DNA from: Phyto melanocephala
Taxonomy: Eukaryota > Arthropoda > Insecta > Diptera > Rhinophoridae
Direction: 5' to 3'
DNA length: 64,000 nt
Assembly (NCBI GenBank): GCA_941918925.1
Contig: OW799235.1
Coordinates: 36,354,701 to 36,418,700, forward strand
Position numbers and translations under genes: made by a program. The notes under the pieces were generated by a model, which was not told the DNA's origin, did not search any database, and saw only the letters and a program-made list of their open reading frames with translations. Positions 1-64,000 of this stretch are shown one piece after another (the stretch's first letter is position 1; each line of letters starts with the position of its first letter).

Positions 1-479
1 TATGGTAAAAAAAGGAGGCAGTCGTGTTTATTTGCTTATATCCCGAAAAGCTGTAGGGCTGTAGTAGTGAATTTGAATAGCGATAAATTTATGTATATTG
101 TCAAGATATTGATACCACATACAGATCCGTTCAACCTATAGAAGCTTTTAAATTTTTTTTTTTTTTTAAATTTCAACGGAGAGACAAATATGGCTTCATC
201 GACTCCCCTAGTCAAAGGCTTTCAGAAAAAAGGACATTGAAAATGAATATTGGAAAAATTAAAAAGGAATTGATAAATTTATATATGTCATTGGCACTAC
301 GAGTGTAGGGTATAATAAAATTATTATTATATATTTTTCGAAACCATATATTTGCTCAGTTCACAAGCTGTGGTAGGAGTTGTACGTTGTAGTAGTTGTT
401 AACATTTTGGTAATAATTTCTACATTAATTTTTTGTTCAACACAATTTTAACTATGAATGTCGTATAAATACATTATAG
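1..479 (-). repeat. Degraded family A repeat (about 100-325) and flank
   Basis: From about 180 to 235 the sequence follows the interior of the family A repeat as it reads in reverse orientation at 34870-34940: the remains of the GTCY tract, then the words for 'cgactcc' and 'ctttcagaaaa'. Near 305 a 'gtagggtata' motif recalls the family's end. The copy is old and its borders are unclear. I see nothing coding in 1-479. Confidence 0.4.
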
Positions 480-750
480 CTGGGGGGTTATTATGTAATT
501 CGATTCAAATCGTAAATACATTCGAAAAGAATTTCCGATTCGAAAAGAAATTCTTTTTATATAGTACTTTCGAAACGTCTGCACAGTTGTATATACAATT
601 TTAAGGGAAAAACAAAATGATGCCAAGTTTTAATATGTAAAAACTTGGCAGCATTTTGCGTAGTTTTGTTCAAATGACAAAATTGACTACAAAAAATTTA
701 AAAATATACAAAGAAACAAAAAATATAAATATATAAATAAAAACGTAAAA

Positions 751-1124
751 ATGGATTGTTTTTTGTTGTGGGAAAGTGATGAAGAAGATGTTGTTCCAGA
801 AAGAGTTCAAAGAAAGTATATAAGAGATACATCGAAAATCACTGAAAATTCGTAAGTAATTTAATTTAAACAGAAAAGCGTGTATAAAAATGTTATTAAA
901 TAAAGAAAAATACTTTCAGGTTCGTGAAAAATTTTCGGCTTAGTAAAAACGCATTTATGTACGTACTGAATTCCATCAGCAGTGATTTAAAAGCACCACA
1001 AAGATCTACTGCCGTCCCTCCTGTTTTAAAATTGGCAGCCACCTTGAAATTTCTTGCGCAAGGTGGTTATCAACATCAGATTGGCCAAGACCAAATAAAA
1101 ACATTTATTGAAAGAGTAAAATAA
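751..1124 (+). pseudogene. Harbinger (HARBI1-type) transposase, N-terminal remnant, two exons
   Basis: A start codon at 751 opens an acidic N-terminus (MDCFLLWESDEED...). A splice donor gtaagt at 852 and an acceptor tttcag ending at 919 join in phase to exon 2, which reads FVKNFRLSKNAFMYVL and then KLAATLKFLAQGGYQ. The pattern FRLSK...F and K...LKFLAQGGYQHQIGQD is the N-terminal helical region of HARBI1-like DDE_4 transposases, which cut and paste the element with help from a Myb-like partner. After IGQDQ the frame runs only 8 residues to a stop at 1122-1124, so the whole catalytic domain (about 250 residues) is missing. The splice sites are my inference; the HARBI1 match is from recognised motifs. 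Confidence 0.75.
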
Positions 1125-1276
1125 TAATAATTCAGTGAAACTAATAGCTTCATATGTGAGAAAACTAAAAAACAAAATAATATAATAAAGAGACACATAA
1201 AAACTAATAATATAAACATAAAAATTGATAAAAGAATAAAACATTAAAATTCATAAAAAAGGCACATAGCAAAGCC

Positions 1277-1414
1277 TCAAACGTTTCTTTTGCTCTCTAA
1301 TTCAAATATTTTTCTTTTTAGTTCAAGCTTTTCAATTTTGCATTTCGTTCTTTCCAATTCATTTTTTAAAATATTCCCTTTAAACATGTTCAAAATCAAA
1401 GCAATTAAATCCAT
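1277..1414 (-). pseudogene. Myb/SANT-like accessory protein of Harbinger, C-terminal tail
   Basis: Read on the minus strand from an ATG at 1414-1412 this gives 45 residues rich in Lys, Glu and Leu (for example LKNELERTKCKIEKLELKRK) with heptad-like spacing, as in the C-terminal coiled coil of the Myb/SANT-like protein that Harbinger elements encode opposite the transposase. Position and orientation (convergent with the transposase) fit that role, but the DNA-binding part is gone. The assignment rests on context more than on sequence. Confidence 0.5.
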
Positions 1415-1748
1415 TTTTTTATTATTCAAATATAAAATTCATATACATACTTATATTTTAAAAGTTTTTATTTAACTTTTGTATATAAAATAATAATATG
1501 CACATGAATTTCCGCAAACAAAATGGCATTCGAAAGAAATACGTACGTTACTAACACTTTTGACTTTTGCTTTCGTACTACGTAGTTGCATTTTCGAAAG
1601 GGATTTTTTGTTTTCCGAAAGGGGGTAGAAAAAATCCCAAAATGTACGTACGTTCGGAAATAAATTTCCGAAAATCGTACTACATAATACAATTTTTACG
1701 AATTCGTATTTTTTTCGGTTCGAATCGAATTACATAATAACCCCCCTG

Positions 1749-2449
1749 GAAAGTATATTAAGAAGTCAATTTCTTACAACCTACGACTCTTACGACAGGT
1801 TGTGAATTGAGCGCTTGTTATTTAGAATAAAATATGTCGTAAATTCGGTATTCTTTGTTTGTACATTTGTACACTGGACGTACATTTTATTAGTTCATGC
1901 GAGCATGAATAGTTGTTTATTGTGCTTAGAATTTTTTACACTTAGTGGACACCCTATAGTGCATGTTTTCCAAATACACGTCTGTTATAATACTCACACA
2001 TACATATGTTTGTATGTCTTTAGTAAATTGCATGACAATGTGAATATTAGACTAAAGACTAAAAACAGCCAAAGACCATACAAATAGAATGCCATTTTAA
2101 ACCGTTAGTATTTAACAATTTTAAATCCAATAATGGTTTGTTGTACTTGTGTACTTGTTACATGTACAAAAAAGATTTAAATGAAATGCTTAATGTATCG
2201 CTGAAAAAATATATAAAAGTATGAGATATAATGGTAATAAATGAATTAACATATATTCAGAATCTATAAAGATTAGGTGCTTAGCTAAGGCGATATCTAA
2301 GATCTCTCAGATATTCTGTGTGCATTGAAATAAATGTGTTTCATTCATTTTTACACTTGGAATAATGACAATAACATGCTTACTGTGACTGTTATCTCTA
2401 ACAACAAGTGGTTTGCTTGAATTATATGATTGTGTTTAAAACATATCTA
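1749..2449. other. Unassigned AT-rich DNA
   Basis: No coding pattern, terminal repeats or known repeat recognised. The short open frames here have no protein-like character. Confidence 0.5.
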
Positions 2450-2649
2450 TCTATATATATAAAAGTTTTTTTTTTTTTTTTTTTTGCTTTCGAGCCGGTG
2501 GTGTGGAATCTTCATAGATACTAGTGGCCCGTGCCACAAGCATGTACGATTCGCCGTAGCGCCTACGTACTAAACCACACCCCCTCGATCATCGACGGAC
2601 ATCCCCACGGGACTGCCGCTAGGTATTACTTCGCGGGGGCCGTTGGCAT

Positions 2650-5628
2650 TTACGCCTCCTCCTCGTCGGACCGTCTAGCCCTTTCCAGCCTTCTTAGATC
2701 CTTAATTATCCGGGAGCACACTCCACTAAAGACCTCCCAGTTTTCCACGTCCTGACACATATGCCGAAGAAACTCCGATGGATTCGTCATACCCGAAGTC
2801 CACCCCATGTATCTAGGGCATCGGAATACGACATGTTCCGCATTTTCCGCCTCTTCTGGGCATTCTGGGCAGGTTTGGGAATTTTCATGGCCAACCCTGT
2901 GCAGATATTGCCTAAAAGCGCCATGGTTTGTCATATACTGTGTCAAGTAGAAGTTCACATCCCCAGCCTTCCTATCCATCCATACCGCAATATTAGGGAT
3001 GAGTTTATATATCCATCGCCCTTTAGTCGATGTATCCCACCTTCTCTGCCATTCTCTGATTGAAAACGATCTTTCCTCTCTCTTAACTGCAGCTAAACTT
3101 ATTACTGCCTGGCCTGTCGTTCGCCTATTGTAGACTCTCTGGATCTCCGCCGCCAGTATGTCTATTGGAATCATTGCCGCTATGACACAAGCCGCGTCGT
3201 CCGATACCGTCTTAAAGGCACTTATTGTCCTGAGCGCGCATAGTCTATGAACCGAGGACATTTTTCTTCTATACTCCTTTATCTTTAGAGCCTGTGCCCA
3301 AACAGGGGCTGCGTAAAGCAATGTGGAATTGGTAACCGTAGCCAAAAGCCTCCTTCTTGGACCCTTTGGTCCTCCAATATTAGGTAGTATTCTAGCAATA
3401 CTCCTTTGAATCATTGCGGCCTTCGCGCACGCGTATTCAATATGAGGCCCAAATTTAAGTCTGTTATCCATCATGACCCCAAGATATTTGATTGCCGGTT
3501 TAGAACATATCTCCTGGTTTCCCACCTTCACCTTCATAAATTCCACTTTTTTCCTACTTGTAATAAGTACTGCTTCAGTCTTCTGTTCTGCCAGGTTCAG
3601 ATTCGCCGAATCTAGCCATCTCTGGATCCTCACAATTGCATCGTTTATAGCCGATTCTAATTCCACAATATGTTTCGCTACACTGACAATCACTATGTCA
3701 TCCGCGAACCCGATTATCCTTGTCGAGCTCGGTAGTTGTGTTCTAAGAACTCCGTCATACATGATATTCCATAGTAGTGGACCAAGAACCGATCCCTGTG
3801 GAACACCTGAACTAACATCATACATCCGTGGCCCATCGTCCGTTGCGTAGATCAGTTTCCTATTCGAAAAGTAACTATTCACTATTCTAATCAGGTACTT
3901 CGGTGTGTTCAGTCTCTCTAGAGCTGCCATTATGAAATCCCAACTGGCAGAGTTAAACGCGTTTCTAATGTCAAGCGTGACAACACCACAGTATTCTTTT
4001 GTCCCCCATCTCCAACGTTCTCCTGCTATTGCGCCCGCAGCTGTATCTACTACCCTTTTTATGGCGTCAATCGTGGAGCGTGATTTTCTGAATCCGAATT
4101 ATGTCTCGGAGAGTCCATTCTCTCTCTCGACGATGTCCATGAGTCTGTTGTAGATCACCTTTTCCAGTGCTTTGCCCAGTGTATCAAGAAGGCAGATAGG
4201 GCGATAAGATGAAGGGTCGCCAGCTGGTTTGTTCCCTTTCGGAAGCAACACTAGTCTCTGTCTCTTCCATTGGTCCGGGAAAATACCCTCACTAAGGCAA
4301 CCTTGCATAATTCTCCTGAACAAGCACGGTCGTCGCTGTATTGCGGCTTTAATGGCTTTGTTGGGAACTCCGTCCGGGCCAGGTGCCCGGTTATCCCCAA
4401 TTTCCCTACCTATCTTGAGAATCTCTTCCTCCGTGACAGGGGGAATATTGCAGTCCGTGAATCTGCTGTCGACGTATACCCAATTGTTCTCCCGCTGTGG
4501 AAACAGGTGCGATACAATGCCCAGTAGGAGTGTTGGGCATGTTATCTGGGGAGCCGCTTGGCATTTAAGCTTCCTCATTACCACCTTATATGCCGTACCC
4601 CAAGGGTTTGCATCTGCCTCCTCGCAGAGGAGCTTGAAGCTTTCTCCTTTGCTCTTCTTAATTGCAGTTTTGAGTTTCTTCCTAAGTTCCCTGAATTCCT
4701 CAATCCTCTGAGTGTGGTAGCTTTTCCCTCTTGATCGCTGTACCTTGCGCCTCGATCTAAGGCATTCCAATCTGAGGCTTCGTATCTCCTCATTCCACCA
4801 ATAGCATGGAGAACCAAATCTGTTCGGCTTACGTTGTGGCATTGACGCATCGCAAGCTCTTTCTATTAACCGGCATAGTTGCACTGACGCTATCTGCACT
4901 GGACCTTCCTCGATCTCCTCGTCCATTATTGAATCATTAAATGTTTCCACGTCGAAACGTGAATCCTTCCACTTTGGACCCGTTGTAGGCTTAGTATGTC
5001 GCCCACGGCCACTGCATCCTGAGATTACGAACATTACCGCCTGGTGATCACTGTAAGTGAAATCTTCGCTAACCCACCACTTCGTCCTTGGAGTTAGCGA
5101 GCTGCTGACAAACGTAATGTCGATGATAGAGCTCCGACCGGCTTTCCTGAAGGTCTGGCTCCTTCCATTGTTAGCCACGTCTACATCCAGGGGTGCAAAT
5201 GCCTCCAGGAGGCTCCGTCCTCTTCTGTTTGTCGATTGGCTGCCCCATTCCGTCGCCCATGCATTGAAGTCACCAGCTATTACAAGTGGGGACTTCCCAA
5301 CTGCATCATTCACAAGTTCCTGCAACATAGATTCATATTCTTCATGGGACCAACTCGGTGGAGCATAACAGCTGTAGAAGAATATGTCCTTTATCCTTGC
5401 TCGAGTAAAGCCTTTTCTTTTATCTCCAAAGTTCTGAAAAGCATGTTTGCCACATGCACATATTGCAGCTTTCGAACTTTGGTCGCTTGTCCAAACATTG
5501 CTACTTCTTACTCCATATGGCTCGCTTATTATCGCAACATCTATTTGCTTTTCTCTTACTGATTGTGACAGTAGGTCGTTTGCCAATTCGCAATGGTTGA
5601 GGTTTATCTGCATGATCCTTAGCTCCAT
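2650..5628 (-). pseudogene. LINE ORF2: endonuclease and reverse transcriptase, one nonsense codon
   Basis: Translation from the ATG at 5628, two bases after the ORF1 stop, gives 992 codons broken once. Residues 1 to about 215 are an APE-type endonuclease (QINLNHCE, SEPYG, VIAGDFNAW, then SDHQA near 196). The reverse transcriptase starts with APGPDGVPN near 416 and has the catalytic FADD box near 643. A C-terminal zinc knuckle (CPEC...H...C) lies near 919. The protein would nick target DNA and prime reverse transcription of the element RNA from the nick. A TAA at 4099-4101 (codon 510), between SET and FGFRKS, cuts the RT; the frame is otherwise open to the stop at 2650-2652. R1 clade is my best placement; LOA is the alternative. 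Confidence 0.85.
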
Positions 5629-5630
5629 AT

Positions 5631-7075
5631 TTATTTCCTAGTTTCGAGAGCTCTCCTGAATACCGGACATCTACTGCTTCCAGCAATGTGGGCTGAGTCG
5701 CCTGTATTATTGTTCTTGCAGAACATGCATACGGGATTTTCCTCACATGTCTTAGCCATGTGCCCTTCCTTACCGCATCTCCTGCACATCTTCGATCTAT
5801 CCATAGCATTTTCGCACTTGACCGCCAAATGCCCGAATTCGAGGCATCTAAAACATTTTAGGAGGCTCTTTTCCTCCCTTATACGCCATATTGCCCAATT
5901 TGTAGCGACTTTCCCCATTTTCAGAAGCATTTCGGCTCTGTCTACTGGCAAACTAATTTTGGCGATCTGTGTTCCACCGTATGCACTTCTAAGTCTAAGC
6001 ATCTCTACCGGGTCAGAGTCTCTTAGCTTTAGTTGCGCCCTAATTGTCCTAACTACCTCCTCCTTCGTCGTTACTTCATCGATATCTCTGATCTCTATAA
6101 CTTTTCTCGGTTTCAGACTCCTTACAGACGCCTGGCCATTTAAACTCTGACCGATAGCCTCCTTTTACTCGTCTGTCCGCTCGCCCGTATTTCGCAGTTG
6201 GAGTAATAGGTTACCATTATTGGTTCTCCTAATCCTGGATACTGCCTGACCTAGTTCGTTGAGATTAGGATCGGCCTTCACTTTACGCAGGATGTCGGCG
6301 TAGGAACTATTCCCTACAGCCTCTATTACAATCGCGTCGGGTTTCGTCCTTACCCTATTGCGATTCCCGTTTGACTTCTTTGTCTTCGCCTTAGACTTTA
6401 CCACTTTCCAACCATCATTCTCCTGTATATTGGCGGTTTCCTCCGGTTTTGCTTCCTCGCATTTCTTGCCTTCGTAGACTTTCTTTGCCATAGGTTCCTT
6501 TGGTGCTCCCTCCGGTTTCCCCTCTGGTTTCCTCTTGGGCTCTTTTCTCCTTAACCATGGCGAGGTTTGAGAGGATTTTGAGCTTCTGATGACCTCTTTC
6601 GCCTTTTCGTCATGGTTTTTATCGCCGATAGCTCGTACAAGGCCTTAATGCTCTCTATAGCATCCCGCATAGGTTGATGAATCGAACGCCTTTTCCCATC
6701 TTCCAGCATGTCCACTAAATTCCGGATGCAGACGCCGAGTCTACAGAATGCTGTGGTTTCCATATTCGGGTTTACTGCCGTCTCATTGGATCCAGTCTTC
6801 TCGTGCTGAGGTGATCTGCGCACTTTCGAATTTCGGGCAAAGGGGTTGACTGTTACCAAATGGTCACCCTTGCCGCCATCTAGTCCCCTTCCACTAGAAC
6901 CGTTATCATTTATGCTTGTAGCATTATCTGCCAATCCAGCCAAGCCTACCGGAATAGCATTGCAGTCGCTTGATATCGACGCCCGGGAGCCTGCTTGCCC
7001 ACCCCTCGCGGCCGCCGACACTGGGGTATTAGTCCCCTGTGTAGTAACTTCATTTATTTTATTCAACCTTTCCAT
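5631..7075 (-). pseudogene. LINE ORF1: gag-like protein with CCHC knuckles, broken
   Basis: The likely start is the ATG at 7075 (MERLNKINEV). A Ser/Gly-rich N-terminus leads to a stop at 6551-6553; the continuing product is in another frame from about 6590 down (KPEGKPEGAPKEP...), so one frameshift lies there. In that frame a TAA at 6165-6167 interrupts the chain, after which it reads on to three cysteine knuckles (CFRCLEFGHLAVKC, CRRCGKEGHMAKTC, then CMFCKNN...H...C) and the stop at 5631-5633. In R1-like LINEs this protein binds element RNA. It ends directly before ORF2, as usual for the group. Confidence 0.8.
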
Positions 7076-7329
7076 CTTTGTTTTATTATTCGGGGATCCT
7101 ACCCCTAGCGTTTTTCGCCTCCCGCCAGGACACAAAGAACAGCCGCTCCTAACATGGAGACAGACGCTGACCAGGAAGCCGCCCAATGTGGGTCAGACGC
7201 TCCTGGATTTGGATATAAAAGTGAAACTCTGTGTGTGTGTGTGTGTGTTAGCTATAGACTCCGAAACTGTAAAACCGATCGGGCTCAAACTTTGGTAAGT
7301 TGTTGTACACATACCAGGGAGTGTTTATG

Positions 7330-7985
7330 GGTGAAAAAAAAAGGGCGGTGCCACGCCCATAAAAATTAGTTATCATTTTTAGCTACTTGCACTTGACCGA
7401 TTTTTCTGAAACTTTGCACACATATCGAGCTGTCATGACTAAATAATTTCGTGATAAGAAAAGTGGGCGGGGCCACGCCCCTAAAAAAGTTTTAATTTTG
7501 AGGTACTTGCACTGGACCGATTTTTATGAAACCTTGCACATATACTAAGCTGTCACAACCATATAATTTCGTGACTAGAAAAGTGGGCAGGGCCACGCCC
7601 ATAAAAAAAGGTTATAATTTTGAGTTACTTGCACCAGACCGCTTTTTCTGAAACTTTGCACACATATTGAGCTGTCATAGCTAAATAATTTCGTGATTAG
7701 AAAAGTGGGCAGTGCCACGCCCATAAAAAAAGGTATCATTTTGAGGTACTTACACTGGACCGATTATTCTGAAACTTTCCACACATATTGAGCTGTTATG
7801 ACTTTACAATTTCCTGACTAAAAAAGTGGGCAGGGCCACGCCCATAAAAACAATTATAATTTTGAGGTACTTGCACTGGTCCGATTCTTCTGAAACTTTG
7901 CACACATATTGAGCTGTTACGACTTTACAATTTCGTGATTAGAAAAGTGGGCAATGCCACGCCCATAAAAAATTATAATTTTTAG
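7330..7985 (+). repeat. Tandem units of about 121 bp inside H1 copy 1
   Basis: Six units share the words gtgggc, gccacgccc, acttgcac, ctgaaactttgcacaca and gagctgtca. The word gccacgccc or its variant recurs at 7350, 7472, 7592, 7714, 7835 and 7956, a period of 120-122 bp. Other H1 copies carry four to six such units. Confidence 0.85.
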
Positions 7986-8189
7986 GTTTTTGCACTTGAT
8001 ATTCAATTAAAATTCAGAATGCATTTTGATTCATTAAGGGGCGTAGCAACGCGCGCCGGGTTTGGCTAGTATCTTATAACCATTATATTAAAGTATCATG
8101 AACATCTTATGACTAGAAGTAAACAGTAATAATTTTTGATCCACAAAATCATATCACTGCATTAAAAAATTTTTATTTATTTATTCTAT

Positions 8190-8600
8190 GGAAACTTGCA
8201 GACTTTTAACAATAGTACATTACATTTACCTAGAATTGTAAAGAAAAATTTGTATAGTTAACGATCCAGAAGGTGTTTCCCCAGAAATTGCTTAAATCGG
8301 TGAATTATTAAAAAAAATTTAAAACGTTCTAAAACCGACAGAATTAAATTTACAATTCTGAAGTTTTTCAAATATTGGCTATTGGTTATTATTATTGATA
8401 TTAAGTAAAATTAAGGTGAGACGTCTAGTTTAACGCCCACATCCTATATAACGGTTGTTCTGAAATTCATATATTTTCTCTATGGAAATGTATTTCGAGG
8501 AATAATGGACTCTATATTGCAATATCTAAGCTGTATACATAATAAGTTCTTCAACGCCGACTCCTAAGGATTGCGGTAAAATGCAGTGGGTGGTTCATGG
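8190..8600 (+). repeat. Degraded family B fragment
   Basis: The stretch follows 61140-61700 and 52750-52940 in order: 'ccccagaaattgcttaaat', 'aaaaccgacagaatta', 'aacgcccacatcctatataa', then 'atatctaagctgtat'. It lacks both family ends. Confidence 0.6.
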
Positions 8601-10806
8601 ACAACCCAGTTCAATTAAACGATTCAGTTGATTGAACTTAAATACCAAGTTCGATATTTTATTTCAAGTTAACTGTTAGTTGAATTTTTTAACTTTACAA
8701 TAAAATTAACTATATGTACGAAATGAACTAAAAGTTTGTTCCTTTTTTACATTTTTTCTGATAACAGTATAGTGATGCCATAAAATTTGTTAAGCGTGTT
8801 TTGATTAAAAATTAATTTTTCTTGGTATCTCTGCAGTATAGATACAATTTTAATATTGTTTTCTGATTTTTTCTTTATTTTTGTTTAATCTTACTTTAAT
8901 TTTTCTTGTGTAGCAAGTATTTATTATATTTGCCTCTTTATACTACTTGTGCTTAATAGTAAAGCATGCAATTAAAAACATCACAAATAGTTTAAAATAA
9001 AAAAAACTATTGTATTAATGGATGAGCTAGTTCATTTTTTTGAACTAATAACTTAAATGACCGATGACTAAAATAAACTATTTGCGATTAAATTTGAGAA
9101 AATGAATTAATGAAAAAAATTAACTTAAACAAAGAATGTGTTACTTTCTTTTGATATAAAGAGTTTGATTAAATGAAAATAAGAAGAATTTGACACAACC
9201 AAATATGTACATATAATATTCCAAGGAGGACTGCGCAATTTAGATTGTGAAACCTTAGATATGGCTGTGTTAAAAACACTGATGAAGAATTGGGTAAAAT
9301 TTATTTATTATAACTAAAATCTAAATCATTGCAACAGCTTGAGATCTGATTTGTACAATCAATTTGTAACAGTTGTGAATGCAATTCTTTATAGATTGTA
9401 AATTTAAAATTAAGGAGTTTCTATCGTTTGTTTGAAGGTGATAGAAATATAAGTAAGTCAGTTCAAATGTTGGGTTGTAGAATTCGTCTGTACAAGAAAT
9501 TGGACGATAACGCTTAATGGAGAAGTAGCAGGCTCATTAACAAAAAAAGTCTAACCTCTTCCCAGCACATTTTGGATTCAATTGATTTCGAAACGACTAC
9601 TCTGAGATAATTTGTTATTAGAAAGTTCAGAAAAATCTTAGAAAAGAGAGGAAATAAAAACATGGAAGTCAGAAAGTTTATTCAAAGACACGGATGGCAT
9701 TAAAATCATCACAAGAAAGAACTAAATAGGATAAATTTAATTTGTTTCATATTACTTCAATAGTATTAATATGATCAGCGTAAACAGAATATGGTTAATT
9801 TGGTAAAATGTATACAAAGTTTTAAATTATAATAAGTATGATCTCACATAACTTTTAAATTATAACATATAAACTGCCAGCTGTTTTTTTTTTGTAGAGA
9901 CAATATGACATTGTGCCTGGTACCATGACCATATCGAATTTTTCATGAAAAGAAAACCTTAAATTATAAATTTCTAAGTAGCACTTGCTTATCGTAATGA
10001 AATTAATGTTAAAACAAAAGTGCTTAAATTTAGTTTAAGTTATTAACTACTATAGAGAATCTAATATAACCGCCGTGATCATTTCCTTACCATGGATTTA
10101 TTCTGTGTGTACTTTCATTTAGATTTATTCAATAGTTGTAGCACAATCATAGAACAAGAGTTTTATTGTGCAGTGCGCTTAAAGTGTTTCCACCGTTGGC
10201 TTTAATATGGTTAAATAAAATGTAAATGTTTTTCAACTTATTAAATGTAGAAAACTCCCTTCTAACCAGTATAGGTGTGACACTTCCTAGAAATTGAATA
10301 TTGTATACTATAGTTATTAGCATTTGAATAAATACCAACACATTTCTAATTTCTTGGAAATTTTTTAGGATGGAAAAGGTATATGAAGTACCTTCCACCA
10401 CCAATCTAGCATATAATCCTTTTTAACTGAATTCAATAGTTTTTTATTTAATACTAAATTTTCTTACACACATGAATTTCGTTTCAGGAGATTGTAAGTA
10501 ACACTTTCTGGTTTGTGGTGACTGATAAAAAAAAAAGATAAATGCAAACGGTGACCACAGTCTGTATAAACAAGAATACAAAGAAAATATAATGATGCAA
10601 GAAAACAAAGAAAAGAATAAGAAATAAAGAATCATGGGTGTTTGTTGCCAAGATCGAGTAAATATCAGTTTTACTTTTTTTAGTTATGTACCCTATACAA
10701 GCATAAAAATACTTAAGACAATGTTTGTAACATTGATTCATCCAAATGATTAGTATTGTTGAAGATCTTTCGTAAGTGATTAAAATATGATAGTATTCAG
10801 CACAAG
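8601..10806. other. Unassigned AT-rich DNA
   Basis: No feature supported. Around 8630-8700 and 9010-9060 there are related 'gttcaattaaac...gaact' phrases that could be remains of an inverted-repeat element, but I could not define ends. No coding sequence seen. Confidence 0.4.
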
Positions 10807-10808
10807 TA

Positions 10809-11583
10809 GGGTTGCCATCCGTCCTCTTTTCCCCGGCCAACGTCCTCTTTTCTAGGGCATCCGGGGCAGTCCTACTTCTTTTTTAGAAAATATCCGAGGT
10901 TGTCCGGCTTTTTGCACCTTCTCTGAAGTTTTTTTCCTACATTTAAACTTTAAATCACAGGTCACAAAATGTATAAAAAAAGATTTAGGTGCTCGTACAA
11001 TTCGTTTTGAAAAAGTAAAATTTTAAAACTTCTCTTTGTACAAAATTAGTTTTATATCCCTAATTGTCGCTATTTATCGAAGTGGCCTATTTTATCTTGT
11101 CTTTTATTTTAAAAAAGTTCGGCAAAGCGGTCTGCTTGTCAGCTGTGTGTTTTTCCAGATATAGAAGAAAGTCTTGAACAAAAAATATAGTACGGGTATA
11201 TATTTTTGATATGGATTGCCTAGAGTTTTACAAATATTTGAAGAGATGCGATGGTAATATATTGGCTCAAATTGGAAGTGTTGAAAAATATATGTAAAAT
11301 TTTTAAAAGTTTACATTCCCGATATTGAATGCAATGAATTTTTGTTGTTTTTTTTTTGGTTTTTTTGTTTTTATTTTCAACCATTAAATCAGAATGATAT
11401 GTTAAGTTTGTATTTTTGTAAAAATTTTTTTCGTAAAAACAAATTTTGTTTTTGTATTTTAAATTGCGTCGTAAATTTTATGATATTTATTATTTTTTTT
11501 TTAAATGTGTCCTCTTTTTTTTGGCAAATGTCCTATATTTTTATGCTGGCGTCCTCTTTGTTTTAAATAGAAATGGCAACCCT
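10809..11583. mobile_element. DNA transposon relic with short TIRs and TA flanks
   Basis: The ends are GGGTTGCCAT at 10809-10818 and its complement ATGGCAACCC at 11574-11583, each flanked by TA (10807-10808 and 11584-11585). The motif gtcctctttt occurs twice near the left end and again, in the same direction, near the right end. No transposase is recognisable. TA flanks suggest the Tc1/mariner group, but a TIR of only 10 bp leaves this uncertain. Confidence 0.5.
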
Positions 11584-11747
11584 AAGCTTATATGTGAAAA
11601 GAAATCAGTATAGTGGAAAGTTGTAGTAATTTTTAAAGCATTGAAATTAAGATACGAGCGCTACGAAAGTTTTTTTTTAAATAAAACTAAAACGGTTTTG
11701 GGATATCAATGAAATTCTTTACTCCTGTGAAAGTACGTTCGATGCCA

Positions 11748-12581
11748 TTATGTATGGAACTCGATTTCTTTTGCATGACCACCACGGGCACGCTTGCAGA
11801 AGTCCAGACGCTGAACCCAATTTTCGACAATTTTAAGGCATAAATCAAACGATACTGCTGAAATTTCACGTTCAATATTCGTACGAAGTTCATCAGTCGT
11901 TGCTGGCTTGCTGGCATAGACCATAGACTTGACTCAGCCACACAGGAAATAGTCTAACGGTGTCAAATCGCACGACCGAGGCGGCCAATCGACTGGACCA
12001 ATTCGTGAAATAATACGTTCTACAAACATTGTTTTCCAATAAACACGTTCTCCAAACTTGGTTTCCAAATAATTGATGAGGCTCATTTCGGCCAGAAATG
12101 AGCCTCATCGCTGAAGATGATTTTTCGATGAAAATTCCAATCATTTTCAAGTTGTTGCTCAGCCAAATTCAAGAACATACGACGCTTCTGGTGGTCAAGC
12201 GGCTTCAGTTCTTGCTTCAATTTGATCTTGTAAGAATGTGGGCCAAGATATTTTCGCAAACTTCGCCACAACGACGTCACAGAGATGCTTAACGCTTGAG
12301 AACGACGTGTGAGAGACACATTTGGGCTATATTAAACTGAAGCCTCAGCGGCAGCAATATTTTCGAAACTACGGGCACTTCTTTGTCTCACTGGCACTGA
12401 AAGATTTTGTACTGTGCCTGTGGATTCAAATTTTTCCACTAGACGCTCAATTGTTGATCTGGTAGGACGATTATGACGACCATTGGACGTAGCGCTCTTA
12501 ACGTTGAGGCCACTGACTCCGGATTTTGAAGTAAGTTTTAATAATTTTGACTCGTTATTGGCTCGTATATTCTTTCATCAT
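11748..12581 (-). pseudogene. DD41D (rosa-type) mariner-like transposase, deleted and frameshifted
   Basis: Minus-strand reading from the ATG pair at 12581 gives the remains of two helix-turn-helix segments (NGRHNRPTRSTIERLVEKFE; ISVTSLWRSLRKYLG), then the first catalytic motif FSDEAHFW. The segment with the second catalytic Asp is deleted. The chain resumes in another frame at FGERV..., reads WPPRSCDLTPLDYF (third Asp) and ends RGGHAKEIEFHT with a stop at 11748-11750. At least two stops and one frameshift interrupt it. The family is the insect IS630/mariner type with 41 residues between the last two Asp; intact transposases excise and insert at TA. A perfect inverted repeat sits at the deletion junction (12075-12109). 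Confidence 0.8.
12075..12109. repeat. 15-bp palindrome arms at the transposase deletion junction
   Basis: GATGAGGCTCATTTC (12075-12089), a 5-base loop, then its exact complement (12095-12109). One arm encodes the DEAHF motif of the transposase; the other replaces the deleted catalytic segment. Confidence 0.9.
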
Positions 12582-12658
12582 GAAATGACAAACCTTACTG
12601 AAGAGAAATGTCAAAACAGCGGCAAGAAATATGGAGTCGTTTGCCAACCATTTTGATC

Positions 12659-12752
12659 TTAGGTCAGGTTGAAAAGGAGGGGCACTAAAAGCCCAAACCC
12701 ATGACAGATATACACTTATGCCCAGTTGGCATGTTGTGCGCTCCCTTTTGAT
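12659..12752 (-). repeat. LINE 3' end fragment (same family as 19110-19575)
   Basis: The run from 'aggtcaggttgaaaaggagg' through 'gcccaaacccatgacag' to 'ttggcatgttgtgcgctcc' matches 19113-19200 almost base for base. At 19110-19575 the same run follows a LINE C-terminus, so it is that family's 3' untranslated end, here alone. Confidence 0.65.
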
Positions 12753-12986
12753 CTACTTTTGTAGCGTGCCTGTTCAGTCGCTATACAACTGTGGGAATTA
12801 CAAACTACGGTTTTATTTCACAATGTCATAATTTGTTTCAATGGTTTAAAAATTTTGCAATCAGCAACAACCTTTGAACACTGGTAAAATTTATGTAAAT
12901 TATGACAATACAGTACTTAAGATAGCATACTTTTAATATTCTCATTCACATAAAGTTTATTTAAAACTGTTTGTCTATACAATTTA

Positions 12987-13640
12987 CTAGCAAAATATCC
13001 GCTACTTCGGTGGTGCAGTTCTTACTATTTATTGAATACTAAAGTTTCCCTCTTTAGTTTTATGTAAAAAAAACACTATAAGGACCTGTCTATGCTTCTG
13101 AGTTTAAAAATTTTAGCTTCACAAATTAAAAAAATGCAAAAATAAAAAAAGTAACATTTTGTCCTTCTTTATAATTTTCAAGGTCAACTTAAATTATTAG
13201 TACCTAATATCAGATATATTCTAAAACATAAAACTACACAAAAATGCTATATAACTGGGAAGAAGTATCTTTTTGGTTGCTCATGACTTTCTTGAGTCTC
13301 ACCAAGGATCAATAGTCTTTAATTTCAAAGCTCTAGCTTCCCAAACGTAAAAAGTACCATAAAAATGCGAAGAAGTACCTTTTGGGTAGCTCATATCATT
13401 TCAATCAAAAGTTCGATCAAATGTCACTTATTTCACAATTCTAGCTTCGTAAGCGTAAAAAGTACAAAAAGAACTATGAAACTGTAAAAGTACCTTTTTG
13501 GACATTCATAATATTTGCAGTCTTAACTCTATTACTATTATCTTTAATTTCAAAATCCTACCTATGTAAACTTAGAAAATACAAAAAGTACCATAAAAAG
13601 TCCCTTTTGTGTTTTCCATGTCAATGTACAAATTCAAAAT
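12987..13640 (-). mobile_element. Helitron-like family H2, degraded copy, reverse orientation
   Basis: The complement of 12987-13030 reads into 'gaagtagcgg...gctag', the same 3' end as the big array at 50960-50994, and is followed by T, as expected for CTAG|T. Further right, diverged ~118-bp units appear in reverse ('taccataaaaatgcgaag', 'gtacctttttgg'). The 5' limit is not visible. Confidence 0.55.
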
Positions 13641-14739
13641 GTTTAAATATATTTTGAACAATAAACTTTTTCCAAAAAATAGTTTAAAGTGAATAAATCC
13701 ACCACTTTTTTATATAAATAAATATTTTTTTTAAAAAGTACCAAACTGTTTTCCGAAATTTGTTATCTCTACCCTGTTTTAAATGTGTTTCAAGTCTTAC
13801 TTAAATATAAGTGTAATTGTTTATGTCTGATAAAATCCCTATTACAAATTTTTTTTTTATATTGACCCTATAATTTCATAAGGCCATAATTCCCTTTTCT
13901 GGTACCTTTTTGTCCCTCTAAAAATTTCCAAAAATCTCACCTAAATTATTGTCCATTAGGCGATACAAATGATTATTTTATGTCCTTTTAAATACTATAA
14001 GAAAAGCTTTTCTTAAGGTCCAAAAGGGAACAATATTTACCCCTTATACATGGGAGTTTGTAAAAACTGGCGGCATCATATTAATATCTTTTTTGCGGAT
14101 TATCTATGTTATTAACTAATGCATTTCCTAAATTTATGTGTTTGAATGTTACATAGGGTACTAAATGGTACCGAAATATGGTTTTTACCCGCATTTTCCC
14201 CTTAGTTGTTGAAAATTCAGAAAAGTGTCAGACATGTGTCAGCTTAATTTTTAAGTATAAGTATAACAATATCTTTTCAAGCTGATCTGTATCATTTCTA
14301 GTTAAGCAGATATCGGGCTATCTATTTATCGGGTTTACCCATTTTTACCACAATTAAGTTAAAACTTCAAAATAAGAGTATTTTTATGTTTCTAACTTTT
14401 TTGCCGTTGTGCTGTGCGATGATAAATTAGTCAGTCACGTTACTTTTAAGTTAGTTGCAAGTAGAAAGGCCCTAACTCAAATAATTGCAACTTTACACAT
14501 AATGGAAGGTGTATTATCATAATGTAATTTCCTGTGTAAAATTGCTTGTAAAACTGTTATTTTTGTTACTTTTGCATTAAATTTTTGTGTATTAGAATCA
14601 CTGAAAAACTCAATTTCGTAAACAATGCGAGTTAGTGCCTTTTTATTTGCGACTAATATTACTATTATGGGGGTCGATGGGAAAGTGAAGCGAATGCAAA
14701 CCAACCATTTGTTTGTCAATCCTTTCTAAAAATGACAAC
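13641..14739. other. Unassigned DNA, possibly the decayed body of H2
   Basis: AT-rich with scattered 'ggtacc' and 'aaaaagtacc' words like the H2 units, but no unit structure I can trace. No coding sequence seen. Confidence 0.3.
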
Positions 14740-14938
14740 CTCACCAACTGTCCAGAACGGACTTGGTGACCCCTGTTAACGCTAACGAGGCTCTGTCAAA
14801 TACCGGCCTGGAGGTCCGCTGGCAGCCCCAGTACCAGGATCGGATGGAGAAGCCCAATCAGCTACTACATCCTAAACCTTAACGATTACAGAAACTGAAT
14901 TACGGCCCTATGCTCCTTATAGGAATGACGGGAACATA
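14740..14938. other. GC-rich island of unknown origin
   Basis: About 200 bp with clearly more G and C than the surroundings (for example ggcctggaggtccgctggca). It ends at the TA run before the Tc1-like element. I do not recognise it; the tail or 5' leader of a LINE or a SINE body is possible. Confidence 0.35.
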
Positions 14939-14948
14939 TATATATATA

Positions 14949-16236
14949 GGTTTTTACTCTCAAACTAACTGTTTTTAGAGTCAACTAAAATTTTTTACAA
15001 TTCAAACTCAATTTTTTTCAAAGCAAATTAAATTTCATTCAAACCAAACGAAATTATTTTTAACTTAAATCAAACTTTTTGCAAATCATATTCAATCGTT
15101 TTTATTTTAAATTCATTATTTTTCACAATTAATTAAATTTTGTTTAACCTCAAATTAAATTTATTTTAATTAAACGAAAAATACTTCATTCATTTAATAC
15201 CATTGAATATAGACAAAGTTTTTATTAATTGCTATATAAATTACTTATTGCAACGGTTCTCCAGATGCAGCTAATGACAAAGCCATGGTCATATCAACAT
15301 AATAATTGTTGCAATCTGAAGGTGTTACCGATTCCACGGATTGCTTAATTATGGCTACCAAATCCATATTACTCTCTGGATCAGCTAACAAATTACGTGC
15401 AGAGAGTTTAGTTTTTGAGAAAACTTTTTCTATTGGGTTCAGCATAGGGGAGTATGGAGGAAGAAAAACTAAGATATGCCCGGACTCAACAATTTTATCT
15501 TTCACCACCTGAGTTTTGTGTATCTTTGCATTGTCAAGGATCAACCAAGCACCTGTGATGTTGCATTCAGCTAATTTGTTAAATAATTCTTCAAGGAAAG
15601 ATGTGAAAATATTGGTATTAACGGTGGAATGGGCAATTACTTTTTTATGCAAAATACCATGTATGTTCATAGCTGCAATGAGGGAAACATTTCTTCCTCT
15701 AACGGTAGGAACAATTACATGTGCTGCGGTATTTACTTTGGATCTCGCCCTGTTTCTCCGAAGGTGATAATTGAAACCGGATTCGTCAATGAATATGATT
15801 TTTTCTCTTATTTCTGGAGCGTTTTGTGCAAAATTCATTGCATACGGTATGCGTCGTTGTATTGTAACATCGCAATTTAAGCGATCTATATTAATTGTGG
15901 CAGTTTTTAAGGTGATTCGCAGATATTTTAATGCATTGTGTATACTTGTTGTACTTAAATCCACATTATGGATTTCTCGAATCTTTTCCCGAATGCCTTT
16001 TAATGTTATACATGGATTTCTTTCAATGATCTCTTCAATTTTATCCAATATTACGGAAGTCAATTTTGAGTGACGTCTTCCACCACGTTTTTTTATGGCA
16101 ACACAACCGTCCTTCTTGTAGCGATTTATAATGGATGTAGCTGTATTTTTATTTATATCAGCAAATTCGGCTGATTCAATGATGGTTTTCCCTTCTTCAT
16201 AAAACTTAATTAAAATATTCTTTTTATCTAAGCTAA
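14949..16236 (-). mobile_element. Tc1-like transposon with long TIR, truncated copy
   Basis: From GGTTTTTACTCTCAAACT at 14949 the sequence is the complement of the right end and coding region of the complete copy at 28791-31059. I count only about five differences over roughly 1.29 kb. Homology stops at 16236, exactly before the TC that starts Helitron-like copy 2; the missing left part is not found on the other side of that element. Confidence 0.85.
15245..16236 (-). pseudogene. Tc1-like DD34E transposase, lacks the N-terminus
   Basis: The frame is open from the junction at 16236 to the stop at 15245-15247, about 330 codons. Its last 270 or so residues appear identical to the transposase at 29612-30763, including IIFIDESGF, WLILDNAKIH and SPMLNPIEKVF (catalytic D, D and E). 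Two residue differences from that copy lie upstream in the first helix-turn-helix region (N to K, G to D). About 54 residues and the promoter side are missing, so it is probably not expressed. Confidence 0.85.
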
Positions 16237-16256
16237 TCTATATATATAAAAGTGAA

Positions 16257-16295
<39 letters not shown>

Positions 16296-16876
16296 GCTAT
16301 AGACTCCGAAACTGTAAAACCGATCGAACTCAAACTTTGGCAAGTTGTTGGACACATACCAGGGAGTGTTTATGGGTGAAAAAAAGTGGGCGGAGCCACG
16401 CCCATAAAAAATTAGTTATCAGTTTTAGCTACTTGCACTTGACCGATTTTTCTGAAACTTTGCACACATATCGAGCTGTCATGACTAAATAATTTCGTGA
16501 TAAGAAAAGTGGGCGGGGCCACGCCCCTAAAAAAGTTTTAATTTTGAGGTACTTGCACTTGACCGATTTTTCTGAAACTTTGCACACATATTGAGCTGTC
16601 ATGGCTTTATAATTTCGTGATTGAAAAAGTGGGCAGGGCCACGACCATAAAAATAGTTATAATTTTGAGTTACTTGCTCTGTACCGATTTTTGTGAAACT
16701 TTTCACTCATATTGAGTTGTCATGACTCTACAATTTCTTGATTAGAAAAGTGGGCAGTGCCACGCCCATTAAAAATTTTTTTTAATTTTTAGCTTTTTGC
16801 ACTTGAAATTCAATTTAAATTCAAAATGCATTTTTATTCATTAAAGGGCGTAGCAACGCGCGCCGGGCTTTTCTAG
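16237..16876 (+). mobile_element. Helitron-like element H1, copy 2
   Basis: Starts TCTATATATATAAAAG, has (GT)16, then the conserved stretch 'agctatagactccgaaactg', four ~121-bp units with gccacg(c/a)cc, and ends GCGTAGCAACGC...CTAG. Flanked by A (16236) and T (16877). No coding capacity. Confidence 0.8.
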
Positions 16877-17350
16877 TTTAAAATAAGAATCAAAGATATC
16901 TGCGCACGAAAAATTTTTGAAAACTTAGCTGTATGAAAAATCAGCTAACAACACAAATTAAAAAAAATTAACAAAATTAAAACAAGTATAATGTTCCCGG
17001 GTTGAAAAATTAAAATACTGTATTTTATAAAAGTATAAAACACTTGATAAAGTCTCGTCAATAATATTTTTAAAAAGACAAAAACAGAACTAAAGCGCAT
17101 CTCGTAAGGGTGTTAGAAACTGATTATTAATAGATTTAGATTTTGAATGGACAAAAAACAAATAATCTGGCATCCGTACTCATTATTCTAATTTTTCAAA
17201 TCTATTTATACTGCCTACATTTATAGAATGCCATACAAATCCCTTCATTACAAATGTGTTTGTGTTTCAACAAATTGTCTATGGTTGTAAGTTAAAATAT
17301 TTGGATCATTAGAAACGTTATTCCTCTAAACTAATACAAAGAAACCAGTA
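16877..17350. other. Unassigned AT-rich DNA
   Basis: Nothing recognised. In particular it does not continue the Tc1-like element that stops at 16236. Confidence 0.5.
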
Positions 17351-17352
17351 TA

Positions 17353-18215
17353 AAGGGTGGGCCATCTATCGGTTTAAATTTTAACCAGCAGTTATTTCGA
17401 ATCTGATAATACTTATGTCATTTTATTCTGTTACAAAATTCAGTATATTATCTCCGCTTAACGCAATGAATTGATTTACACTTGAGTAACGTTGGAATTT
17501 ATTTGAAATTTATTTTCAAAACAAAGAAAATTGGTCGCATTTTCCAATTGGAAAAAATCATATTTGCGGATGAAGCTGATTTTCATCTTAGTGGGTAGGT
17601 TACTAATAAAAATTGCAGTGACTTTAGTGTAGCTTGTTGAGCGGCGGCTTCACTGCCCCATACTTTTTTTTTAAATGAGGACGGTGCAACCATTGCGGTC
17701 AACGGAAATACTTATCGCTCCATGAAAACCGTTTTTTTCTTGTGTGCTCTTCATGGTATTGATGTGAGTGATGTTTAGTTTAAACAGAATGCTGCAACTT
17801 GCCACACATTTCATGCCACAGTCGATTTATTGCGTACAACGTTTGATGATCGTTTAATTAGCGGAAATGGTGATGTAAATTAGCCGCCAGAAAACTGCGA
17901 TTTGACATTCTTGCACTATTTTTTGTGGAGGACGTTAAAGACAAGTCTTATGTAGACAAACCATAGTCCATTTAGTTTTTGAAGGTCAACATTCATGATG
18001 CCGTTGCCGAGATACAACCTAAAATCCTCAAAAATGTTCTCGAAAATTTGCCTGATCACGGCCAGCCGCGGCAGCCATATGAATGAAATATTTATTAATT
18101 TCTCACCAGAGCGATTGCAATTACTTCACAAGAAAAAAATAAATATGGCAAAATTTCAAACCGTTTTTGTTTTTTTGGCATTTTTAAATTTTGAGCTTTT
18201 AAATGTCCCACCCTT
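17353..18215 (+). mobile_element. DD41D mariner-like element, decayed
   Basis: Ends AAGGGTGGGCC at 17353 and the near-complement ...TCCCACCCTT at 18215, flanked by TA at 17351-17352 and 18216-18217. At 863 bp it lacks the 5' coding part. The same TIR type (AAGGGTGG) occurs at 53367 and 61804. Confidence 0.75.
17560..18110 (+). pseudogene. DD41D transposase remains, catalytic residues lost
   Basis: Reading in shifting frames I see IIFADEADFHLSG (first Asp motif), VNGNTYRSMKTVF, then QNAATCHTFHATVDLL where QDG has become QNA, then CDLTFLHYFLW where the usual PLDYF has become FLHYF, and finally RGSHMNEIFINF. Counting from the N of QNA to the H of FLH gives 41 intervening residues, the spacing of the rosa group. 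Loss of both Asp plus several stops shows it is dead. Confidence 0.75.
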
Positions 18216-18217
18216 TA

Positions 18218-19109
18218 GTATATCAGATATCTATTAAGAACAGTAAACAAATGTATGTACGTGTTGTGTGTAAACTGGTTCTCACCTAAGTGGGCTTCAT
18301 GATGATGATGATATGTCACATCATTGCCTATTCATCACTTTGGTTTAAAAAGTCATTACTTATGTATATGCTTTTTTATTCTTCTTTTTTTTTTTTTTGG
18401 TAGAGGTTACGCGTTTCAAAAAGGTTGTAAGTATGACCAATTTTTGTACACCATTTCATAACCATCAGCGTTTTATCTTCTAATCATCACAGAAATCTAG
18501 TGCAATTGATGGATGCGAATAAACAGTGGCATTAGAATTAGTTGGTTGTCATTTGGTACGAGTATCTATTAAAACGATTGACTGATTGATATTGAGTAAA
18601 TGACAAAACATTTTTTTTAATAACGCAGAAACCGTTTTTTTTTTTTTGCTTAATGTGTATAGGATTTTCTAAATGTAACAAATTAATGTGGGGAAAACAT
18701 TTGCTGACATTATAAAAAAGGTTTCTAGTGAAAAATAAAGGTTATTTTGAAAATGATTTTTAATTAGAGAAAAATGTCACCAAATTGTAATTTAAACAAG
18801 GAGAACATTAACAAATATCTTTAAGTAAATATATACTTTATATGTCTGTATATTTCGATGCACATAACACATCTATACTAGCTTATATACAAGTAAATGT
18901 ACAATATAAATATTAAAGTAAATGTTTGAACAGAACTATTCATCGCGTTTTCTAAACAAAAAGATATTTTACATACTACGCAAAATACAGTCAGTGTGAT
19001 TTTGCTGTAACGGTACTGGCGAAAACAATTACAGCATATTAAATAACAAGAGCAAAAATTCAAAAAACTTGTTAATATAATGTTTCTCTTCCATTACTAT
19101 TTCCACATA
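18218..19109. other. Unassigned AT-rich DNA
   Basis: A short (GAT)n-like run at about 18299-18312 and T-rich tracts. No gene or element recognised. Confidence 0.5.
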
Positions 19110-19575
19110 GTTTAGGTTAGGTTAAAAAGGAGGGGCACTAAAAGCCCAAACCCATGACAGGTATACACTTATGCCCAGTTGGCATGTTGCGCGCTCCATG
19201 TGGAAACCGGAATTCCCAATTTAAAACCATAATCATAATTTTCCATAATTAAATATCGGACTAGTTCAAGAACGCAGTCCCCTCAATGTAATTCCTTATG
19301 GATCTCCACTTTGAGTTCCCCAGGTACTCCAAATTTGGCATAGTATCCACTGTAAAATTCTCGCGTCTAATATGCCCAAACGCAGGAAAATGACAGAGAT
19401 AGTGTACAAAGTCTCATCCTCTTCCTCGCATGCTCTGCATGTTGTCTCTTCAGATAGTTTCATGCGAGCTAGATGAGTTCTCAACTCCGTATGACCTGTA
19501 ATCACACTGATAAGTCTCATAATTGTTGGTCTATTCACTCTCAGAATTTCCACATAACATTCAATTGTCTGCGTA
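19110..19575 (-). pseudogene. LINE C-terminal end (post-RNase H region) and 3' UTR
   Basis: Minus-strand reading of 19553-19296 gives LRVNRPTIMRLISVITGH, TELRTHLARMKL and CRACEEEDETL. This is the C-terminal segment that follows RNase H in I- or LOA-type LINEs ('ITGH..LR.HLARM' and a Cys motif). After CEEEDETL the frame is lost. The 3' UTR runs to about 19113 and matches 12659-12752. The same protein segment, diverged, is at 41100-41410. Confidence 0.7.
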
Positions 19576-20156
19576 GGGGATCGATATACATAGCTGCCTG
19601 CATCAAAACTGATCTTTAATTAAAGTTGTGTTTCACTATAAGGTGACTTACTCACTGTGATTCACTTACTATTTCGCTTTCATCGAACAACATGAACAAA
19701 ACGAAATTTTCTGCATGAAAAATAGACGTTGCGTTAAATAAGTCGTCGTCCACATTATGAAGTATTTGTAGCTAAACTTTTGAGCTTGTTGATGATTCGT
19801 ATTTCCTCCTTCATCCACCAAATAAAAGTTACTATTATAACTTTAAACTTTGTTGGTGCACGCAGAGATAAACCATGATAAGGACAAGATCACGAAAGTC
19901 ATATTAAACTTCTATAACAATATTTGGTTATCGCAAACAAGTTATAGTTATTTTAATTTTGTTTTATAGATTATTTGTCAATGGTAACCAAGCGCTTGTA
20001 ACAATTTTATCATTTAATGTCTACTTTTCATAAAATCCGCGATATGGTTGTCTCTTCAAAATAGTATGATTTCAAAAATTATGAAGAAGTCTTTAAAATT
20101 ACAAACAACCATATAATGTTAGGTAAAACAAAAGTATGACTCATCAATCTATTATT
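19576..20156. other. Unassigned DNA
   Basis: Nothing recognised. Confidence 0.45.
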
Positions 20157-21274
20157 TTTATACCACAGGTACCAAGTGTATATATAGCTCTGTCATTTTG
20201 TTTTTAATTTCTACAATATTCAATTTCGACCCCTTAAAGTATATATTTTCAATTAAATGTCAGTAAGTTGATATCAACGTTTAGAAGCTCCCAACTTTAG
20301 CACAGATCTGTGTATGGTATGAAACTTTTGCAAATGTCCGGAAAAGAATTTAAATATTGATATCCAGCACAATCTACACATAACTCTCTGAGATATTAGC
20401 AACTAAACAAGAACGCTAAAAAAAATCATAATTTTTCAGCCATAGGATAATTTATAAACACGTTTGCTACCATCTTTAAATATTGTATGTCTATATATGT
20501 ATGATATACATACATACGGCTGTTCAAAAATATTTCGGACAAATCGGTGTCTAATCGGCAAACTTAAATTACATAATATTACAAGTTAATAAAGCTTCCA
20601 ATAAATTTTTTGACATATTAGAGACACCACAACACAAACCGTAGTCGCAAAAAGTACTCCCGAGAAAATCTGAAACGTACTGATACATAAGTACAAAAGA
20701 AAAACAACACAAATCCTTCTGAGTCTCCCAAAATTTCGATTTTTTGAGTTTTTTTTTTTTCTGTTAAAGCTTCTAAACAACAGCGATATTAATATCAAAA
20801 GAAAAGGCTTGCCTAGCGGAATATAATACACTATATACAAATTTATGAACCATAATGACCGCCACTACAATATGATGTACACTTAATTATATTGTTTAAC
20901 TTTGCATGTATTTTGTTATTGTAACAAAAACAAAACACATGTAAAACTCCAACGCTCTTGTTTAGGTATGGGCCTAAGTCTAGTTATTAAAAATGTACAA
21001 TTTTCAACTTCCTCAATATTGGAATTAAACTAAAAGGTTTGACTAGTAGAATATAGTAAACAATGAAAAAGTTAAAATTCAAGATGGCTTCCCAAAATAT
21101 GGGAATCAAATAAAAGAGCTTGACTAGAAAAATACAGATGGCGTCGGACATAACAAGGAAAATTGCATATAACATGAAATTTGAGATCAAGGCTAAGATA
21201 CGATGTGATCATTATACCTTTGTACGTAATGTTAAAGAGCATTAACAGCACGAATATAGCACTCTTACTTGTTT
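20157..21274 (+). repeat. Family A dispersed repeat, long diverged copy
   Basis: Starts 'tttataccacaggta...gtatatatagctctgtcat' and ends 'cacgaatatagcactcttacttgttttc'. The interior contains 'tgactagtagaatatag' and 'caagatggc' phrases shared with 23422-24295. The terminal hairpin seen in better copies has decayed. Confidence 0.65.
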
Positions 21275-22097
21275 TCAACTGCTTTTCTTCTTGTTGAATG
21301 AATTTTAATTATTTCAAAAGACTGAAATGTAAAAAAAACATAAAAATTAAAAAAAAAAAAAACAACAATATAAAACAATAAAGTATAAAGAAATATAATT
21401 ATGAACATTTTAATCAAAAAGGTGAGTACAATCAATAAAGTCATAACTATAGCATTGTACTTCACTTGAACATAATAATGACAACTTGTGACCGTTTTAC
21501 GTTTTGACCACAATATAATCATTGTATTTATGTTGCTTTTACATTATGTTTACCACAACCATGTATTTCCTCTGCGTGTAACTATTAAGAATAGTAAGAT
21601 GATCTTAGTTTCATCGGTAGAATTAGAACAGAAAATCAAAAAAATGTTTCTTATGGAAAAGAAAAGGTGAAGTAAAAGTTCGGTATTAAAACAAATTTGA
21701 AACAATTTATTTTCATTTCAAACTATTACAAATCAAAATTTTAACCCCAGGTATTTAGTAAACTTATTAAGTATGGAATTCAGTTCACATCAGCTATATG
21801 ACGAAAGTCAGATATAAATATATTTAGTTCTCATACAAAGCCACGTTTTAGCATACTTTAATGATTGGTAGAGCAGCCTCTTCTAATTCCTTGAAAATAA
21901 GAAAAACTACAATAAAAATCCAAGCTTTTTAGACTATAGCTATTATTAAGCAACTGAAAGCCAAAGTTACTCTTGATATTCACAAATTCTAATGCTTTTT
22001 GAATATCAACACTTTTTTAATAAATCTAGCAACCAATTAGAAATGTACAACAATGCTTATTTGAGATACATCGGCTCCCACTTCTTAATGCCCATAA
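21275..22097. other. Unassigned AT-rich DNA
   Basis: A-rich tracts near 21330-21365. Nothing else supported. Confidence 0.45.
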
Positions 22098-22618
22098 TTA
22101 TACCCTTCACCTGTGGTGCACAAGGGTATATATAGCTTTGTCATTCCGTTTGTAATTTCTACAATTTTCATTTCCGACCCCATAAATTATATATTTTCTG
22201 AAAGCTTATGAATAGAGGAGTCGATTAAGCCCTGACCGTCTGTCCGTGTGTTGGTTGAAATCAACTTTTAGAAGCAACTATATGTTCCTCAGATCTCTAT
22301 ATGGTATCAATAATTTAAAAAAATAATTTAAAAAAAATTTTAAAAAATTTTTTAAAAATTTTTTCAAAAAAATTTTTTAAAAAAATTAAAAAAAAATATA
22401 AAAAAAAGAATAACAAAATATAAATAATATATTATATAAAATAAAATTTTTTTGGCTCAGCTGGGATTCGATGCCACATTTATTCTAACCAGTATATACA
22501 TATGTACGTATTTGATATGAGATGAATGGTGATACAAACAATTGTTATTGCATGACTACACGTTGTGAAGGGTATATAAGATTCGGCACGGCCGAATATA
22601 GCACTGTTACTTGTTTTT
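22098..22618 (+). repeat. Family A dispersed repeat, short copy
   Basis: Begins 'ttatacccttcacctgtggtg', carries 'ctgtccgtgtgttggttgaaa' (GTCY remnant), an A/T-only stretch at 22313-22450, the motif ctcagctgggattcgatgcc at 22455, and ends 'gaagggtatataag' + ATTCGGCACGGCCGAAT + 'atagcactgttacttgttttt'. The last hairpin and tail define the family. Confidence 0.8.
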
Positions 22619-23173
22619 ATTTACAATTTTTATTGTTTTGTTTAAAATCAGTCGTAATCTAGAAGTGCAATTAAAAACCACAAATGAAAAACAAAAGCAA
22701 ATAATAAATATTAAATTCAATTGTTGTGCAATATCATTGGAAAACTTCTAGAACTTATTATGTTCAGCGATTAAAAACCACAAAATGTTTGATCTTAATT
22801 TTTTTTCTTATTTATCCACATAAGCCACATTTTAAATAAAAAAAAAACAATAAAAAACCTTCAGTACGTTTCCGTGGCCGACACATGTATAATCGTAATT
22901 TGAACTATTTCAGATCTCAGTTGATCACATGTTTGTACATACATACATACATATATAACACATATAAGAAAATGCTTTTTATAAGTTGTTTGTTTGTTCC
23001 GCAATTTCATAATTACTTTTTGAACCTCTCTTACAACGAAACGTTTTTATAATTCATGAAACATTTTTTGGACTTGTGCGGGAAAGGTTTTTTAACAAAG
23101 TCCAAAATTTAAAGGACCGGATAAGAATACACGAAAATAACTTTTGAAAATTGTTTTACTCATAATGTAGTTA
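22619..23173. other. Unassigned AT-rich DNA
   Basis: A (CATA)n run at about 22935-22956. No gene. Confidence 0.45.
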
Positions 23174-23203
23174 TAACAAGTAAGAGCACTACATTCGGCT
23201 GTG
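23174..23203 (-). repeat. Family A 3' end fragment
   Basis: The phrase 'aacaagtaagagcactacattcgg' up to 23203 is the complement of the family tail; the rest of that copy is missing. Confidence 0.6.
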
Positions 23204-23421
23204 AAGAATTTTAAATACCAATCCAAAATTTGATGTACTTAGTATTTATATAGCACAAAATTTATTATTTTGTTATCCACAGTAACCATTGTGGAATAAT
23301 CCCTTTATACTAAAATATTTATTACTTTCTTTGTGTAACTTCGATTTCCTATAAATTTACTTTTTTAAATTTCGTCTTACAATGGAACCTTAAGTATTTC
23401 TACATTTGAAATGATATTACC

Positions 23422-24295
23422 GTAGTGCACAAGGGTATATATAGCTTTGTCATTCCGTTTGTAATTTCCACTATTTTCATTTTCGACCCCATTAAGTATA
23501 TATTTTCTGAAAGCTTATGGATAGAGGATTCTATTAAGCCATGTCCGTCTGTCCGTGTGTTGGTTGAAATCAACTTTTAGAAATAACCATATGCTTCTCA
23601 GATCTATGCATTATGTCAATCTTTTAGAAATATCCGGAAATGACTCGCTATTGAAATCAAGCCAAATCGCCATATAATTTTCTGAGATATGAGCAAATAA
23701 ACACGACTCTAATCGGTCAAGTTGTAGGCAAAAAAAAATTTTTTAAATATATATTCCAAAAATTTACGAAAGAAAATCAAATTTTTTTTAGCTTCTAGAC
23801 AACCGAGAGAGTCAATATTGCTATCATCTGAAAGGACTTGACTTGCGCAACATAAACACAATAAAAAAATTAAAATTGATGTCGACCGCCACTAGAAAAT
23901 GCGGGACAATAAATTTATACATATAAGGGTCAAATCTGGTATTTTAAAATGTAACTTCTTGAACACCCTTAATATTGGTATCAAATGGAAGGGATTGACC
24001 AGTAGAATATAGTAAATTATTCAGAAATGTAAAATCCAAGTTGGCGTTTAAAACAAAATGGCGGATAAAATTTTTTAAACCCATTAATATGGGTATCAAA
24101 TGAAAGGGCTTGACTAGTGGAATACAGTTAACTACGTAAAAATTCGAAATCAAGAATGGCGTAGGAAATAATGAAGAAAAATGGCATATACAATGAAATA
24201 TAGGTTAAAATACGATGTCGGATTATACCTATGTACATGATGGTGAAGGGTATTATCAGATTCGGCATGACCGAATATACCCCTTCTACTTGTTT
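23422..24295 (+). repeat. Family A dispersed repeat, long copy
   Basis: From 'gtagtgcacaagggtatatatag' through 'gtccgtctgtccgtgtgttgg' to the tail 'ttcggcatgaccgaa...cttctacttgttt'. It shares its interior with 20157-21274 and its ends with 22098-22618. Non-coding. Confidence 0.75.
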
Positions 24296-24410
24296 ATAAC
24301 ATGATTGTATTTTTACAGAAACTAAAGAGTACAATTTGGTAGCCATAGGTAATTAAAAAATAATATTAGTTTTGTGAGGGCTCCATCACATTTTTCAATA
24401 ATATAATAAA

Positions 24411-25139
24411 CTAGCCAAACCCGGCGCGCGTTGCTACGCACCTTAATGAATCGAAATGCATTCTGAATTTAATTGAATGTCAAGTGCAAAAACCTAAAAA
24501 TTATAATTTTTTTATGGGCGTGGCCCTGCCCACTTTTTTAATCACGAAATTGTAAAGTCATAACAGCTCAATATGTGTGAAAAGTTTCAGAATAATCGGT
24601 TCAGTGCAAGTACCTCAAAATGATACTTTTTTTTATGGGCGTGGCACTGCCCACTTTTCTAATCACGAAAGTATTTAGTCATGACAGCTCAATATGTGTG
24701 CAGAGTTTCAGAAAAATCGGTCTTGTGGAAGTACCTCAAAATTATAACCTTTTTTTATGGGCGTGACCCTGCCCACTTTTCTAAACACAAAATTATATGG
24801 TTATGACAGCTTAGTATATCTGCAAAGTTTCATAAAAATCGGTCTAGTGCAAGTACCTCAAAATTAAAACTTTTTTAGGGGCATGGCCCCGCCCACTTTT
24901 CTTATCACAAAATTATTTAATCATGACAGCTCGATATGTGTGCAAAGTTTCAGAAAAATCGGTCAAGTGCAAGTAGCTAAAGCTGATAACTAATTTTTAT
25001 GGGCGTGGCCCCGCCCACTTTTTTCCACCCATAAACACTCCCTGGTATGTGTACAACAACTTGCCAAAGTTTGAGTCCGATCGGTTTTACAGTTTCGGAG
25101 TCTATAGCTAACACACACACACACAGAGTTTCACTTCGA
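24411..25139 (-). mobile_element. Helitron-like element H1, copy 4
   Basis: On the minus strand it starts TCGAAGTGAAACTC (25139), has (GT)7, five ~121-bp units and ends at CTAG (24411). In element orientation it is preceded by A (complement of 25140) and followed by T (complement of 24410). It lacks the TATATATATAAA leader of the other copies. Confidence 0.8.
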
Positions 25140-26050
25140 TAATCCATTATAGACATCTTTTTAGGAGGTGGGCGTTTAAGTTCTCTTCTCACTTATTTAT
25201 TCTGCCATTGTTATAATATAAGCCAGAAAAATATATAAGTGAAACTTTATCGTCATACTTCTAATCTTGTCGGTTTTCTATATCTTTGAATTTAATTGAT
25301 AGTGGAATATGTAACGTAGGCGTGTCAAAGTAATTTCGATAATGATCCTAACTTTGGTATTTCAATGTAGTCCTTTATTCATCCAAAATCTTTGTCATAT
25401 AAGTAGTTATGTGAGGAAGGCGTGTCACATTCATTTTCAAGTATTATAATAACATTGATTAGAAAGCATCATCATATTCTATCGGTTTTATGATCTTTTA
25501 AATTTCATTAACAGTAACAGTAGTGGTGACAAAGTAGTTTCTGCTTAGAAATCCAACTTAGATATTTCAATATAGAGTCCTTTATTTTTTCATAATCTTT
25601 GCCAAAAAAGATATTCTAAGAATTTAAGATGAAACGGTTTATGGAAGGTGGATGTAAAAGGGCGAGTGTCCGTCATTACAAATCCATTGATCAAGAAGCA
25701 ATGCTTTTAAAATTTCAGAATCGTATGTCTAATTTTGTGAGTTTTATTAAGTTTAACATTTTAAATAGATCAAAAAAGACTGCGTAATAAAAGTTTTTTT
25801 TTTACATTTTGATCTAAAAGTCCTTTGTTAATGTATGGATTTAATGAGTTTTCGGCAAATCTCGGGAAATATACTTGTGAAATTTTATCGCTCCGTGTTG
25901 TTGCGTTTAGCCGCAATCGAATTTTATTTGATGTAAGAAATATATTTTATTAGGACCTACTTACTCTTGCATCTCTTCCTTATAAACCTACTTAGCTCAT
26001 TTTCAATACCAAATATATCTGATCTTCTGATCTATATATATAAAAGTGAA

Positions 26051-26119
<69 letters not shown>

Positions 26120-27120
26120 GCTATAGACTCCGAAACTGTAAAACCGATCGGGCTGAAACTTTGGTAAGTTGTTGTACACATACCAGGGAGTGTTTATGGG
26201 TGAAAAAAAGTGGGCGGGGCCACGCCCATAAAAAATTAATTATCATTTTAAGCTACTTGCACATGACCGATTTTTCTGAAACTTTGCACACATATCGAGC
26301 TGTCATGACTAAATAATTTCGTGATAAGAAAAGTGGGCGGGGCCACGCCCCTAAAAAAATTTTAATTTTGAGGTACTTTCACTGGACCGATTTTTCTGAA
26401 ACTTTGCACAGATATTGAGCTGTCATGACCTTATAATTTCGTGATTAGAAAAGTGGGCGGGGCCACGCCCATAAAAAATTAGTTATCAGTTTTAGCGACT
26501 TGCACTGGACCGAACTTTCTGAAACTTTGCAAACATACTGAGCTGTCATGACTTCACTTTTTCGTCATTAGAAAAGTGGGCAGTGCCACGCCCATTAAAA
26601 AAAGGTATCATTTTGAGGTACTTGCACTGGACCGATTTTTCTGAAACTTTGCACACATATTGAGTTGTCATGACTATACAGTTTCGTATTTAGAAAAGTG
26701 GGCAGTGCCACGCCCATAAAAACAATTATAATTTTGAGGTACTTGCACCGGACCGATTTATCTGAAACTTTGCACACTTATTGAGCTGTCATGACTATAC
26801 AGTTTCCTAATTAGAAAAGTGGGCAGTGCCACGCTCATAAAGAAAAAGTTATAGTTTTTAGCCTTGCACTTGATATTCGATTAAAATTTAGAATGCGATT
26901 AAAATTCATGAAGGGGCGTAGCAACGCGCGCCGGGATTGGCTAGTATATTATAAATATTCTAGCAAGCCTTACTTTTTCGATTTCAACAGACGGATGGAC
27001 ATAACTAAATCATCTCAAAATAAAATGGGATCTAAAATGAATATTTCGATATGTTTACAAATGGAATGACAAAATAAATATACCCCCAACCTTTTTTTGG
27101 TAGTGGCTATAAAAATTGTT
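25140..27120 (-). repeat. Family B repeat, split by H1 copy 3
   Basis: 25160-25650 holds the complement of the family B interior ('aggcgtgtca', 'gtcctttattcat'). 26945-27120 holds the complement of its 5' end, from 'tcaacagacggatggacata' to 'atacccccaacctttttttgg'. Between them lies Helitron-like copy 3 (26031-26944), so the insertion is younger than the repeat. Confidence 0.65.
26031..26944 (+). mobile_element. Helitron-like element H1, copy 3
   Basis: Starts TCTATATATATAAAAG after an A (26030), has the longest GT tract, (GT)31 at 26056-26117, six ~121-bp units, and ends GCGTAGCAACGCG...GATTGGCTAG before a T (26945). Non-autonomous, no open frame of note. Confidence 0.82.
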
Positions 27121-27869
27121 AGACGCGGAAAAGGGGCACACAATGACAATGACGGAGCTATAATAGTTATAGTTTTTCTTTAGCTAACAGTCACATAACG
27201 GATCTATTCGTAGCAATGTAAGTATGGGTTCGTTCAACATAAATATGATGTGGTGTTAAATATTTTACGTTTGAAATCTGATGCAAAAAAAATTGTTGCA
27301 TGTATAAGAATATATAAACGTTTTATCTCTTTTAAAAAATAAATATTTACCATCATATATCCGTGATACACCGGGCACAAACAGTTAGATTATATTTAAA
27401 TTCTTTGTCGGCAGTCTTTAGGAATTTAAAAACCACAATAATGGCATCAGCATTTTAATTTATTACAGTGATTTTTAATTTCAGTATGTACTTGATATAA
27501 TTAAAATGCGAAAGAAGAAAATTTATCAAAAAAAAAAAAAGAAAGCAATTACTCTGTGCATTAGAAAGAGTCTAATACTGCCTTTGGGCAAATCAAAACA
27601 ATGAGTTAATTTGCTATAATAACAATATGACTTAATACAATTTTACTGAAAATAGTCAACAATATGTGTTATTCAAACGTTATCCGTAGGCCTACTCTAA
27701 AGCCCTTAAAATTTACGACTACACATTTGTGATGATATTTCATTAAAAAAAATTATTCCAAATATTTTGTTTTAAAAAGAGTGTGTAAGTTGAGGGTTTT
27801 ATTTTAAATAAAAAAGGAGTTTTCTTTAAGATATTAAACATATTTTTATTTTAGTTCATTGTAAAAATA
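27121..27869. other. Unassigned DNA
   Basis: An A-run near 27525-27540. Nothing else supported. Confidence 0.45.
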
Positions 27870-28110
27870 CTTAATTATGTCGGCCTAATGGCTCTAAAAG
27901 TGTCAAATCGCACGATCTTGCTTTCCAATTGAATTGTCTTCTACGAGACGTAATGCCATGTTCGACCTTTTCTTTCAAAAGATTAATTGTTTCTTTTGAT
28001 ATGTGACAACTGGAGCCATCCTATTCACACCACATATTCTCTACGTCTAAATCATAAATTTTCCGCCACAAAAATCATCTCCCTGTGTAGTATAGATTTT
28101 AATTGGCCAT
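27870..28110 (-). pseudogene. DD41D mariner-like transposase fragment
   Basis: The minus strand reads SINGQLKSILHREMIF, then in the next frame DLDVENMWCE, a stop, DGSSCHISKETINLLK and FNWKARSCDLTLLEP. These match the family motifs VNGERYRSMI, DVDDMWFQQDG and WPPRSCDLTPLDY. Forty-one residues separate the D of DG from the E that replaces the third Asp. Short, with stops and no TIRs found. Confidence 0.7.
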
Positions 28111-28790
28111 TGATACTTCAAATTTGGACACTCTTTAATAGAAAAAAATTGTTGTCAATGAGAACACGTCCATAAGATAAAAACAAAATTTATTTTATAA
28201 AAAAAATCTTTAAAAAAAAGAAACAAAGAAAATAAAAGAAAACAAACAGGTATAAACATCTAACTTTGTTTCGAAGTCACAAATAAATTACACTTGCTGT
28301 TTTTGCATTGAATATTTTCTATTGTTTTTGTTTTATAAGTATTTTAGTTGTTTTGGTAGTTTACCTACTCATACTAAAGACACCTTTTGTTAAACTCATC
28401 ACTTGTATTTTTTACTTAGTAAGAAATTTAGTAAAAGAAGAAATCTACAAAAGGCAAATTGATAATCATAGTCAGACATATCCGACTCCAGGTATGCCTA
28501 TCTAAGCTAATCAATTTATGTTGAAAATTTATATATCAAATACACAAAAATCGAAATGTAACACAAAATAAGAATGACATAAAAAAGAACCGTGTTTAGA
28601 CACATTCTAACACCCTTACGAACTTAATTATATTAATCATTAAAAGGGTGCCAATTACAGCTTTCTAGGTCCTCGCAGAACTTCATTAACTTTGGAATGT
28701 CAAACATGCAACACATCAAATATCAATATATCATACATATATCAATATATCATACATATATCAATGATTATATTAGTAATATTATATATA
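28111..28790. other. Unassigned AT-rich DNA
   Basis: No gene or repeat family recognised. Three 'catacatatatcaata' repeats lie just before the Tc1-like element (28720-28765). Confidence 0.45.
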
Positions 28791-31059
28791 GGTTTTTACT
28801 CTCAAATTAACAGTTTTTTGATTCAAATTAAATTTTTTACAAATCAATTTAATTTTTTTCAAAGCAAATTAAATTGTATTTAAAACTAATAAAATAATTT
28901 TTACCCCAAATTCATTTTTTTCCATTTTAGATTCGTTTTATTTAATTTGTGATTCAAAGTTTTTCTTTTCAAATTCAATTTATTTAATTTCAAATTAATT
29001 TCTTCTTGAATTCAATATAAGAAACTTTAACTGCCGTATTCATAAAAAATATATTAGGTTTATTAAAAGCTTATTTGACAAATTTATCTACAACATCTAC
29101 CAAAAAAGCCTTTAATAAACCTAAAATATTTTTTTTTTTATTTTTTATATGTATACATATTTTCTTTTTATCTTTTATTATTGTTTTATTTATTACACTG
29201 GAAAATATTTTCCAGTATTCTACCGTGAAAGTAGAAGAGTAATGAGATATAGCTTTGCACTCGTCTACCACATACAAATGCAACATTACAATAATGAAAT
29301 AGCTCATTAGTTAATCTTTCCATTAAGGAGACCAAGTATCTTACTATACTAAAATATTCCTTAGTTGACTTTAATCTTGTGTATGATTTCCTGTATTATT
29401 TGTAAAAATTAAGGTATGTTTTCTTAACTGGAAAATAATGTTGAGCTGGTCACCTTGTTTAAATGTACAACTTTTTGTAACAGTAAACATTAAAATTAAA
29501 CAAATGTTAATAAGTCAGTTATTTGGTAGATCGAGAGAAATTATAGTTGTGCAATTTGTATGAAGTTCAAATTTTTACGTCTAAAAATACTCAATAAACG
29601 AAAAAAAAATTATGTTGTCATCCATCGTAGAAAGTAATCGCGCCACAAGTTCTGCTGTATCGAATGAGCGAAATTATCGTAGGATTCATCTTCTAACAGA
29701 TAGTTCTTCAGAAGAAATTATAACAGAAATATCTACGCCTAACCGTAGAAGACGTGAAAAATATAGCCATATTAGCTTAGATAAAAATAATATTTTAATT
29801 AAGTTTTATGAAGAAGGGAAAACCATCATTGAATCAGCCGAATTTGCTGGTATAAATAAAAATACAGCTACATCCATTATAAATCGCTACAAGAAGGACG
29901 GTTGTGTTGCCATAAAAAAACGTGGTGGAAGACGTCACTCAAAATTGACTTCCGTAATATTGGATAAAATTGAAGAGATCATTGAAAGAAATCCATGTAT
30001 AACATTAAAAGGCATTCGGGAAAAGATTCGAGAAATCCATAATGTGGATTTAAGTACAACAAGTATACACAATGCATTAAAATATCTGCGAATCACCTTA
30101 AAAACTGCCACAATTAATATAGATCGCTTAAATTGCGATGTTACAATACAACGACGCATACCGTATGCAATGAATTTTGCACAAAACGCTCCAGAAATAA
30201 GAGAAAAAATCATATTCATTGACGAATCCGGTTTCAATTATCACCTTCGGAGAAACAGGGCGAGATCCAAAGTAAATACCGCAGCACATGTAATTGTTCC
30301 TACCGTTAGAGGAAGAAATGTTTCCCTCATTGCAGCTATGAACATACATGGTATTTTGCATAAAAAAGTAATTGCCCATTCCACCGTTAATACCAATATT
30401 TTCACATCTTTCCTTGAAGAATTATTTAACAAATTAGCTGAATGCAACATCACAGGTGCTTGGTTGATCCTTGACAATGCAAAGATACACAAAACTCAGG
30501 TGGTGAAAGATAAAATTGTTGAGTCCGGGCATATCTTAGTTTTTCTTCCTCCATACTCCCCTATGCTGAACCCAATAGAAAAAGTTTTCTCAAAAACTAA
30601 ACTCTCTGCACGTAATTTGTTAGCTGATCCAGAGAGTAATATGGATTTGGTAGCCATAATTAAGCAATCCGTGGAATCGGTAACACCTTCAGATTGCAAC
30701 AATTATTATGTTGATATGACCATGGCTTTGTCATTAGCTGCATCTGGAGAACCGTTGCAATAAGTAATTTATATAGCAATTAATAAAAACTTTGTCTATA
30801 TTCAATGGTATTAAATGAATGAAGTATTTTTCGTTTAATTAAAATAAATTTAATTTGAGGTTAAAAAAAATTTAATTAATTGTGAAAAATAATGAATTTA
30901 AAATAAAAACGATTGAATATGATTTGCAAAAAGTTTGATTTAAGTTAAAAATAATTTCGTTTGGTTTGAATGAAATTTAATTTGCTTTGAAAAAAATTGA
31001 GTTTGATTTGTAAAAAATTTTAGTTGACTCTAAAAACAGTTAGTTTGAGAGTAAAAACC
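28791..31059 (+). mobile_element. Complete Tc1-like transposon with long inverted ends
   Basis: The left end reads GGTTTTTACTCTCAAA and the complement of the right end (31059) reads the same, both next to TATATA, so the TA target is hidden in a TA run. Similarity between the ends continues for roughly 200 bp ('ttcaaagcaaattaaatt') but with many differences. Length is about 2.27 kb, with one intact gene. A copy missing its left part is at 14949-16236. Confidence 0.88.
29612..30763 (+). CDS. Tc1-like DD34E transposase, intact, 383 residues
   Basis: This enzyme would cut the element at its ends and insert it at TA sites. Residues 56-95 form the first helix-turn-helix (DKNNILIKFYEEGKTIIESA and following). 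A basic GGRRHS linker near 105-110 resembles the GRPR box of Tc1 proteins, and a second helix-turn-helix spans about 113-165. The catalytic domain has D204 (IIFIDESGF), D288 (WLILDNAKIH) and E323 (PYSPMLNPIE); 34 residues separate the last two, the DD34E of Tc1. Length is slightly above the usual 340. The ATG at 29612 is preceded by an A-rich stretch and is the first in frame. No stop or frameshift. It is nearly identical to the copy at 15245-16236, so the family moved recently. Possibly active; proof would need transcripts or excision. Confidence 0.9.
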   Translation: MLSSIVESNRATSSAVSNERNYRRIHLLTDSSSEEIITEISTPNRRRREKYSHISLDKNNILIKFYEEGKTIIESAEFAGINKNTATSIINRYKKDGCVAIKKRGGRRHSKLTSVILDKIEEIIERNPCITLKGIREKIREIHNVDLSTTSIHNALKYLRITLKTATINIDRLNCDVTIQRRIPYAMNFAQNAPEIREKIIFIDESGFNYHLRRNRARSKVNTAAHVIVPTVRGRNVSLIAAMNIHGILHKKVIAHSTVNTNIFTSFLEELFNKLAECNITGAWLILDNAKIHKTQVVKDKIVESGHILVFLPPYSPMLNPIEKVFSKTKLSARNLLADPESNMDLVAIIKQSVESVTPSDCNNYYVDMTMALSLAASGEPLQ

Positions 31060-31599
31060 TATATAAAGTTTAATATGATAGAAGCAACAACAAATTTTTT
31101 CTATAGAAAAATCTTGACAGCTGAAGTTTAGAATAGGAAAAATATAATCAACTGACGAATCAAGATTATGAGTAAGTATGATTTGAATAAGACCATAAAA
31201 TTATCTGCCTACCAAAACCAACTTCCTGGATGGGAGCAATATTTTTCTATATTTGATTTAAATAAAAAGTTGTGGCCTCCTAAATAGTTTTGCAGATATC
31301 ACCATATCGGCTGATCTTTGCATGGTCTTAATTAATATTATTTTAATTAAAATTTGTAATCGGAAACAATTTTAGCAATTTCTATAAAATGTTGTAAAAA
31401 TATAACAGAGATGGATAAATAAATTAGATTTCTTACAATGTACCGCTCCAACAACAGATTGTGAATTGGGTAAATTTATGTTGGAGGAAAGGAGTATCAG
31501 TATTGTGAATGGTATTTTGTGCCGATTAAAAAAAAATATTAAACGTTTAAATCACATATCGGATTTATATAAAATGTTTAACATTTAAAAAGGGATTGT
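31060..31599. other. Unassigned AT-rich DNA
   Basis: Nothing recognised. Confidence 0.45.
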
Positions 31600-31880
31600 A
31601 GACTTAGAGAATAATTTTGTAGCTTAAGGATTAAAGCGTTTCCGTGTGTATGTTGAAATCAACTTTTTGTTGCCCCCACAAAGATATTGACGAAAAAAGT
31701 TTTTGGAAAGAAATTTCAATTAAAAGTTCAAGTAATCGATGTCCTTAATAAGCTTTGGTTTTCAGTTTCACCATATCATTATTAGTTATGGTCTTTACAT
31801 GATTGTCGAACCTGTGCAAAAGGAATATAAGATTCGGTCTAGCCCAAAACAGCGCTTTTTTTTAGTTTTCAATGACTTTG
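31600..31880 (+). repeat. Degraded family A copy
   Basis: 'ttccgtgtgtatgttgaaatc' near 31640 and the tail 'ataagattcggtctagccc...agcgctttttttt' near 31827 match the family in plus orientation. Confidence 0.5.
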
Positions 31881-32100
31881 ACGAAGAACATTATTCATTC
31901 ACATTTTGCAATGAAGTGGTCTATTTTAAAAGATATAAAATTTTGAAAAATTTATATTTGCTTAAACCTTGTGAGTTATTTATTGCCAATACAAAATTTA
32001 CACATAAATATAATAACTTATTTACACGATTCTCTATTACCTGAATTTTTTTTTACACAAAATAACTTTTATTTTTAAAACTCTACTATAATCAATATAT

Positions 32101-32505
32101 GTGACCTTCTCCGAAAAAACGGACCTAGTGTGTGAAAATAAAGTTTTGAGAAAAACGCATTTAAAGTTTCATAACGCATTATCACTGTGAACACACCTTC
32201 AGTATGGTTAGTTATGATTGGGTGCAGACTTTTGTGACGTCATGCTTATATGGTGACGTATTTTTTTTCGCTTTTAGTGTGACAATACCTTTGCTATTGT
32301 GGCTGCTTTGTTTGTTATGATCTCGATACTTGATTCTTAAGCCGTTTTCTCAAGTTCGTTTTGTACTTTTTTATGGGGTAAATGAATTTTTATCAAAAAT
32401 CTAACATATTTCATCATATTCTGCACCCTTTTAGGTACCAGAATCCACTCTTAAGTCCAAACCCGTCTTTTGAAACACTAGGTCCGATTTTTCGGAGAAG
32501 GTCAC
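32101..32505. mobile_element. MITE with about 31-bp TIRs
   Basis: The left end GTGACCTTCTCCGAAAAA plus CGGACCTAGTGT matches the complement of the right end with one mismatch in 31 bases. ATAT lies on both outer sides, possibly a target duplication. It is 405 bp with no coding capacity. The superfamily is not clear to me. Confidence 0.8.
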
Positions 32506-32574
32506 ATATGTCTACTTCGCAATTCAAAGAGAGAGTCAAAAAAGTAATTTGAAAAGCAATTTTAATAGTAATTA

Positions 32575-32650
32575 ACACATGGACACACAGATAGGCATTC
32601 CTTAATCGACTCCATTAGTTATAAAGTTTCAGAAAATATATGGATCAAAA
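32575..32650 (-). repeat. Family A fragment
   Basis: 'cacacagataggcattccttaatcgactcc' and 'tttcagaaaatatatgg' match the family interior in reverse orientation. Confidence 0.5.
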
Positions 32651-32789
32651 ATTGTACGCAGAGAAAACAGTATCGGTTGTAAGTATTATTGAGTACTATT
32701 GCCAGTCGCATAGTTTAATTGTGATAATAGAATTTTACGGTTATATCTACAGAATTTCGTTTCAGAATATAAATGTGTAGTCAGCACTA

Positions 32790-33251
32790 ATGAATTATGA
32801 TTCTTGCAATAGAATTTTCATAATCACAAATGAAAAGTTCGACTGCAGCATTCGATTGAACCATTCGATTGGCAATGAAAGTGATTTTCTGTTTTTTGGA
32901 TGTAGATGCCAAGAAAAACTATTGTTACGACATGATTACGGTGACCATATTATGTTTACTTTGATATACTGTATCAAAGTAATTAATTATTGCATGAAAC
33001 TTAAATTAAATACAATAAAGATAGCTGGTAACCATTATATGATTCAACCACAATTAAATAGTTCAATCACAGATTGTTGCCCTTATAAGTATTATCGTTA
33101 CCAAAACCATATTTTGTCTTCATGTGTAGATATTGCCAACGGAATGACAACGCTATACATACCTTTGGCACCACAGGTGAAGTATATAAACAATATTAAA
33201 CAAATAATAGATAATATATCGACAACTTTTGTTCGAAGAAAGGAGATTTAA
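32790..33251 (+). CDS. Hypothetical open frame, 153 residues, unrecognised
   Basis: An ATG-started frame that is long for DNA this AT-rich. The product has several Cys (FGCRCQEK, TDCCPYKYY), no signal peptide or clear membrane helix, and no motif I know. No splice sites, neighbours or TIRs support it, and no second copy is present in the window. It may be an exon, a TE remnant or chance; I lean to chance or a TE remnant. Confidence 0.2.
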   Translation: MNYDSCNRIFIITNEKFDCSIRLNHSIGNESDFLFFGCRCQEKLLLRHDYGDHIMFTLIYCIKVINYCMKLKLNTIKIAGNHYMIQPQLNSSITDCCPYKYYRYQNHILSSCVDIANGMTTLYIPLAPQVKYINNIKQIIDNISTTFVRRKEI

Positions 33252-34263
33252 AAGAAAACTTGAAATATGAAAAACGAGTTTAAGAAGTTTTGCTCTGTTT
33301 AAAACTGGAAAATACAAATCCAATTTAAGATTCTATTTGATTTCGAATCTAATCCAAAAACAGACAAAAAAACAATTCAAATACTTAAAATCTAATTTTT
33401 AAATTCGGCATGATTTTCAAACCTGGCACCATGCAGTGCCGCTACTCCTGCCATTAATTCTTGTAATGGAAACCTTTATGCCAATTGTGAAACTGACATG
33501 CTTGATTTTCAAACAGTCAATCCTATAGTGTTTAGAATGCTAAAAGCATCAATTTTGCACAGTCATCAATGTTACTTTGTGTACAAAATGTAAACATTTT
33601 GCATGGTTATGGCATTAGTTAAAAGGTGAAACAGAAACTAAAAGGAAAATGTAACAACAGTTTAAGATTAAATAAATTCGATGCTATTAATTTCCATTAG
33701 AATTCAATAAAAATTGAATTAAGAATATAAATGTACTTTCATTTTATTTCGAGCGAAACACAAAAGTCCATACTTAAATGACTAGAAACTTTTGCTGTTT
33801 TGTGAATTTAAAATTCAAAACAACACATGTTGTATAAAATTGATTAAATAAAAGGATTCTCTACCTTAAAATTTGGTCTCGTAATATGAAGTACATAAGC
33901 ATAACCAAAAAGTAAAAAAAAAAACTGAAAGTCATTTAAATGATGCGTATCTGTAGCTAAAAACAATATTTTAAATAAAAGAAACCTCACAAAATTCAAG
34001 GTCTTTTGTTAAATTTTATTCTAAGTCTCCGCTCAGACTCGTGTAGATATAAAATTATAACACAAACAAAAAAAATGTATAAATTGAAAGATCCCAAAAA
34101 AGAACATTAATAATTATCAAAACACATGCAATCTTATTTATTTTTTTGTTTCGTTCATTTTTCTAAAGTTTCTTCGTAATGACATAAGATACATTTTATT
34201 AAATCATGCATCCCATCCATCTCGATTCATTTTCGACATACAATTTTGTAAGGTTTTAGAAAA
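33252..34263. other. Unassigned AT-rich DNA
   Basis: Nothing supported. Confidence 0.45.
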
Positions 34264-35032
34264 AAACAAGTAAAAGCGCTATATTCGGCCGTGCCGAATC
34301 TTATATACCCTTCACAACGTGTAGTCATGCAATAACAGTAAATTCACGTATGTATGTTAAAAAAAAAAAAAAAAATAAAAAATAAAAAAAAAGTTTAAAA
34401 AAAAAAAATTTAAAAAAAAAATTAAAAAAAAAAAAATTATTATATACATATATAATATATATAAAACAAAAAAAAAATAAAAAAAAAATTAAAAAAAAAA
34501 AATAAAAAAAAATAATAATAAAAATATATATAATATATTAACAAAAAAATAAAAAAAAATAAAAAAAAAATTAAAAAAAAAAATTTTAAAAAAATTTAAA
34601 AAAAAATTTTTTTGCCTCAGCTGGGATTCGATGCCACGTTTTCTCTAACCAGTATACACGTTTGTATGTATGTATGTTGTTGTTGTAATGTTGTTTTTAT
34701 GAAAAGAAAATCGAGGTGGTCGTGGGTTTTTGCTCATATCTCAGTTGTTTATGTACCGATGTTTCTGATTTTCAATACCGATCTACTCCCGAAAATTTCT
34801 GATATTTTAATACCTTACCCGGGTCCAACCTATGTCGGGGGGCTTCAAAAAGTTGATTTCAACATACACACGGACAGACGGACAGACGGACAGACGGTCA
34901 GGGCTTAATCGACTCCTCTATTCATAAGCTTTCAGAAAATATATACTTTATGGGGTCGGAAATGAAAATTGTAGAAATTTCACACGGAATGACAAACCTA
35001 TATATACCCTTTTTCACTGTGTGAAGGGTATA
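34264..35032 (-). repeat. Family A dispersed repeat with internal inversion
   Basis: In reverse orientation the tail 'aacaagtaaaagcgctat' and hairpin ATTCGGCCGTGCCGAAT lead into 'cttcacaacgtgtagtcatg'. At the other end is the GTCY tract (as 'ggacagacggacagacgg') and 'cactgtgtgaagggtataaaa'. The segment with ctcagctgggattcgatgcc (34617) points the opposite way relative to the element ends when compared with 22455. Confidence 0.75.
34355..34612. repeat. A/T-only low-complexity tract
   Basis: About 260 bp almost wholly of A and T, mostly A runs, inside the family A copy. Similar but shorter tracts lie in the other copies (22313-22450, 47460-47570). Confidence 0.9.
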
Positions 35033-36107
35033 AAAACGATCTGCAAGAAAAAAAAACATTGTTTGAGTCACGATTTGTATGCATAAGTGTATGTATGCAA
35101 ACACAAGTATATTTGTATACGATTAACCCTAGTATTATAATTGATATTTTATTTTTAAACCCACATTTTATGTATAGATGATGAAAAATTCAATTTCACT
35201 ATTTATTAGGTTAAGTGCTGTTTTTAATATTTAATTGAACGGTTCAAGGTGTTGTTTCAGCCTTGCCGTAAAACGGTGAGTATTGATTGCTTGAAGATAA
35301 TGTTTAAAAGTCCCAGATTATTATCTTAAAAAATTTATGTATTATCTTTGTAATTCGACCTATCAGATTCCAGGCTTTTATTTGAAGAAGGCTTATCAAG
35401 AAAAGCAGGTAATTGTTCGGCTGGTAGACTGCCTTCCTCAACTACTTCTGTTTGTTTTGAAATTATATATTACAATGCTTTTTTTGGTTTTTTCGAATTT
35501 CTTCCAATATAAATTTCTTCAGATATAAATTCGTCTGGCTGCATGGAGCCAATAACTTGGATAGGTCACCTCGAGGCAGATCAAAGTCATATCTGTTACC
35601 ACAAGAATCAGTTAGTCCCTAGCATTGATAATTGCTGGCTGTAGCTGCTACCCAAAATAGGGTTAATAAATAATACAGACTTCAGTCAACTACAAACGTC
35701 TCTGGGTGCTGTTGCTTTTAACAGAAGTTACTTCCTTTATTGATAGGCGAATTTTGCAGTTAGATTCAGTTGCTTAATACTCTTATGCCTTGCAACAAGG
35801 AATAAGATAACAGCAGCTCTCGAGATTATTGTATAAAAATTGTCATGGCAAATGGTCAGGCGCACAATGATTTTGGCGATGACATTAAATATACGGGGTA
35901 GTTGAATATCGGTAACTCAGCCCACTTAGTGCCGATGCTTACGTTTAATCAAACCATTAATGCCACTAAGCATACCGTGAAAGGAGGGTAATTTAACTAA
36001 TAATTACAAATATTTAAAAATTGAAGTTAACAATAAATTCAGTATTTGCAGCAGCTCTCGTATGATTCAAGACAGTTATACATCGTATCATAACATGAAC
36101 TATATCC
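35033..36107. other. Unassigned DNA, slightly less AT-rich
   Basis: 35520-35990 has a more mixed base composition and looks like decayed coding or element DNA, but I could not match it to any family. Confidence 0.35.
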
Positions 36108-36300
36108 TACCCTACTAAATACTATGACAAATGTAAAAGTTTGTATGGTTGGATGTTAGGATCTTTGTTACTCAATTTATCAAAAACGGCTAAACGGAAC
36201 TAAATGTAATTGGGCACACAGACAGATAACAACATAGGCTTTCTTTTGTCATGAAAACAAGGCAAAATTGTGATTGAATGATACATCATCGGATATCCAA
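36108..36300 (+). mobile_element. Possible 5' end of another Helitron-like element
   Basis: 'ctactaaatactatgacaaa', 'gtaaaagtttgtatggttgg', 'tttgttactcaat' and 'aaaacggctaaacgga' resemble a 5' leader widespread in insect Helitrons ('...aaagtttgtatg...tttgttactc...aaaacggctgaacgga'). No matching 3' end was found. Based on remembered pattern. Confidence 0.3.
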
Positions 36301-36910
36301 AATGGATAAAACTTATAATGAATAAATCCACTAAGAGGGGATTTTTAAGATTCGAACCACAAGGAGGTAGAAATGGATAATTTTGACAATTTACATCTGA
36401 TTAACTAAAAAAAGATCATCGTTATTTGTTCAAAAATTAAGCTGATATGATTCTGGTTCTTTTTTTAATGTTAATGTTTAATGTCTATACTTTCTTTTGA
36501 TACCCATGTAACATCCTAACAAATAAACACAGGGGAAAAATAAATTATGTTATTTACTCACGTATAATGGATAAAAATTACCTAGATATTTGAATTTCTT
36601 TATATTGATCCAATTTAAGATTTAAAATGATAAATGAATCTACTATTTTAAAATTAAGGATTTTTGATCAAAGTTGAGATTTAAGATTTAATAAATTTAT
36701 TATTTTAAAATAATGGGCTTAAGTTCCAAGCTAATATTGACAAAGTTATAGGCAAATCAAAAGGCATTTTGTTAATTTTTATAACCCCTCTGTTGTTAAA
36801 CGATTTCAAAGGCCCAAATGATTTTTTCACACATGCATAAAATTAAGATTGCTTACTTTTTAAAATTTCAGCATGAAAACTGACAATGAAATAAATACAT
36901 AACGTCGCGT

Positions 36911-36984
36911 CGTTCGTAAATTATTGTGTTCTATATGTATAGGTTTTATATGTCATATAGAACACAATACATAATTTTCGAACG
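36911..36984. repeat. Hairpin with long arms
   Basis: TTGTGTTCTATATG (36924-36937) pairs perfectly with 36954-36967 across a 16-base loop. Further out CGTTCG, AAATTA and partners pair after a 4-base bulge, giving about 26 paired positions. It could be the core of a small foldback element or a precursor-like hairpin. Confidence 0.75.
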
Positions 36985-38088
36985 GCGATAAGTATGAACA
37001 CAGAAGAAAATTAAAGTCCAGTAATATTAAGTAATCAGGCTATCTAACCACTTAAACTATATTTAAAAGCCAAGCAAATTTTCATCAGCTACATACATAT
37101 AGGAAGTATATTTGATTCGATCGTATTAATCGCATACTGTAAAAATATTCAGGAATAGAAATAAAATTGTAGTTACAAAATATGGTGTCATTTTCAGACA
37201 GAAATTGAACAACAAGAAAAAGAAAAAAAACACTTTAACTGTGAGATCACATGAGGGTTAAAATAAATAAACAAACATCTTAAAAAGAAAACAAAAAAAT
37301 TTTACCAGATTTCATAAACATGCACGGACAGGTTTCTTTTATTTTTATTTATTTAATAAATATTTTTTTTTTGGTTTTTCTATCCCAAAACTAAAAATAC
37401 TCCGGTATTACTAAAGATCTTTGTTGGACATACATACATACATACATACTTACTTATTATGTATTTATGTATGTATGTATATCGTAATAAAAAACCAAGG
37501 ATTTGAAAATGATCACAATGATGCCCAAAATAAAAATAAATTTACCCAATTTTGTCTCTTTTTTTTGTCAAGTGATATCCACATACATACAAGCATACAT
37601 ACATATATATGTTAATATGTACGTAGGTATAGAGCTGCATTTGTGCTGTTCGTTTTTGTGAAACAAGTTTTGAAAAGAGTGTTTAACTGATGAAGAAAAT
37701 TTAAAGTAAAAACTCAAGTGTCCTTTCGAGAGACTGTGCTTCCAAACTGTTAAATTAATAATACATGAGTACACTGCGGTGCATTACTTCAATTTCATTT
37801 TTTTTTTTTTCAATACTTGCAAACATTTTTAGAAACCTCTTACAATTTCTCTAAATGTGCGAATCGAGATCTGATTTAAAAAAATATGTTGGGTGTCACA
37901 ATACTTATAGTTGCATAGTTAAGCCAAAAATTAGCTGGAAAATATTACTGGGCGTGGCATTCTCAATATAAAGAAAACAAATTTTTTGAAAATTCTTTAA
38001 AACGTTTTCTTTTAAAATCTTAAAAATGTTTGTGCTTTACTTCTATCTTATTTATCATATTAAAATTAATAATTAATTTCCTAAACCC
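36985..38088. other. Unassigned DNA with (CATA)n microsatellites
   Basis: CATA/TATG repeats at about 37428-37481 and 37578-37605. No gene. Confidence 0.5.
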
Positions 38089-38393
38089 TATGGCTTGTAT
38101 TCATAGTCGCAAACTAAAGTCGGCTCTTGCTAAAGTTAATCTTTAAGTTAAAAGCTTTTACTATCTTTTTGGTATTCATAGTCAAAAAAAGAGTATACTT
38201 TAAGTTTAGCTGGCTTTAAATGGGTGTCAACTCTTATTTGCTTAACTCTGGCATACAATTTCTTTTTAAAAAATAAAAAATGGCAACTTGATCAGCTGCT
38301 TTTCTTTTGTTTACTTTTGTTGAAGCAAACAATAAAAAATAAAAATTTTAAAACGTTTTACATCTATGTATAAAATCAAAATTTATTAAAATA

Positions 38394-38632
38394 ATGGAAA
38401 AAACAGAAATGGTAAGTTTCAATAACATATTTATGTATGTACATACACATGTACATATGTGTGATATACATATTTTTAGTTTGGCATTTAATAAATGTTT
38501 TACTTTCAGAAACTGAAGAAGCCAAGAGATGCAAATTGGAGTGCTTCTGAGAAAGAATGCATCTGGGAGTGTGTAAACGCACACTTGGATGTGGTAGAAA
38601 ACAGAGGAATTGATATTTCATTAATACAGTAA
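38394..38632 (+). pseudogene. Myb/SANT-like protein of Harbinger, N-terminal remnant, two exons
   Basis: Exon 1 (38394-38411) encodes MEKTEM and ends at a gtaagt donor; a tttcag acceptor ends at 38509. Exon 2 reads KLKKPRDANWSASEKECIWE and then a helix to a stop at 38630-38632. The W-S-x-x-E-K-E-C pattern opens the Myb/SANT-like DNA-binding domain that in Harbinger elements recruits the transposase to the ends. Only about 46 residues remain of an expected 200 or more. Confidence 0.65.
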
Positions 38633-38649
38633 AAAAAATTCGTGGAAAG

Positions 38650-38859
38650 CTATAAGGGAAACGATGCTTTCATCTTACGAGTTGTAATTTTGTCAAATCT
38701 GTGGCGGGAATAAAAACCTTCATCGCTTAGGTCGAAGGGATTAAATCTATTTTTGTAATTTTTAGGCTTCCTTACACAAAAATCACCCTCACAATCACCA
38801 GTTATTGAAAAATCTCTTTCAATATCTTGAAATCTTGGCATTTTTTTAATTTTCAACAC
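38650..38859 (-). pseudogene. Harbinger transposase, N-terminal remnant
   Basis: The minus strand gives MPRFQDIERDF and then NRFNPFDLSDEGFYSRHRFD, followed by KIT. The NPFDL...F..R.RF.K.T pattern is the N-terminus of HARBI1-like transposases. The frame stops after KASFPL at 38650, so the catalytic domain is deleted. Confidence 0.7.
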
Positions 38860-39061
38860 ATCTTTTAACTGTACAATGAACAGCTGATGTTATTGTAAAT
38901 AGAGTTAACAACAGGTTCAGCTGGTTTTAAATTTAGAGCCGACTTTAATGTCAAAAACCAACTTTAAGTTGTCTATGAATGACTTAGAGTAGACTTTTTT
39001 AAGAAATTGACTTAAGTACTGTTAAAGTCGACTTTTTTGATGACTATGAATATGCCCCTAT

Positions 39062-40139
39062 ATGTCCAAATTTATACTGATTCTAAACAAATGACAATTA
39101 TCCTTTGATTCGGAAATTATTCTAAAACAAATAAAAATTTATTTAGTTATGAAAGTTCAAAACCTTTCGGTAAATTTTTATTATAAACTTACTGTGAATT
39201 GAATTAAATGCTGATAATTTTAAAGTAATAATGCTTCTGGCTGAAACGTATTTTATTCTTATATTTTTATATGGATACAAATTGTTTTTCGGTTGTGAGG
39301 CATACAATATGAGTACATTGTTTATCACACTATGTGAAGCACATTTTTGGAGGAACATTTAATAGACTTAAGCGTATTTTGCTTTTATGTATAGGGAAAT
39401 CGACCAATACAAGCATCTTACCCTGCATGATTTTAAACCCAACATTTCTTTATATAATAATTTCATCCATATTTTAAATTATTTTTACAGATTGCAAACA
39501 GTCATAATTTCAATTCAAGAAAATAATTTATGATTCGGTAAAGAGTGTTTGTAATGGATTTGGATTTGCGTTTTTTTAATTTCAATTTTCTGTTTTCTAT
39601 AATATTTTGTTAAAATGTGTTTTACTCAATCAGTCCATTTATAGAAGATTTATGAATTGTATTGTATTCTATTGACTGAAAACTTCAATTAATTAATAAA
39701 AAATAAATTCATTAGTATTTTACTATTTTTCGTTTATACTGTACATTAAGGTGTATTTATAATTTTCCAACGAAGTGTTTAAAAAATGTGGCCATTACTT
39801 GAGTTTTAATAAAAAAAAATAACCTTGAATAAATTCTGTCTGCATTATATCTACAAAAGTGAATTAGAAAAAGATACAGAAGCTGAATTATTATGATTGT
39901 AAATTTTTTTAAGGATCGTGTTGCTTGGATGTTGTTATTAATCAAGTTGATTTTGAAAAAACCCATTAATATTAACTTTGCATCCCTTCAAGGCATATTG
40001 CACTTCATATTGCCATAGACAAATTCATGAAACATACATAAATATGCATAAGGCATCTGCATTAGTTGATTTTCAATAAACACGATTACATAAGTGCATG
40101 ACTTCTAAGTCCAACATTAATTTTATTGTCGTCCTCTCA
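39062..40139. other. Unassigned AT-rich DNA
   Basis: Nothing supported. Confidence 0.45.
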
Positions 40140-40560
40140 TCTTCAGTAGTTCTCTCCCGGGTATTACGAGGTTTATTAACTTTCAGGGTGAGTTGGCTGA
40201 TTTAGTGGATTCCGAAATATGGTATTTTTATTCATTATTTTTGTCTGTCATCATCTATTTGCAATGCATGGCCAAACCAATTCCATCTTCTACTTCTGAT
40301 TTTGGTACCATATTGAACCAAAGATGCGAAGGATGCGTTTTGAACAGGGTTTTTTAAGGCGTCTGATATGTTTAACCGCTACTTTCTGTTATTTCTCTTA
40401 AAATTTCAGTTAAAGATTCATATTAAGCTATGATTGCTGTTTTTGTTGTTCTACCGTATTGGTTATTTGCATTAGCTCTACGGTTTTCAACATAAATTTC
40501 CTTTCCTCTGTCTAAAGACATGTTAATTCCCAAGTAGTAAAGTTTCTTACCGCCTTAGCT
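40140..40560 (-). pseudogene. LINE reverse transcriptase, C-terminal remnant
   Basis: In shifting frames the minus strand reads YLGINMSLDRGKEIYVENRR (the 'YLG...dG....i..R' block after the RT palm), then KRILRIFGSIWYQ, then SRRWNWFGHALQIDDDRQK. The W-x-W-F/I-GH-x-L signature is the C-terminus of several LINE clades. Frameshifts separate the blocks. Clade uncertain. Confidence 0.6.
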
Positions 40561-40689
40561 GCTACTACATATATTAATGGTAAAGTGTGAGTGTCTGCTA
40601 AGAGATCATAAAACCAGATACCAGAAAATAACCGAAATCTTACCGATGGAAATTTTCACAGAGGTGATATGTGTAAGAGAATGAGATGA

Positions 40690-41542
40690 CATAACTAGAG
40701 TAGATATACCCAAAGCATCGATCTTTATACGGACTAATCAAAGATTGTTGACTGAACTGGAATGGGTTTATATGACATGTCTGCCAGATAACAATACTGT
40801 TTTCCAGATATGGTAACATGGATAAAGGATACTGATAACGAGTACAAGATTCGTATCTTTCAGGACACTAATGAACGAAAAGGTTGAATCTCAAAACGTT
40901 CTGATGTGCAAGAATGAAATAAACTCGTATGCAAATTATGAACGTCTAGAGATAATATGGAAAGTAAGCCATCACGGCATAATTTGAAACGAGAAAGCCG
41001 GAAAATTTTTTAAAATGGAAACATCTTTAAGTACTTTATACTAGATATATACTTATTTTTTTTAGAGATTCAAAAATCAACTTAAAGTTTGGGCGATGAA
41101 GGATCATGTTAAAAAAATGAAAAATAGTAATATCGGCAGAGTGACAAATTTTATGTGGGATGACCTGAATCCTGAGAAATGGAAGGAGATTCTAAAACTG
41201 AGTAGACCAACACTAAGGAAATTAACTAGTGTAATAGCGGGTCACACGAAGTTGAGAACTCATCTAGCACGCTTGGAATTACCGGAGAAAACGACATGTG
41301 GATCATACGTGGAAGAGGACGAGACTTTGGAACCTTATGTTTGTAATTGTCCTGCGTTTTTGGGTGTATTAGACGAGAAAACTTTAACGTGGATACTATG
41401 CCGATATTGAAATACCTAAGGGACTCGAACTGAAAATCCATAAGGAATTACATTGGTCGAGGTCACATCATGGCAATGCGGCATACGTGTATACCTGAAT
41501 ACATTTAAGCTTTGAGTGTCCCTCTTTTCAACCTTAACCTAC
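40690..41542 (+). pseudogene. LINE RNase H and C-terminal end with 3' UTR
   Basis: Broken frames show TCLPDNNTVFQ (substrate loop of LINE RNase H), VSHHGII.NEKAGK (the usual GH.GI.GNEKADE), then an open run from 41096: SRPTLRKLTSVIAGHTKLRT and EEDETLE. The 3' end 'tgtccctcttttcaacctta' corresponds to the complement of the 3' ends at 12659 and 19113, so the three are one LINE family. Several stops show decay. Confidence 0.65.
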
Positions 41543-42958
41543 CACCATATAGCCGGAGTTATTTGATGAAACTTGCCAGATGATAGAATTTTAGTTTTGT
41601 GAATATTTATATGAAACCCGCAGTTAGCGATGTTTGACATATAGTTTTCACCATAAAAAGATCCTAATTGTAAGCTGAATGGGAGGGGTACAAAACATAA
41701 AATCAAACATTTTTGAAAATGTTTTAGTTAACATTATTAACTAGTTTTTTTATTGTAGTTTTTTTATTATTAACGCTGAAATGTCCTTTAAGACAAATGT
41801 TAAGTCAATTATTTTTAAATATATAAAATTTAAATTCTACTCAGATTTTATGATACTCTTCGAATAACATTAGAAATATATAAAAACATGTGGTGTAGTC
41901 GATTTTTAGGGGACTATGGAAGTAGAATCTAAAGCTCCGCTTCCAACAATTATTGAATTTAACAACTTGGCTTAAATAACAAATAAGACTCCGATTTTAA
42001 AATTCAACCGAATTTGTTAAATTATTGGATTCAATAAAGATTTAATTGATCATACAATAAAAACTATTGCACACAATAATTGCAAAATTAGACACCTAGT
42101 TGGATGAAAAATATGAAAAGGCGAAACTTGTGCATTTAAAACGGTTGTAAAATCGGTGAAAAAGTATAGATGCCATAATTTTATTCTAATTTAAAATATC
42201 TTTCAAAACCAATTGGTGAAAGTGACATTTATTTAGTGGCAATGGAGTCATATAAATATAATTATGTATGATTATTTACCGATTGCATATAAACTTATTC
42301 AAATGCAACAGTTTTAAAAAAGTAATTCTGCAGCGTGATTGTAACGTAATGTAATGCTTAAATGTAATTAAAGCAAATCTTTTAACCAATTGATTTCAAC
42401 TTGTAATTGAAGTAAATAAAAAATCTTAAATAAATGAAATCTCGACGTAAGTAATAGACGATTGTTTAAAATTATTTAAAAAAAGTCAATTGACCTGTAA
42501 TTTAAATTTTTCATTTAAAATTTAATTTTTTCTACAAATTTTATCTAGATACAAATCCTGTTTTCCCGAAAAACTAATTAAAGTAACGATGTTAGTCCTG
42601 CACATACATACGCTTACAAATCTATATATTAATATATAAACATATACTAAATGTAGTCTCAACGATGTCTCTGCACGTGCGTTATGTGGCAGTTAATCCA
42701 CTTATTTGAGTTAAATATTAAAGAGCCTGTTTGCTTTAGTTATCTCTTTTACTTTTATTTGTTGGCTGGTTTGTTTGACTTGTCATTGCTGTTTTTGTTT
42801 GTTTGTCTGTCGCCATTTGTCTGTTTGTAACTGACACCAGCTAAAATTTCGTTTTGTTTACACAAAAATTGTTTAACTGAGAGTAGTTTGTACCAGACTA
42901 TAAAAGGTATGTTTTCATAGATCGTACAACATGTATTTCGGGGACCTTTACTACAAAT
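41543..42958. other. Unassigned AT-rich DNA
   Basis: No gene or repeat recognised. Confidence 0.45.
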
Positions 42959-43199
42959 CTGTGGCTTGGAGCTAAAAGGGTCAAAGTCAAAATATTTACT
43001 TGTCAGAAAATTGGAATTGAACTTTAACTTTTATAGATGCTTTCATAGTGACATTGGCCAGCATTTTATTTTTAAAGCTGTTCTAAGTTAAGTATGACTG
43101 TTTTACCATAATGAAATAGAGCAAGAAAATAAATCTAATGCAATGATTAACTCAAAAGAGGAAAAAAGTGACATTGGCCCTTTTAACTCCAAGCCACAG
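42959..43199. mobile_element. MITE with about 30-bp TIRs
   Basis: Left CTGTGGCTTGGAGCTAAAAG matches the complement of the right end except for one base in the first 20, and continues GG(T/C)CAA(A/T)GTCA. AT flanks both sides. 241 bp, non-coding. Confidence 0.8.
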
Positions 43200-43204
43200 A
43201 TATA

Positions 43205-43721
43205 CAGTGCTGTCTGGATTGAGTGAACCCCCGATGCTATGATTAACAAGTTAGAGTGAACACTAAAATGTTTACATTGACTACTCTGTACAGTGAACAC
43301 TTATGAACCTCTATAGAGTGAACATACTTTATAGTGAGTTTTTAGGTTTGGCGAAGGAGAAAAACAATGAAAAAGAGTATAAAAATTAAAGAGAACATAA
43401 AATAACGGTAAAGTAACGATTCTTTTAGAGTAAGTTGACAAGTTTCTCTCACAAATACGCATTCTATGAATTGGTTATTTATTAAAGTCTGCGCGCATGT
43501 TCTATTAAGGTCGCTTCTCAAAGTTAAGTTTTCATTTTTTCAAGTAATAAATTTAAACTTTAGTATTACGTGGAAATAAATAAAATTTATAGCGTATAAA
43601 TGCATTTAAAATAAAAAAATAGTTTTTGAAATAAATAAAAATTCAACCTTGATTAAGTGAACAACCTGGGTATAGTGAAATCGCTCTGCAGAAATTGTTC
43701 CACTCTACCCAGACAGCACTG
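43205..43721. mobile_element. pogo/Tigger-like MITE
   Basis: CAGTGCTGTCTGG at both ends in inverted orientation, each next to TA (43203-43204, 43722-43723). Inside, 'gtgaac' recurs many times near both ends. CAGT termini with TA target and such subterminal repeats are typical of pogo/Tigger non-autonomous elements. 517 bp. Confidence 0.75.
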
Positions 43722-43723
43722 TA

Positions 43724-46299
43724 TAAAGCATGTGAAAAATATGTAAACATAGAATTTAAGCCACAAATTCTGTGAAAGGTAGAATTAGAAATAAGTTCTT
43801 TAATAAGGATTCGATAAAGTAACATAGAACTGCCAACGATACTGTTCCTTAGAGTCCTTCCATATAAAAAAAAAAAAAATTTACTAAAACCAGCAATTAA
43901 CTTCAGTTATGTATTGGAGAATTGGCGTTGTAAAACTGAAAGCAGTCGATTCTTCATATCATAAATCTTAATTTAAGAATCACTCACAAAATGACCTTGT
44001 GGGTCACAGGTCTTAAATATCGTAATATAAACCCAGATTTTAGAAATATTTTTATATTTTGCCAGACACATTTTAACATTATGCAACTCTGTCACTTTTG
44101 AACCGATTTTGAACAGTAATTGCCTGGGTTAAATGAGTCTTGTTATAAACTGACAATTACTATGGAAACATTCTTAAGTTTGAAGGATAAAGAAACAATA
44201 TGTTTTTAAATATTACCTTTAGATTATTTTGATACTTGCAAGAACAGTCCTTATCAGCTTAAATAGAAATAATTTAATTGTATTTTATATCAAAAATATT
44301 TATATATTTATATTTGTTTGTAAAAAAAAGGTAAAAATTGTAGAGCCTTTCAATTTGGAGCACTTTCTCTGTAGATAACCCTGGGGTCCTTCAGTGAGCC
44401 ATCCCTTGTTAGAGGGTGAATGTTAAACTAAATTATTAAAATAAACGCTAAATATAAAAACAAGTAAGGTGAGAAGGACAAATTTATTAAAATCAAAACT
44501 ATATCAAAACTGTATAAGAAACATTTGTTCCGTTTTACAAAAGGGTCTCTACACTAAGCTTTATCTCGACGTACCCAGGATATTCTAAAAGTTCTACCTT
44601 AAAATATTGTAATTTTTCGAATATTGTCGAGAAATATGTTAAAAGTAATAATGAGGGCTTTATACAGTGTTCGTATTCTTTTGGAATTCTGATCACAGTA
44701 CGTTTTTGTGTCGACATGAAACATCCAGAAATCTGACGTTTAATTTTATACACAAAAATATAAATACATACATATACATACGTACGTATATATACAGTTA
44801 CATACATAGATACTAAGTTGTGTACACATAAAGCAAAAACCTTTGATTTTTGTTAATTTTTTCTGTTTTATTTTTGGTTTTTTTCCAGCCAACTAGTCAA
44901 CCATCCAATCCAGCCTGCTTGCTGAAGATGTATGTATATTTCTAAGTTAGATAGATGGTTTGTAGCTTAAAATTCGCACATACAAATAGAGTCAGTCAGC
45001 CAGTCACGTACAATATTTAAGTGGTTGTAATATGAGAGCAATTTGCACGTAGTCTCTACTGGATCCATACACCACATCCACTAACTAGAATAAGTAATTC
45101 AAATGCAAGGCAGTTTGTAAAAACATAACGAAATTGCCACTTAAAGTATAAGTTATCAGCTAATTTAAAAGTAATCACGAATATGCATGTACAACGAATG
45201 AATACGAAAAACAACAACAACAACGCCAGCTAAAATCTAACGACAACAAAAACATCAGAAACAGCAACAGCAACAAACAAAAATAACAACAAAAGAGGAA
45301 GTTAAACAAAACACTTGGCACATTATAATTTTATTATTGTTTTCGTTATTCGGTTTTTGGTTTCATAGTCTTTCTTCATTACGGGATAATTTCCATTAAA
45401 TATGGCTACAAGCAACCAAACCATCCATCCCAACCATCGCACAAGCAGATTTCAGCGAACAACTAGCAAAAAGTAGAACAAATTTAAAATGCAACTTGTT
45501 CTACACTTGCTTACTTACTTATTCACACTCAACTTAACATATAACAGCTCCAACTTAGTAAAGTATTGCTCCCAAAGTTGGAGGGTAGATAATTTGTGTG
45601 TTTTTTTTCACTTGATTCGACTTTCTACGTTTACGTGCATATTTTATGGAATTAAAAATCTACATTTTGCATTTTCAACATAGCTTTGATTATAAATTGA
45701 TTATTGCCACTTGAAAACTTTGCAGAGTTTTGTTTTTTTTTTAAAGAGGGTAAATATTGTTTTTTCCTTTTTTTATATAACGGAGCGCTTTTTCAATTTT
45801 TATGCTGAGATATTGCTGAGCAGTTCTCAGTTAATGTTGAAGATAAAATAATTAAACAAAAAAAAAATTCAAGTTAAATGGTTTTATTGCAATATTTATT
45901 GATTTACATAGATCAGAGAATGCTAAAGTGAAAAAAATGATATTAAGTAAATAAACCATGATTTTTTTTCAACAATACAGTTGCTCATATTTAAACGCAC
46001 TGGCTGTTTAATACAATTCGTTTAAGTTATTTGTGTATTTTCCTGTACTGTACCTAACTGGGAGCTTTGTTAATGTTTTGTTGAAAACAAATCAAAAATT
46101 CAACGCAATAAAAAAACAAATAACAATTATAAGGAAGATCTGTGTGATTTTGTTCAAAGGTAGTGTTTTATGTACAACACCCGAAACTGTGTTGCAAATT
46201 TACCACACAATATTCACGATTGGTTAACGAAACAGGTCAGGTCAAAGCTAAAATATATCACAACATGGAAAATAACTATTTCTTGGTCAGCTCTATGTG
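43724..46299. other. Unassigned DNA with simple repeats
   Basis: (CATA)-type runs at 44765-44810 and a (CAA/CAG)-rich stretch at 45215-45295, of the kind common in fly introns and UTRs. No exon could be supported. Short open frames at 45489 and 46033 look like chance. Confidence 0.4.
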
Positions 46300-46365
46300 C
46301 CAACTGTTTGAAATAAAATCAATATACCCCCACACCATTTTTTTTGGTGGTGGGTATAAAAAACC
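46300..46365 (-). repeat. Family B end fragment
   Basis: 'atacccccacaccattttt' and 'ggtggtgggtataaaaa' form the hairpin that begins family B. Confidence 0.6.
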
Positions 46366-46599
46366 CATTAGCGCAAAATCATTTCAAATGGGTTTTTATT
46401 CACAAAAATATTTTGTTTTACCAAAAGTTTATATATAATTCAATTTTTTATTTATGAAATTAAACTAGTGCAAACCAAATTGATTATTTATTTTATTTTT
46501 ATATTAAGGATATTAATAATTATAATTAAATTATAATAACTAATAAAGAGAAAGGGAGTATTAGTATCTAAGGCTTTCGACACTTAAGGTATATACATA

Positions 46600-47322
46600 C
46601 AGTTGCCCAATAAAGTTTACATACAGCACCATAAATATGATTTTAACGAAATTTACTGAAGATTTAACACATTTTTTTATGTTAAGTCCTATAAATTAGT
46701 TAAATTTAAAAATAAGATTCAAAACATCTATAATTGTGCACATTTTTTGTACCAAAATGGAAGTATTTGTAATTTGGTGCCCAAAAAAGTATACATACAC
46801 CAAAAACACATATCTAAAAGCAAGAAGAAAATACGTCTCTAAGTAACGGTATTTCGTTTTTTACTTATTTTTTTTTACCAGTAATAAAAGAAAACAAAAT
46901 AATTTAGCAGCTGAAGTGAGTTTGTAGTTTATTATGATTAGAATGTCGCAGAATTAACAAAAACGCAAAGAAATTTCGCAGGATATTACAAAATTGAGAA
47001 ATGAATAAAAATCATATAGAAAAATTGCAAATATTGTTGGAATTAGCCGCTCTACAGTTCAAAATATTATAAAAAATTATAATATTACAAATGCAACAGA
47101 AAATAAATATTGATCAGGCAGGCCTACATGGCCTTCAGTGCGCGAAAAGCGGAATGTTGTCAGACTCTTAACAAATCATCCAAGAACAAATGCTGTGAAT
47201 ATCGCAAAAGACCTTGAAATCTCTATACAAATAAATATTCAACCCGAAACTGTGCGCAATGTTTTGAAAGCTAATGGTATTCCATGAAAAAAGCCGCGTA
47301 TTAGCGAAACTAATTAAAAACA
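46600..47322 (+). mobile_element. Tc1-like element, 5' part only
   Basis: The end 'cagttgcccaataaagttta' is followed about 160 bp later by the related direct repeat 'ttggtgcccaaaaaagtata', the IR-DR arrangement of some Tc1 elements. The element is cut at 47322 by a family A copy. Confidence 0.65.
46943..47318 (+). pseudogene. Tc1-like transposase, DNA-binding part, decayed
   Basis: From MSQN, over several in-frame stops, the translation reads KSYRKIANIVGISRSTVQNI (first helix-turn-helix), SGRPTWPSVREKRNVV (GRPR-type linker), HPRTNAVNIAKDLEIS and QPETVRNVLKANGIP (second helix-turn-helix). This is the bipartite DNA-binding domain of Tc1 transposases; the catalytic domain is missing. It is unrelated to the intact copy at 29612 beyond superfamily level. 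Confidence 0.7.
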
Positions 47323-47323
47323 A

Positions 47324-47572
47324 GTAAGAGCGCTATATTCGGCCGTGCCGAATCTTATATACCCTTCACAACGTGTAGTCATGCAATAACAATTGTTTGT
47401 ATCACCATTCATCCCATATAAAATACATGCATACGTACACGTTAGAATAAATGAGCCAAAAAAATTTTATTTTATTAAATATATAATTTATATTTTATTA
47501 TTTTTTTTTTTAAATTTTATTAAAAAATTTTTTAGAAAAATTTTTAAAAAATTTTTTTAAATTTATAAATGT
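47324..47572 (-). repeat. Family A copy, 3' half
   Basis: Tail 'aacaagtaagagcgctat', hairpin ATTCGGCCGTGCCGAAT and 'cttcacaacgtgtagtcatg' in reverse orientation, then an A/T-only tract. It is cut at about 47572 by the start of the 118-bp array. Confidence 0.75.
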
Positions 47573-50430
47573 TATGGTCGACCAAAAAGGTACTTTTTTG
47601 AATTTTTGTGGTACTTTTGGTATTTTCTACATTTATGAAGGTAGGAATGTACAATCAAGGACTATTGATTCCAGGTGAGACTAAAAATGTTATGGGCGAA
47701 TAAAAAGGTACTTATTTGAATTTTTATGGTACTTTTTGTATTTTCAACGTTTGCGAAGCTAGAATTTTGAAATTAGTGACAATTGATACAAGGTGAGACT
47801 AAAAACGTTATGGGCGACCAAAAAGGTACTTTTTTGAATTTTTGTGGTACTTTTGGTATTTTTTACATTTATGAAGGTAGGATTGTACAATCAAGGACTA
47901 TTGATTCCAGGTGAGACTAAAAATGTTATGGGCGAACAAAAAGGTACTTATTTGAATTTTTATGGTACTTTTTGTATTTTCAACGTTTATAAAGATAGGA
48001 TTATACAATCAAGGACTATTGATTCCAGGTGAGACTAAAAATGTTATGGGCGACGAAAAAGGTACTTTTTTGAATTTTTATGGTACTTTTTGTATTTTCA
48101 ACGTTTGCGAAGCTAGAATTTTAAAATAAGTGGCTATTGATACAAGGTGAGACTTAAAATGTTATGGTCGACCAAAATAGTACTTTTTTGAATTTTTATG
48201 GTACTTATTGTATTTTCTACGTTTATGAATTTAGGATTGTACAATCGAGGACTATTGATTCCAGGTGAGACTCAAAATGTTATGGGCGACGAAAAAGGTA
48301 CTTTTTTGAATTTTTATGGTACTTTTTGTATTTTCAACGTTTGCGAAGCTAGAATTTTGAAATTAGTGACAATTGATACAAGGTGCGACTAAAAATGTTA
48401 TGGGCGACCAAAAAGGTACTTTTTTGAATTTTTGTGGTACTTTTTGTAATTTCAACGCTTATGAAGGTAGGATTGTACAATAAAGGACTATTGATTCCAG
48501 GTAAGACAAAAAATTTTTTGTGTGACCAAAAAGGTACTTTTTTGAATTATTATGGTACTTTTTGTATTTTCAACGTTTGCGAAGCTAGAATTTTGAAATT
48601 AGTGACTATTGATACAAGGTGAGACTAAAAATGTTATGGGCGACCAAAGAGGTACTTTTTTGAATTTTTGTGGTACTTTTGGTATTTTTTACATTTATGA
48701 AGGTAGGATTGTACAATCAAGGACTATTGATTCCAGGAGAGACCAAAAATGTTATGGGCGAACAAAAAGGTACTTATTTGAATTTTTATGGTACTTTTTG
48801 TATTTTCAACGTTTATAAAGATAGGATTATACAATCAAGGACTATTGATTCCAGGTGAGACTAAAAATGTTATGGGCGACGAAAAAGGTACTTTTTTGAA
48901 TTTTTATGGTACTTTTTGTATTTTCAACGTTTGCGAAGCTAGAATTTTAAAATAAGTGGCTATTGATACAAGGTGAGACTTAAAATGTTATGGTCGACCA
49001 AAATAGTACTTTTTTGAATTTTTATGGTACTTATTGTATTTTCTACGTTTATGAATTTAGGATTGTACAATCAAGGACTATTGATTCCAGGTGAGACTCA
49101 AAATGTTATGGGCGACGAAAAAGGTACTTTTTTGAATTTTTATGGTACTTTTTGTATTTTCAACGTTTGCGAAGCTAGAATTTTGAAATTAGTGACAATT
49201 GATACAAGGTGCGACTAAAAATATTATGGGCGACCAAAAAGGTACTTTTTTGAATTTTTGTGGTAGTTTTTGTAATTTCAACGCTTATGAAGGTAGGATT
49301 GTACAATAAAGGACTATTGATTCCAGGTAAGACAAAAAATATTATGTGTGACCAAAAAGGTACTTTTTTTAATTATTATGGTACTTTTTGTATTTTCAAC
49401 GTTTGCGAAGCTAGAATTTTGAAATTAGTGACTATTGATACAAGGTGAGACTAAAAATGTTATGGGCGACCAAAAAGGTACTTTTTTGAATTTTTGTGGT
49501 ACTTTTGGTATTTTTTACATTTATGAAGGTAGGATTGTACAATCAAGGACTATTGATTCCAGGTGAGACTAAAAATGTTATGGGCGAACAAAAAGGTACT
49601 TATTTGAATTTTTATGGTACTTTTTGTATTTTCTACGTTTATGAATTTAGGATTGTACAATCAAGGACTATTGATTCCAGGTGAGACTCAAAATGTTATG
49701 GGCGACGAAAAAGGTAATTTTTTGAATTTTTATGGTACTTTTTGTATTTTCAACGTTTGCGAAGCTAGAATTTTGAAATTAGTGACAATTGATACAAGGT
49801 GCGACTAATAATGTTATGGGCGACCAAAAAGGTACTTTTTTGAATTTTTGTGGTACTTTTTGTAATTTCAACGTTTATGAAGGTAGGATTGTACAATAAA
49901 GGACTATTGATTCCAGGTAAGACAAAAAATGTTATGTGTGACCAAAAAGGTACTTTTTTGAATTATTATGGTACTTTTTGTATTTTCAACGTTTGCGAAG
50001 CTAGAATTTTGAAATTAGTGACTATTGATACAAGGTGAGACTGAAAATGTCATGGGCAACCAAAAAAGTACTTTTTTGATTTTTATGATACTTTTGGTAT
50101 TTTCTACGTTTATGAAGGTGGGATTGTACAATGAAGGACTTTTGATTCCAGGTGAAACTAAAAATGTTATGGGCGACCAAAAAGTACTTTTTTAAATTTT
50201 TATGGTACTTTTTGTATTTTCTACGTTTATGAAGGTAGGATCTTACAATCAAGGACTTTTGATTCCAGGTGAAACTGAAAATGTTATGGGCGACCACAAA
50301 GGTACTTTTTTGAATTTTTATGGTACTCATTGTATTTTTAACGTTTGCGAAGCAAGAATTTCGAAATTAGTGATACAAGGTAAGGTTAAATATGTTATGG
50401 GCGATCAAAAAGGTACTTTTTGAATTTTAA
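47573..50430 (+). repeat. 118-bp satellite array with 826-bp higher-order repeat
   Basis: About 24 units share the words 'atgttatgggcgaccaaaaa', 'ggtactttt', 'gattgtacaatcaagg' and 'gattccaggtgagact'. Two unit types differ in the middle ('atgaaggtaggattgtacaa' against 'gcgaagctagaattttgaaa'). Near-identical segments recur exactly 826 bp apart (47844/48670/49496; 48198/49024; 48434/49260), that is seven units. The third block lacks two units (49614 and 49850 lie 590 bp after 49024 and 49260). The many short open frames here are by-products of the repeat, not genes. Confidence 0.9.
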
Positions 50431-50994
50431 TGGGAATTTTTGTATTTCCTACGTTTATAAAGCTAAAATAGTGAAATAAAGGATTATTTATTCAAGTTTA
50501 GAATTAAAATGATATTAAAAACACATAAAAAGCCTTTTTGCATTTTTATTGTACTCTTTGTATTTTTACTTTTGTAAACATAGATTCTTAAAATTAGTGT
50601 TTTTTGATCCGAGGTCTAACTCCTAATATTATGGACGACCAAAATTACTTTTTCTCTTTTTATATATTTTGTATACATAGAATTCTGAAAAAAGGTAATA
50701 ATAAACCAAGTGAAAGTTTTAGTGAAGGAAAAAATTTTACTTTTATTATTTTTAGGGTAATTTTTGCAAAATATGAATCTTAATTTTTGAAACTCAGTAG
50801 CATTGATCTTGCTTTTAGTTAGGAAATATATGCCCGATATATCCTTACTCTACTTTTTATATTTCTAAGTAAATTGAATCAAAGATACAACTGTTCATAA
50901 ATTGAACCAAAAATATTTAATAATTATAAATAGAACTTGATTATTCAATAAATAGTAAGAACTGCGCTAACGAAGTAGCGGGTTAAATGCTAGT
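47573..50994 (+). mobile_element. Helitron-like family H2 copy made largely of satellite
   Basis: Tandem ~118-bp units (47573 to about 50430) grade into diverged units and then the end 'aactgCGCTAACGAAGTAGCGggttaaatgCTAG'. CGCTA/TAGCG form a hairpin (50966-50981) that ends 9 bases before CTAG (50991-50994), followed by T. This is the Helitron 3' plan. The same end occurs in reverse at 12987 and, mutated, at 62643. No 5' end or Rep/helicase gene is visible, so the assignment is inferred. Confidence 0.6.
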
Positions 50995-51424
50995 TTAATA
51001 TATTTGGATACGATGGTAAACAAAAAGTATGTTTAACTAAAGTTTAAAAAACCTTTTTTTAAGAAAAAAAAATAGTTATTCGTGTTGTATGTAGACTTTA
51101 TTGTGCAACTGTATGCATGTAAAAGAGCGTTCTGGATGAATTGTAGTTAGGGCACTCGTCAAGAATATGGGCTATATTGAGCTGTATGTTACAGGTAGAA
51201 AAAACTGGCCCTTGAGTTGTTGCGAGAAGATTAAAAAATGTTAATAATTTAAAAAAAATGTTATGTCTTTGATTTTATATAACTGCATTGTATATTATTA
51301 TATATATTAATTTATTTTCAACAAAAAAGAAACAGTTTTGTATTTTATTATTTAATCTATTTTTCTAAAGCCTCTTCTTTTAGTTCGAGTTTTAATAAAC
51401 AATAAAAACATTTGCCATGTAGAA
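50995..51424. other. Unassigned AT-rich DNA
   Basis: Nothing supported. Confidence 0.45.
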
Positions 51425-51427
51425 CTG

Positions 51428-51560
51428 GGGCCGAATTACGGCATTCGAACGTGATCGAAATTTGAAAATTCTTCTTTCTTCTTCTTTCTTAAAAGAAAGC
51501 ACAGCAAACTCGATCGTTCGAGTAAAATTTCGTTCGATATCGAATGCCGTAATTCGGCCC
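51428..51560. mobile_element. Harbinger-type MITE with CTG target duplication, copy 1
   Basis: Ends GGGCCGAATTACGGCATTCG in perfect inverted orientation, flanked by CTG at 51425-51427 and 51561-51563. 133 bp, strongly foldback. Copy 2 is at 62135-62258 in the opposite orientation. Confidence 0.85.
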
Positions 51561-51879
51561 CTGGAAAATTAGTGAGGACAATATAATAAGGTTTAGACAG
51601 CACTCTCTAGACAATTCGCAAAAATACTTAAATATAACCAGAAACAATTGTTGTTGTTTTTACTTGATATTTAATTGTTTTAATAATTAAATAAAAAGTA
51701 AAAAAATTGCTACTAGAAGGATAATTGCTACTCGGAGGATAAATTAAATAAAATTTTTACTCAAGAAGCAGAATAATCAAAAAAGCGGCCAGTCTGCAAG
51801 TGAAAGTTATGGTAAGTGCACACATACATATACAAAAATTGTTTTGTTTTAAATAAAACAAAGTTTTAGTTTCATTGTA

Positions 51880-52063
51880 GATGTGTTACATAGGTAGGTA
51901 GGTATGGCTGGTGCAAAGTTACCCTCAGCCGCCTTACTATAGAAAGAGAAGAATAGAATAGAAATAGTTAGAATAGAAGAGAAGCAGACCAGTGCAGAGT
52001 CTCTGGCGGGAATTGAACCCGCAACCGCCAAACTAGTAGACCAGCACTAGTTCACCGGAGCAA
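51880..52063 (-). mobile_element. tRNA-derived SINE
   Basis: On the minus strand a tRNA-like head starts near 52062 with gctccggtgaactagtgctgg (A-box-like, about 52055-52039). It contains GGTTCAATTCC (B box, 52019-52009) inside a perfect 5-bp T-arm GCGGG/CCCGC. An unrelated T/C-rich body and a (CTAC)n-type tail near 51890-51905 follow. RNA polymerase III would transcribe such an element from the two boxes. The head is too diverged from a working tRNA (poor acceptor stem) to be a tRNA gene. Confidence 0.65.
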
Positions 52064-52341
52064 ATCCAATAATTCGTGTATATTTCTCAGGATTCTAATT
52101 TTTATAGATAAGTTGGCTGAATTCCTTATGTCTGTCTGATCAGGCATTTTTATCGGTAAATATTCCTTTGTGTCTAGGTACTAATTATTCTTGAAAATCT
52201 ACTGTTCGGCAGGGTATACTCGTAGTAAGTGCACTTGGTGAATCTCTACATCTTATACTTAAGTAACGAATTTAAATTAAAAATATAGATTTATATGTAC
52301 ATGTTTATGCCAGTTTAGAATAAATATTCCATTTCATCTTT

Positions 52342-53016
52342 TTATACCCGCCACCAAAAAAATGGTGGGGGTATATTCATTTTGTCATTCCGTTTGTAAC
52401 ACATCGAAATATCCATTTTAGACCCCATAAAGTATATATATTCTGAATCGGGGTTTGATTTGATGACGATCTAGCTATGTCCGTCCGTCTGTCCGTCTGT
52501 TGAAAGCACGATAGAGGTCGCACCGAAAAAGCTAAAGGGCTCAAATTTTGCCAGAATCTTTCTAATAGACAAGGTTTGTTTGGTATTGAAAATGGGCTAA
52601 ATTGGAATATTAGAAAGAGAGTTATAGCTCGTAAAGCAAGAATAGGTCGAAAAAACCGTGTCCTTCAAACATCGAAAAAAAAGTAATTGTGTCCAAACGC
52701 ATAAACGTAGAGTCATGAAACTTCGAATATATATTTCTCGAGTCAAAAGAATATTTCTCCCCAAAAATTGCTTAAATCTATGCATTAGAAAAGGAGTTAT
52801 AGGTCAAAATGTACGAAAATTTATACCGCTCAGTGTATATTTGAAGTTTAAAACGTAATAAAACTGACAAAACTATATGTACGGTTCTGAAATTTTGCAA
52901 ACATGGTTTTTTGGTCAAAGTCTTCGTTATAACGGAAGAAAAATTTGCCACGCCCACTTTTTTTTAAATTTTTATAAAAATATATAAGTCAAATTCATTA
53001 GCATTTATTCATTGCA
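52342..53016 (+). repeat. Family B dispersed repeat, 3' truncated
   Basis: Starts with the hairpin 'tatacccgccaccaaaaaaa' / 'tggtgggggtata', then 'ttttgtcattccgtttgtaa', a GTCY tract 'tccgtccgtctgtccgtctg', and 'cacgatagaggtcgcaccg'. The family tail is missing; similarity fades after about 53000. Confidence 0.75.
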
Positions 53017-53366
53017 GATGGCGACATCTGTTGAAGGCGCCACTACATTTTGCAAACACTGAGGATGATGTCTTTGCTAAACATCACGTAGAACACTAGA
53101 TGACTCTAGTAACATTTTTTTGCACAAACTACAAAGGAATTTTATAGGGGTTTGTGAAAACGAAAATGACCGAAGTTTGTTGACAAAAATTAACTAGAGT
53201 AATGATTTGTGCCCAACTTTACATATAGTTGTACACACAGTCTTATGAGGTTTAAGATTTAAAAATATTTTAAAAAAATGTGCATCAGTAGATTTAAAAT
53301 AAGTATTTGAATATTTAAAATACATATTTTAACAAATTTTTTTTTTTATCTATCTATTCTTTTGTA

Positions 53367-53566
53367 AAGGGTGGTTAAATTTTAAGGGCCACAGGGTGAT
53401 TCAAAATGGACATGCTCAGCATTTTGCTTAAACGGGAAACTTATTAGTAAGATTTTGATTTTTAAAGTTCTATAACATTTTACTTTTAAAAGATTTTCAA
53501 ACGAAATAAGTTTTGTATAATTTTAAAATTTTGTCAGCCATTAGTACATGAAAATAAATTGTTTAT
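53367..53566 (+). mobile_element. DD41D-type mariner-like end, cut by BEL insertion
   Basis: TA then AAGGGTGGTTAAATTTTAAG, the same terminal sequence as at 61804, followed by about 180 bp and then the BEL target duplication tttat. No other half was identified beyond the 3' LTR. Confidence 0.5.
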
Positions 53567-53974
53567 TGTTAGCGTCTGTCATGTGTAAACCGTATAATGT
53601 AATTTGCCTTGTGTGATTGCACACTTACATAGTGCGGTGAGTCGGCGCTGAGTCAACGCCGTTAAACGGTTTGATCAGCTCAGGCATTCTTCGTAAAACA
53701 TTCGCAATCAACAGACGACAACAACCCTCATTGCAAATTAAAAATCTAAAATTAAATTTAAATTATAAAAGAATAAAAGTGTGAGAAAAGAAAATTAAAA
53801 TAAAGGAAAAAGAAAGAGTTTTTTATTAGAAGAAAAGTGAAAGGTGAAGAAGGCAAGAAAAAGGTGAAGGTAAAAGAAGGAAGACAACCAACACAATTCA
53901 TCAACATACACGATCTACCCCAATCACTACACCGTAGCTCCAACATCCAAAGGAACACTTCAGCGAGGTAAACA
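53567..53974 (+). repeat. 5' LTR of the BEL/Pao element
   Basis: From TGTTAGCGTCTGTCATG to GAGGTAAACA. It contains a TATA-like attataaaag near 53763 that could start transcription (inference). Identical in length to the 3' LTR. Confidence 0.92.
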
Positions 53975-53976
53975 TT

Positions 53977-53992
53977 TGGTCCTTCTCCCGGC
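53977..53992 (+). promoter_or_regulatory. Putative tRNA primer-binding site
   Basis: TGGTCCTTCTCCCGG starts two bases after the LTR. It begins with TGG, the complement of a tRNA CCA end, in the place where minus-strand synthesis is primed. I cannot say which tRNA. Confidence 0.5.
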
Positions 53993-54347
53993 ATTTTGGA
54001 AGAAAAGGTGCGTAAAGTGAATTTATTTTTGGAATTACAAAAAAGTGTCTCAGTGCAGAATAAAATTTGTGTCTCGGTTGAAATTTGTTATTAATAAAGA
54101 GCAACGGTACACTTTTCTGTACAAACCGCTATAACGGATTTTTTTTGTTGTTTTTCAAAAATATTTGCTCATATTTCGGCTGCCATTTAAATTGTTGTTG
54201 TTCACAGAAATTTATTTGGAATACAACGGAATTTTTAGAATTTTTGTTACCATTTTGTACTTTGTTGTTCTTGCCTTTCATTTTCACGATAAGTGTTTCC
54301 CAAACTTTTGTTCGTGGTTCTCCCTGGTTATAATTGAATAAATTAAT

Positions 54348-57300
54348 ATGTCAACTTTTGATAAATATATCCGCGCGGCAGATGAGGTAATTAGTTTTGA
54401 GGCTAATTTAAAAGACCAAGACCTTTCAGGCTATACTAAAGAGGCCTTTGATTTTGAGAAAGAGGAACTTGGCAAAATTTGGGATAAATATAAGAAAATT
54501 TTTAATGAGTGCTCCGATGAGACGGTAGAGAGGAAAAAAGAATTGGTAGTAGTACAAACGAAACACCCACAAGTGCGCAAAACTTATATAAGGTGTTTAA
54601 ATATATTATCAAAAGCCGAACAAAAGCTAACAGAAATAGTTAAGGAAAATATAAGTGCAGCAGTTCCCAATATTTGTAGCTCCATATCTGTCCCTCCGTG
54701 TGATACTGGTGTTTTTCATGGGGATTACGTGTCGTGGCCTACATTTAGGGATATGTTTACTGCAATTTACATAAAAAATACTAAACTCAGCCCTGTAGAG
54801 AAATTGTTTTATTTATTTCAAAAAACTGATGGTGAGGCTCGAGACATTAATAGAAATATTGCGTTAACGGGAGAGAATTTTGACATTGCTTGGAACAATT
54901 TAAAATCCCAGTACGAGAACAAAAGAGTTTTAATAAATAGTCAACTTAAGTCTCTTTTTAATTTAGCCCCTTGTCTACAAGAGACTGCTGCTGAAATTAA
55001 AAGGCTTCAAAGGGAAGTGAATAATTGTATTTCAGTATTAAAGTTATATAAAGTTGATATTCTCTCATGGGATCCAATTTTTGTATTTCTATGCTCCTCA
55101 CGTCTCTCAGAATGCACATTGAATCTTTGGGAACAATCAGTGAAAAATAAAACAGAGGTCCCCAAATGGGAGGAATTAAATAATTTTCTCACTGATAGAT
55201 ATTATGCCCTTGAAAGTGTTTCGGACATCATTGCAACACATAGTGTGCCGTTATGTGGTTCCCAATCCGTGAATAATTTCAACAATCAGCCAAATAAAGT
55301 AAAACAATTTAAAGCTCATCATACAAAAGTCGACTCAGTACAGTGTAAATTATGCAAGGAAAATCATAGAATAAGTGTGTGTTCTAAATTTTTGCACATG
55401 GACTACAGAAATCGTGTTTCTACTTTAAAAAAGTTTAGATTTTGTTTCAATTGCCTTACTATTGGCCATATGTATGGTGATTGTACTAGTCCAAATAGTT
55501 GCTCGAAATGTAAAAGAAAGCACCACACATTAATGCATAAGGATTTTATACGAAAAGAAAACAGTAGTCAATCAAATTTTGTGTCTCAGGGTGAAAATCG
55601 AAATAGTTCGGTAAAAAGAATACAGTCCGCTAATATTCCTGGGCCGTCAGGAGTTGTTCAATCACATCACACGTCTGTTTCGAAGAAGGTTATGTTGGCG
55701 ACAGCTTGGGTTCATATTGTTAGTTTTGGTTCTTATTACAAGGTGCGGGCTCTAATTGATCCATGTTCTGATGAGAGTTTTATTTCCGAAAGAATACAAA
55801 AGCTTCTGAGGTTGCCCACTAGTCCAGTATCAGCTGAAGTTACGGGTCTAGGAGTTGATATAATAAGCAGATCTTCTAAGTTGGCAACGTTTGTTATTGT
55901 ATCACTTTTTAATCAGGATGTGTCTCTTAATGTTCAAGCTTTAGTCGTGCCTCGTGTAACTGGCAGTGTCCCAACACATTCGTTTAGCCCATTAACTAGC
56001 AACAAACTACCAAAATTGAATTATGCTGATCCGAAGTTTTACGAAAGCAGTGAAGTAGACTTATTATTAGGAGGTGATTTATACCCCTTTATTCTTCGTG
56101 GTGGAGTCCAACATGGTATTTTTGAATCCCTAGTGGCTCAAGAAACGATTTTTGGTTGGATTGTGACTGGCCCAACACCCAGTAATCTTTCCACACGATG
56201 TGTTAGAATGTCTCATATGACAAGAGTTTCAATCGATGACCAATTGACAAAGTTTTGGGAGTTAGAAGAAGTTTCTCGTAAAAAGGTTCTATCAGAAGAG
56301 GATAGGAAATGTGAGGAGATCTATCGTTCTACTACCACAAGAAATTCCGAAGGGAGATATATTGTTAGTCTGCCCTTTAAGAATAATATTGCTTCACTTG
56401 GTCCAAATAGACATATTGCTCTTAGTCAATATTTAAGAAATGAGAAATCATTATTGCGTAAACCAGAATTTAAGGCTCAATACGATGAGGTCCTTAAAGA
56501 ATATTTAACTTTAGGACATATGGAGAAACTCAGAGGTTCTGAAAGTAGTCCAAGTTATTATTTACCTCATCACGGAGTGTTCAAGCCCGAAAGTACAACA
56601 ACAAAATTGAGAATAGTTTTTAATGCCTCTAGTGCGACTTCTAGTGGTAAGAGTCTCAACGACATGTTGTACGTAGGCCCCATTTTGCAAGCTGATTTGG
56701 TATCTTTGATTTTGAAATGGCGATTTTATCAGTTTGTATTTAATGCGGATATTGCTAAAATGTATCGCCAAATTTTAGTAAATCCTGAACACAGACCTTT
56801 TCAAAAAGTTGTGTTTCGTAGTTCGGCAGATAGTGAGATTGAAGATTTTCAACTGAAAACGGTCACTTTCGGCGTTAATTGTGCTCCTTATTTGGCCCTA
56901 AGAACGATACTTCAATTAGCTGATGACGAAGAACTACGTTTTCCACTCGGCGCTCGAATATTGCGAGAGTGTATGTATGTTGATGATGCTCTTGTAGGGG
57001 CTCATTGTATTTCTGATGCTTTGGTGGCACGAGACCAATTAATTGGTATATTGAAGACTGCAGGATTTGAGTTACGAAAATGGACGTCAAACTCAAAACA
57101 AATTTTAAAAAATTTGCCCCAAGAGCATTTATTAAATTCAAATTTTTTGTCGCTCGATGATAAGAGCACAACGAAAACGCTTGGCGTACGATGGAATGCA
57201 GCAGAAGACGTTTTTTACTTTACGACTGAGAAAATAAAACTTAAACAGTCGTACACAAAGCGGGAAGTTCTCTCAATTATTGCTCGGCTTTTTGATCCAG

Positions 57301-58235
57301 CAGGTTGGTTAGGCCCAGTAGTTGTTAAAGCCAAAATTTTAATGCAGCAAATGTGGCTTGATAAAATAGATTGGGATGACCCAATAAAACCACTGGCTCT
57401 TACTAAATGGCAATCTTTTGTGATGAAATATAATGATATTGACTCAATTAAACTTCCCCGATGGATTAAGTATACCCCAGACTGTCATGTTGAGTTTCAT
57501 GGTTTTTGCGACGCATCAGAGTTAGCTTATGCAGCCACAATATATGTTAGAATTAGTTTTGGTGATAAAGTTTACACAAATTTGCTCACTTGCAAGACGA
57601 AAGTGGCTCCAGTGAAAAAACCATCATTGCCACGCTTGGAATTATGTGGAGCAGTACTTTTGGCAAATTTGTTTAATAGTGTAGTTCCCAACTTAAATCT
57701 TAATTCTTATATTTTATATCTGTGGTCCGATTCTACAATTGTGTTAGCTTGGCTTCGAAAGCCACCTTGTAATTGGAAAACGTTTGTGGCAAACAGAATC
57801 GCTACTATTTTAGAAAAAGTTGGTAACAAAAATTGGTTTCATGTACCTACGAATTACAACCCTGCCGATCTAGCAACCCGGGGGCTGACTCCTTCTGAAC
57901 TACGAGAAAACAAACTTTGGTGGCAAGGACCTGATTGGCTCAGGTTAGATAAATCTTTGTGGCCCCAAACTCCGTTAGAATTTCAAACTTCAGAAGATTC
58001 AAAAAGAGTCCAAGTTAATGTTGCTCGATCGTCTGAAATAGAAGATGTACTTGACCGGTTTTCAAGTTTACCCAGAGCTCTTCATGTGATTTCATACTTG
58101 TTTCGATTCTATCATCTCACCCGTAAAAGCCTTTATAAAGATGCTAAGTATGATACAACGAGAATTATGGCGACAGAATTAGCCTTTGTGCGTAACCGAC
58201 TGTTTTTCTTGTCTCAACAACAACACTTTCTATAA
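54348..58235 (+). CDS. BEL/Pao polyprotein: gag, protease, RT, RNase H (to the stop)
   Basis: 1295 residues from the ATG at 54348. The N-terminal third is the BEL gag region, with cysteine-rich knuckles at about 332-395 (CKLCKENHRISVC, CFNCLTIGHMYGDC, CSKCKRKHH). The aspartic protease motif is ALIDPCSDESF near 468-478 (DUF1758 type, with PCS where retroviral proteases have SGS/TGA). The reverse transcriptase runs from about 740, with KLRIVFNAS, FNADIAKMY and the catalytic YVDD at 877-880. RNase H follows (FHGFCDASE, LPRLELCG, LWSDSTIVL, HVPTNYNPADLATRG). It makes the particle and copies RNA to DNA in the cytoplasm. The frame ends SQQQHFL at a TAA (58233-58235), and integrase follows in the same frame, so this stop is most likely a point mutation. 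Confidence 0.92.
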   Translation: MSTFDKYIRAADEVISFEANLKDQDLSGYTKEAFDFEKEELGKIWDKYKKIFNECSDETVERKKELVVVQTKHPQVRKTYIRCLNILSKAEQKLTEIVKENISAAVPNICSSISVPPCDTGVFHGDYVSWPTFRDMFTAIYIKNTKLSPVEKLFYLFQKTDGEARDINRNIALTGENFDIAWNNLKSQYENKRVLINSQLKSLFNLAPCLQETAAEIKRLQREVNNCISVLKLYKVDILSWDPIFVFLCSSRLSECTLNLWEQSVKNKTEVPKWEELNNFLTDRYYALESVSDIIATHSVPLCGSQSVNNFNNQPNKVKQFKAHHTKVDSVQCKLCKENHRISVCSKFLHMDYRNRVSTLKKFRFCFNCLTIGHMYGDCTSPNSCSKCKRKHHTLMHKDFIRKENSSQSNFVSQGENRNSSVKRIQSANIPGPSGVVQSHHTSVSKKVMLATAWVHIVSFGSYYKVRALIDPCSDESFISERIQKLLRLPTSPVSAEVTGLGVDIISRSSKLATFVIVSLFNQDVSLNVQALVVPRVTGSVPTHSFSPLTSNKLPKLNYADPKFYESSEVDLLLGGDLYPFILRGGVQHGIFESLVAQETIFGWIVTGPTPSNLSTRCVRMSHMTRVSIDDQLTKFWELEEVSRKKVLSEEDRKCEEIYRSTTTRNSEGRYIVSLPFKNNIASLGPNRHIALSQYLRNEKSLLRKPEFKAQYDEVLKEYLTLGHMEKLRGSESSPSYYLPHHGVFKPESTTTKLRIVFNASSATSSGKSLNDMLYVGPILQADLVSLILKWRFYQFVFNADIAKMYRQILVNPEHRPFQKVVFRSSADSEIEDFQLKTVTFGVNCAPYLALRTILQLADDEELRFPLGARILRECMYVDDALVGAHCISDALVARDQLIGILKTAGFELRKWTSNSKQILKNLPQEHLLNSNFLSLDDKSTTKTLGVRWNAAEDVFYFTTEKIKLKQSYTKREVLSIIARLFDPAGWLGPVVVKAKILMQQMWLDKIDWDDPIKPLALTKWQSFVMKYNDIDSIKLPRWIKYTPDCHVEFHGFCDASELAYAATIYVRISFGDKVYTNLLTCKTKVAPVKKPSLPRLELCGAVLLANLFNSVVPNLNLNSYILYLWSDSTIVLAWLRKPPCNWKTFVANRIATILEKVGNKNWFHVPTNYNPADLATRGLTPSELRENKLWWQGPDWLRLDKSLWPQTPLEFQTSEDSKRVQVNVARSSEIEDVLDRFSSLPRALHVISYLFRFYHLTRKSLYKDAKYDTTRIMATELAFVRNRLFFLSQQQHFL

Positions 58236-59543
58236 GAATTCAATTGCTTGTCGTCGAAGAAGAAACTTGATTCTCGTAGCCCCCTATTAACCCTTTCTCC
58301 ATTTCTGGACAAAAATAAAATCATTCGCGCTAACGGTCGCCTTGGTTCAACCACTTGTCTGTCCTACAATGAAAGACATCCTATAATATTAGCGTATGGC
58401 AGTAGGTTATCACGTCTTTATGTAGAATTTGTTCATAAATTAGTTCATCATGGTGGTACTCGTTTAGTCTTGAATGTTGTCCGTCAGGAGTGTTGGATAA
58501 TAAAGGTTAAAAATCTGATCAAAACAGTTGCTCACAATTGTAAAATCTGTGTTTTGCATCGTAAAAAACTTCAAACTCAGATTATGGCAGCGTTACCGCA
58601 AGAAAGAACTACGTTGAGTCGTCCCTTTTCAAACACAGGTGTCGATTTTGCTGGCCCATTTGACATCAAGAGCTTTACTGGTCGATATTGCCGTATTACT
58701 AAAGGCTACGTGTGCCTCTTCGTTTGTTTCTCTACAAAAGCGATACATCTTGAAGCTGTTAGCGATTTGTCCACCCCTGCGTTTCTTGCCGCTTTAGATC
58801 GCTTTATCGCTCGTCGTGGTTGCCCAAACAATATCTTCTCAGATAACGGTAGAAATTTCGTTGGCGCCGCGAGACAACTTGAGATTAACTTTGAGAAACA
58901 CGTAAAAGAGCTCCGAGATACTGCGATTGAAAAATACGGTCATAATCGGTTAGAGTGGCATTTTATTCCTGCCGCAGCTCCTCACATGGGAGGTTTGTGG
59001 GAGGCAGGTGTAAAAAGTTTTAAGACATTATTTAAAAAGTCTATTGGCCAGATGAGGCATACGTTTGAGGAGTTTACAACTCTTTTATCAAAAGTAGAGG
59101 CGTGTCTCAACTCTCGCCCTCTTGGGCCTATGTCCGAAGACATCACTGAAGTGTCTGCACTCACTCCAGGACACTTTCTGATAGGTTCTGCGTTGCTCAG
59201 TCCTGCGGAACCCGAAGAACTTGATTCGCCATTAAGTATTGTTAATCGGTGGCGAAAACTTAAGGCCCTACAACAAGAACTCTGTCGGCGTTGGAAGGAT
59301 GAATACCTGAAAGAGCTACACAAACGTACCAAATGGAAGTGCCCCCAAGCGGACTTAAATGAAAATGATCTCGTTGGGCTTAAAAATGAACCATGTTGTC
59401 CTAATGAATGGCGTCTTGGTCGTATTGTGAAAGTTTGTCCTGGTTCGGATGGAAAGGTCCGTGTCGTAGAACTAAAAACGCAAAATGGTGTAATTAAGCG
59501 ACCGATCCACAAATTAGTACTCTTGCCCAACTGTTGCGATTAG
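58236..59543 (+). pseudogene. BEL/Pao integrase region, same frame after the stop
   Basis: The frame of the polyprotein continues without shift for 435 codons to the stop at 59541-59543. It starts EFNCLSSKKKLDSRSPLLTL and then SPFLDKNKIIRANGRLG, a link region known just before integrase. An H-H-C-C zinc site follows (VHKLVHHGG, then CKICVLHR). The catalytic core is VDFAGPF, FSDNGRNF and GGLWEAGVKSF (D, D, E at about codons 1431, 1497 and 1550 of the whole frame). The C-terminus has the BEL block WPxxR-like PNEWRLGRIVKV. With the stop upstream it would be made only by readthrough or in copies without that stop. Confidence 0.88.
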
Positions 59544-60206
59544 GACACTACCTTTTCATTTCTCCAAATCGTTTCCCAAACAAAATATGCTCTTTGCCTG
59601 CAGCTCAAAATAGTGGATGAATCGTTTAATCCCTGTCTTTGTTGCCCTTTATGCCATTGTCTTACCAGAGCAATATATCGCAAAATAATTGACTGCTGTC
59701 ACCGTTGCATGAAGGATCACAACGCTTGGTTTTTTCCTACTTTTATCGGCCGTGTATGGGTCAGAATGACTGGTCATAAACCGACACGGTAAAGATGCAT
59801 CCAGGTTACAAGAAACTAATTTCGGAGAAGTGGACATCAAATCCTAAAATATATATTTAGTATTTTCGTTTTTTTTTTGTAGCCCTATTTAATTTTTAGT
59901 AATCATTAATTTCAACTCAATCGTTCTTGTTGAATTTATATTATGATTTGTGTTGATTTATATTTTCTTTTTTTAAATTATCTCATATTTATTAAAAATT
60001 TAAATGTCTTTTTAAACTTAGAATAAGTAAATAATTAATTGAAATTTAAATAACTTTAAAACCTTTATATTAGTTTTGCTTAATCAACTATTTTATTTTA
60101 AATACTTTTTTGTGGCTCATTTGTACAAATAACCACTTGTTTATTTTTGTATTGTACACATAAAATGTATTGTATTCAATTTAATTATATTTTGCACTAC
60201 CGTTGC

Positions 60207-60219
60207 AAGGGGGGCGGTA
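60207..60219 (+). promoter_or_regulatory. Polypurine tract
   Basis: AAGGGGGGCGGTA directly precedes the 3' LTR; the purine run is the expected primer for plus-strand synthesis. Confidence 0.75.
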
Positions 60220-60627
60220 TGTTAGCGTCTGTCATGTGTAAACCGTATAATGTAATTTGCCTTGTGTGATTGCACACTTACATAGTGCGGTGAGTCGGCG
60301 CTGAGTCAACGCCGTTAAACGGTTTGATCAGCTCAGGCATTCTTCGTAAAACATTCGCAATCAACAGACGACAACAACCCTCATTGCAAATTAAAAATCT
60401 AAAATTAAATTTAAATTATAAAAGAATAAAAGTGTGAGAAAAGAAAATTAAAATAAAGGAAAAAGAAAGAGTTTTTTATTAGAAGAAAAGTAAAAGGTGA
60501 AGAAGGCAAGAAAAAGGTGAAGGTAAAAGAAGGAAGACAACCAACACAATCCATCAACATACACGATCTACCCCAATCACTACACCGTAGCTCCAACATC
60601 CAAAGGAACACTTCAGCGAGGTAAACA
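60220..60627 (+). repeat. 3' LTR of the BEL/Pao element
   Basis: Same 408 bp as the 5' LTR with two differences that I can see (gaaaagtaaaagg for gaaaagtgaaagg; acaatcc for acaattc). Followed by the target duplication tttat. Confidence 0.92.
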
Positions 60628-61803
60628 TTTATAATGTTTAGAAATAATTTTTTTTATCTCTAGGTCTAAATTTTCCTAAATTCCTTTTTTTAATACACCA
60701 TAACTTCTAGAAAACATAAGATAACAAAAAGAAATTAGCACCATTTAGTAGATAAAACTCTCCTCTATACCCCTATACCCCATTTTATACCCGTTACGAT
60801 CCGACCGTGATCAGCAGACCAATTTTTGTGACACAAGGTCAAATATTTTTTGCAAAATTTTAGTAAAAGAGCTAAACAAATTTTTTTGTAATGTGTTTTT
60901 TTGAAGTATTTGAGTTTTTATATCCGCCACCAAAAAAATGGTATGTATATTCTTAATCGGAGTTTTATTTGACGACGATCTAGCTATGTCCGTCCGTATG
61001 TCCGTCTGTTAAAAGCACGATAGAGGTCCCATCGAAAAAGCTAGTGGGCTCAAATTTTGCCAGAATATGTCTTATACACAAGGTTTGTTTGGAATAGAAA
61101 ATTGGCTAAATCGGAGTATAAGGAAGAAAGAAAAATTGCCTAAATGCATGTATTAGGAAGGGAGTTAGAGATCAAAATGTACGAAAATTTATACCGCGCA
61201 GAGTATTTTCCAATATGTTAAAAATTCTAAACCTAATAAGAGTGACAAATTTAGATCTACGATTCTGAAATTTTGCAGGATTTGCTTTTTGGTCAAAGGC
61301 TTTCTTCTTACGGAAAATAAATGTGACACGCCAACCTCCCATACAACGTTTTCTCTCAAATTCTTATAATTTCTCTACAAATCGAATAATAAAGGACTTT
61401 ATTGAAATATCTAAGTTGTATTTATTAGCATAAATACTTTGACACACCTACTATAACGCTCACTTTCCACGTTATTTACTGTTAATGAAATTTACATTTA
61501 TAAAACCGACAAAATTAGAGGTATGATGATAAAATTTGCTACGGAAATCCTTCTAGTCAATGTTATTGTTATGCCAGAAAATTTAGGTGATACGCCCACT
61601 CTTACGCCCACATCCTATATAATGCTTTATTTCAAATTCATATAATTTCTCAATGAATAAATATTTTGGAAGAATTACGGACTATATTGAAATATCTAAG
61701 TTGTATTTATTAGCAGAAATTTTATTGACACGCTTACTTTAACGCCCATTTTCACTGAAACACTTAATTTACGAAAACATTTTACCAGCATATCCAAGTT
61801 ATA

Positions 61804-62288
61804 AAGGGTGGTTAAATTTTAAGGGCCGATGTTGATTTTGAATAAAACACAAATTATTTAGGAAATTATTATCATTTCTTTTTTAATGATAATATTTGTA
61901 TGGTTCAATTATGTATGGAACAAAATATCGGCCAAATGGCCCCCGCGACCTCAACGGCACACCTCGATCCGATAGTCCAAATTTGTAATAACATTGCTGA
62001 TGCTCAATTGTTTGGCACGATGATGAGTCGAAGTTGACTGTTTTTTTGCCACACTATCGCGATAAACAGCAATGCTTCTCATTTAACGAATTTAGAAGGC
62101 ATTCATAGATGTTCTAACATTTTATACAGACCTGGGGCCGAATTACGGCATTCGATATCGATCGAAATTTTACTCGAACGATCGAGTATGCTTTAGGTAT
62201 ATAGATTCTAATAAGAGTTTTCAAATTTCGATCACGTTCGAGTGCCGTAATTCGGCCTCTGTTTTAAATTTAAAATTTAACCACCCTC
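61804..62288 (-). mobile_element. DD41D mariner-like relic inside family B
   Basis: AAGGGTGGTTAAATTTTAAG at the left and its near-complement at 62288, TA on both sides. On the minus strand, 62060-61909 codes for VITNLDYRIEVCR, a stop, then GRGGHLADILFHT and the terminal stop (61909-61911): the C-terminus of the same transposase family as at 11748-12581. A CTG MITE (62135-62258) interrupts it. Confidence 0.75.
62135..62258. mobile_element. Harbinger-type MITE with CTG target duplication, copy 2
   Basis: Left GGGCCGAATTACGGCATTCG; right ends ...CCGTAATTCGGCCT; CTG at 62132-62134 and 62259-62261. Its left interior matches the right interior of copy 1 (51428-51560), so the two are inverted relative to each other. 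124 bp. Confidence 0.85.
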
Positions 62289-62642
62289 TACAAAGAAAGC
62301 CATTAACAAAATAATAATTATTGTGCTTTAAATGTACACAAAATTGGTGGTGGGTATAAAAGATTCGGCACAGCCGAATATAGTGCTCTTACTTGTTTTT
62401 GGTTCAAACAGGTTTAACCATTTATACTGCTAATACAACAAACACTTTAAATAAATTAATCCAAAATTTTAATTATAAGCGTGATTAAATTAATTAATAT
62501 TATTTTTAAAATTATAGAAATTTTAATTAATTTTAAAACACTGTTTGAATTAAATTTTTTGGCAAATATTTTTTAAATTACAAATATTAAATTTTGTTTA
62601 ACTAAAAATTAATATTAATTTTTTATTTGATAACATTCATAC

Positions 62643-64000
62643 ACTAACATATTACCCGCTACTTCGATTGCGCAGTTCTCACTATTTATTCAATACTCAA
62701 GTGATATTTTAGTTTTTAAATATTTTTTTTGGTTAAATTTATGAAAACTTTTTTCTGTAATTCATTTTATTTAGAAAACTAAAAAGTACGGTAAGGATAT
62801 ATATATTCCTAACTGAACCAAGATCAATGCTACTTAGTTTCAAAATCTAAGATTCATAAGTTCAGAATATGCAAAAAAGACTATAAAAATAATATAAGTA
62901 ACATTTTGTCCTTCACTAAAATCTTCAAAGTCAACTCGGATTATTAGTAACTACTTGTAGAATTCTATGTATACAAAATATAAAAAAAAAATTAGAAAAA
63001 GTAATTGTTCGGTCGTCCATAACATTTAAAACTTAACCTCGAATCAATAATCGCTAATATTAAGAATCTATGCAAAAAGTACAATAAAAATACGAAAGGG
63101 CACCTTTTGTGTCGCCCATATCATTTTCATTCTCAACATGAATCGGTAGTCCCTTAAGTTCGAGATGCACCTTTTTAATATGTCAAATAAGTATTAAGTA
63201 ATATTCCCAAATTATTTAAAATCCTTGTAACTGACAATATTTCTCATCATGTATCACTTTACCATGTTCATCCCTACATGGCTTCCATAAAGGATGTTCT
63301 ACCGTAACAAATTTATTGCAACCTACAACTATAATAAATAGTGGTTTCGTGCAACAAAAACAAACTGGCACCATAAAAATTCCAAATAAAGTAAAATTTT
63401 TAAATATTTTAATGTACGCTGATGATGGTAATATTTTTCCATATTTTTCTTGGATATGGATGCCTTTTATTCTTAGCTTAATTTAAATTTTAAACGTATG
63501 TATGTGTTTTTAAAGAGGAAATCATTTAAATGTAAATTGTTCATTGGGTTATCACCAATTCGAAAAGAATCGCTAAATTTCATTCAACCCATTTCATTAA
63601 CAGTTAGCAAAGCACGTAGCATTATTGGTTTTATTAAAATATGGGCTAAAGAATTCTCTGATCCATATAATACAAAGCAACTTTTTAAATCTCGTAAGGA
63701 CTGTTTTGGAATATGCATCTATTGTTTGGAATTTAACTTACTGCGCAGAAACAGTTCTTGCTAATTATCTATATATCTCATATTTTAATAAATATACAAA
63801 AAGTAGCATAAAAATTCAAAAACATACCTTTTTGGTCGCTCATAACATTTGCAGTCGCCCCTCGTATTAATATTCACTAATTTCACAATTATAGCGTCAT
63901 AAACGTTAAAAATACAAAAACTACCATAGAAATGCGAAAAAGTACCATTTTTTCGCTCATAATACACAATACCATTTAATGTGAAAAAGAACCTTTATTT
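62643..64000 (-). mobile_element. Helitron-like family H2, diverged copy running off the window
   Basis: The complement of 62643-62700 gives 'gcgcaatcgaagtagcgggtaatatgttag', the H2 3' end with CTAG mutated to TTAG. Reverse, diverged ~118-bp units follow at 63000-63150 and 63780-64000 ('cataacatttgcagtcgccc', 'aaaatgcgaaaaagtacc'). A LINE fragment lies between. Confidence 0.5.
63180..63780 (+). pseudogene. LINE reverse transcriptase fragment within H2
   Basis: Broken frames read KVKFLNILMYADDGNIF, which carries the catalytic YADD of LINE reverse transcriptases, then ISLTVSKARSIIGFIKIWAK, EFSDPYNTKQLF and, in the next frame, VRTVLEYASIVWNL. These are the usual blocks after the palm ('GFIKRW...F.DPY..K.L..SLVRP.LEYGS..W'). 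Jockey/CR1-like clade is likely. Frameshifts and missing blocks show decay. Confidence 0.65.

Follow-up and report, generated by a model that had tools for sequence, protein, structure and literature searches.

A ~118-bp tandem array in a dipteran genome and its assignment to a dispersed element ending in a Helitron-type 3′ terminus

An array of ~118-bp repeats in Phyto melanocephala lies close to a sequence that resembles the 3′ terminus of a rolling-circle transposon, which raises the question of whether the array is a free-standing satellite or part of a dispersed element. The analysis covered one 64,000-nucleotide stretch of contig OW799235.1 (hereafter the window), in which three copies of the terminus, A, B and C, were compared; the sample is therefore three copies from one genome. 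The window DNA is dipteran and blow-fly-like in sequence. It contains an intact Tc1-like transposase that is 84% identical to a Lucilia sericata protein and a BEL/Pao-type polyprotein that is 79% identical to one from Calliphora vicina.

The tandem array and its 3′ terminus

The array of copy A was delimited by TRF at 47567–50566, with a period of 118 and 25.5 copies, and 25 consecutive units were scored by nhmmer between 47568 and 50505, of which units 24 and 25 are already decayed. Beyond 50505, nhmmer detected decayed units at 50512–50622 (E 2e-9) and 50625–50675 (E 0.17). A third decayed unit, at ~50720–50830, is unscored in A but scores in B (E 0.045) and C (E 0.00026), and its limits in A were placed by hand through alignment with these two copies. 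Decayed units thus occupy ~320 bp after the array, and a further ~100 bp without units separates them from the terminus. The first-pass annotation had described about 24 units of ~118 bp running directly into the terminus; the units are confirmed (25 scored and three more decayed), and the direct junction is not. A strong GC skew (0.32) across the array (48001–50000) presumably derives from the repeat unit. A weak match to the 118-bp unit at 36635–36812 (E 0.1 and 0.16) was dropped, a terminus match being absent nearby.

47568..50505, plus strand: copy A tandem array, 25 units of 111–118 bp with a 7-unit (826-bp) higher-order period
50512..50830, plus strand: copy A decayed edge units e3, e2 and e1, hand-set limits, order matched in C and less cleanly in B
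50934..50993, plus strand: copy A 3′ terminus, conserved 60 bp, CTAG end, then T
50965..50980, plus strand: copy A stem CGCTA/TAGCG with a 6-base loop, intact in A only
12987..13046, minus strand: copy B 3′ terminus, CTAG end, then T
62644..62703, minus strand: copy C 3′ terminus, TTAG end, then T

The terminus of A is laid out as CGCTA (50965–50969), a loop (50970–50975), TAGCG (50976–50980), a 9-base spacer and CTAG (50990–50993), followed by T. The element end was originally placed at 50994, which is the flanking T; CTAG stops at 50993. The terminus patterns matched three places in the window against 0.00 expected from 100 shuffles, and a terminal profile built from the three copies recovered all three at E ~1e-19 and nothing else in the whole window at E below 0.77. 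These results bear out the earlier report of two reversed ends, which lie at 12987 and 62644. A weak partial look-alike of the terminus (E 0.77) lies at 63740–63768 on the minus strand, just past the upstream units of copy C, and is perhaps a second, decayed end. The terminus pattern also gave one match each in viral_contigs and genome_contigs. Both were dismissed because about two matches are expected by chance in genome_contigs (19 fixed bases) and because the repeat unit has no match at E 1 or better at either locus; three further patterns gave 0 matches in viral_contigs.

According to the available excerpts of PMC4067079, canonical Helitrons feature a 3′ CTRR, a hairpin near the 3′ end, a 5′ TC, insertion between A and T without target duplication and a Rep/helicase (their own or a partner's), and the Helentron, HINE and DINE-1 group features subterminal inverted repeats at both ends, insertion within TT and variable terminal T runs. 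The present 3′ ends are of the CTRR type in two of the three copies (CTAG in A and B), and copy C has TTAG. All three ends read G then T, without a common T run; a T after the end in all three has a chance probability of ~0.04 at 34% T. The stem has lost two of its five pairs in B and one of five in C, and none in A. No copy folds significantly better than shuffles (z −0.73, 0.07 and −0.16), a test of little power because two Helitron ends from the same window also give weak values (−0.19 and −1.09). By itself the hairpin carries little weight, A alone having it whole and none of the copies folding better than shuffles. The arrangement of hairpin, 9-base spacer and CTAG before T that had been read from the array therefore holds for A; in B and C the hairpin is broken, and C ends in TTAG.

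The 5′ side and the Helitrons of the window

At its 5′ edge, array A starts abruptly with a fully homogeneous unit that adjoins a shortened DINE-like repeat.

47311..47564, minus strand: shortened DINE-like repeat adjoining array A on its 5′ side; identity to 22335–22623 82%, last part low-complexity AT

The strand of this block was assigned from what we take to be the DINE-1 orientation. The block is probably a neighbour that lies outside the element. It was rejected as the 5′ end of the element, as two other copies (22600 downwards and 34262 upwards) run, by eye, to their own different end. The rest of the shortened repeat was not found in the first 300 bp past CTAG. Repeats with a TTCGGC/GCCGAA palindrome, which we take to be DINE-1/mini-me-like, occur at 22102–22617 (minus), 34262–35030 (plus), 47311–47564, 62382 (minus) and 23190 (plus); those at 22102–22617 and 34262–35030 have ACGG-type repeats and a TATACCC/GGGTATA end.

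A 5′ TC end could be recognised at neither A nor B, both possibly truncated on that side, and copy C leaves the window. The 5′ start of the in-window Helitrons, used as a query, found only the four Helitron copies themselves. A search for a subterminal inverted repeat between the last 120 bp of A and 47001–47700, a range in which the 5′ end is itself uncertain, gave a match of 11 against a null mean of 9.8, with 69 of 300 shuffles as good. The DNA upstream of A and B has no significant bases in common (55 of 500 shuffles as good in the anchored comparison and 49 of 300 in the local one). All 22 ORFs in the window with a length of 110 aa or more were negative for Rep and helicase families at E 0.01, and the one within array A (50025–50366, minus strand) has two matches only, both below curated cut-offs. 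The label is kept to a Helitron-type 3′ end, and not extended to a full Helitron, because no 5′ end, subterminal inverted repeat or Rep/helicase was found.

The window also contains short canonical-type Helitrons in four copies, with (TG)n and ~121-bp central tandem repeats.

7219–8069, plus strand: short canonical-type Helitron
16237–16876, plus strand: short canonical-type Helitron
26031–26944, plus strand: short canonical-type Helitron
24411–25136, minus strand: short canonical-type Helitron

All four share a near-identical 3′ block ending in CTAG before T (at 8069, 16876, 26944 and 24411). Two of them (16237 and 26031) start with TC preceded by A, and 7219 and 25136 mark the start of a conserved inner block and not of the whole element. 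The 118-bp profile has no match below E 1.5 in their ~121-bp units. A second family in the window therefore has tandem repeats within CTAG-ended elements. The Helitron at 16237 adjoins a cut Tc1-like element (16087–16236, 98.7% identical to 29771–29921), and the 150 bp past its 3′ end (16877–17026) have no match to the intact Tc1. Array A, in parallel, adjoins half of a DINE-like repeat whose remainder was not found.

Edge units in common and loss of homology at the end

In all three copies the array units are continuous with the terminus region. Copy A has ~28 units, B has five and C at least five, the last being interrupted and cut by the window.

13076..13625, minus strand: copy B, five decayed units
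63792..64000, minus strand: copy C upstream units, where the array leaves the window
62804..63156, minus strand: copy C decayed edge units e3–e1, with the terminus 75% identical to A over ~520 bp

Copy C is broken by ~630 bp without a unit match (63157–63790), and no further decayed units were found at E <0.2 within this gap or upstream of B. BLAST aligned A with C at 75% over ~520 bp, repeats included, up to the element end, and A with B at 84% over the last 61 bp before it. The copies differ by ~25–35%.

The decayed units next to the terminus follow largely the same order in A, B and C. A plain identity matrix of these units is uninformative (shuffled mean 74%), and z-scores were used instead, on nine units, together with a tree of 37 units. 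All nine same-position pairs across copies scored at z 4.9–13.3 (mean 8.9), against means of 3.7 for pairs of unlike position from different copies and 4.3 for pairs from one copy; the registers compared were picked post hoc, because the limits of the decayed units were set by hand, from profile hits and alignment, after the alignment had been viewed. The ranges overlap, some different-position pairs reaching 7–9 (C_e3–C_e2 8.9 and B_e3–B_e2 8.0), and A_e2 scores only 4.9 with B_e2, against 5.8 with C_e3 and 5.1 with B_e3. In the tree, the e1 units of A, B and C cluster with a support of 0.995 and the e2 units with 0.917; e3 of A clusters with that of C (0.879), and their next neighbour is B_e5 and not B_e3.

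At the other side of the terminus, homology is lost. Those BLAST alignments that extend to the terminus break off at 50994 (A–B) and 50997 (A–C), within four bases of the end, and no homology starting at the element end was found by BLAST in any of the three pairs. In ungapped 60-base blocks, the last 60 bases before the end are 82–85% identical in the three pairs, and 14 of the 15 blocks after it are unremarkable (shuffle p 0.06 or more). The remaining one, the first A–B block past the end, is raised (31/60, where shuffles give 21.5; p 0.004, the smallest value among the 15 blocks, or ~0.06 once all 15 are allowed for). This block is read as chance in AT-rich DNA, yet no other result speaks against a sharp end. 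When alignments were anchored at the end and extended into the flank with gaps, none of the three pairs did better than shuffles (60, 145 and 68 of 200 as good). Homology continuing past CTAG, which the first-pass annotation had named as the observation that would speak against it, was thus seen neither by BLAST nor by anchored extension in any pair, with the mild A–B exception.

Because the alignments run up to the end, the order of edge units is common to the copies and homology is lost at the end, the sequence evidence makes the repeats of array A a component of a dispersed element whose 3′ end is of the Helitron type. The proposal that the satellite is not free-standing is upheld in this respect, with the terminus in three of three copies, ordered edge units in common and no BLAST homology from the end onwards. 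Segmental duplication of one locus, in place of transposition, would account for the raised A–B block and for a palindromic repeat that A and C each have ~400 bp beyond the end (51417–51564 and 62131–62269; 149 bp at 80.5%, E 2e-37). We regard it as highly improbable: the palindromic repeat is a separate inverted-repeat element that sits at unequal distances (424 bp in A versus 375 bp in C), the 600 bp downstream otherwise give only short A–C matches (E 0.004 or weaker), two A–B matches (both E 0.53) and no B–C match at E 1, and the anchored extensions point the same way. An inverted match of 56 bp (82%) is present between the DNA upstream and that downstream of array A (46590–46644 and 51066–51121). 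As little credence is given to the view that the satellite stands by itself and that chance insertion brought a Helitron 3′ end into it or next to it. The array in A indeed has no recognisable 5′ element end, but chance insertion would yield different neighbours, and the decayed units ahead of the terminus are largely alike in kind and order in the three dispersed copies.

Growth of the array and relation to known elements

The seven-unit blocks are found in A only. Among units 1–21, mean identity is 96.0% at a shift of seven units versus 83–93% at the other shifts from 1 to 14, and units 4 and 11, 5 and 12, and 7 and 14 are identical pairs; two units are apparently missing from the third block. 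Best-match identity is 94.9–100% for units 1–21 and falls toward the 3′ end in units 22–25 (89.8, 90.7, 84.7 and 78.8%). A young core (96% at the 7-unit shift) therefore lies beside an old edge that is common to copies at least 25% apart, which argues for growth in place after dispersal, and the long array in A probably grew locally in this way.

The main reading, to which we assign a probability of roughly 0.78, is that a single non-autonomous rolling-circle element gave rise to A, B and C, all of them old copies, and that A was later amplified locally. The ancestral element would have contained central tandem repeats of ~118 bp, then edge units in a set order, and finally the 60-bp 3′ terminus with the hairpin, the 9-base spacer and CTAG before T. 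A Rep/helicase encoded elsewhere would have dispersed the element by terminating replication at CTAG, a step that, like mobility itself, we infer from known Helitron biology. Copy A would then have lost, or never possessed, a recognisable 5′ end, and its inner repeats may have expanded locally to ~3 kb in seven-unit blocks by unequal exchange or a similar process. Units adjoining the 3′ end would have escaped homogenisation and decayed. The outcome in A would be a one-sided array partway from transposon to satellite.

In the original proposal, the element was instead a mobile satellite carrier, in which a long array is amplified inside an active element and transposed as such. Array and terminus do occur together in all three copies, and a published rolling-circle model, in which inner units multiply and one 3′ end is retained, provides a mechanism (Xiong et al., as cited in the excerpted text of PMC12628747). 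Copy A may, less probably, have arrived recently with its array long from the start. The copies are, however, of unequal length (~28 units, five and at least five), and near-identity is confined to the inside of A, with seven-unit blocks at 96% against a difference of ~25% between A and C near their ends. The spread of an amplified array is accordingly not borne out, and we consider the carrier unlikely. Growth of array A by faulty rolling-circle replication of an element lacking a 5′ end, the seven-unit blocks being footprints of successive rounds, is somewhat less likely; each array would have exactly one such end because the 3′ terminator is retained.

Local amplification of an old rolling-circle element, the preferred reading, has close parallels, here taken from excerpts of the papers cited. 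DINE-TR1 of Drosophila is a fly rolling-circle element whose central tandem repeats expanded and gave rise to satellite arrays (Dias et al. 2015, as cited in PMC9957191); compared by description, it differs in its unit of ~150 bp and its Helentron/DINE type with blocks A and B, whereas the present unit is 118 bp, with a CTAG-type end and no 5′ block seen. Cg_HINE of the Pacific oyster is likewise dispersed, its satellite-like arrays leading into a conserved, palindrome-containing right flank of 60 bp, but it is of the Helentron type, with subterminal inverted repeats and a TT target preference, neither of which is assigned to the present element (PMC7492417). The 'intermediate' arrays of Cg170/HindIII, with Helitron parts on one side only, are like copy A, although they are from oyster, where standalone arrays are also reported (PMC12628747). 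The non-autonomous Hel-2 Helitrons of insects and insect viruses have a 3′ CTAG, a 3′ hairpin and, in a figure legend, internal tandem arrays; they are mainly described from Lepidoptera and with both ends, including the 5′ TC (PMC4344730). The excerpted literature on blow flies does not name the present family.

The origin of satellites from the inner repeats of Helitrons, including one-sided arrays, is already published, and the present case adds another. In the excerpted papers the process is known mainly from Drosophila DINE and oyster Helentrons, to which a blow-fly-like genome and a CTAG-type end are now added. If array A did grow by faulty rolling-circle replication, a CTAG terminator with repeats would be a minimal one-ended satellite-making module in flies. 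With old common edge units and a younger seven-unit core at one locus, copy A probably represents a legible stage on the way from a dead transposon to satellite DNA.
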